Position numbers and translations under genes: made by a program. A stretch of 35,071 nucleotides of DNA. It comes from a bacterium. Lineage in GTDB: Bacteria; Electryoneota; JAOADG01. The stretch spans positions 1 through 35,071 of the forward strand of contig JAOTSC010000012.1 in assembly GCA_030247525.1 (NCBI GenBank). The letters run 5' to 3'. Below, one piece after another: positions 1 to 35,071 of this stretch. Position 1 is the stretch's first letter. Each line of letters starts with the position of its first letter. Below the pieces are notes generated by a model, which was not told the DNA's origin, made no database searches, and saw nothing but the letters and a program-made list of their open reading frames with translations.

Positions 1-654
1 ATCAAAACCTAAGTGGCTAATCGTCAATAATAAACTGGGATGGGTCGCTTCAACCGCTTCTAACAGCCGCTCGACAAAGGTGTTGCGCTGCCAAAAGGAA
101 ATCTCGACAACAGTGACTCCTTCAGCCCGCAGCGCTGCCAAGAGCTCGCTCTCAAGGTGATACCCGCTTTTCAAGTATAGCACTACCGGTTGTAAGCCCG
201 GTTGCTTCCTTCGCTGAGGAGTTTCTTTCGTTGTAGGTTTCTTGACTGGATAACTCGCCAATCCGAGTGAGCTTAGCTCCGGAGACCTATAAAATGGCGT
301 TTCCAAGGAACTGCGAAAACATTGCCATTCGACGTGATGATCCGACAGTAACGGCGACTCGGGACGATGCTTTTCTAAAAATGCCCGCGCATCGGGATCA
401 GGATCATCCAATATTAGTAGACTAAAATCGGGCAGCTTTTGTAGAAACAATTCAGCTGCATACCCCAAACCAACGCCACACCAACGATAGATTAACTGCT
501 CGCCGCGGGGATGTAATTGAGCCGCAATTCGTTCCGCTTCCTGTTGTGGATCAATCCTGCTATGGATGTGAACAACCCTACCGTCGTCGTGAACCCAACG
601 TGCGCTAAGTTTCCCGGATTTTGCGACAAACGCTTCCTTGTGCCAACCATTCAT
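1..654 (-). CDS. Maf-like/CgeB-like glycosyltransferase, 3' end outside window
   Basis: An open frame of 218 codons runs from an ATG at 654 to the window edge with no stop, so the C-terminal part is missing. The ATG overlaps the TGA of the upstream GT9 gene (ATGA), which suggests translational coupling. The N-terminal part matches the pattern of the complete protein at 3632-5356: HS at residues 31-32, EAER at 39-42, and a glycine-rich GVGLGY at 60-65. This is the nucleotide-binding-like block of Maf (DUF115) proteins, the motility accessory factors that glycosylate flagellin. From about residue 155 a second domain begins that resembles the start of the CgeB/DUF3880 glycosyltransferase region. 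I infer a flagellin-modifying enzyme paralogous to the 3632-5356 gene. The donor sugar cannot be told, and the assignment rests on motif pattern and context only. Confidence 0.7.
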   Translation of the reverse strand, partial: MNGWHKEAFVAKSGKLSARWVHDDGRVVHIHSRIDPQQEAERIAAQLHPRGEQLIYRWCGVGLGYAAELFLQKLPDFSLLILDDPDPDARAFLEKHRPESPLLSDHHVEWQCFRSSLETPFYRSPELSSLGLASYPVKKPTTKETPQRRKQPGLQPVVLYLKSGYHLESELLAALRAEGVTVVEISFWQRNTFVERLLEAVEATHPSLLLTISHLGFD

Positions 655-2390
655 GACACACCTGCCGCAGTTATTACCGTTGTTTTCCTCCGGTTTCCGT
701 AAGAGTTTTCGATGCGTTGTAATTCAGAAAACAGCTGTTCTCCGATGCGCAGAATATCGTGGTACAATTGCAAAGTCTGTGGTGCAATTTCTTCGATTTG
801 GGTACCAGTGAGCGCATCTTTTCCAGAGACAAACATCGACAACAACGGTCGCCAGACGGTATGTACGATTCCAATACGATGAATCTCGCTGTCGATTTGT
901 TCGAGCGCTTCACCTAATTGAACAATTTGTTGGAAGTCACGTTGCGAACTGCATTGGCAGAGGAGATTTGCATCGCGGATACCATCGTATAGTAAGTTTA
1001 GGATGTGTTGTAACGCAGCAAACCGACTCGATAGTTTGGCGACGGCTTCGGGAATAGAAGATGGAATATATTCGCGCTGGAGCCGCAAATCGACGCTGTC
1101 CGAAATCGTAGAGACTGCCGGACGATGTGCCAATTCCCGTTTCCAAACCTCCGCCCAAACCACTGCAACCAATTCCTCCGGTGTCGCATATTCGGGAACA
1201 TCGCGTATCAATTCCCAAAATCCATTTTCATCGAATCCGGTCGTCCAAACGCGAACATCATTGGCAATCCCCTTTCCCGGCGGAAGCTGGAGGGCTGCGG
1301 CAACTTCGGTCCAAACCGATTCGACATCGAGCACTTCATGGCAACGGTAATGCAAACATTCGACGTGAAAACTACAGGGATAACAGGGGATTGTCGCTTC
1401 CATCACCCGGCTGCCGGCTTGATATGGGCCTGTTTCGTGAGATAGTGGTGTACCGAGATTGAGCGAAATGACTGGCGTTGCCATGCAGACCGCTACATGC
1501 ATGGTTCCTGTGTCGTTGGTCAATAAAAGGCGGCAACGTTTGAGTAATGCCGCTAACTCTGCTACACTGGTTTTCCCGGCGGCATTCCAGGAACCGGAAA
1601 CTGATTTTGCAAGCGGCTCGATACGGGGTAGTTCGTTTTCCGCGCCGACCCAAACCGGTGTGATTCCGTTTTGTACCAATCGCTTGGCAATCTCGGTAAA
1701 CGAGGCGGGTGTCCACTCTTTGTTCGGTTGCGACGCCCCCGTTTGGATCGCTACTAATGTCCGGCTGGCAAATCCTTGGCGATGAATTTGTTCGTCAACT
1801 TGGCTCTGTACATCATCGGAAACGTGGAACGAAAGTGGTTCTCCGGGATGAAAGCCGGCGATACCAGATTGAATATCGACGAGATTGATTCGATTTTGTC
1901 CGCGATTCAAATTCGCTAAAAAGAAGTAACGGCTCCACGGTTCGCGGACTGCTCGATAACCAAACTCATCGAAGATGAGACCACGCGTTTCAGGAGCATT
2001 CAATAAATGACAAAAAAGCGCCGTAAGTCGATTATGGGTTAAGTTTACAACTAAATCATACTGTTCTGTTTGTAGCGCAGCAATTTGACTACGCAGCGAT
2101 TGATGCAGCGTTACCAATGCTTCCGGCTTACGAGATTGGTCGAGAACTTCGCCAAAATCGAAAGGTAGAATCTTTGCAACATGATGAATCCCGTTCGCAA
2201 CATCGACGAATTTTCTTGCTACACTAAGATGTACTTCGGTTGTAGGATGAAGGTGGTGGAAAGCGTTAAGTATCGGAGTAAGTTGCAATAAATCGCCCAT
2301 CCGGTTCCATGATACCAGCAATACTTTCCGGTATGAACCGGCTTTATCGGGAAATCCTCTGGGGGGAAAGGGGGAGTTGTTGTTCGTCAT
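651..2390 (-). CDS. Glycosyltransferase family 9 (heptosyltransferase-like) with C-terminal extension
   Basis: A 579-aa protein. Residues about 20-370 look like GT9 (ADP-heptose:LPS heptosyltransferase family): the N-terminal strand LLVSWNRMGDLLQLTP and the donor-site motif LTNDTGTMHVAV are both present. After the donor site lies a four-cysteine cluster, CYPC...C....C, which I recall from other GT9 members but cannot verify here; it could bind a metal. Residues from about 380 to the end form a helical extension with no recognised domain. The ATG at 2390 has AGGA about 9 nt upstream. The gene sits 12 nt after the upstream GT2 gene and overlaps the next gene by 4 nt. Being in a run downstream of flgK-flgL, it more likely acts on flagellar protein glycans than on LPS, but that is inference. 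Confidence 0.8.
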   Translation of the reverse strand: MTNNNSPFPPRGFPDKAGSYRKVLLVSWNRMGDLLQLTPILNAFHHLHPTTEVHLSVARKFVDVANGIHHVAKILPFDFGEVLDQSRKPEALVTLHQSLRSQIAALQTEQYDLVVNLTHNRLTALFCHLLNAPETRGLIFDEFGYRAVREPWSRYFFLANLNRGQNRINLVDIQSGIAGFHPGEPLSFHVSDDVQSQVDEQIHRQGFASRTLVAIQTGASQPNKEWTPASFTEIAKRLVQNGITPVWVGAENELPRIEPLAKSVSGSWNAAGKTSVAELAALLKRCRLLLTNDTGTMHVAVCMATPVISLNLGTPLSHETGPYQAGSRVMEATIPCYPCSFHVECLHYRCHEVLDVESVWTEVAAALQLPPGKGIANDVRVWTTGFDENGFWELIRDVPEYATPEELVAVVWAEVWKRELAHRPAVSTISDSVDLRLQREYIPSSIPEAVAKLSSRFAALQHILNLLYDGIRDANLLCQCSSQRDFQQIVQLGEALEQIDSEIHRIGIVHTVWRPLLSMFVSGKDALTGTQIEEIAPQTLQLYHDILRIGEQLFSELQRIENSYGNRRKTTVITAAGVS

Positions 2391-2402
2391 GGATAGCGCT
2401 TC

Positions 2403-3659
2403 CTATTGATCGGAAAGCGCTAACCGTGGCGCTATCGAAAGTAGTTCGCGAAATTGGTTCGGAACGTAGTGTTCCAATTGTCTAACGACATCTTCCGGAA
2501 TACCCGGTTCGTTGGCGATGCGGCGGAGATGTTTCCGGATGCGATGCAATACTAAACGTAATGCCCGATCCTCTTCATCAAAGGCACCCATGATCGCGTA
2601 GGAAAACCGGTCGAATGTCAGCGTAGACAACGGAACAGCAAACCCTTCCGCTAGTTGTGCGACAAGAGCCATTTGTTGGGTGGATTGAGACTGCAATGTC
2701 GTGCACGCAGCATTCATCGATGCAAGCTGATCAGGAAGATTGACATTTGACCATATTTCGCGAAACATCTTTTCGGTTTGCTGAAGCGAACTTAACAAAC
2801 CAGTTAGTAAAATCTGAGTGCGAAAAATCGCCGGCAATTGCTCCGGTAATGCCACTTGATCGATGGCGTTTCTAATCGCTAAATACCGGGGATCAGTGTT
2901 CGGATCGTACTTCTCCCGCCACCCTTTATCCAGTCCCAGCGCTTTCGAGAGCTTTGCCCCGCAAGCGTGATACACTTTCACATCGGTGCGGATGCCGAAC
3001 CGCCAGCCGCTTTGCGCCAACACATTCGCATAGCCGCCATCTTCCAACTCGAATTCCCCGCGACCACGAAACGGAAACCCGCCCACCGCATGAAATAGCG
3101 CGCGTGGCGTCGCGGCGCACCATCCGCCGACGATTCCCGTTTCAATCGTCCCACCGTCCGATAGCCTTTCGAGCTGTGTTGGAAAACTGCTGGAATCGGC
3201 ACGATTTCCGCTTGTCCATTCGTCCTGCCAAACATCGGTAGAAACATACCCAATCCGATTACCGTGAATTAGCGCATCGGTAAGTTTGCGATCCCATCCA
3301 TCGGGAAACCGAATGACATCATCATCCACTTCGATCAATACCGGCGCGGAAAGACTGAACATCGCTGAATTGTAAGCTTGAGTTCCTTGGTTTTCACAAT
3401 GATGAATCACTCGAAAACTAACAATGTTCGGGAAGCGGTTTCGATAAGGAAAACGATCTAAAAACTCACCGGTTCCATCGTCGGAACCGTTGTTTATTAT
3501 GAGGATTTCCGATGGCATTGACAAGGTGCGCAACATTGCCGGCAGCGCCAGCCGTAGTAACGGCAGACGATTCCGGGTAAGCATCACTATTCCTGTCATC
3601 GGTTCCATAGCGTTGTAAAGCGGGTAATCAGTTAGATTACGCCACGCTCTTTCCCCCAT
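2403..3659 (-). CDS. Glycosyltransferase family 2
   Basis: A 418-aa protein with a GT-A fold family 2 domain at residues about 20-260. The N-terminal strand ends in IVMLTRN, INNGSDDGTGEF is the nucleotide-binding turn, and the metal-binding acidic triplet DDD lies at residues 112-114 in IEVDDDV. The C-terminal 150 residues are helical and unassigned. The start is uncertain. ATG 3659 overlaps the upstream gene by 28 nt, and an alternative ATG at 3608 (residue 18) would remove the overlap and begin close to the domain. Neither has a convincing ribosome site. Context suggests a role in extending a glycan on flagellin or hook-associated proteins. The sugar is unknown. Confidence 0.8.
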   Translation of the reverse strand: MGERAWRNLTDYPLYNAMEPMTGIVMLTRNRLPLLRLALPAMLRTLSMPSEILIINNGSDDGTGEFLDRFPYRNRFPNIVSFRVIHHCENQGTQAYNSAMFSLSAPVLIEVDDDVIRFPDGWDRKLTDALIHGNRIGYVSTDVWQDEWTSGNRADSSSFPTQLERLSDGGTIETGIVGGWCAATPRALFHAVGGFPFRGRGEFELEDGGYANVLAQSGWRFGIRTDVKVYHACGAKLSKALGLDKGWREKYDPNTDPRYLAIRNAIDQVALPEQLPAIFRTQILLTGLLSSLQQTEKMFREIWSNVNLPDQLASMNAACTTLQSQSTQQMALVAQLAEGFAVPLSTLTFDRFSYAIMGAFDEEDRALRLVLHRIRKHLRRIANEPGIPEDVVRQLEHYVPNQFRELLSIAPRLALSDQ

Positions 3660-5356
3660 CGGTAAAATTCGTGAATCAGCATCAGCACCGCTTCGGTTGA
3701 ACTCAATTCTTCGTGACGGTGTTCGATCTCATCGGCGATATCGGCAATTGTAATTTGCTTACGGGCTTGAAAACGCTTGAGATATTGATTGAGTTCGGGA
3801 TCGTCCTTCGATTGCTCCAGCCACTGTTTGAGATAGAGCTGTCCCGGTTCTCGATGGGATACTGGCGTCTTTTGCGCAAACACGACACCTAACAATTCTT
3901 CCATTCGGTGGGTGTAGCAGTGATCATGCATGACTCGCTTAAGAGCGAGGTCCGCTTCACGTGTCCGTATCGTATCGTCGATTAACACATCGGAAATTCG
4001 CTGCCGGAATTGTTCGATGGTGGTTACCGGATCAATCTCACCCCCTGTAAACAATTCCGGGAGCAACGACCTTCGATCGAGAACCTGATACGCGCCGCAG
4101 GCAGCTAATTCAAATGTTCTCGGATTAACGAAATCGCCGTCGGGATTTATCGTTTCGTGATACGTACTCGAATGTAGATTGATGTTAACTTTCGTAGCGC
4201 TGAAGATCTTTACTGCTTCGTCTGTCGCGATTCGCCTTCCGCTTTCCTGTACAGCATGTTGCAAGGAATCGGCGCCCTTCCAGCCATCACCCCAGATTTT
4301 AAAGTCGAGATCGAGCAGCGACAAAAACGCATTTCTCCGGTTATAGTATCCTGCCCCGACAAACGACACCTCGGAACCATATTGCTCGATTTCTGGTGCG
4401 GAAAGCTCTTGTCGATGGTGAATCGATGGATCGGCGGCAGCAGGTAAATAGTGAACGTATGCTCCAGCTTTCGTCAACTCATGACACCACTCGCCCCGTT
4501 GGATCGTAAAGAAATAGTCGACAGCGGGCGCAACCGCTTTGAAGTAAGGGAACAACCGGTAATCTTCAACGAACCAAAATGCGGTGGCGATTCCCGATGC
4601 CCGCAGTTCTTGCCAAACACTGCCGGAGACCGGTGCTTGTGCCAGCGCAAGCACCAAATCGGGACGGAATTCTGCCGCCAACGCGGTAATACGTTCCGCT
4701 GCAAATTGTACGAGCAAAGCAGTCAATTGTTGTTGATGTTCAGCACGTTGGGTTATTGCATCGATTTCTTTGCGAATCGGATCGAGGAGAGCGTTATCGA
4801 GCAACTCGACGGTACATCCGAGTTCACGCAAAGCATTGGTGCAGTATAGTGCCATCGGATACGAACCGCCGTAAATCGGCGAGATGACTAACACCCGCGG
4901 TGGTTGTTGGCGTAATGTTTTGCGAAACTGGAGGCGGGCGACAATTCCGCTATTATCCCATTTGGAAGCTTCTGGATACCCTTCGATTATTGTTACATCA
5001 TTGCCACTTGCCGCGAAAATATCATCGGTGATTTTCGTCGCATCGATCCGCCTTGCCAGCGAAAAGACGCGAATGTTTCCTGCGGAAAAACGTTGTTGTA
5101 ACTCAGTAACAAATTTGTCAACGGGCTCTAAAACGACAATAGTTGCATTAGGCTGCTTTTCGCGTAACGTAGCAACGCCATACCCCAAACCAGCGCCGAT
5201 TACGACGATGGTTTTACAATCTGGCACATTTGCTGCCCACCGCTCCGCTTCCCGCAATGGGTTGAATTTGCTGTGCAATAGCTTGCCATTCACTCGAACG
5301 GTCGGTGTTCCATCCGATGCGGGGAACCGCTCGATTGTCCATTGATCGGGGCGCAT
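3632..5356 (-). CDS. Two-domain protein: Maf-like N-terminus plus CgeB/DUF3880-like glycosyltransferase
   Basis: A 574-aa protein. Residues 1-150 carry the signature seen in Maf/DUF115 motility accessory factors: HS at 28-29, EAER at 36-39 and GAGLGYG at 54-60, followed by a strand ending in VVLEP as in a Rossmann nucleotide site. From residue 153 a GT-B type domain starts (VLVISPIYGGSYP). Its features recall the CgeB/DUF3880 group: FVGAGYYNRR, a conserved INLHSS, and PRTFELAACGAY near the donor pocket. The start codon overlaps the upstream GT9 stop by one base (TAATG). The partial gene at 1-654 is a paralogue with the same layout. I infer flagellin glycosylation. Maf proteins transfer nonulosonic acids in Campylobacter and Aeromonas, but the substrate here cannot be deduced. 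Confidence 0.75.
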   Translation of the reverse strand: MRPDQWTIERFPASDGTPTVRVNGKLLHSKFNPLREAERWAANVPDCKTIVVIGAGLGYGVATLREKQPNATIVVLEPVDKFVTELQQRFSAGNIRVFSLARRIDATKITDDIFAASGNDVTIIEGYPEASKWDNSGIVARLQFRKTLRQQPPRVLVISPIYGGSYPMALYCTNALRELGCTVELLDNALLDPIRKEIDAITQRAEHQQQLTALLVQFAAERITALAAEFRPDLVLALAQAPVSGSVWQELRASGIATAFWFVEDYRLFPYFKAVAPAVDYFFTIQRGEWCHELTKAGAYVHYLPAAADPSIHHRQELSAPEIEQYGSEVSFVGAGYYNRRNAFLSLLDLDFKIWGDGWKGADSLQHAVQESGRRIATDEAVKIFSATKVNINLHSSTYHETINPDGDFVNPRTFELAACGAYQVLDRRSLLPELFTGGEIDPVTTIEQFRQRISDVLIDDTIRTREADLALKRVMHDHCYTHRMEELLGVVFAQKTPVSHREPGQLYLKQWLEQSKDDPELNQYLKRFQARKQITIADIADEIEHRHEELSSTEAVLMLIHEFYRWGKERGVI

Positions 5357-6636
5357 TATCCCGCCCTCGCCATCGAAATGCGTTTCGATTCTTTAAGTGA
5401 TTCCAATTCGGTGAGCGACCAATGCAAGGTTGTCAAAAGATTTTCCTCGATGGACTCCGGAAACAACGGATATGGCTTGCTATCCGGTTCATACCGCCGG
5501 TCTTCCCAATGCAAAAGTCGTTTCTCCAGCGAACAAAACGGTTCATGAGCAGCGATGGTTTCGTTGGGAATGCGATGGGTGAGAAATGCTTGCAGCCAAT
5601 CGCGAATTCGTTGCTGTTGGCTGGTAACTTGCGGTCCGGTCATTTCTATCCGGGATAAGCGTGAAGTATCGTAGCGAAACTCACCGGAGAATTCTGGAGA
5701 GAACTTGCTGGGGTCATTCAAAAATTGCTTCAGTGAGAATGCCCAATCGTCGCTCTCTACGCCTTGCTCGCGCCAACACCCGGCGGCAATAGAACCGATC
5801 GCGCCGGTGGTAAACGGGTAGGCTTTGTTCTCGTATAGCCCAAACGTTGCCGCACCATGAAAAGAAGCAAAATGCAAGGCGCCGCTATCGAGTCCGGTGA
5901 GAACACTGCCAGGCTTCTTCAACCGTTCGGATAACTCATATAGCGTTTCATTTCCAGTACAATCGACGATACTTTCGTCCGCCGGAAAATGCAGTAGCAA
6001 TGCAGCGGCGATTGCGCGTTCCTGTGCCGTTCCCACCAGATATACTTTACCGAATTGCTTTGCGATTTGTACGGTCAAAAATAATCGTTCAAAGCCCCAT
6101 TGGCGCTCTTTACCGCCGGATCCGACCGCCACCGAAATTTCCTGTACTGGCTCCGACCAAGTTATCGCAGGCAAATTAGCTTCATCGGAAACTCGCCACC
6201 GCCAGAGATCGCTAACATGAATGCGCGCTTCCGGCGGTAACATTGGCAGGGTTCGGACGACCGCTTCCGAACGGAGTATTGCCACATTCATCGGCTGGAA
6301 GTAACAATTCGGATGCTGCTTCGTCAGAATCGACTGAAGCAGACGAGCCAGCGGAGTATCGTTACAACGGAGAATCCAGTCGAAGCGAGGTAATTCCTGC
6401 AGTTTCACAGCAATCGAGCGATACGCTTCGTACGGTAACGCAAAGGGTAACGATAGGTCGGGAAACGGTAACGCGAACGGTTCACAATCGGTTAGCAACG
6501 ATACCGCGTCGACAACCCGCGCATCGCAGAGTGGAACGATTTCCGTATTGGGAAACCTCTGACGCAACGCATGGAATAGGGGCATCGTTTGCACCCAATC
6601 GCCAAGTCGCGCTAACTGTAGTAGTCCGATTCTCAT
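5356..6636 (-). CDS. Glycosyltransferase family 9
   Basis: A 426-aa protein when started at ATG 6636, where it reads MRIGLLQLARLGDW, the usual first strand of GT9 enzymes. A longer frame opens at 6735, but its extra 33 residues overlap the upstream gene by 92 nt and look unlike any GT9 N-terminus, so I chose the internal ATG. The donor-site motif is LTGLDSGALHFASFHG, equivalent to TNDTG in heptosyltransferases but with D-S-G. The start lies 7 nt after the stop of the GT2-TPR gene. The C-terminal 90 residues are an unassigned extension. It is a second GT9 in the same cluster as 651-2390, with low similarity outside the motifs. Role inferred: sugar transfer in the flagellar glycan pathway. Confidence 0.78.
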   Translation of the reverse strand: MRIGLLQLARLGDWVQTMPLFHALRQRFPNTEIVPLCDARVVDAVSLLTDCEPFALPFPDLSLPFALPYEAYRSIAVKLQELPRFDWILRCNDTPLARLLQSILTKQHPNCYFQPMNVAILRSEAVVRTLPMLPPEARIHVSDLWRWRVSDEANLPAITWSEPVQEISVAVGSGGKERQWGFERLFLTVQIAKQFGKVYLVGTAQERAIAAALLLHFPADESIVDCTGNETLYELSERLKKPGSVLTGLDSGALHFASFHGAATFGLYENKAYPFTTGAIGSIAAGCWREQGVESDDWAFSLKQFLNDPSKFSPEFSGEFRYDTSRLSRIEMTGPQVTSQQQRIRDWLQAFLTHRIPNETIAAHEPFCSLEKRLLHWEDRRYEPDSKPYPLFPESIEENLLTTLHWSLTELESLKESKRISMARAG

Positions 6637-6643
6637 GAATAGC

Positions 6644-8326
6644 TCACGACGCCATCGCCAATAACTTAGTTGCCATTGCATCGCCGGGACGTTTGTGTAA
6701 AACTGCCAGCAAGTGAGGCACCGCTTCGTCGGCATTCCCGGAAGCGATTTTCGTTCCCGCCAATAGGATGAGTAAATCGGGATGATTGGGTTGCCGCCGC
6801 AGGAAATTCTGCAAACATTCTTCGGCGATATCGAAACGTTTTACTTGTTGCGCGCAATTCACCAGTGCAAGCATCGCCTGCCAATCGGCTTGTTCCAAAT
6901 CGAGCGAATCCTGATACGCTTCGAGTGCCTTCTCCCAATCGTTGCGGGTCTGTAAACAGATTGCCAATCCCAAATGCGCCCGCTGCGAACGGGAGTTTTT
7001 TTCTATCACCCCGAGATATGCTAGCTCGGCCGCATTCGCGTCGCCCCGCATCATCAGAACATTGGCTAAACCAATATCAATCTCTTCTAGCGCTCCCGCG
7101 ATTTGCTGCGCGGTGCGATACAACATTTCCGCATCGTCGAGCCGGTTTTGTTTTACGGCAATGTCGCCATGTAGAACATTCACCATCGCTTTTTCGATGT
7201 CGGATTCGGCAAATTGCGTCAGCGATTTCGTGATTAGGGAGCAGTGGTCAAGTTGATTCGAGCGTTTTGTCAGCAAAGCCGCTTGACATCCGTTTCGGAA
7301 CGAGGGAAACTTCTGGTACAATGCTTCGGCAGCTTGCGCAGCACGTGGCAAGTCACATTGCTCGACTGCTGTTTGTACAAGCAGCTCGTAAACCCCTTCA
7401 TTATTGGGATACTTCCGCAACAATTCCTGAATGGCGAATTCAGCTTCGGAAAATTTGAATTGGAAGAGTAATTGCCGGGTTTTCTCAATGGCGATTTGTG
7501 AAACCCGCTCAGCAGTGAATAGCCGCAACTTGTATTCTTCGACTTCAATTGCGCGAATGCCGTCCTCAGCAAATTTTAGCTGGCAGTCGTCGAGTGTGCG
7601 ATCCTTCCATTTTTGTTTTAGGAGCTGCCAATTTTCGCGATTATGATTTCTTCTACCTGGTGAAGATTCCTCAAAATGAAGCACCGTGGCGCGCGGTGTA
7701 TAGAGAATTCGCTTCCCGGTTTCGGTTACCTTGCGGCAAAAATCGACGTCCTCAAAACCGTTGCGGAACCGTTCGTCGAAACCGCCCAAGTCGAGATACA
7801 ATTCGCGGGGAACCATCCAACAGGCGGCGGTAACCGCTTTGAATTCGCGTTCGTAAGACACCTGCTCGGCGTTTTCGGCAAAGTCGTGATAGATATGGAA
7901 CGGATGGCCACCGCGGTAGAAAGCAACGCCAGCGTGTTGAATCGTCCGGTTGTGGGGATACAGTAACTTGCAGCCGACAATGCCGCAATCCGGATGCGCC
8001 TCGATGACCCGGAGCATTTCGCGTAACCAGCCCGCTTCCGGCATCGTATCCGAATTCAACATGACAAGATACTTGCCGAGCGCAACAGCCGCCCCTTGGT
8101 TGTTTGCCCCGGCAAAGTTACGGTTTTCGGTATTTCGAAGTAGTACGAATGGCTGAGGATAGGTTTCCAGTAACTCGACAGTACCATCGGTCGATGCGTT
8201 ATCGACGACGATTAACTCAAAGGGCGGTTCATCGGGAGCTAATGCAAAAAGCCGATCCAGACATTGCTTGACCAGATCGGCGCGATTGTAGGTCGCGATG
8301 ACGATCGAGATGACCGGGGCGTTCAT
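6644..8326 (-). CDS. Glycosyltransferase family 2 fused to TPR repeats
   Basis: A 560-aa protein. Residues 1-250 form a GT2 domain: SIVIATYNRADLV, VVDNASTDGT, and the metal site LNSDT with D93. Further on are GGFDERFRNGFEDVDF, the acceptor/base region, and TVLHFEESS. From about residue 280 to the end the chain consists of helical TPR-like repeats (for example AQAAEALYQKFPSFRNG and LGLAICLQTRNDWEKALEAY), which usually bind protein partners. A GT joined to TPRs suggests protein glycosylation, as in flagellin GlcNAc-type transferases, but this is inferred. The gene follows flgL by 18 nt, and GGAGACGGC precedes the ATG. It is the first gene of the glycosylation island and links it to the hook-filament genes. 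Confidence 0.85.
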   Translation of the reverse strand: MNAPVISIVIATYNRADLVKQCLDRLFALAPDEPPFELIVVDNASTDGTVELLETYPQPFVLLRNTENRNFAGANNQGAAVALGKYLVMLNSDTMPEAGWLREMLRVIEAHPDCGIVGCKLLYPHNRTIQHAGVAFYRGGHPFHIYHDFAENAEQVSYEREFKAVTAACWMVPRELYLDLGGFDERFRNGFEDVDFCRKVTETGKRILYTPRATVLHFEESSPGRRNHNRENWQLLKQKWKDRTLDDCQLKFAEDGIRAIEVEEYKLRLFTAERVSQIAIEKTRQLLFQFKFSEAEFAIQELLRKYPNNEGVYELLVQTAVEQCDLPRAAQAAEALYQKFPSFRNGCQAALLTKRSNQLDHCSLITKSLTQFAESDIEKAMVNVLHGDIAVKQNRLDDAEMLYRTAQQIAGALEEIDIGLANVLMMRGDANAAELAYLGVIEKNSRSQRAHLGLAICLQTRNDWEKALEAYQDSLDLEQADWQAMLALVNCAQQVKRFDIAEECLQNFLRRQPNHPDLLILLAGTKIASGNADEAVPHLLAVLHKRPGDAMATKLLAMAS

Positions 8327-8344
8327 GCCGTCTCCTTAAATTGA

Positions 8345-9265
8345 TTACCCGATGAAATTGATGAGCGAGAGATTTAACAACGATGGTGTGATCGACAGTG
8401 CAGTTTGGTATGCCGATTCGGTTTGTTTGTATTTCAGCATGAGTGCTGCCGCGTCCCAATCCTGCACTTCGGAGATTCGTGTAGTCGTTTGCAGGGAGCG
8501 GGTTCCCCAATAGTCGGCAGCAGAAGTTAACCGGTTCACCCATTCGCCGACATCGGCGCGGGCGGCAGAGATATTCGCTTTTGCGAGATCGAGATTTGGT
8601 AACGCATCGGTCACGTCAGTCGCGGTGCCGTTGCGAAGGTTGTCGCGTAATTGAATCACCGCCGAGAAAATATCGTTAACACCCGAACTGCCGGAGATTT
8701 GAAACGTGCTGCCGGTGATAGCTGTTGGAATCGCTTCGCCCGGCCCGATATCGCGCAGCACTGGCGTATTAATTGCGATCCAATCCGCCGAGACGCTGGT
8801 AATCGAAGTGTCAGCATTGGTTCCCGCTGTGAACGGCTGGGTGTTTCCGCGAGCGCCACCAAAGAGATAACGACCGTCCGCTTGCCGGTTTCCTACCGAA
8901 ACCATTTCCCGCAGCAATTGATCGACGTCGTCGGCAAGCGCGGCGCGTTCCGCATCGGTAAGTGCGCCATTTCCTCCGGCGACTGCCTTTGCTCGCGCCG
9001 ATGAAAACAGTTCGTCGAACCGGCTGAGCGCTTGTTCGGTAGCCGCCAACTGGTTTTTTGCTGCACTGATGTTCCGAAGATATTGGTCGGAGCTTTTCTG
9101 TTCGGAAGCAAGTGTAACCAATTCCGAGGAAGCGGCGGGATCGTCGTCGACTGAGTCGATTCGCTTACCGGTCGCGCCGCCGGTCTGTAGTTCAGCGAAT
9201 TCGTTGAAACGACGCTGTAACTCATACAGTCCGCGGTCAAACAGCGTATTTTGGGTAACCCGCAT
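8345..9265 (-). CDS. flgL: Flagellar hook-filament junction protein FlgL (HAP3)
   Basis: A 306-aa flagellin-like protein that forms the second layer of the hook-filament junction and is exported through the flagellar type III apparatus. It begins MRVTQNTLFDRGLYELQRR. The N-terminal helix carries the flagellin-type DDPAASSELVTLASE, and DGRYLFGG is a strong FlgL hallmark. The C-terminal helix has MLKYKQTESAYQTALS. Length is typical. AAGGAT stands about 6 nt before the ATG, and the gene lies 10 nt behind flgK, so the two are cotranscribed and probably share the FlgN chaperone encoded just upstream. Confidence 0.95.
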   Translation of the reverse strand: MRVTQNTLFDRGLYELQRRFNEFAELQTGGATGKRIDSVDDDPAASSELVTLASEQKSSDQYLRNISAAKNQLAATEQALSRFDELFSSARAKAVAGGNGALTDAERAALADDVDQLLREMVSVGNRQADGRYLFGGARGNTQPFTAGTNADTSITSVSADWIAINTPVLRDIGPGEAIPTAITGSTFQISGSSGVNDIFSAVIQLRDNLRNGTATDVTDALPNLDLAKANISAARADVGEWVNRLTSAADYWGTRSLQTTTRISEVQDWDAAALMLKYKQTESAYQTALSITPSLLNLSLINFIG

Positions 9266-9275
9266 CGTCGTATCC

Positions 9276-10634
9276 TTAGATTGCCAACAACGTGTCCATC
9301 ATCGAGGACAAGGTTGTGTATGCCTTACTGGCGGCTGCGAATGCTTGCTGATGTTTCAACATTGACATCGTTTCTTCGTCGACCGATACCGAGCTTACTG
9401 AACTCTGCCAAGCACTAAGTTGTGATAGTCCCGCTTCGGCTTTGGCGCGATTGGTTTCGGCTACGGATGTAGCATTTCCAACCGTTCCATAAAAATCGCT
9501 AATCGTCGCAGTTATAGTTTTCCCATCAAACATCGTTTGTTGCTGTAGCTGTCCAATAGCTCGAGCCGTTAGGCCATCCGATTCCCCTTGTCCCCCGGAG
9601 GAAGCAATGCGTCTTACATTCGCGACAATTGATGCATCGAGCCGGAAATCACTCGCGCCACCGATATTCGCAGCAAAGAAGTTGACACCAGTCGATCCAT
9701 CACTGCCGACGCCCGCTTGGTGGATCGAATTCACTTCCTGGGCAATTTTTACTGCGATGCTGTCGAGTGAAGCTTTCCACTCGGAGGTGGTCTGCAACAG
9801 TTCCTTCGCCCCGGCGAACTGACCGCTATTGATAATGACTTCGCGTTGTGTGCCGTCCCATACTACTTTCCCTGCGGCAGTTCCAGATTTATCGAACCGC
9901 AAGCGGGTTACATTCTCGCCATCGACTAACGACGAATCGCCAAAATTTACTCGCACTGTTCCAGTGGAATTCGTTTGGATGGTGATGTTACCCCATTGCG
10001 ACAACTCGTCGAGGGTACGGTCACGTTCGTCAAGTAGATCGTTGGGACTTCTGCCCAGCGATACTTCCCGCGCAATTCGGGTATTTAGTTCCGAAATCGA
10101 TTGGGCGAGCCGGTTCACTTCGCTTACGCCGTTGCGCATGGTCGATTCCGCTTCATTCGATTGTTCGGTGAGTTTCGTCGCTAACCGTTGAAATTCGTTC
10201 GTTAACGATTGCCCGGCACTCCGCACTGAACTGCGTACCGAGATCGATTCCGGGTCGTTCGCCAAATCCTGCCAACTGGCAAAGAAATTCTGGATTGATG
10301 TAACAAATCCACCGTCGCTCGGGTCGCCTAAGGCGTCGGAGATTTGCGCGAGCCGTTCCTGTAATACTTCGTTTCTCTGCAGTTCGGAATTCTCGCCGCG
10401 CAGGCTTCGGTCGATGTATTCGTCGCGGCTGCGGGTGATGCTCGCAATGTCGACGCCAAACCCGTAGGTATTACCGCCGTCAACTGAATGTTCAAGCGTC
10501 TGTAAATTTGCCCGTTGCCGAGTATAACCTTCGGTGGTCGCATTCGCGAGGTTGTGCGAAGTCACTGCCATTCCAGCTTGATGGGAAAGCAGCGCTGAAC
10601 GAACCGTCATGAGTGAACCAAGCAACGAAGGCAT
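9276..10634 (-). CDS. flgK: Flagellar hook-associated protein FlgK (HAP1)
   Basis: A 452-aa protein that forms the first layer of the hook-filament junction. The N-terminus carries the rod/hook signature SHNLANATTEGYTRQ and the C-terminus ends with a flagellin-like amphipathic helix, EETMSMLKHQQAFAAASKAY. It is shorter than the enterobacterial FlgK (about 550 aa), with the difference in the variable middle; the conserved ends are complete. AGGA lies 6-7 nt before the ATG. The gene is 9 nt downstream of flgN, whose product is the FlgK/FlgL export chaperone in enterobacteria. Confidence 0.95.
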   Translation of the reverse strand: MPSLLGSLMTVRSALLSHQAGMAVTSHNLANATTEGYTRQRANLQTLEHSVDGGNTYGFGVDIASITRSRDEYIDRSLRGENSELQRNEVLQERLAQISDALGDPSDGGFVTSIQNFFASWQDLANDPESISVRSSVRSAGQSLTNEFQRLATKLTEQSNEAESTMRNGVSEVNRLAQSISELNTRIAREVSLGRSPNDLLDERDRTLDELSQWGNITIQTNSTGTVRVNFGDSSLVDGENVTRLRFDKSGTAAGKVVWDGTQREVIINSGQFAGAKELLQTTSEWKASLDSIAVKIAQEVNSIHQAGVGSDGSTGVNFFAANIGGASDFRLDASIVANVRRIASSGGQGESDGLTARAIGQLQQQTMFDGKTITATISDFYGTVGNATSVAETNRAKAEAGLSQLSAWQSSVSSVSVDEETMSMLKHQQAFAAASKAYTTLSSMMDTLLAI

Positions 10635-10643
10635 GATTGTTTC

Positions 10644-11144
10644 CTATAATTTCTTGTTGAGGAGAACTGCGCCGACTGCTCGTTGATTCATTGTTCCACC
10701 GGGAGTGTAGGTCACACTCAAATCTCCCGAGTCGATGAGCCACGACACTGACTTCTGTAAGTAGTTGAGTGACCGGTGAACGAGATGGGCGTTCACTTGA
10801 TTCGCTTTGCGAATCCGCTCTACCAACCGGTTTAGCGATTTCTTCAGTTCACGTAACTCTTCGTCGAATTCACCGAGCGTCATTTCGATCAGACGGGTGA
10901 GTGTTAACTCTTCCCCTTCGATCTTGAGTCCCTTCGCAATGGCTACGATGACTTCGATTCGCTTTTGTTCAACATCATGAACCCGGTGCAATAACGATTC
11001 CTGATCGCTAACCGTTGCTTCAAACTCGTCATTCCGGTTTTCCAGCAGCAGCACTTTTTGCCGGTCGAGTAGGGTGAGAAACTCCTGCAGCATCGCTTCT
11101 TCCTGACGAATTAAGCCGACCAGCGTACGAATTTGCTCATTCAT
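10644..11144 (-). CDS. flgN: FlgN-type export chaperone for hook-associated proteins
   Basis: A small, almost wholly helical, charged protein of 166 aa from ATG 11144 (MNEQIRTLVGLIRQEEAML). An upstream in-frame ATG at 11162 would give 172 aa and a 26-nt overlap with flgJ; ATG 11144 gives an 8-nt overlap and has GGGAG about 9 nt upstream. The pattern of heptads and the segment LLDRQKVLLLENRNDEFE match FlgN-family chaperones, which bind the C-terminal helices of FlgK and FlgL. Position immediately before flgK-flgL supports this. FlgN sequences are divergent, so the call relies on size, helix pattern and location. Confidence 0.8.
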   Translation of the reverse strand: MNEQIRTLVGLIRQEEAMLQEFLTLLDRQKVLLLENRNDEFEATVSDQESLLHRVHDVEQKRIEVIVAIAKGLKIEGEELTLTRLIEMTLGEFDEELRELKKSLNRLVERIRKANQVNAHLVHRSLNYLQKSVSWLIDSGDLSVTYTPGGTMNQRAVGAVLLNKKL

Positions 11145-11877
11145 TCTCAGTATCTCCCTCATTTCCCCAGAACTTTTGTACGATGCGATTCTTAATCGCC
11201 GTTACATATTGTTGTGTTTCCCGGTAGGGTGGAATGCCGTTATGACGTTTGACTGCTTCCGGACCAGCATTGTAGGCTGCTAATGCCAATTCCACGTTGC
11301 CAAAACGATCCAATTGTTTCTTGAGATATTTTGCGCCGCCGCGGATGTTCTCTTCCGGATCGAATATGTTCGTTACGCCAACGCTGTCGGCGGTGCCCGG
11401 CATCAGTTGCATCAATCCGCACGCGCCGGATTTGGATACCGCATAGCGCTTGCCACCGGATTCCTGGTGCATCACTGCGCGCAGTAAATTCGCGTCGACT
11501 TTTTCTTCCTGCGATATCTTCTCAACCAGTGGATCCCACTGCGTTATTTTTCCAGAAAACTCTTTTTTTGCTTCGAAGGTGGGACTCGTTTTCTTCGCCC
11601 GGTCGAGCGCCTCGATGATAACTTTGCGTAATCCGAGCGTACCGCTAAACTGTTCTGCCAGCGCGGTATCAAAAGTCGTATCGAACATCTGCGCTGAGGG
11701 ATCGGATCCGCTGAACAGATTCGTACTGCCGCGCATTTCCCGGATCATCGTTGCAAGTAGAATCGACTCGAATTGCTTGGCGACTTGCTCTTTTTTACGC
11801 TCGTCTTCCTGCGTAGCATTCGGTTTTTTGATCTGCGAAGTGAGACCGGACGGATCGATGCTTTTCACATTGCTCAT
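11137..11877 (-). CDS. flgJ: FlgJ-like rod-binding protein with C-terminal lytic transglycosylase domain
   Basis: A 246-aa protein with two domains. Residues 25-95 are the rod-binding/capping domain (KQFESILLATMIREMRG, MFDTTFDTALAEQFSG). Residues 112-238 are a soluble lytic transglycosylase family 1 domain with the catalytic glutamate at E139 in HQESGG, GLMQLMP at 154-160, and AYNAGP at 201-206. It would cap the growing rod while opening the peptidoglycan. The familiar enterobacterial FlgJ carries a glucosaminidase (GH73) domain instead. No signal peptide is visible, as expected for export through the flagellar apparatus. It lies 7 nt after flgI and overlaps flgN. Confidence 0.92.
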   Translation of the reverse strand: MSNVKSIDPSGLTSQIKKPNATQEDERKKEQVAKQFESILLATMIREMRGSTNLFSGSDPSAQMFDTTFDTALAEQFSGTLGLRKVIIEALDRAKKTSPTFEAKKEFSGKITQWDPLVEKISQEEKVDANLLRAVMHQESGGKRYAVSKSGACGLMQLMPGTADSVGVTNIFDPEENIRGGAKYLKKQLDRFGNVELALAAYNAGPEAVKRHNGIPPYRETQQYVTAIKNRIVQKFWGNEGDTENE

Positions 11878-11884
11878 GGCTGTC

Positions 11885-12997
11885 TCACAAAATCACCAAC
11901 TCGGCTTGTAAGGCGCCGGCTGCCTTCAGTGCCTGAAAAATCGCAACGATATCGCGCGGGGTCGCCCCTAATCGATTCAACGCTGCGGCGACATCGCCGA
12001 CCGAGGCGGTTTGTTCGATGACCTGCATCCCGGTTCCCGCTTGCGCGACATCCAATTCGGTTTGAGTCGTTTGCACCGTGTTGCCTTGTCCGAATTCATT
12101 CGGTTGCGAAACCAACGGGGTTTGTTTCACTTTCACCGTCAACGGTCCATGCGCGATTGCGACGGGGAGGATACGGACGTTCGATCCGACAACCACAGTG
12201 CCCGTTCGCTCATTGATTACCACGCGTGCTGCTACATCGGTATCCACTTCTAACAGTTCCGCAGTTGCCACCGTATTCATCCAACCGGCAATTGTGCGTA
12301 GCGAGTCCGGTAGCCGCATCACGACTGTCGAAGGATCAACCGCTTGTACAACGACTCCGTTACTTTGCGCAAACGAAGCGGTACTCAACTTTTCTGCAAT
12401 TTTCTTCGCGGTACTGTAATCGGGAGACTTCAAAACAAAGACGGCGGAATCGGTCGTAAAATCGAATTCAAGTGCCCGCGTAAGTGCCATCCCATTTTCA
12501 ATACGTCCCACTACCGATGGATTTAACGTTTGCCGTTGACCATCTTGCTCGACTGAATAACCGCCGGTGGTAACCGAACCTTGCGCATTGCCGTATACTT
12601 CGCCATCGGGACCCTGCAATGGTGTGGCAAGTAAGGTGCCGCCTGCCAGCGAGCGAGCGTCGCCGAGCGAAGAAAGCGATACATCGAGCCGTTGTCCCGC
12701 CCGTGCGAAAGGGGCAACTTTCGCCGATACCATGACTGCCGCGACATTTTTCACTCGGACATAATTCGGATCGACCCGAATTCCTAACCGGTCGAGATAA
12801 CTTGCCAATGTTTGTTGTGTGAATACGGTACGTGAACCGTCGCCGGTGCCTTCCAATCCAATCACCAACCCGTAACCCTGTACTGTCATCGTCGGGGCGG
12901 TCAGGACATCGGAGATGTCTTTTACCCGTGTCACCGCGAATGCTTGCATAGCGATGAAGACAAGAAGCAATAGGGCTGTTTTCATTTTTGCGTACAT
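11885..12997 (-). CDS. flgI: Flagellar P-ring protein FlgI
   Basis: A 370-aa periplasmic protein that forms the ring around the rod in the peptidoglycan layer. A signal peptide (MYAKMKTALLLLVFIAMQAFA) is followed directly by VTRVKDISDV and GYGLVIGLEGTGDGS, both strongly conserved in FlgI. The end (AALNRLGATPRDIVAIFQAL) is also typical. Length is standard. ATG 12997 has AGGA about 11 nt upstream. A second ATG four codons on has no better site. It follows flgH by 13 nt. Confidence 0.96.
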   Translation of the reverse strand: MYAKMKTALLLLVFIAMQAFAVTRVKDISDVLTAPTMTVQGYGLVIGLEGTGDGSRTVFTQQTLASYLDRLGIRVDPNYVRVKNVAAVMVSAKVAPFARAGQRLDVSLSSLGDARSLAGGTLLATPLQGPDGEVYGNAQGSVTTGGYSVEQDGQRQTLNPSVVGRIENGMALTRALEFDFTTDSAVFVLKSPDYSTAKKIAEKLSTASFAQSNGVVVQAVDPSTVVMRLPDSLRTIAGWMNTVATAELLEVDTDVAARVVINERTGTVVVGSNVRILPVAIAHGPLTVKVKQTPLVSQPNEFGQGNTVQTTQTELDVAQAGTGMQVIEQTASVGDVAAALNRLGATPRDIVAIFQALKAAGALQAELVIL

Positions 12998-13010
12998 GGT
13001 TGGTTCGTTC

Positions 13011-13589
13011 CTACAACAACCATGAGAAAAACTTGGTTAGGAAACCGGGGCGAGCAGCGTTTTGCAACACCCCTTTCCCCGACACGACCAATTCAGCGCC
13101 TGCGATATCATAGCTATACACGGTGTTGTCGGAGCGAATATCCTGCGGTCGAATCTTACCGGTTAGCGTCATCGTTTGTTTGTCGCCATTCACGTCCATG
13201 ATCCGGTTGCCTTCGATGACCAAATTGCCGCTTTCATCGATATTCGTAATCTGTACACTCAACTTACCGGTGATTTTGCCGCGCCGCATCGTTTCGCCAG
13301 TCCCTTTACTCTCATGCTTGAGCGGCATATCCAATCCGGCACCTTGCAGCGATTTCGCTAACGCTCCGGCAGGATTGAATTGCAAATTGGTTTTTGTATC
13401 GTTGTTTGTGTTGGTGCCGGCTTCGTTGCTTGCTTCCGAATACTCCATAATGAGTACGGTCAGGATGCCGCCGACTTGCCGCGACCTAACATCCGAATAC
13501 GGCGATGCATTCGCCCAATCGGCATGACCTTGCGCAAACACTGGCAATGTGATGAGAAGAAAGAGGAAAACCGCTTCAACTCGTTTCAT
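13011..13589 (-). CDS. flgH: Flagellar L-ring protein FlgH, without a lipoprotein cysteine
   Basis: A 192-aa outer-membrane ring subunit. The family segments VGGILTVLIMEYSEASNEAGT, GKLSVQITNIDESGNLVIEG and IRPQDIRSDNTVYSYDIAGAEL are present. A signal peptide (residues 1-19, ending VFA) precedes QGHADW. FlgH is normally a lipoprotein, but here there is no cysteine anywhere in the protein. The in-frame TAG a few codons before the ATG excludes a longer form. GAGG lies 6 nt before the start. Insertion in the outer membrane would therefore have to happen without a lipid anchor. Cotranscribed with flgA and flgI. Confidence 0.93.
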   Translation of the reverse strand: MKRVEAVFLFLLITLPVFAQGHADWANASPYSDVRSRQVGGILTVLIMEYSEASNEAGTNTNNDTKTNLQFNPAGALAKSLQGAGLDMPLKHESKGTGETMRRGKITGKLSVQITNIDESGNLVIEGNRIMDVNGDKQTMTLTGKIRPQDIRSDNTVYSYDIAGAELVVSGKGVLQNAARPGFLTKFFSWLL

Positions 13590-13604
13590 CCGAAACCTCG
13601 ATCC

Positions 13605-14270
13605 CTAAGCTCTGACTTTTCCCGAACCGATGACCTTACCCCAAATCGTCTTATTGGCAAGGGTTTTCACCGGTATCCGGTCGCCAATTTTGCCATTCAT
13701 CATGGCGGTGCCTTCGACTTCTACCGAAAACGACTTTGCATCGGAAAGCACGGTAACCGCATCGTTGCGATGGACGATATACGGCTGCCTCGCCCAACCG
13801 ACTTCTAAAACATCACCTGGTGTCAATGGACGGGTGGCGATTAACTTCTCGGCATTGTCGGCGGGAAGTGGATTGCCGTTCCGTTTCCACTCCGATGCGA
13901 TAATTTCAATGGCACCGGATAGTGCGTCACCACTCTTAACGGGTTTGATCACCCGAACAATTTTACCGGTGTGAATGACTTCCAATTTCACCGGTAACGT
14001 CTTTCCACGTCGTCCCTGGTGCCATGCTTGCAGCCAAATCGTTGGTTTGCCACTGCGCTCGATTGTGAATGGTTGTACTGTGACACTGTCATACTTCTGC
14101 GGCAGCGTCGGTAACGGCTCGATCAATTCCCAAGCGGTTGTCGAAGCCATCTCCGGTTGCCGGTCGAATGCCATTTCCACCGCGCGCCGGATGACGACCT
14201 TGTTAGCCTCAGCGCCGATAGCGAACCCAGCGAACAAATAAAGAACCATTACCGAAAGGACGATTTTCAT
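13605..14270 (-). CDS. flgA: Flagellar P-ring assembly chaperone FlgA
   Basis: A 221-aa protein with a signal peptide (MKIVLSVMVLYLFAGFAIGA) and a C-terminal SAF/FlgA domain at about residues 105-221. The domain includes IATRPLTPGDVLEVGWARQP and the closing GDRIPVKTLANKTIWGKVIGSGKVRA region typical of FlgA. In enterobacteria FlgA assists polymerisation of FlgI in the periplasm. The gene lies 15 nt after flgG and 15 nt before flgH, and flgI follows, an arrangement common in many flagellated bacteria. Confidence 0.92.
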   Translation of the reverse strand: MKIVLSVMVLYLFAGFAIGAEANKVVIRRAVEMAFDRQPEMASTTAWELIEPLPTLPQKYDSVTVQPFTIERSGKPTIWLQAWHQGRRGKTLPVKLEVIHTGKIVRVIKPVKSGDALSGAIEIIASEWKRNGNPLPADNAEKLIATRPLTPGDVLEVGWARQPYIVHRNDAVTVLSDAKSFSVEVEGTAMMNGKIGDRIPVKTLANKTIWGKVIGSGKVRA

Positions 14271-14285
14271 GGTTAATACTTCAGG

Positions 14286-15074
14286 TTACCGTTTTAACGA
14301 ATTCACAACCTGCAACATCGAATCGGCCGTGATAATCGATTTGCTATTCGCTTCGTATGCCCGTTGCGCCAGAATCATCGCCACCATCTCTTCGACGACG
14401 GCGACATTCGACGCTTCGTAATACCCTTGTACCACTTCGCCGATCCCCTCTTGACCGGGATTCGCTACCGTCGGCATCCCCGACGAAGAGGTTTCTTCAA
14501 AGAGATTTTGTCCCAACGGATTCAAGCCGGCGGGATTGACAAATTTTGCTAATTCAAGTTGTCCGACTGTTTCGGTTTGAGCACTACTCAACGTGGTAAC
14601 GGCAATCGCGCCGTCGCGTCCAATGACAATGCTCGTCGCATCTTCCGGGATTCGAAGCTCCGGTTCCAATCGGTAACCGCCGGACGTGACAACGGTCCCG
14701 TCGGAACTTAATTTGAACGTGCCATCGCGAGTGTAGGCGATTCTGCCGTCGGCGCGGGTGACTTGAAAGAAGCCGGTTCCTTCCACCATCACGTCGAGCG
14801 GATTATTCGTTTCCGTCGGCGAACCTTGCGTAAAAATCCGGTCGGTGGAGATCGGACGAACGCCGTGCCCCACGGCGATCGGCACCGGCGCGAGGGTGCC
14901 GTCGCCCTGTCCCGCGGCTGCGGTGTGAGTCGACTGATAGATCAAATCCTGAAATTGTACCGTCTGCTTTTTGTAGCCGCTGGTGTTCACATTCGACAGG
15001 TTGTTGGCAACGGTGTCGATCTTCAATTGTTCTGCGAACATTCCGCTGGCTGCTGTCCGTAAGGCACGTATCAT
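14286..15074 (-). CDS. flgG: Flagellar distal rod protein FlgG
   Basis: A 262-aa protein. It starts MIRALRTAASGMFAEQLK and continues DTVANNLSNVNTSGYKKQ, the near-invariant FlgG beginning. The C-terminus EEMVAMILAQRAYEANSKSI followed by TADSMLQVVNSLKR is equally typical. Length matches the family (about 260 aa). It forms the distal, drive-shaft part of the rod and is exported by the flagellar apparatus. It is separated from flgF by 124 nt holding a dispersed repeat, the largest gap within the left operon. Confidence 0.97.
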   Translation of the reverse strand: MIRALRTAASGMFAEQLKIDTVANNLSNVNTSGYKKQTVQFQDLIYQSTHTAAAGQGDGTLAPVPIAVGHGVRPISTDRIFTQGSPTETNNPLDVMVEGTGFFQVTRADGRIAYTRDGTFKLSSDGTVVTSGGYRLEPELRIPEDATSIVIGRDGAIAVTTLSSAQTETVGQLELAKFVNPAGLNPLGQNLFEETSSSGMPTVANPGQEGIGEVVQGYYEASNVAVVEEMVAMILAQRAYEANSKSIITADSMLQVVNSLKR

Positions 15075-15198
15075 CTTCTTCTCTTATCTTTTGTTGCGTT
15101 GATAATCTTTTCTGTCTTCTGTAGCGTAGACAATCTTGTCTGCGATGTCATTGCGAGAGCGCTTCGCGCCGAAGCAATCCCATTTGCAAAACCTAAAC
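15075..15198 (-). repeat. flgF-flgG spacer with palindromic dispersed-type repeat (copy A)
   Basis: The 124-nt gap between two rod genes contains two structured pieces. At 15128-15141 lies a perfect inverted repeat, AGACAA-TC-TTGTCT. At 15147-15190 is a palindromic element beginning GTCATTGCGAG and ending GAAGCAATCCCATTTGCAA, with an inner stem CTTCG-CGC-CGAAG at 15162-15174. The same start and end blocks appear in the spacer upstream of flgF (copy B, 16129-16196). Elements of the ATTGCGAG...GCAATC type are known as dispersed intergenic repeats in several bacterial phyla. Transcribed inside the operon, it would fold in the mRNA and might modulate flgG relative to flgF. Confidence 0.6.
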
Positions 15199-15933
15199 TT
15201 ATCCCGTTCGACCGACGTCGTTAATCGCTGTTCGCATCGTATCGTCAGTTGTTGTTAATGCTTTGGAAATCGACTCGAACATTCGCGACGTCATGATCAT
15301 GTCGACCATTTCCCGCACCGCATTCACATTGGAATCTTCCAACTGTCCTTGGGCGACTGCGACTCCGCCGGGAATTGTCTGTTCATCCGATGGTTTGACC
15401 AGATTATCGCCCATCCGTTCGAGCTTTGCGTCTGCGCTGAACCGGACTAAATCCAACTTTCCGACAACCGAATCATCGATCCGAAGAGTACCGTCTTTCC
15501 CTAAAACAATCTCCGCCCCTTTCGGTACGACTAACTCGCCGCCACCTTCCATTCGAACCGGGTAACCGCCTGAGGAAACCAGTTTCCCTTCGTCGTCGAG
15601 CATAAAATTGCCGCTTCGGGTGTAGGCGGTTCCGGCAGGCGTTTCGAGTGCGAAATAGCCATCCCCTTCGATACAGAAATCGAGCGGATTTTCGGTGACG
15701 TGGACTGCCCCGGACGTTTTCACATCGTACCGTCCGTTCTCGAATTCGTTCCATTTATCGGGACTGCCGCCGGGACGATGGACGACCATTTGATGGTCGA
15801 GCAGGGTGCGGAACGCCAACTTTTGCGCTTGATAACCGTCGGTACTGACGTTGGCGAGATTATGTGAGATGGTATCCTGTTGCAGGGCGCGTGCCTGCAG
15901 ACCAGCGGTAGCATCGTAAAAACCCTTGACCAT
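15199..15933 (-). CDS. flgF: Flagellar proximal rod protein FlgF
   Basis: A 244-aa FlgG-like rod protein when started at ATG 15933 (MVKGFYDATAGLQARALQQD). The frame could open at 15954, but the predicted transcription start of the sigma-54 promoter upstream falls near 15953, and GGAAAGGATGGGG precedes ATG 15933, so I chose the inner start. The rod signature is ISHNLANVSTDGYQAQK. DNPLDF-type wording appears as TENPLDFCIEGDGYFAL. The C-terminus is VNAVREMVDMIMTSRMFESI. Compared with FlgG it is more divergent, as is usual for FlgF. First gene of the left operon. Confidence 0.93.
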   Translation of the reverse strand: MVKGFYDATAGLQARALQQDTISHNLANVSTDGYQAQKLAFRTLLDHQMVVHRPGGSPDKWNEFENGRYDVKTSGAVHVTENPLDFCIEGDGYFALETPAGTAYTRSGNFMLDDEGKLVSSGGYPVRMEGGGELVVPKGAEIVLGKDGTLRIDDSVVGKLDLVRFSADAKLERMGDNLVKPSDEQTIPGGVAVAQGQLEDSNVNAVREMVDMIMTSRMFESISKALTTTDDTMRTAINDVGRTG

Positions 15934-15963
15934 TGGAACCCCATCCTTTCCCATGGGGAAAAG

Positions 15964-15979
15964 AGCAAGAGTTATGCCA
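15964..15979 (-). promoter_or_regulatory. Candidate sigma-54 promoter for the flgF operon
   Basis: On the minus strand the bases read TGGCATAACTCTTGCT. This matches the sigma-54 consensus TGGCAC-N5-TTGCW in spacing and in all core positions (GG of the -24 and GC of the -12 element), with C to T at the sixth base. The predicted start is about 15953, giving a 20-nt leader that contains the ribosome site of flgF at 15933. The -24 element overlaps a perfect palindrome ATGCCA-T-TGGCAT (15974-15986), a possible operator. Sigma-54 control of rod/hook genes is established in Vibrio, Campylobacter and Caulobacter, so the placement makes sense. Confidence 0.7.
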
Positions 15980-16128
15980 TTGGCATTACAATGTTACGAT
16001 ATTGGTAATAAAGGAGATAAATCGAATTGGAAAACCGGAAGGGGACAGTTTTGGAGTCGGATAGGAAAACCTTACCTACTGTGGAAAAAGGTAACTTGTT
16101 GTTCCGAAACACATTTACCCTTGTTCTT

Positions 16129-16196
16129 GTCTTTGCGAGGAACAAAGGTCGCAACTTTGTGCGACCGAAGAGACGTGGCAATCTCTTCATTTGCAA
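16129..16196. repeat. Dispersed-type repeat copy B, possible weak terminator
   Basis: In the 289-nt spacer between flgF and the LVIVD gene lies a relative of copy A. It has TTTGCGAGG at the start and GTGGCAATCTCTTCATTTGCAA at the end; the closing block CATTTGCAA is identical in both copies. The interior holds a perfect stem GGTCGC/GCGACC at 16147-16152 and 16161-16166. An overlapping alternative stem ACAAAG/CTTTGT could compete with it. On the minus strand the hairpin is followed by TTTGTT, so it may also terminate the LVIVD transcript, weakly. The rest of the spacer holds the sigma-54 promoter and nothing else I can recognise. Confidence 0.55.
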
Positions 16197-16222
16197 GGCG
16201 ATACAGAAACAGTTAACAATTA

Positions 16223-18337
16223 TTATTTTAATAACATCAGTTTCCGCGTTTGAACCTGAGATCCTGCTTGTAACCGACAGAAGTATGTACCGGAAGCGAA
16301 TGCTTGAGCGTCCCATTGCACCGAGTAACGTCCGGCATCCTGATGAAAATCGATTAACTTCGCGACTTCTTTACCGGTAACATCATAGATTGCCAACCGA
16401 ACCGGTGATGTTTGCGGTACGTCGTACGTAATCGTGGTCGTCGCATTGAAGGGATTGGGAAAATTTGAGTGTAAGGCGAAGTGAACGGGGGGAGACGATA
16501 TTGTGCGGTCAACGACCGGTAAAGCTTCTGCGCAATCGAATACTGCGAGATGAGAAAAATTGACTCCATACACAAAATTTCCGTCGACTGCAATCTCCCA
16601 AAGCAAACCATCGGAATCATAGTAACCAGCGGTCAGCGGGTGTTCCGGATCGGTAATGTCAATGATTTGTAAACCACCTTGCGAACAAGCGACAAAGAGA
16701 AAATTTCCTGATTTCTTTAGAGATATACCTTTACCCCTTAAATTGCATCTCCCAACTTCGTTTGGATGAATTGGATCGTTCACATCGAAGGCTTGTAAGC
16801 CGTATTCGAGACTGGCAGTGTAAAGAATATTACCGGAGACCAAAAGATCGTTCGGGTGACAATCGACGAGAAACCGGCATCGTTCCAGATAGGTAGAAGC
16901 ATCGTAAATGGTAACATTCGAGTCGCTGTTCGCGACGTAGATGTATCCGTTCGAGTAATCGACTGCTCTTGCATTGCCGGGAGTATTAATAAAAGTAATG
17001 TACTGCGGAGAGGCGATGTTCGTTACGTCATAAACACTGACCCCGTTATTATAGCGACTAACATAACAGAGGTTGTTATTGAAAGCGAGATCACACACGT
17101 CACCGTTGATGTTTAATCGTGAAATGTGTACAGGTTGATTAGGAATGGAAACATCATAGCAATCGATTCCGTTATGATCGATTGAAACAAAGAGTCGGTT
17201 GTCACGAACTTTTAATATGGTTACATCCTGATTGGGAAGCATTGTGTCGATTTCGGTACAGTGCGCCCGGTCACTGCAATCGACAATTCTTACTCCGGCA
17301 CTTTGAGTTCCAATATAAAGTGTGTTGTTAATATTCTCACAACTGAAAAGGTATCCCATTGTCGTATAGGTTGCGCGAACAACCGGTGCTTCGGGATTAA
17401 CAATCGAAGCCCGAGTGATATTGCCATAAGAGTTAAACAGCAGATTCGAATCGGAAACTGCCAATCGAGTCGAATACTCCGTGCTCATACGGTATTGGAT
17501 AGGTGTCCCTAACGACAAAGGATCGCTGACGTTGAGTGCCCATAAACTGGAGTATGATGAAGCTTTAAAAATAACGTAATTACGAGTCAAGGCGATACGC
17601 TGTATCATATCGAATGTAAATCGATTTACAAATGTCGGAGTAGCCGGGTTACTCACCGACAATATCGTTAGTCCATAATTACAAACACCGAAGGCAAGAG
17701 TGTCGCGGAATTCGAACTTGCCGCCCCAATCGGGGAGCGTGTCTACCAATACCGGATTCGTTGGTTGGGAAATGTCGAGTATCGACAAGGTATGGCGGGG
17801 AGATTCGGCGAGATAGGCATAATTTCCAAACACAGAAACGTCTGTGATACTGCGCCCGTTTCGGTATCGCCCAACCTCGACCGGTAGCGATGGATTCGAG
17901 ACATTCAGTATGCGTACGCCACAGGTGTCGTTCGCTAAATATACGAAGTTGCCTTGTTTGTCAATATCGTACACGAAATAGGGAAGATCGAGTGTATAAA
18001 TCACCTGTGGTAAGGTTGGTTGTGATATATCGACGATCTGGAAGCCATCGAATAAGGAATAGAAGAGATAGTTACTATCGAGAACCGATTCGAGGTAAAT
18101 TTTATCCGACGGTATCGAACCGACTTCCAAGAGACTATCGGAATTACGCAAATCGAACACGGAAAGACCGGTAAATCCAGTGATACAATAGGCGTAATTT
18201 CCTCGAACTCTTATGTTGGAAACGCCACCCCAAGTGTGGTATAGAGTTCCAAGTTGCCGGACGCGCAACGAGTCAACGGCGTGAGCGGTTGTAACCACAA
18301 ACAAAAGAATAAAGAGAGTGGGTCTAAAAAATCGCAT
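16223..18337 (-). CDS. Secreted LVIVD-repeat beta-propeller protein with C-terminal FlgD-like/type IX sorting domain
   Basis: A 704-aa protein. A signal peptide (MRFFRPTLFILLFVVTTAHA) is followed by many repeats of about 45 residues containing the pattern G-N-Y-A-Y ... I-L-D-I-S-x-P-x-x-P (for example FDGFQIVDISQPTLPQ, GVRILNVSNPSLPVEVG), which is the LVIVD repeat of beta-propellers. The last 85 residues contain NFPNPFNATTTITYDV, VRLAIYDVTGKEVAKL and GTYFCRLQAG, the FlgD-Ig/Por-type sorting domain used by the type IX secretion system in FCB bacteria. It is probably released or anchored on the cell surface. It stands alone between a terminator and the sigma-54 promoter, and its link to motility is unknown. 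A TGAGG ribosome site precedes the ATG. Confidence 0.88.
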   Translation of the reverse strand: MRFFRPTLFILLFVVTTAHAVDSLRVRQLGTLYHTWGGVSNIRVRGNYAYCITGFTGLSVFDLRNSDSLLEVGSIPSDKIYLESVLDSNYLFYSLFDGFQIVDISQPTLPQVIYTLDLPYFVYDIDKQGNFVYLANDTCGVRILNVSNPSLPVEVGRYRNGRSITDVSVFGNYAYLAESPRHTLSILDISQPTNPVLVDTLPDWGGKFEFRDTLAFGVCNYGLTILSVSNPATPTFVNRFTFDMIQRIALTRNYVIFKASSYSSLWALNVSDPLSLGTPIQYRMSTEYSTRLAVSDSNLLFNSYGNITRASIVNPEAPVVRATYTTMGYLFSCENINNTLYIGTQSAGVRIVDCSDRAHCTEIDTMLPNQDVTILKVRDNRLFVSIDHNGIDCYDVSIPNQPVHISRLNINGDVCDLAFNNNLCYVSRYNNGVSVYDVTNIASPQYITFINTPGNARAVDYSNGYIYVANSDSNVTIYDASTYLERCRFLVDCHPNDLLVSGNILYTASLEYGLQAFDVNDPIHPNEVGRCNLRGKGISLKKSGNFLFVACSQGGLQIIDITDPEHPLTAGYYDSDGLLWEIAVDGNFVYGVNFSHLAVFDCAEALPVVDRTISSPPVHFALHSNFPNPFNATTTITYDVPQTSPVRLAIYDVTGKEVAKLIDFHQDAGRYSVQWDAQAFASGTYFCRLQAGSQVQTRKLMLLK

Positions 18338-18364
18338 CGTAACCTCACCATAACAAACTGCATT

Positions 18365-18410
18365 TTCATCTCATGTAAGCAATATAGTAAGGATTCGTTA
18401 CTGAAAAAAG
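18365..18410 (-). promoter_or_regulatory. Possible housekeeping-type promoter of the LVIVD gene
   Basis: In the short gap between the terminator at 18431-18461 and the LVIVD gene, the minus strand contains TTGCTT followed after 18 nt by TACTAT, a fair approximation of a -35/-10 pair, within an AT-rich stretch. Because a terminator stands directly upstream, the gene needs its own promoter here. No sigma-54 or sigma-28 pattern was seen. The exact boxes are uncertain. Confidence 0.3.
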
Positions 18411-18430
18411 CAAAACAAAAGTAATCACAT

Positions 18431-18461
18431 AAAAAAACACCGGACTTTCGCCCGGTGTTTT
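18431..18461 (-). terminator. Intrinsic terminator of the right flagellar operon
   Basis: On the minus strand AAAACACCGG pairs perfectly with CCGGTGTTTT across an 8-nt loop (GCGAAAGT), and the second arm runs into an unbroken T tract of seven. It lies 26 nt past the stop of the kinase-like gene at 18487. The flanking A run on the other side makes it potentially bidirectional, but no plus-strand gene ends here. It marks the end of the fliL-to-kinase transcription unit. Confidence 0.88.
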
Positions 18462-18486
18462 CCAAACAAGAAAATGTAAGCACCGC

Positions 18487-19149
18487 CTACCCCCTACGAT
18501 ACTCAACAGTCAAGGTTTCGCCGTCGCGGGTGACGACAGGTACACAGCGATTCAAGGCAAGCATGGCGTGATAAATTTGCACGCCGATAATCTCTTTCTC
18601 CGACATCGGACGTTCGAGTACCGCCAGCCAATAATCGAGTTTATCGGTCGCAGTATTCAGTGATTTCGCTTGCAGCTGCCAACCCCCTTCGATGCACGAA
18701 ACATAGATGCGTCCGCCGATTTGTAGCCGCCCAGCAAGCGATGCAAACAGCGAACCGAACCATTCCCGCCAAACCTGCGCTTCACCCAACCAAACATCCT
18801 GACAAAACGGTTCCTGTAACTCGACTTTTACAGTAGAACGGGTTAACTCGCTGCCGGCGGTGTCTACCCCTTCCTTCATCCGGTCGTAGAGTTTTCCACT
18901 TTCCGGCCCATACACTTGTTCATGGCCTTGCCGTTGAATTTCCTGAATCATTTTCAGGAGATTCTTCGCCTGGTTGAATAAATCGTTCACTTTCGCTTCG
19001 ACCTGCGGGGGCAAATCCTTGCGCATTCCAAACAACTGCAAGTTCCCCATGATGACGGTTAGCGGCGTCATGAGGTCGTGCGCGTGTCGGCGCATACCCA
19101 GCGCGGAACCGGGCGGCCAATCTTGATAAATAAGCGGACTGGTCTCCAT
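18487..19149 (-). CDS. Degenerate histidine-kinase-like protein (DHp domain with non-canonical ATPase-like fold)
   Basis: A 220-aa cytoplasmic protein with no sensor or membrane segment. Residues 15-75 look like a HisKA dimerisation domain: the H-box is HDLMTPLTVIMGN with H24, the usual phospho-acceptor. Residues 110-218 follow the layout of a HATPase_c domain, but key positions are lost. The N-box asparagines are replaced (FGSLFASLAG), no DxG G1 box is found, and the G2 region reads IIGVQIYHAML. It probably cannot bind ATP normally. Such proteins can be phosphotransfer intermediates (Spo0B, ChpT) or dimerising partners. It starts 1 nt after the 521-aa gene and is the last gene before the terminator. 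Confidence 0.7.
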   Translation of the reverse strand: METSPLIYQDWPPGSALGMRRHAHDLMTPLTVIMGNLQLFGMRKDLPPQVEAKVNDLFNQAKNLLKMIQEIQRQGHEQVYGPESGKLYDRMKEGVDTAGSELTRSTVKVELQEPFCQDVWLGEAQVWREWFGSLFASLAGRLQIGGRIYVSCIEGGWQLQAKSLNTATDKLDYWLAVLERPMSEKEIIGVQIYHAMLALNRCVPVVTRDGETLTVEYRRG

Positions 19150-19150
19150 C

Positions 19151-20716
19151 TCAACCTTTCCGAAGACTTAGAAATGTTCGTACTTCGTCTTGCCCAATGC
19201 CGAGCTTTTGGGCGATTTCACGGGCTGATAAACCACTTGCATCTAATTCATATATCATCTGACGCTTACTGTCCGCGCCATTCGATTCCCCGTCGTCCTG
19301 TTCGATTGACTCGATCTCGTCGTTATCTAAACCTACGACCTCTTCGCTTGCATAATTTGGTTCCGGATTTGTTAATGTACTATGCAATGCATAGGCAGAT
19401 GCAATACTCGGCATCCCCGATGGAATTTCCGGTTGTGACGGTTCTACCGACGGTGCCGGTGTAACAGGGGCAGACGGTGGTGAAACGGGAAAAACTGGAA
19501 CCGGATCGCGTTGCGAAGGTCTTGCTAACTCTTGCTTCATCCTTCTTCGCTCACCGATTTTTTGCAATGCAATAAACAATAGAAAGCAACCGATAGCAGT
19601 AACGAATGCAGTGATTAGAATAGGAATTAACAACGAATGTTTACTGCCAGTACTTAAAATCGCTTGGTTTGAATCCTTTAAAACTGGGGTGACTACTTCC
19701 GAAACACCAGGTTTTGCGGTAACTGTATCAACAACGTGGTGAATACTGGAGTCGGCGTGAACGCTGGATTGTGTAACATTCTCCGGTTGGTGTGACGCTT
19801 TGATACCAGGAGTCGGTTCCACATGAGAAGTCACTTCATGGACTTCCGTCGCGGGCGGTTGATGCGTTGGTGCGGTCGATGTATCGACCGCCGGTTTTCT
19901 CGGTGGCGGCATCGGAATCACCAAATCTTTCAAGTCCTCAGGCAATTCCAACGGGGGTAGTGTACTTAAATCCGGCCAGTTATATGTCAATAGTGAGACG
20001 ATGCTATCCGTCGACACTGCGTTGATGTGATTAATCCGAGCCGCTTCGACATACTTCTCCCATGCCCCGCGAAACTTTGCGGTATCCCCTTTGGCGCGAT
20101 AAGCTTCCGCTAACAATTGATAGGCTTCGGTACGATAAACGGTGTCCTTCACCGCAGTTTCGAGAATTCGAATCGCTTCGTCGAATTTCCGCAACGCCAA
20201 CTCGTTACGCGCTTGTTCAACTAATTTCGGATTATTACCGCGCGGCGCTAAACTACGAAGAAGATTCACAAAATGAGTTGCTTGGGCACTGACTTCCTGA
20301 TCAGTTGTGCTCCGTTTTTGTTCACCTTCTTTTTTCGGGGAAGTTGCTGTCGATGGCGATGATTGAACACCCCATCGCAGGAGCCAACCGCGAGCAGACG
20401 ACGAAAAATTGATCGGTTTTCCGGAAGCGCCGGTTACCAATACCCGAGTGCCTTTGGTTTCCGATGTTATCCGCACTACAACACCGGAGGAAAAACGGTA
20501 TTCACTGTTTGTTGTTATGGGAGCTTCACCGGAGAGCAAGAATTCGCTGTTGGATTTTTTACTGACGAGAATTGTACCGGAAGTGCGGAATTCAAGACCT
20601 TCCCCCGACTCACCCTCCAATTTCACTACCCGCTCAATACTCCCAGCCAATGCGTCTGCTGTCAGAGATAGCAGTAAGATGATGAGTAGTAGAGAATGTT
20701 GAAATGTCAATCGCAT
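19151..20716 (-). CDS. Membrane protein: periplasmic beta/TPR region, single TM, cytoplasmic HTH tail
   Basis: A 521-aa protein of no named family that I recognise. Residues 1-24 are a signal peptide (ends ADALA). Residues 26-115 look like an all-beta domain. Residues 165-230 form a TPR pair (KFDEAIRILETAV, AYQLLAEAYRAKGDTAKF). Residues 255-350 are a Pro/Thr/Val/His-rich linker, and residues 361-385 a transmembrane helix followed by GERRR (cytoplasmic side). Residues 386-480 are Pro-rich then acidic. Residues 485-521 are a helix-turn-helix: YELDASGLSAREIAQKLG-IGQDEVRTFLSL. That ending resembles the C-terminus of DUF6115/DUF2802-type proteins of flagellar operons and of SwrB, which in Bacillus follows the sigma gene. 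Function unknown; a role in export or in sensing assembly is inferred. Confidence 0.75.
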   Translation of the reverse strand: MRLTFQHSLLLIILLLSLTADALAGSIERVVKLEGESGEGLEFRTSGTILVSKKSNSEFLLSGEAPITTNSEYRFSSGVVVRITSETKGTRVLVTGASGKPINFSSSARGWLLRWGVQSSPSTATSPKKEGEQKRSTTDQEVSAQATHFVNLLRSLAPRGNNPKLVEQARNELALRKFDEAIRILETAVKDTVYRTEAYQLLAEAYRAKGDTAKFRGAWEKYVEAARINHINAVSTDSIVSLLTYNWPDLSTLPPLELPEDLKDLVIPMPPPRKPAVDTSTAPTHQPPATEVHEVTSHVEPTPGIKASHQPENVTQSSVHADSSIHHVVDTVTAKPGVSEVVTPVLKDSNQAILSTGSKHSLLIPILITAFVTAIGCFLLFIALQKIGERRRMKQELARPSQRDPVPVFPVSPPSAPVTPAPSVEPSQPEIPSGMPSIASAYALHSTLTNPEPNYASEEVVGLDNDEIESIEQDDGESNGADSKRQMIYELDASGLSAREIAQKLGIGQDEVRTFLSLRKG

Positions 20717-20721
20717 GGTAC

Positions 20722-21042
20722 TTAAATATAGCGGTCGATGTATTGCCCTTTTTTCGGGGTGTCGTCTGCTTGTTTGTTTTCTTCTTCCGGTGGCAGACTG
20801 TCGTCTGTTTGTTCGTTTTGGCTACCGGGTTGTTTCCATTTCCGAAATTTTCTACCGTCCGGTGAACTGCGCTCAGTTGCTTCGGAACTTGCGGATTCGA
20901 TTGTCTTCATCCGTTGCCGGATGACATCCTGTCGCTTGAGTTCGCGTTGGGTTTCCGTTGGTCGGTCGGTGGCGTGATGGCGTACCCAATCGCTGAGATA
21001 CGGTACCCGCGCCAACCAATCCTGTAGTGCGAACAATTTCAA
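20722..21042 (-). CDS. Small charged protein of unknown function, coupled to fliA
   Basis: A 106-aa protein beginning at a TTG (MKLFALQDWLARVPYLSDW). The TTG overlaps the stop of the displaced fliA frame (TTGA), implying translational coupling. The first 25 residues may form an amphipathic helix; the rest is hydrophilic, with KR-rich and DE/Q-rich stretches and probably disorder. It ends KKGQYIDRYI, and a GxxID-x-Y tail recalls other small proteins at the ends of flagellar operons. It has no signal peptide or TM segment. I do not recognise a family. It could be a regulator of FliA in place of FlgM, which is not found in this window, but nothing in the sequence shows this. Confidence 0.6.
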   Translation of the reverse strand: MKLFALQDWLARVPYLSDWVRHHATDRPTETQRELKRQDVIRQRMKTIESASSEATERSSPDGRKFRKWKQPGSQNEQTDDSLPPEEENKQADDTPKKGQYIDRYI

Positions 21043-21223
21043 GGTGACAATTCCACCGGTTCCGTTGTTATTGCTGGGTTTACATTATCGGCGACTTTGC
21101 GTGGTCTGCCTCGCGGTCGTTTCACTGCGGTTTCTACATTGGCATCGTCTTTGTCCTGCTCATACTCAGCGGCGATTCGCGCCCGTAGCTGTAAAATTAC
21201 TCGACTGTGAATTTGACAGACCC
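21039..21223 (-). other. Displaced C-terminal frame of fliA (recognition helix and AT-hook-like tail)
   Basis: Directly after the fliA codons for ITES the expected family sequence (arginine, then VSQIHSR...) is not in the annotated frame but in the next one. There it reads VCQIHSRVILQLRARIAAEY and continues to a TGA at 21039. The shift fits loss of one base near 21222-21226 (TCG[C]GGGTC). This frame has 60 codons. After the normal end of FliA it adds about 45 residues including KRPRGRPRK, a textbook AT-hook core. Its stop overlaps the TTG of the next gene, supporting that it is genuinely coding. Confidence 0.8.
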
Positions 21224-21922
21224 CGATTCGGTGATGTGCAAAATAACGCCAATTTCCTTTAGTGTGAGTTCCTCGAAGTAATACAGCGCCATCACTTTCC
21301 GGTGCTGTTCCGGCAACTCTACCAATAGCTTTCGTGCTATCGACCGGACCTCGGATAGTTCTAATGCTTCCAACGGCGTATCGGCTGATTCGTCGGAAAT
21401 AACTTCGTGAAAACTCCCACTGGAATTATCACTCGACGATACTTCATTATCAAGCGATACCAATACCCCGGCTCCCGCTTCCGATAATAGTTGTTGAAAT
21501 TGCTCTTCAGTGAGACCGAGCTCAGTAGCGATTTCCTCATCTTCCGGGGAGCGTCCTAACCTACGCTCCAATTCGCGGATAGCCACTTCGATGCGGCGGT
21601 TTTTCACCCGCTGCGTTCGTGGCAACCAGTCGTATTCACGTAATCCATCCAGCATCGCGCCGCGGACTACTGGAACTGCGTAAGTCTCAAATTTAAAGCC
21701 GCGGGCAGGATCGAAATTCTCAATCGCCCGGATTAAACCCAAGATGCCGCAAGACGTTAAATCATCGACTTGTACTGATGCTGGGAGGGTAACTTTTAGC
21801 CGACCGGCAAGGTGATGGACAAGGGTTACGTAATGAATGAGCAGACGGTCTTTTGCCGCCACGCTCCCGGTGCGATGAAAGGCTTCCCAATACTGGGCGA
21901 CATTTTCATCGACTGCTTTCAT
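21197..21922 (-). CDS. fliA: Flagellar sigma factor FliA (sigma-28), apparent frameshift in region 4
   Basis: As read, 241 aa. Region 2 has VDDLTSCGILGLIRAIENFDPARGFKFETYA, region 3 has the REYDWLPRTQR block typical of the FliA/WhiG/SigD class, and region 4 has LPEQHRKVMALYYFEELTLKEIG. The frame leaves the family pattern after TES (residue 233) and ends SVKFTVE, so the recognition helix of region 4 is missing. A single-base deletion explains this. Restored, the protein would have about 294 residues. FliA directs RNA polymerase to late flagellar promoters. The gene overlaps the small membrane protein gene upstream by 4 nt. Either this copy is inactive, or the base is an assembly/sequencing error, or there is recoding. 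Confidence 0.9.
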   Translation of the reverse strand: MKAVDENVAQYWEAFHRTGSVAAKDRLLIHYVTLVHHLAGRLKVTLPASVQVDDLTSCGILGLIRAIENFDPARGFKFETYAVPVVRGAMLDGLREYDWLPRTQRVKNRRIEVAIRELERRLGRSPEDEEIATELGLTEEQFQQLLSEAGAGVLVSLDNEVSSSDNSSGSFHEVISDESADTPLEALELSEVRSIARKLLVELPEQHRKVMALYYFEELTLKEIGVILHITESGSVKFTVE

Positions 21923-22209
21923 TGGGTGACTTCCGCTTCACTGGTTCGGGCAAGTTCTTCTTCGCGTTTCCGCTGTTCTTCCTGCCAATCTATGTACGCT
22001 TGCGTCCTTCGCGAATGTTCGGTTTTCAATGCAGAAACCGCCAACCGACTCATGAGAATCGCGAACACAAAGAGAATCATTGAACTGATTATCCATGTCA
22101 CAAATGCCCGTAGTAAGGCAGTCTCGAGCGGTTGGTGCGCAATCAAAGAAACGACCAGAATGAGCGTCGCGAGAAACACGGCAATCTTTTGTGAAACCCT
22201 GCCACTCAT
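21919..22209 (-). CDS. Small two-TM membrane protein of unknown function
   Basis: A 96-aa protein with two hydrophobic helices (residues 8-25 and 33-55) joined by a short loop, then a charged helical tail (WQEEQRKREEELARTSEAE) that probably lies in the cytoplasm. It overlaps flhG upstream and fliA downstream by 4 nt each (ATGG/ATGA type junctions), so the three are surely cotranslated. In Firmicutes the flhG-sigma interval is filled by che genes, and this one matches none of them. I do not recognise a family. A membrane partner for FlhG or a flagellar basal-body accessory is possible but unproven. Confidence 0.65.
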   Translation of the reverse strand: MSGRVSQKIAVFLATLILVVSLIAHQPLETALLRAFVTWIISSMILFVFAILMSRLAVSALKTEHSRRTQAYIDWQEEQRKREEELARTSEAEVTQ

Positions 22210-23069
22210 GGTTTACTACCCCGCATCAAGCGACCGAATAGCGTTTCTTTTTTTCCATCGGGTGCGACGGGGGGGTGCTTCAATAGCTTTCGTGCGATAC
22301 TTGAAATCGCAATCGACGCTTCGGTCTTCGGCGCCATTAACAAATATGGCTGCTGACGGTTTACGGCATTGATAACATTAGTATCGTAAGGAATGTTCCC
22401 TAAAAAGTGGATTTGAATATTGAGAAAATTCTGTACGACCAATTGCAACTGCTCAAAGACATCGAAACCGTCGGAAGGGCGGCGAACGCCATTGACCAGT
22501 ATGTAAAGCCGGGTGCGCACCGACCGGGATGATATAATTTTTATGAGTGCGTAAGCGTCGGCAAGCGCGGTCGGCTCCGGTTGGGTCACAATAATCGCTT
22601 CGTCGGCAGCGGTAACAAAATGAACGACGGTTTCGTTGATACCGGCACCGGTATCAATCACCATGATATCGAGGTCGCGTTCGTAAACTGCGAGCGATGT
22701 CGTGATTTCGTTCCGGATCATGCCATCGTTCCCAACCAATTCAACGATGCCCGATGTACCGGGAAGTACTTGAATTCCCGCCGGGCCGGTAAAAACGACT
22801 TCAGAGAGTGGTATGCCGCCCTTTGCGACATCGTGTAGTGTGTATTTAGACGACACGCCCAGTAGGATATCAACATTCGCCAGGTTCGTATCCGCATCGA
22901 CCAACATGACGCGCTGTCCTAATTTCGCAAGCGCGATTGAGAGATTCACTGATGTATTCGATTTACCGGTGCCACCCTTGCCCGAAGTAACGGCGATTTT
23001 ACGCGCACCAGTCCGGATATTGGATTGGTTGCCCATTTGGTCGCGTAGTTTTGCTGCTTGGTCGTTCAA
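22206..23069 (-). CDS. flhG: Flagellar number/placement ATPase FlhG (MinD/ParA family)
   Basis: A 287-aa P-loop ATPase. The deviant Walker A KGGTGKS lies at residues 31-37 after KIAVTSG. VMLVDADTNLANVDILLG, IDTGAGI and the switch region are as in MinD. FlhG limits the number of flagella and stimulates the GTPase of FlhF. The start is a TTG at 23069, preceded by GAGG 5-6 nt upstream. The next in-frame start, ATG at residue 12, has no ribosome site, so TTG is preferred. The last residues (LFGRLMRGSKP) are basic and hydrophobic and could help membrane contact, although the MinD-type amphipathic helix is not obvious. It lies 38 nt after flhF. Confidence 0.93.
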   Translation of the reverse strand: MNDQAAKLRDQMGNQSNIRTGARKIAVTSGKGGTGKSNTSVNLSIALAKLGQRVMLVDADTNLANVDILLGVSSKYTLHDVAKGGIPLSEVVFTGPAGIQVLPGTSGIVELVGNDGMIRNEITTSLAVYERDLDIMVIDTGAGINETVVHFVTAADEAIIVTQPEPTALADAYALIKIISSRSVRTRLYILVNGVRRPSDGFDVFEQLQLVVQNFLNIQIHFLGNIPYDTNVINAVNRQQPYLLMAPKTEASIAISSIARKLLKHPPVAPDGKKETLFGRLMRGSKP

Positions 23070-23107
23070 AAGTGCCTCGTCATCGACAGTTGTAAAGTTT
23101 ATCGAGT

Positions 23108-24406
23108 TTACTCGGACATCGAATTGGATGGATTGGGTTGGGCGTGTAGCTTGAAGCGCGCCTGTTGCAATTCCGTAAAGAGAGAAGCGGATAATATTCC
23201 CCGCGCCAATAGCCGGGGATCAGCAACCATAATATCGTCAGGTACGTTTTGTCCGACAGTCCAATACGACAGGGTGCGAGCGGTTCGCTTCGCAAAACTT
23301 AGCCAACGTCCCGGTTGAGTCGTTTCGTCCAATTTCGTTGCCACAATTCGGGTAATCGGTAGTTCGCGGTAACGGTCGAATTGCGCTAACAAATCAGCTA
23401 ACGCTGTTGTTCCCGATAACAACAAAAACGATTCGTCGGGTGGAACAACTTGAGTAAACTCTACCATATCTGGTAACGCGGTTCCATCGACTGGGCTGCG
23501 GCCGGGTGTATCAACAAAAATCGCGTCAAATCGCGCTGCTTTGAACCGTTCCACTTGCGCCGCAAGTTCCTCCGGCGTAAACGCCACTTCCAACGGTAAG
23601 TTGGCGATGTCGGCGAACACTTTCAGTTGTTCGATTGCTGCGACACGAAACGTATCGATCGAACATAATGCAACGCGGCGCTTTCCCCAAAACCGGTGAT
23701 GGGTAGCAAGTTTCGCTAATGTTGTCGTTTTACCGACACCAGTCGGCCCTATCAAAAAAATTACCTGACCACGTTGATCTACTGGAACCGCTGAAGCGGG
23801 AACCATTGCCGAGAGTTTATCGAGCCACCATCGCTGTAGATCAAGTTTGTCGATCCGGTCGATGTTAGGAATTTCGCGTAAACACTCGTGTAATAATTCG
23901 TTTCGTTCGGGTTCATCGAGTCCGGAACTTTCCATCGCATTAGCGATTTCTGCTAAATCCGGCGGTAAATCTGGTAACTTGGCAGCGCGAATCTGGTTCG
24001 ATAACTCTTTGACGGTACCTTTTAATCCCTCCAGCTCAGCCCGCAAAGAACGTACCGTCATCTGGTCTTGGCTACTGTTCATGGGCTTTGCTGAACTTTG
24101 CGCTTCCGCCATTCGGACTGCGGGGGGGATTGAACCTTCCCGCGGGGTAGTTAATGGTGGACGACGGGAAACAATCGACTGTACATCGCGCGCATCTTGT
24201 CCCACTGTGGATTGCACTTGCGGCAATGTTCGATCAAGCGTTGCCGCAGTGACTTCGAGTACCGTTTGATTTTTACCGCTCAGTTTACCCTTGCGTTCGA
24301 TCCGTTCCGTTTTCAGAATTACGGCATCGTCGCCTAATTCGGCGCGGATTTGCGTCATCGCTTCATTGAGCGTAGGCGCGAGAAATTTTTTGATCCGCAT
24401 TGCCAT
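23108..24406 (-). CDS. flhF: Flagellar placement GTPase FlhF (SRP-like)
   Basis: A 432-aa protein with three parts. Residues 1-60 are the conserved B-like N-terminus (MRIKKFLAPTLNEAMTQIRAELGDDAVIL). Residues 60-210 are a variable linker and helical N domain. Residues 213-415 are the SRP-type G domain with GPTGVGKT at 220-227, DTFRVAA at 251-257 and TKLDET. The G3 motif reads DTPGRSP instead of the usual DTAGR. FlhF recruits early flagellar components to the right site, often the pole. ATG 24406 lies 6 nt after flhA. Presence of the FlhF-FlhG pair suggests controlled flagellar number and position. Confidence 0.94.
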   Translation of the reverse strand: MAMRIKKFLAPTLNEAMTQIRAELGDDAVILKTERIERKGKLSGKNQTVLEVTAATLDRTLPQVQSTVGQDARDVQSIVSRRPPLTTPREGSIPPAVRMAEAQSSAKPMNSSQDQMTVRSLRAELEGLKGTVKELSNQIRAAKLPDLPPDLAEIANAMESSGLDEPERNELLHECLREIPNIDRIDKLDLQRWWLDKLSAMVPASAVPVDQRGQVIFLIGPTGVGKTTTLAKLATHHRFWGKRRVALCSIDTFRVAAIEQLKVFADIANLPLEVAFTPEELAAQVERFKAARFDAIFVDTPGRSPVDGTALPDMVEFTQVVPPDESFLLLSGTTALADLLAQFDRYRELPITRIVATKLDETTQPGRWLSFAKRTARTLSYWTVGQNVPDDIMVADPRLLARGILSASLFTELQQARFKLHAQPNPSNSMSE

Positions 24407-24412
24407 AATAGT

Positions 24413-26494
24413 TTACGCTGTGACGACTCCGATACTTTCGATATTCGTTTCTGCTGTTAACTCACCGAAAGATAAGACAGTAACATCAGGTAACACCGGT
24501 TCCAACAATCGCCGCAAATATAGCCGAATGGAAGGTGAAGTCACCAGAATCGGCTGACGACCCTGCTGCTTCACTGCCGTCACCTGCGTTTGCAGCGAGC
24601 GATAAAATCCCTGCAAGAACTGCGGCGGTAAATTAATATTCTGCAATCTCCCCCCGGCTTGTTGCGCTTCGTCGGCAATCGCTTCCTCCGTCTGAGGGGC
24701 GAGGGTTAGTGCATACAATTTACCATCGGAATCGGCGAATTTCTGCGTGATTGTCGGCGATAACGCATATCGGACATATTCGGTCAACAGGTCCGGGTCT
24801 TTCGTTAATGGGGCATAATCGCTTAATGCTTCGCAGATTGTCGACAGGTCGCGAACCGGAATCCCTTCCTTCAGTAAGCGTTGCAGGATTTTATGGACGC
24901 CGCCGATTGACATTAGATTCGGAATCAATTCATCGATAACTGCCGAACTGTCGTTCTTCAAGATACTAATCAAACTCTGAACATCCTGCCGCGAGAGGAT
25001 GCGATGTGAATTCCGCCGGATGACTTCTACCAGATGGGTTGCCAAAACCGCCGGCGGTTCGACCACTGTAAATCCATTCGATTCGGCCCGTTCCCGTTCC
25101 CGTTCCGGAATCCACACTGCGGGGAGTCCATAAGTTGGCTCTTTTGTACGAACACCATCCAGCTCACCAATTGCTGTGCCAGGATTCAATGCAAGGTAAT
25201 GACCCATGCGTAACTCAGATTTGGCAACCTCATTTCCGCGAATTTTTACAACATATTCGTTGGGTTTGAGTTGGATATTGTCGCGAATCCGGATCGGCGG
25301 AACGACAATTCCCATGTGCATCGCCTGTTGCTTACGAATTAGAGTGATCCGCGAAAGCAAATCGCCATCCTGTGCCGTGTCCACCAAGGGAATTAGCGCA
25401 TAACCAATTTCCAATTCCAACGGATCGATGGCGAGAAAATCTTCCGGTTTATCCTTCGGTTTCGATGATTCTTTCGCTTTCGATTCAACAACCATCAGAT
25501 CGCTCTTCTCAGCTTCCTTTTGTTTAACTGCGATCCAAACCAGAATGCCGCATAAAATCCACATCGGGAGCAACGGGAAACCGGGCACAAAGCCAAACAG
25601 AAAGAGCACTGACGCAGCTATCCAAATCGACCGGTTAAAGCGGAACAATTGCTTGGTGATGCCGCTACCAAGGTTTTCCTTCGATGCCGCCCGCGATACT
25701 AAAATACCTGCGCCAACAGAGACGATAAGAGATGGAATTTGGGTTACCAGACCATCGCCGACCGTCAATATGGTATATAACGAAGCCGCCTTCTCGAAGG
25801 ACATGCCGCGCTGCCAGACGCCGATAACAATGCCACCGATAATGTTGATGAATGTGATGAGTAACCCTGCGACAGCGTCTCCGCGGACAAACTTGGATGC
25901 GCCATCCATCGCTCCGTAGAAGTCGGCTTCTTTGGTCACTTTCTCACGGCGTTCCCGAGCGTCCTCTTCTCCGATTAGTCCATTGTTCAGGTCGGCATCG
26001 ATTGCCATCTGCTTGCCAGGCATCGCGTCGAGGGTGAAACGAGCAGCCACTTCTGCGATTCGACCGGAACCTTTGATGATAACGACAAAGTTAATAACAT
26101 TGAGTAACAAGAAGATGACTAAACCGATAACATAGTTGCCACGGATAACAAAGGATCCGAATGCTTCGATAATCCTCCCACCGGTAGCCTCTGAGAGAAT
26201 CAAGCGGGTTGTCGAAATATTTACCGATAACCGATATAGTGTTACCACCAGCAAAAGACCGGGAAAGACGCTGAACTGCAATGGTTCTTCGGTATACGTA
26301 CAAACCATCAGGATAAGTAGCGAGATGGTGATTGATATAGTCAATAAAATATCGATGGCAAAGGCAGGCATCGGTAGAATCAAGATGGCAAGCACACCAA
26401 TGACCGCAACTGCGAACCAAACGTCCGCCTTCTGCGTCAGTTTCGTGATGAAACTGTTTTCTTTTGGTTTGATTGTCGCTTCTTTTAATGCCAC
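24413..26494 (-). CDS. flhA: Flagellar export gate protein FlhA
   Basis: A 693-aa protein of the FHIPEP family. The N-terminal half holds about eight transmembrane helices, and the signature region RFTLDAMPGKQMAIDADLN begins at residue 152. The C-terminal half (from about 340) is the cytoplasmic domain that docks chaperone-substrate complexes. It contains YALIPLVDTAQDGDLLSRI and PVRDLSTICEALSDYAPLTKD, both conserved. Length is typical (about 690). FlhA forms a nonameric ring that uses the proton gradient for export. It is 55 nt downstream of flhB. Confidence 0.97.
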   Translation of the reverse strand: MALKEATIKPKENSFITKLTQKADVWFAVAVIGVLAILILPMPAFAIDILLTISITISLLILMVCTYTEEPLQFSVFPGLLLVVTLYRLSVNISTTRLILSEATGGRIIEAFGSFVIRGNYVIGLVIFLLLNVINFVVIIKGSGRIAEVAARFTLDAMPGKQMAIDADLNNGLIGEEDARERREKVTKEADFYGAMDGASKFVRGDAVAGLLITFINIIGGIVIGVWQRGMSFEKAASLYTILTVGDGLVTQIPSLIVSVGAGILVSRAASKENLGSGITKQLFRFNRSIWIAASVLFLFGFVPGFPLLPMWILCGILVWIAVKQKEAEKSDLMVVESKAKESSKPKDKPEDFLAIDPLELEIGYALIPLVDTAQDGDLLSRITLIRKQQAMHMGIVVPPIRIRDNIQLKPNEYVVKIRGNEVAKSELRMGHYLALNPGTAIGELDGVRTKEPTYGLPAVWIPERERERAESNGFTVVEPPAVLATHLVEVIRRNSHRILSRQDVQSLISILKNDSSAVIDELIPNLMSIGGVHKILQRLLKEGIPVRDLSTICEALSDYAPLTKDPDLLTEYVRYALSPTITQKFADSDGKLYALTLAPQTEEAIADEAQQAGGRLQNINLPPQFLQGFYRSLQTQVTAVKQQGRQPILVTSPSIRLYLRRLLEPVLPDVTVLSFGELTAETNIESIGVVTA

Positions 26495-26549
26495 GTCACT
26501 ACTCGAATTGTATGAAAACCCTTGATTTATTGTGCAAAAACCGTACCGA

Positions 26550-27644
26550 CTATTCGTCAGGGCTGATATTGTGCGATTGGTTGCGTTTCTCTTCCTGCAA
26601 CCGGTAAACGTAGGCTAAAACTTCCGCAACCGCCTGATAAAAATTGCCCGGAATGTCTTGTCCGACGGGAACTCCACGGTATAATGCCCGCGCTAACGGA
26701 GGATTTTCGACAATCGGAATACCTTCCTCTTTGGCAATTTCTTTCATCCTCAGCGCGACCAAGCGGGTACCTTTCGCAATCACCTTCGGCGCTTTCATCG
26801 TCTCGCTTTCATACTGCAAACCGACCGCGACATGAGTCGGGTTGGTCACCAATACCGTTGCATTCTTGGTATTCCGAACAGTTAAGCCATAGGCAGTATT
26901 GATCTGAATCTGTCGCAATTTCGATTTTATCTTCGGATCGCCTTCCTGTTGCTTGAATTCGTCCTGTACTTCCTGTTTTGACATCCGGAGGTCTTTGTAG
27001 TAGAAAAACTTCGTGATGAAGAAATCGGCAATTCCCAACGCAAGGAAGACAAACACAACTCTACCGATTAAAGTCATCGTTGAGGATGCCACGGTTCTAT
27101 AAATATCGGGCACCGAGTAGTCGATCATTTTCTGGAATTCGTGAAACTGTGAGAAGACGATGCCATAGATGGCAAATCCTACTATGAGAATCTTGAGTAG
27201 GCTTTTTCCGATTTCCACCAACGATTTCGGTTTGAAGAACCGCGACCACCCTTTCAACGGATTCATTTTCGCGACATCGGGTTTTAACGGTTTCGTTGAG
27301 TAATTCCAACCGTGCTGGATGTATGCGGTAGCAAATGCAATAGCAATTGCAAGTATCCCGAACGGTGCAATCAACTTTAGCATGAATAAAGTGCCCGTTG
27401 CGATGATCGGGCCGATGTTATCAATGGAGAGTTGAATCGAGTGGAGATTAGAAAATACGTGACTGGTACCGATGATCAGCGTGTCATTGATCCATTTTCC
27501 GAGGAATAGTAAACCCAGCCATGCCGCCAGCATTGACGTCGCTTTTGCGAGATCGTTCGAGGAAACCAGATTCCCTTCCTCACGGGCTTTCGACAACCGA
27601 CGGGCGGTCGGCTCTTCGGTTTTTTCGGTAAATTCTTCCGCCAT
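26550..27644 (-). CDS. flhB: Flagellar export switch protein FlhB
   Basis: A 364-aa membrane protein. It opens AEEFTEKTEEPTARRLSKAREEG, has four transmembrane helices between about 35 and 215, and carries the autocleavage site NPTH at residues 268-271 (VTNPTHVAVGLQY). Cleavage between N and P switches export from hook to filament substrates. The cytoplasmic C-terminus ends in VLAYVYRLQEEKR, as in the family. The ATG directly abuts the fliR stop (TAA-ATG), so the two are translationally coupled; in Clostridium they are even fused. Confidence 0.97.
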   Translation of the reverse strand: MAEEFTEKTEEPTARRLSKAREEGNLVSSNDLAKATSMLAAWLGLLFLGKWINDTLIIGTSHVFSNLHSIQLSIDNIGPIIATGTLFMLKLIAPFGILAIAIAFATAYIQHGWNYSTKPLKPDVAKMNPLKGWSRFFKPKSLVEIGKSLLKILIVGFAIYGIVFSQFHEFQKMIDYSVPDIYRTVASSTMTLIGRVVFVFLALGIADFFITKFFYYKDLRMSKQEVQDEFKQQEGDPKIKSKLRQIQINTAYGLTVRNTKNATVLVTNPTHVAVGLQYESETMKAPKVIAKGTRLVALRMKEIAKEEGIPIVENPPLARALYRGVPVGQDIPGNFYQAVAEVLAYVYRLQEEKRNQSHNISPDE

Positions 27645-28436
27645 TTATCGCGCCAGCATCGGTAACACGTGTTCAACCTGCTTCAGCAATTCTGCGAAGA
27701 TCTTTCCAAACAGATAGGCAAACAGGGGAAAGCCAAAAGCGATTGCAATCGTACCAACGATAAGTTTGACCGAGAACCCAATCGTGAAAATGTTCAATTG
27801 CTCTGCTGAGCGGGAAAGCAGACCTAACGCAACATCAGTAAGAAACAGGGTCGCCATGATGGGAGCGGCTACTTTCAAAGCGATAACGAAGACCCAACCT
27901 GCGACGCCAACCCAATGCTGCATCAATTGATCGAAATGGAAACTGCCGGTGCCGGGTGGAATCAAATCGTAACTATACGCCAACGCTTCGAGCCAGCGGT
28001 GATGACCATCCATCAAAAGAAATAGCATCATCGCGACATAAAAATTGAGCTGTCCAACGATGGATAAATTAGTCTCCTGAGTCGGATCGATCAAATTTAC
28101 CACCGAGAACCCAATCTGAATACCAACCAATTCCCCGGCAAATTGTACACCGGCAAACAGAACTATCGTTGCCATACCGAGAAACAATCCGACTCCAACC
28201 TCCCGAACAACTAACTCGACAAAACCGAGTAGCCCAGTTGGCGGAGTGCTATAACTGATACCGGCAAAGGGGGTTAGAATGAATGCGACGGTGACCGATA
28301 GTCCAATTTTTATGGTGGGAGGATTGGTTGCGTAACCGAACAGCGGGACCAAGAAGAAAAACGAGAGTGTGCGCACCAATACCAGAAAGAAGATTTCCAG
28401 CTCGTGGATCGATAATTCAAATGGTAGTGGCAGCAT
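27645..28436 (-). CDS. fliR: Flagellar export gate protein FliR
   Basis: A 263-aa membrane protein with six hydrophobic segments. Family features are the N-terminal FFLVLVRTLSFFFLVPLFGY, the loop GIQIGFSVVNLIDPTQETNLSIVG, and the C-terminal VKLIVGTIAIAFGFPLFAY. It forms the export channel with FliP and FliQ. It lies 53 nt after fliQ; that gap holds an imperfect hairpin without a T run. Confidence 0.96.
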   Translation of the reverse strand: MLPLPFELSIHELEIFFLVLVRTLSFFFLVPLFGYATNPPTIKIGLSVTVAFILTPFAGISYSTPPTGLLGFVELVVREVGVGLFLGMATIVLFAGVQFAGELVGIQIGFSVVNLIDPTQETNLSIVGQLNFYVAMMLFLLMDGHHRWLEALAYSYDLIPPGTGSFHFDQLMQHWVGVAGWVFVIALKVAAPIMATLFLTDVALGLLSRSAEQLNIFTIGFSVKLIVGTIAIAFGFPLFAYLFGKIFAELLKQVEHVLPMLAR

Positions 28437-28489
28437 TGCATTACTGAATCAAAAGATACCGGTTTCCCAAAAAGCGTTCCCGGGGAAAG

Positions 28490-28759
28490 CTACTTCGCGA
28501 TTTGTGTGATGTAATTAAAAATCATCGTGGTAAAACTGGTCATCACCCCCACCATCCATGGAAATGTGAAGAGACCAACAAAAATAACAGCAAGAATTTT
28601 CGTGACAAGAGCAATCGTCATTTCGTTAATTGAAGTGACCGCTTGAAAAATCGATACGATGAGACCGATGATCAATCCTGCGATAATCATTGGAGCGGAC
28701 AGGATAAGCGCTGTCCACATGGCTTCTTTCACGATGTATAATGCAAATTCTTCGGTCAT
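28490..28759 (-). CDS. fliQ: Flagellar export gate protein FliQ
   Basis: An 89-aa protein of two transmembrane helices. It begins MTEEFALYIVKEAMWTALIL, continues APMIIAGLIIGLIVSIFQAVTSINEMT, the strongly conserved FliQ core, and ends FPWMVGVMTSFTTMIFNYI. Length and order in fliP-fliQ-fliR are standard. Four copies assemble with FliP5FliR1 in the export gate. The gap to fliP is 38 nt. Confidence 0.97.
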   Translation of the reverse strand: MTEEFALYIVKEAMWTALILSAPMIIAGLIIGLIVSIFQAVTSINEMTIALVTKILAVIFVGLFTFPWMVGVMTSFTTMIFNYITQIAK

Positions 28760-28797
28760 GGCGACACCATTGCGTATCGTTTACGTAAGAGATTCCA

Positions 28798-29583
28798 CTA
28801 ATGGAACGATTGTACCAGCGAAGTTATGATCAGATTCCAACCATCCACTAACACAAACAGCAAGACTTTGAATGGCAGCGAAATCATCACCGGCGGCAAC
28901 ATCATCATACCCATACTCATCAATACCGATGAGATGACCATATCGATCACGAGGAATGGTAAATAGAGCAGGAAGCCGATTTGAAAAGCGACTCGCAGTT
29001 CGGATATAACAAACGCGGGAATGATAATCCGCATCGGCAAATCGCCTGCTGTTTGTGGTTGCGGACTACGATCAAGTTTTACGAAAGTCTGCAAGTCTTT
29101 TTCACGAGTATTCTTCAGCATGAATTCCCGGAGCGGAACAACCGCTTTTTCATAACTCTCAGTTGTCGAAATCCGCTTCTCTTTGTAGGGCACCCACGCA
29201 TCCTTGTAGATGCGATCCATTGTCGGATTCATGATAAAAAAAGTGACAAACAGTGCTAAACCAATGATAATCTGATTCGGCGGCATTTGCGGTGTACCCA
29301 TCGCTTGCCGCAAAAAGTGAAAAACGATTAAAATTCGGGTAAAACTCGTCATCATCACGAGAATAGACGGCGCGATCGAGAGTACCGTCATTAGCAGGAG
29401 AATCTGCAGTGTTACCGACAAGTCGCCGGCATCCTTGGCGCGCTCGACGCCTACCGTAAATTTTGGCAATACGGTTGTTTGGGCGAACGCGAGTGGTGCA
29501 GCAAACAAAAACAACCCGAACAACCAATAGGTTATTGTCCGGCAGGAAAACCATTTCCTCAGTGGTAAATCACTCACGGACAT
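28798..29583 (-). CDS. fliP: Flagellar export gate protein FliP
   Basis: A 261-aa protein from ATG 29583, which has a near-perfect AAGGAG about 9 nt upstream. The frame opens further up (29658) but those 25 residues overlap the FapA-like gene and hide the signal sequence. The chosen start gives a cleavable signal peptide (ending PLAFA, residue 34), typical of FliP. Conserved parts are SIAPSILVMMTSFTRILIV and LRQAMGTPQMPPNQIIIGLALF, then MRIIIPAFVISELRVAFQIG, and MSMGMMMLPPVMISLPFKVL. It overlaps the upstream gene by 14 nt. Core of the export channel. Confidence 0.96.
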   Translation of the reverse strand: MSVSDLPLRKWFSCRTITYWLFGLFLFAAPLAFAQTTVLPKFTVGVERAKDAGDLSVTLQILLLMTVLSIAPSILVMMTSFTRILIVFHFLRQAMGTPQMPPNQIIIGLALFVTFFIMNPTMDRIYKDAWVPYKEKRISTTESYEKAVVPLREFMLKNTREKDLQTFVKLDRSPQPQTAGDLPMRIIIPAFVISELRVAFQIGFLLYLPFLVIDMVISSVLMSMGMMMLPPVMISLPFKVLLFVLVDGWNLIITSLVQSFH

Positions 29584-30946
29584 GAATAATATCTCCTTCG
29601 CTGATCCGGAATACTGCCGGACCGGTGCGCTCTTCCACGGTACGCTGGAGCGTACCAATTTGCAGAAGGATGCCGGGATAACACTCTTTTTTTACGCGAA
29701 CGAAACAAGATTTTGAATGATCATCAAGTTGTTTAAACAAATGTTCATACTCTTGTTGCGTGATTTGTAGTTTCGTCCCCACTTTCCGCAGTAGCTCAAA
29801 TGACCGTCCGGCAGGGGTGTCGTGTGCAAATTTCGGATTTTCGAGATTAGGGTCGAGATCGGGGGGAAAACCGAATTGCAGTCGCATCACTGCCATCCGG
29901 TCACGAATCACGGTGATTTCGTTTTCCAGTACTGCGAGTTGTTGCAACAATTCTTTGGGGCGACCAACTGTGACTTGAGCAGGGTAGCTGATTGGATTAC
30001 CTAACACGTTTGCTTCGATTGACTGGTGGGCTTCTAATCGACCACCTAAAACAACCCCTTTAGTACCCTGAATGAATATCGAACGTCCAGCGTTCAGGAC
30101 CGCAGCGCGAACTTCCCCGAAAATCTTGATATCCTGTCCCGCCTCGACTGTTTGATTGATGACAAACAGCGCGCTGAATTCCGTCTTCGCCCGGGCGACT
30201 CCTTCGCCAGGACCGACAAACCCGCCACGAATTTCAATTGCTTCCGCCTCGAGAATCGCCTCTTCCACTGTTCCTTCGACGACAAGCTTATTGCGGGTTT
30301 TCACTTCAAAACCGCTTTTTACATCGCCACGAATCGTCAGGTCGCCGTAAAACTCAATATTGCCCACCGCATTATCGACATCACAGGCGAGTGTTAAATG
30401 ATCAAGTACCGAAACTTTTCCTAACGGATCGTAATGCACACAACCGGCTACAACTGCAACCAACTCACAACTTGAGGCATCGGAGAATTTTACATTATCG
30501 CCAGCAACAATTTTCAAATCCTTCACGGGGGGGGGTTCAACGATCTGACCATATACATTTCTGCCATCGCTACCTTGCACGGCGGGAAAACGCACTGCAA
30601 GGACTGTTCCAGCTTCAACGTTTTGCAATTTGTACTGCGCGGTATGGATCGGTTTGCCAGCATGGCTTGCCGCTTCGGTATCGAATTTGTAATCAATCCA
30701 CCCGGTTTTACCCAAGCGAACTGGTAAGCCGTTGGCGACAACAATCTCGGTGGTGACCGGCGTCGATTTTACCAGCCACTCCAGAATGATGTCATTTACA
30801 CCATAGTCAACACTTGCTTCCTGCAACGCTTTTGTTACTTCCTCAATGGTCAACTTATATCCCGAGCGCGGCAGTTTTAGCACCGCCTGCATTGCATCGG
30901 CGGAAACTTCGACATATAGTCGGTTTTTGTCGGTAGGTGCGGTCAT
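29570..30946 (-). CDS. FapA family (DUF342) protein inside the export operon
   Basis: A 458-aa protein. The N-terminal third has a helical and beta region, then the stretch from about 120 to 340 is a repetitive beta structure rich in GDLTIRGDVKSG, EGTVEEAILEAEAIEIRGG, GQDIKIFGEVRAAVLNAG, as in FapA/DUF342 (polymer-forming-like beta helix). A coiled-coil (LLQQLAVLENEITVIRDRM) follows. FapA in Vibrio vulnificus affects polar flagellation and adenylate-cyclase-linked control. Here the gene sits between fliO and fliP, overlapping fliO by 4 nt and fliP by 14 nt, so it is expressed with the export gate. Its job is unknown. Confidence 0.85.
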   Translation of the reverse strand: MTAPTDKNRLYVEVSADAMQAVLKLPRSGYKLTIEEVTKALQEASVDYGVNDIILEWLVKSTPVTTEIVVANGLPVRLGKTGWIDYKFDTEAASHAGKPIHTAQYKLQNVEAGTVLAVRFPAVQGSDGRNVYGQIVEPPPVKDLKIVAGDNVKFSDASSCELVAVVAGCVHYDPLGKVSVLDHLTLACDVDNAVGNIEFYGDLTIRGDVKSGFEVKTRNKLVVEGTVEEAILEAEAIEIRGGFVGPGEGVARAKTEFSALFVINQTVEAGQDIKIFGEVRAAVLNAGRSIFIQGTKGVVLGGRLEAHQSIEANVLGNPISYPAQVTVGRPKELLQQLAVLENEITVIRDRMAVMRLQFGFPPDLDPNLENPKFAHDTPAGRSFELLRKVGTKLQITQQEYEHLFKQLDDHSKSCFVRVKKECYPGILLQIGTLQRTVEERTGPAVFRISEGDIIHVRE

Positions 30947-31344
30947 GTTGTCTTTCGGGTCAGGATACTTCGAAACGAAGGTTGCGGCTCAACGGTTTTT
31001 TTTGCAAGAATCTCTGCAACTTCTGTCGGATCGACCCATTCGGTTAGTTTTTCGATATTTTGGTCGGTAACACCTAACAAAACAATCTTATTGGCTGCCC
31101 GAAACAGCGCAACCCCTTTTTTCGGTCCGAGCGGCTTATACTCAAGTAGTTGGAGATTACCGCCGACTTGTCCCAATGTATTTGTGCGTTTCAGAACCCA
31201 AACCATCACCCAGATCAGAATGACGATAAACAGTAAACCGATACTAAGCTTTAAAACCGCCATTCCAAGCGAAACGCCGCCCGCGGTGGCGGGTGGCGTC
31301 AACAGCGTGCGAACGGTGTCTACCACTGCAATGCTATCGGTCAT
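30943..31344 (-). CDS. fliO: Flagellar export gate assembly protein FliO
   Basis: A 133-aa protein with one transmembrane helix (residues about 26-50, MAVLKLSIGLLFIVILIWVM). It is followed by the cytoplasmic FliO domain: LQLLEYKPLGPKKGVALFRA, NKIVLLGVTDQNIEKLTEW. FliO acts as a scaffold for assembly of the FliP ring. It lies 16 nt after fliN and overlaps the FapA-like gene by 4 nt. Confidence 0.92.
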   Translation of the reverse strand: MTDSIAVVDTVRTLLTPPATAGGVSLGMAVLKLSIGLLFIVILIWVMVWVLKRTNTLGQVGGNLQLLEYKPLGPKKGVALFRAANKIVLLGVTDQNIEKLTEWVDPTEVAEILAKKTVEPQPSFRSILTRKTT

Positions 31345-31360
31345 GGGGTGAATTCTCGCA

Positions 31361-32293
31361 TTACCCTCTCAACGACTTCAAACGGTCTTCCAATCGCATC
31401 AATTCCGTGATCCGAACGCCAAAATTCTCATCGACGACCACCACTTCCCCTTTGGCGAACTTCTTATCGTTCACATACAAATCTACTGGTTCCCCGGATA
31501 ACTTATCAAGCTCAACTACCGAACCGGGTCCTAATTCAAGAACATCGCGTATAAGCATCGATGTGCGGCCAAGCTCTATTGTTATTGGCAGCGAAACATC
31601 GAGCAACAATTCGAGATTGCGCGGTTCCCCATCGCTGTTGTCGGTCTGGTTTTCAAACGGAGCGAATACCGCCGGTCTTACATTCACCATTTGCCCCGTT
31701 TTACTTTTTCCGGCATCGCTTTGCGCGCGGGATGGACGTGTACTCGCTGCTTGTGGCGGATTCAATAACTGAACGACTTCTGATGATAGATACAACCATA
31801 ATCCTAAATCACCAAACGAATCGATCGAAACATCTAACCTTAGGATGGTCTGGTGTTCATACGCGGCAACATACGCCCCCGGGTCTTCTTCCATCGTTGC
31901 CGATACTTGTTGAAACGAAACCGGCAATCCGGCATTCGTCCAATCGATTGCAAGTGAGTCAATCAGCTGGTGCGACGCTTCGGCAATCCCATCCAAATGC
32001 TCTTCCGGACGAAATGGAACATTGCCGTCGCCCATAATCATCAAATCGACAATGGCGGCAGCACCTTCCGGGGCATACCAGAACATCATTTCCCCGGGGA
32101 TACCATCGCCCGGCGCTCGGACGGTAACCAAACCGTTCGGAAACTCCAGTTCGACCAGCGACGCCGATGCCGCTTGGGTTTCGCTCTCTTGTACCGTGAC
32201 ACGCTTTCCGACGATGGCGCTGAAAACTTCTTCCATTTTCCGGGCGTTTTGTCCGCCGATTTGCCGCAATTGCTTGGAATTCACGTCATTCAT
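31361..32293 (-). CDS. fliY: FliY-type switch protein: CheC-like N-terminus plus FliN SpoA domain
   Basis: A 310-aa C-ring protein. Residues 225-300 are a SpoA/FliN domain ([56 protein letters not shown]). Residues 1-175 resemble the CheC/CheX phosphatase fold. Its candidate active-site motif D101-x3-E105-x2-H108 keeps the glutamate but has histidine where CheC needs asparagine, and the first motif (near Q11-G14) is also lost. A linker (180-222) joins the parts. FliY in Bacillus and Thermotoga dephosphorylates CheY at the switch; this one may be structural only. It overlaps fliM by 8 nt (ATGAATGA). Confidence 0.88.
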
Positions 32294-33275
32294 AAATCAA
32301 CTCCTCGTCGGGATCGAGCAAACGGGTGATCCGAATCGCTTTTTTTCGACCCATTGTGCCCGGTACCGAGAAAAACTTCAACCGGCCGTTCACCAGTACC
32401 GGCAGTTCGCCATGGATAGGTTGTTCCAGCTCAAGTACGTCGCCTTCTTTGAAATCGATAAAATCGTTTACCGAAATTTTTGTCCGCGCCAACTGAACCG
32501 TAATCGGAATACGCGAAGTAACGACCCGGTCGCGTAACGATTGAATATCTTCTTCGGTTGGTTTCCGTTTGCCCTGTTGAATCATCGATTGGGAAGAGAG
32601 CCGTTGCAGCAGCGGTTCGAGAATGTAATAAGGATAGCCGAAGTTCATCGTAAACGTGGTGCCGCGCATTCGGATTTCAAAGAAGACAATCGCAATCGTT
32701 TCCGAACCGCGGGCGATTTGCACAAACTGTGGATCGGTCTCAAACGATTCGTAATCGACGCCCAGATCGACAATTTGCATCCAAACATCGTTCAAGGTCG
32801 CGACGGCATTATTGATTACTCGCTTGCAAACAGTCTGCTCGATAGCCGTGATTTCCCGACTCTCGATATCGGTTTCCCCTTGTCCGCCAAGCAGACGGTC
32901 GACCACAAAAAGCAGAAACTGGGGACTAATCTCCAGTAGCGCTTTCCCTTCGATATTTTTCAAACTCAAAACATACAATGCGCTTGGCACCGACAATGAC
33001 ATGGTATATTCGCTGTATGTTACCTGATCGATGGAGAGCATATTAACGTCGACTAACGTTCGCAACGAGGTTGATAAAAAGGTGGCAAACAACCGGGCGA
33101 AATTATCGTGAATCGAGCGCAGCGAACGGGTCTGCTCCTTGCTGATTCGGTCAGGGTGCTTGAAATCGTAGAGTGAGATTTTCTTCTCACTCTTCGTAAC
33201 CACATCAATCGATTTTCCCTTGCTGACATTTTGCAGTAAGGCATCGATTTCTTCTTGCGAGAGAATCTTGTTCAT
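32286..33275 (-). CDS. fliM: Flagellar motor switch protein FliM
   Basis: A 329-aa C-ring protein. The extreme N-terminus [11 protein letters not shown] is the CheY-P binding peptide. The middle domain (about 40-240) contains [21 protein letters not shown] and LLGGQGE, the FliG-contact region. The C-terminal SpoA domain (about 250-325) contains [30 protein letters not shown]. Length is normal. It is 7 nt after fliL and overlaps fliY. The intact CheY-binding motif suggests functioning chemotaxis. Confidence 0.97.
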
Positions 33276-33282
33276 CGCATTC

Positions 33283-33801
33283 CTATTGAACGATATACCG
33301 GGAGAAGAGAACTTCCTTTACCGGTCCCGTTGCCACTTCCCGGTCGACAATCGCTTTCACATAGGTTTTAATCTGTTCGCGGCGGTTGATGTCTGTCAAT
33401 ACTTCCATCGTTTGCAGTGAAAAGAAAGTAATCAAGCGGTCGCGTAAAATCGGTTCTTTCTTTTTCACTTCGTCCGACTGTTCTTTTGACGTACAGACCA
33501 CGCCAATTGATGTCACAAAATACCTGCCACCGCGTGAATTCTTCGGATTCACTACCAATTCGTTAATCGAAATGATGTCGCCGATTTCCGATTTCGCCCC
33601 TTCACCACCTGATTCTGCTTTTACGTCGGGTTTTTTCTCGGTTGCAGCATGTTCGGTTTTTGCTGTGTCGGCGTGGTCACTTGAACCGCCGCGCAGAAAA
33701 AAGAATGCAACGACTGCAATCACGACCACGGCACCTGCTGCACCGATGATGAGCGGGAGCTTCGATTTTTTTGATTCGATTGTGATTTCCGGTTCTGCCA
33801 T
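33283..33801 (-). CDS. fliL: Flagellar basal body-associated protein FliL
   Basis: A 172-aa single-pass inner membrane protein: short cytoplasmic start, TM helix at about residues 14-36 (LPLIIGAAGAVVVIAVVAFF), acidic periplasmic linker, then the FliL domain: INELVVNPKNSRGGRYFVTS, RDRLITFFSLQTMEVL, EVLFSRYIVQ. FliL surrounds the stator units and supports torque or surface sensing. AGGTG lies 5 nt before the ATG. The gene lies 54 nt after flgE; a GC-rich hairpin fills that gap. Confidence 0.93.
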   Translation of the reverse strand: MAEPEITIESKKSKLPLIIGAAGAVVVIAVVAFFFLRGGSSDHADTAKTEHAATEKKPDVKAESGGEGAKSEIGDIISINELVVNPKNSRGGRYFVTSIGVVCTSKEQSDEVKKKEPILRDRLITFFSLQTMEVLTDINRREQIKTYVKAIVDREVATGPVKEVLFSRYIVQ

Positions 33802-33813
33802 TGGTACACCTAT

Positions 33814-33845
33814 GCTCCCCCCGCTAAGAAAACCACGGGGGGAGC
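33814..33845 (-). terminator. Strong GC hairpin between flgE and fliL (no T tract)
   Basis: The gap between flgE and fliL carries a perfect 9-bp inverted repeat, GCTCCCCCC and GGGGGGAGC, around a 14-nt loop. On the minus strand it begins 11 nt after the flgE stop and ends 12 nt before fliL. No T tract follows, so it is not a standard intrinsic terminator. It could stabilise the 3' end of the flgE message after processing, weaken readthrough, or keep the fliL ribosome site apart from flgE structure. Function inferred only from position. Confidence 0.45.
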
Positions 33846-33855
33846 GGGGAGTCGT

Positions 33856-35071
33856 TTACCGCTTGATTTGTAAGGTTTCCATCAGTAACTGATCGGCCGT
33901 TTGGATCGTACGGCTATTCGCCGAGTACCCGCGTTGTCCGATAATTAAACTGGTGAATTCCTTTGCCAAATCGACATTCGATAATTCAAGATAACCGGAG
34001 TAGACCCGGTTCGATGTTCCATTCGCTGTCGAAAGTTTCGGATCCCCTGAGTTCACCGTCGTTTCAAACAGATTGCCGCTTGCTCGCGATAAGCCCTGTG
34101 CGTTGGTAAATGTTGCCAGCTCTACTTGGGCAAGCGCCCGTGTTAAGCCATTTGTAAAGGCGCCGTACACAGTGCCGCTATCGTCGACGCTTAATCCATC
34201 CAACTTACCTGACGCATAGCCGTTTTGACTGGTAGCTTGCGTAGAAAAAGCCGAGCTGGTTTGAGTAATGCCGCTCAGCGATCCGGCAAGTCCAGCGTCT
34301 AATGCGATAGTAAGCGATTCTGCGCCATTCGGCAATTGAATTGTCAGGTTACTCGCATTTCCATCAAAGGTAAAGTTCGCCAGTGACCCATCAGAGTTAA
34401 ACGAAATTTTCCCGGTATTGCCATTCATTACCGCTGCCGATTCACCCGGTAATGTCGCGGTCCAACGCCATTCATTCGCATTGCCAGTCTTGGCAAATGT
34501 CATATTCAAGTTGTGTCCAACGCCTAACGTATCGTACACCACAATCGAAGTCGAATGAGTGGTGTCTGCTGTGGCGATGTTTGCCGAACCTGCCGCAATA
34601 CCTGCCGCCGAACTAACAGTAACGCCACCGCCGCCTATACCTTCGATGCCGGTCACCAATCCATCGGAATTACGTGTGAAAGATAGTTGTCGTCCAGTAT
34701 AAGACGGTGTCGTTGCACCGGTCGGGATAAAGTCATCGACCGCTACCAGCGTTGAATCGGTTCCGCCTGCCGTCCGGGTGGTTGCCCCAAATAGCGCAGT
34801 ACACAAGTTATTCGGTGGAGTGCCGCCCGTGGTATCCGTTAATTGCAAATAGTGAGAGGCTGTATCGCCGTACGCTCGGCGTTCAATCTGCAACTGCGTT
34901 CCATTCAAAGAGGCAATTGCTCCGGGGACTTGTGCGTTAATCGCATTGATTAAATCACCGATGGTTGAATTCACCGACAATCCGGTAATCGCTTGTGCTG
35001 CGCCGCCATCCACCGCTACCGAGAAATTCACTCCGGTAACGTTGCTTGCCCCACCGACATCCCCCAACCCC
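33856..35071 (-). CDS. flgE: Flagellar hook protein FlgE, 5' end outside window
   Basis: The frame is open to the right edge, so the start is missing; at least 404 residues are present. The visible part begins inside the variable D1/D2 region (Ser/Thr/Gly-rich) and contains TSIVVYDTLGVGHNLNMTFAKTG, the FlgE D2 signature, and DDSGTVYGAFTNGLTRALAQVELATF. The end VDLAKEFTSLIIGQRGYSANSRTIQTADQLLMETLQIKR is a standard hook C-terminus. It polymerises into the hook as an export substrate. In this operon it precedes fliL, as in Bacillus and spirochaetes. Confidence 0.95.
   Translation of the reverse strand, partial: GLGDVGGASNVTGVNFSVAVDGGAAQAITGLSVNSTIGDLINAINAQVPGAIASLNGTQLQIERRAYGDTASHYLQLTDTTGGTPPNNLCTALFGATTRTAGGTDSTLVAVDDFIPTGATTPSYTGRQLSFTRNSDGLVTGIEGIGGGGVTVSSAAGIAAGSANIATADTTHSTSIVVYDTLGVGHNLNMTFAKTGNANEWRWTATLPGESAAVMNGNTGKISFNSDGSLANFTFDGNASNLTIQLPNGAESLTIALDAGLAGSLSGITQTSSAFSTQATSQNGYASGKLDGLSVDDSGTVYGAFTNGLTRALAQVELATFTNAQGLSRASGNLFETTVNSGDPKLSTANGTSNRVYSGYLELSNVDLAKEFTSLIIGQRGYSANSRTIQTADQLLMETLQIKR

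Follow-up and report, generated by a model that had tools for sequence, protein, structure and literature searches.

Motility is commonly lost through single lesions, and in some bacteria (e.g. Campylobacter) frameshifts in flagellar genes underlie motility loss or phase variation. Frame breaks are also introduced by assembly and consensus errors in draft metagenome-assembled genomes. The fliA gene analyzed here, located in a window of 35,071 nucleotides (the whole stretch of DNA under analysis), has features of both. As in the Campylobacter-type cases, a single-base indel would disable flagellar expression, but the gene contains no long homopolymer and the other flagellar genes of the window are not decayed. 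As in the draft assemblies, the lesion affects a single base, coding constraint persists beyond it and further lesions, including one in an essential gene, are present in the same assembly, although the fliA lesion differs in not lying within a long homopolymer. A survey of the literature on metagenome indel errors and on fliA homopolymer phase variation found nothing bearing on this particular case.

With the FliA/WhiG family of sigma-28 factors (TIGR02479) the window gene shares regions 2, 3 and 4, an operon position after flhA-flhF-flhG and standard sigma-28 target promoters; it differs in that its consensus sequence is broken within the region 4.2 helix. The gene is truly one base short in the consensus. 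Judging from the context, which includes an essential single-copy gene broken in a similar way in this genome, the missing base most likely reflects a flaw of the assembled sequence or a very recent mutation and not new biology.

The fliA reading frame and its break

The fliA ORF is encoded on the minus strand, with an ATG at 21922 and a TAA stop at 21197-21199. This first frame matched TIGR02479 with an E-value of 9.7e-65 and 218.4 bits, above the curated cut-off of 189.6, with the match reaching residue 233 only, and the Pfam domain Sigma70_r4 was covered over profile positions 1-35 of 50. The family likeness runs through H-I-T-E-S and is followed by GSVKFTVE and the stop, which agrees with the initial annotation, according to which the protein follows the family through ITES and then loses it. 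A complete region 4 with its recognition helix is thus not contained in one frame, and the consensus product lacks most of the region 4.2 helix, as had been claimed for the truncated protein. The incomplete region 4 points to a damaged member of this family rather than to membership in another one.

The family frame extends from 21922 to ∼21224, and the remaining part of region 4.2 (VCQIHSRVILQLRAR) was found one frame over (-1), where VCQIHSRVILQLRARI is read from 21221 downwards and the frame stays open until a TGA at 21039-21041. The same join was obtained in a tblastn search with a relative's FliA as the query (21850-21224 in one frame, 21221-21102 in the other). This bears out the earlier proposal that the family continuation lies in the next frame, one base being missing, and places the missing base in the codon for an arginine found in the relatives. 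The "short G run" mentioned in the same proposal is present, but amounts to GGGG only. The coordinates of the features are listed in Table 1.

Table 1. Features of the fliA locus (positions in the window)
Feature	Position	Strand
Next gene, 106 aa, TTG start; small conserved flagellar-locus protein (MKLFALQD...)	20722..21042	-
Lineage-specific C-terminal tail with AT-hook KRPRGRPRK; -1 frame, ends at TGA	21039..21169	-
Remainder of region 4.2 (VCQIHSRVILQLRARI); -1 frame, invariant columns of relatives kept	21170..21221	-
fliA (sigma-28), first frame: regions 2, 3, 4.1 and start of 4.2, then GSVKFTVE	21200..21922	-
Break site: E-S codons, then four G, one base short of E-S-R-V	21218..21229	-
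Small membrane protein gene, directly upstream of fliA with overlapping start; intact	21919..22209	-
flhG (FlhG/FleN-like ATPase), flhF and flhA; upstream, same operon, intact	22206..26494	-

Coding potential downstream of the break, also postulated initially, was confirmed: through the tail, the codon-usage score of the shifted frame was +0.12 per codon, versus about -0.5 in the two others. Over the 52-base homologous part alone the frames could not be told apart by codon usage; the argument for this part is carried by the protein match. The overlap noted previously is real: the stop codon of the shifted frame overlaps the start codon of the next gene (TTGA). Homologues of this 106-aa gene, starting with MK(L/I)(L/I)ALQD, follow fliA in the relatives. 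Since codon usage through the tail favors the shifted frame and the frame overlaps a conserved neighbor, the tail very probably does code for protein, which leaves the one-base break as very probably the only lesion. The 106-aa protein matched no NCBIfam or Pfam family; among its homologues, the MKxxALQD start was seen in some relatives and an ID(I/F)(Q/K)(I/V) end in others.

The remaining flagellar genes of the window, named from their sequences, comprise unbroken long ORFs for flhA, flhF, flhG, flhB, fliR, fliP, flgG, flgI, flgK, flgL and others, and no sign of decay of the motility system was found among them. The flagellar cluster also encloses a gene (16223-18337, minus strand) whose product, 704 residues long, resembles a secreted beta-propeller protein and carries a sorting domain at its C-terminus.

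Conservation of FliA and of its target promoters

A comparison with related genomes, suggested by the initial annotation as a check, was performed by searching 60 of them for FliA. Most genomes of the same phylum carry one clear FliA each. Twenty-nine same-phylum loci were fetched (L010-L038), 27 of which could be read across the break site with the motif used. In all 27 the gene is unbroken, encoding E-S-R-(V/I/A)-(S/C)-Q-I-H in a single frame, with arginine at the position of the break. The arginine codon varies among them (CGC, CGG, CGA, CGT or AGA), and therefore no repeat or slippery string is conserved at this site. Behind the break, Q, I, H and L occupy columns that are at least 90% conserved in the relatives, and the -1 frame of the window gene keeps all of them. 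It agrees with every invariant column (Q, I and H), while L and R are almost invariant. This agreement is far beyond chance.

The draft environmental genome of this uncultured bacterium (G000; 3.59 Mb in 305 contigs, 98% complete) contains a single copy of fliA; a second copy that could make the broken one dispensable was sought in it and not found. A strain of the same species was sought in a collection of genome contigs, which yielded only four distant loci (39-48% identity). In G001, the nearest genome from the same family, the only match to FliA was an apparent housekeeping sigma factor.

The published sigma-28 consensus promoter is TAAAGTTT-n11-GCCGATAA (PMC2859248). Two of the three flagellin genes of G000 are preceded by near-perfect sigma-28 boxes, TAAAGTTG-n11-GCCGATGA, whose ends lie ∼40 and ∼58 bases ahead of the respective start codons. 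When the whole genome was searched with a strict pattern, both of these boxes and one further site (on contig C10) were recovered, while the reversed-pattern control gave 0 matches. The gene thus combines a flagellar operon context with sigma-28 promoters in the genome, as befits the sigma-28 family. Because the invariant residues are kept, coding bias continues up to the overlap and the sigma-28 promoters are near-perfect, fliA looks to have been functional until very recently, or to be functional still.

Other frame breaks in the assembly and the origin of the fliA lesion

The base rate of frame breaks was estimated by sampling 1.23 Mb of G000 in stretches and comparing it with the ORFs of two related genomes and with other loci. 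Homologous coding DNA amounted to 482 kb in G000 and contained five breaks, compared to one weak break (L093, in G001) per 808 kb in the two related genomes under the same procedure; this event, weak as it is, was counted against the argument for an excess. The difference corresponds to a one-sided binomial value of ∼0.03, worked by hand, for a small count in which two of the five breaks share a contig (C24). A further candidate (L119), in which distinct domains of a signaling protein match each other weakly, was left uncounted. An automated list of in-frame stops proved to be mostly antisense noise and was used for nuoN only.

The five breaks affect (i) fliA, (ii) a beta-CASP/metallo-beta-lactamase nuclease gene (L079:4665-6057, minus strand), whose break coincides with six consecutive G, (iii) a nuoN copy (C24:8287-9778, L118), which in addition has TGA in place of a conserved tryptophan codon, (iv) a C-terminal sorting-type domain (C3), and (v) coaD, split into two frames at C24:13504-13966 (L118). 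Some of them may be genuine pseudogenes; the C24 nuoN copy could be one, and an intact second nuoN is located on C132. The coaD locus is the only one in G000 matched by the TIGR01510 profile, in two halves (positions 1-77 and 75-155) lying in two frames. In Bacillus subtilis coaD is essential (PMC11487621). Since a cell cannot live without coaD, presuming that no unrelated enzyme replaces CoaD, and its sole copy is split, spurious single-base indels or a mosaic consensus are very probably present in the G000 assembly.

Of the four explanations offered by the initial annotation, a sequencing or assembly error is put first and a recent mutation second, given that the essential single-copy coaD is broken alike in the same assembly. 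We consider it probable that fliA is an ordinary single-copy sigma-28 gene of a flagellar operon and that its break arose during assembly, through a wrong consensus or the merging of strains into a mosaic. The base would then be absent from the assembly only, and we infer that it is present in the reads; the living population would make a normal FliA, which would read the TAAAGTT-n12-GCCGAT promoters upstream of flagellin. What counts against this reading is that the base was lost outside a long homopolymer, which is not the classical type of error. We give clearly less weight to the possibility that fliA did lose its function very recently by mutation, the null allele being either fixed in the population sampled or still segregating there. 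It would accord with the generally common loss of motility through single lesions and with a consensus product deprived of most of its recognition helix, and the cells would build the hook-basal body but not express the sigma-28-dependent late genes. However, the other flagellar genes of the window are undecayed, the sigma-28 promoters and the invariant residues behind the break are kept, and a like break affects an essential gene, where a true null would not be viable. Even if real, the mutation would be an ordinary motility-loss allele.

The two remaining explanations, recoding and phase variation, were not upheld. If ribosomes shifted by -1, or the transcript slipped, on G-GGG, FliA would be made at full length but with its invariant arginine replaced by glycine, an arrangement that might serve dose control. 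It is true that a P-site GGG can re-pair with the GGG one base back and that the -1 frame is open up to the operon overlap. Programmed -1 frameshifting is nevertheless very improbable here: direct reading of the site revealed no X-XXY-YYZ heptamer, the downstream RNA folds no better than shuffled sequences (z = +1.07), the tract has only four G, and the readable relatives all encode the arginine in one frame, with no such device conserved among them. The more elaborate idea that this lineage makes FliA solely through a low-frequency shift at GGGG, the protein being dose-limited and carrying Gly for Arg, with an AT-hook tail helping to hold AT-rich promoters, appears highly unlikely. We attach equally little credence to a toggling of motility by slippage at a simple repeat in fliA. 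A reversible one-base change would presumably look just like this in a consensus, but the coding region lacks a long simple-repeat tract: the broken form reads GGGG and the relatives have interrupted sequences (TCG CGC, TCG CGG, TCC CGT etc.), neither offering a repeat for high-rate slippage.

As a consensus error is favored over the other explanations, the predicted shut-down of the late flagellar genes probably does not apply to the living organism. An annotation pipeline that took the sequence at face value would score the flagellar regulator of this organism as a pseudogene and predict a lack of motility, which is probably wrong. The other frame breaks in this genome (coaD, the beta-CASP nuclease and one nuoN) likewise deserve caution.

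The C-terminal tail

The shifted frame adds a lineage-specific tail of ∼40 residues, which was found in none of the 27 relatives: 55 residues follow Q-I-H in the window FliA, versus 15-21 in the relatives. Its AT-hook scored 17.7 bits with the Pfam AT_hook profile, just above the cut-off of 17.4. The AT-hook core was found in no other ORF in 0.83 Mb of G000 and in none in 1.2 Mb of two relatives. The tail possibly provides an extra DNA contact. For a sigma-28 factor to carry such a DNA-binding tail would be mildly curious, independent of whether the break is real.
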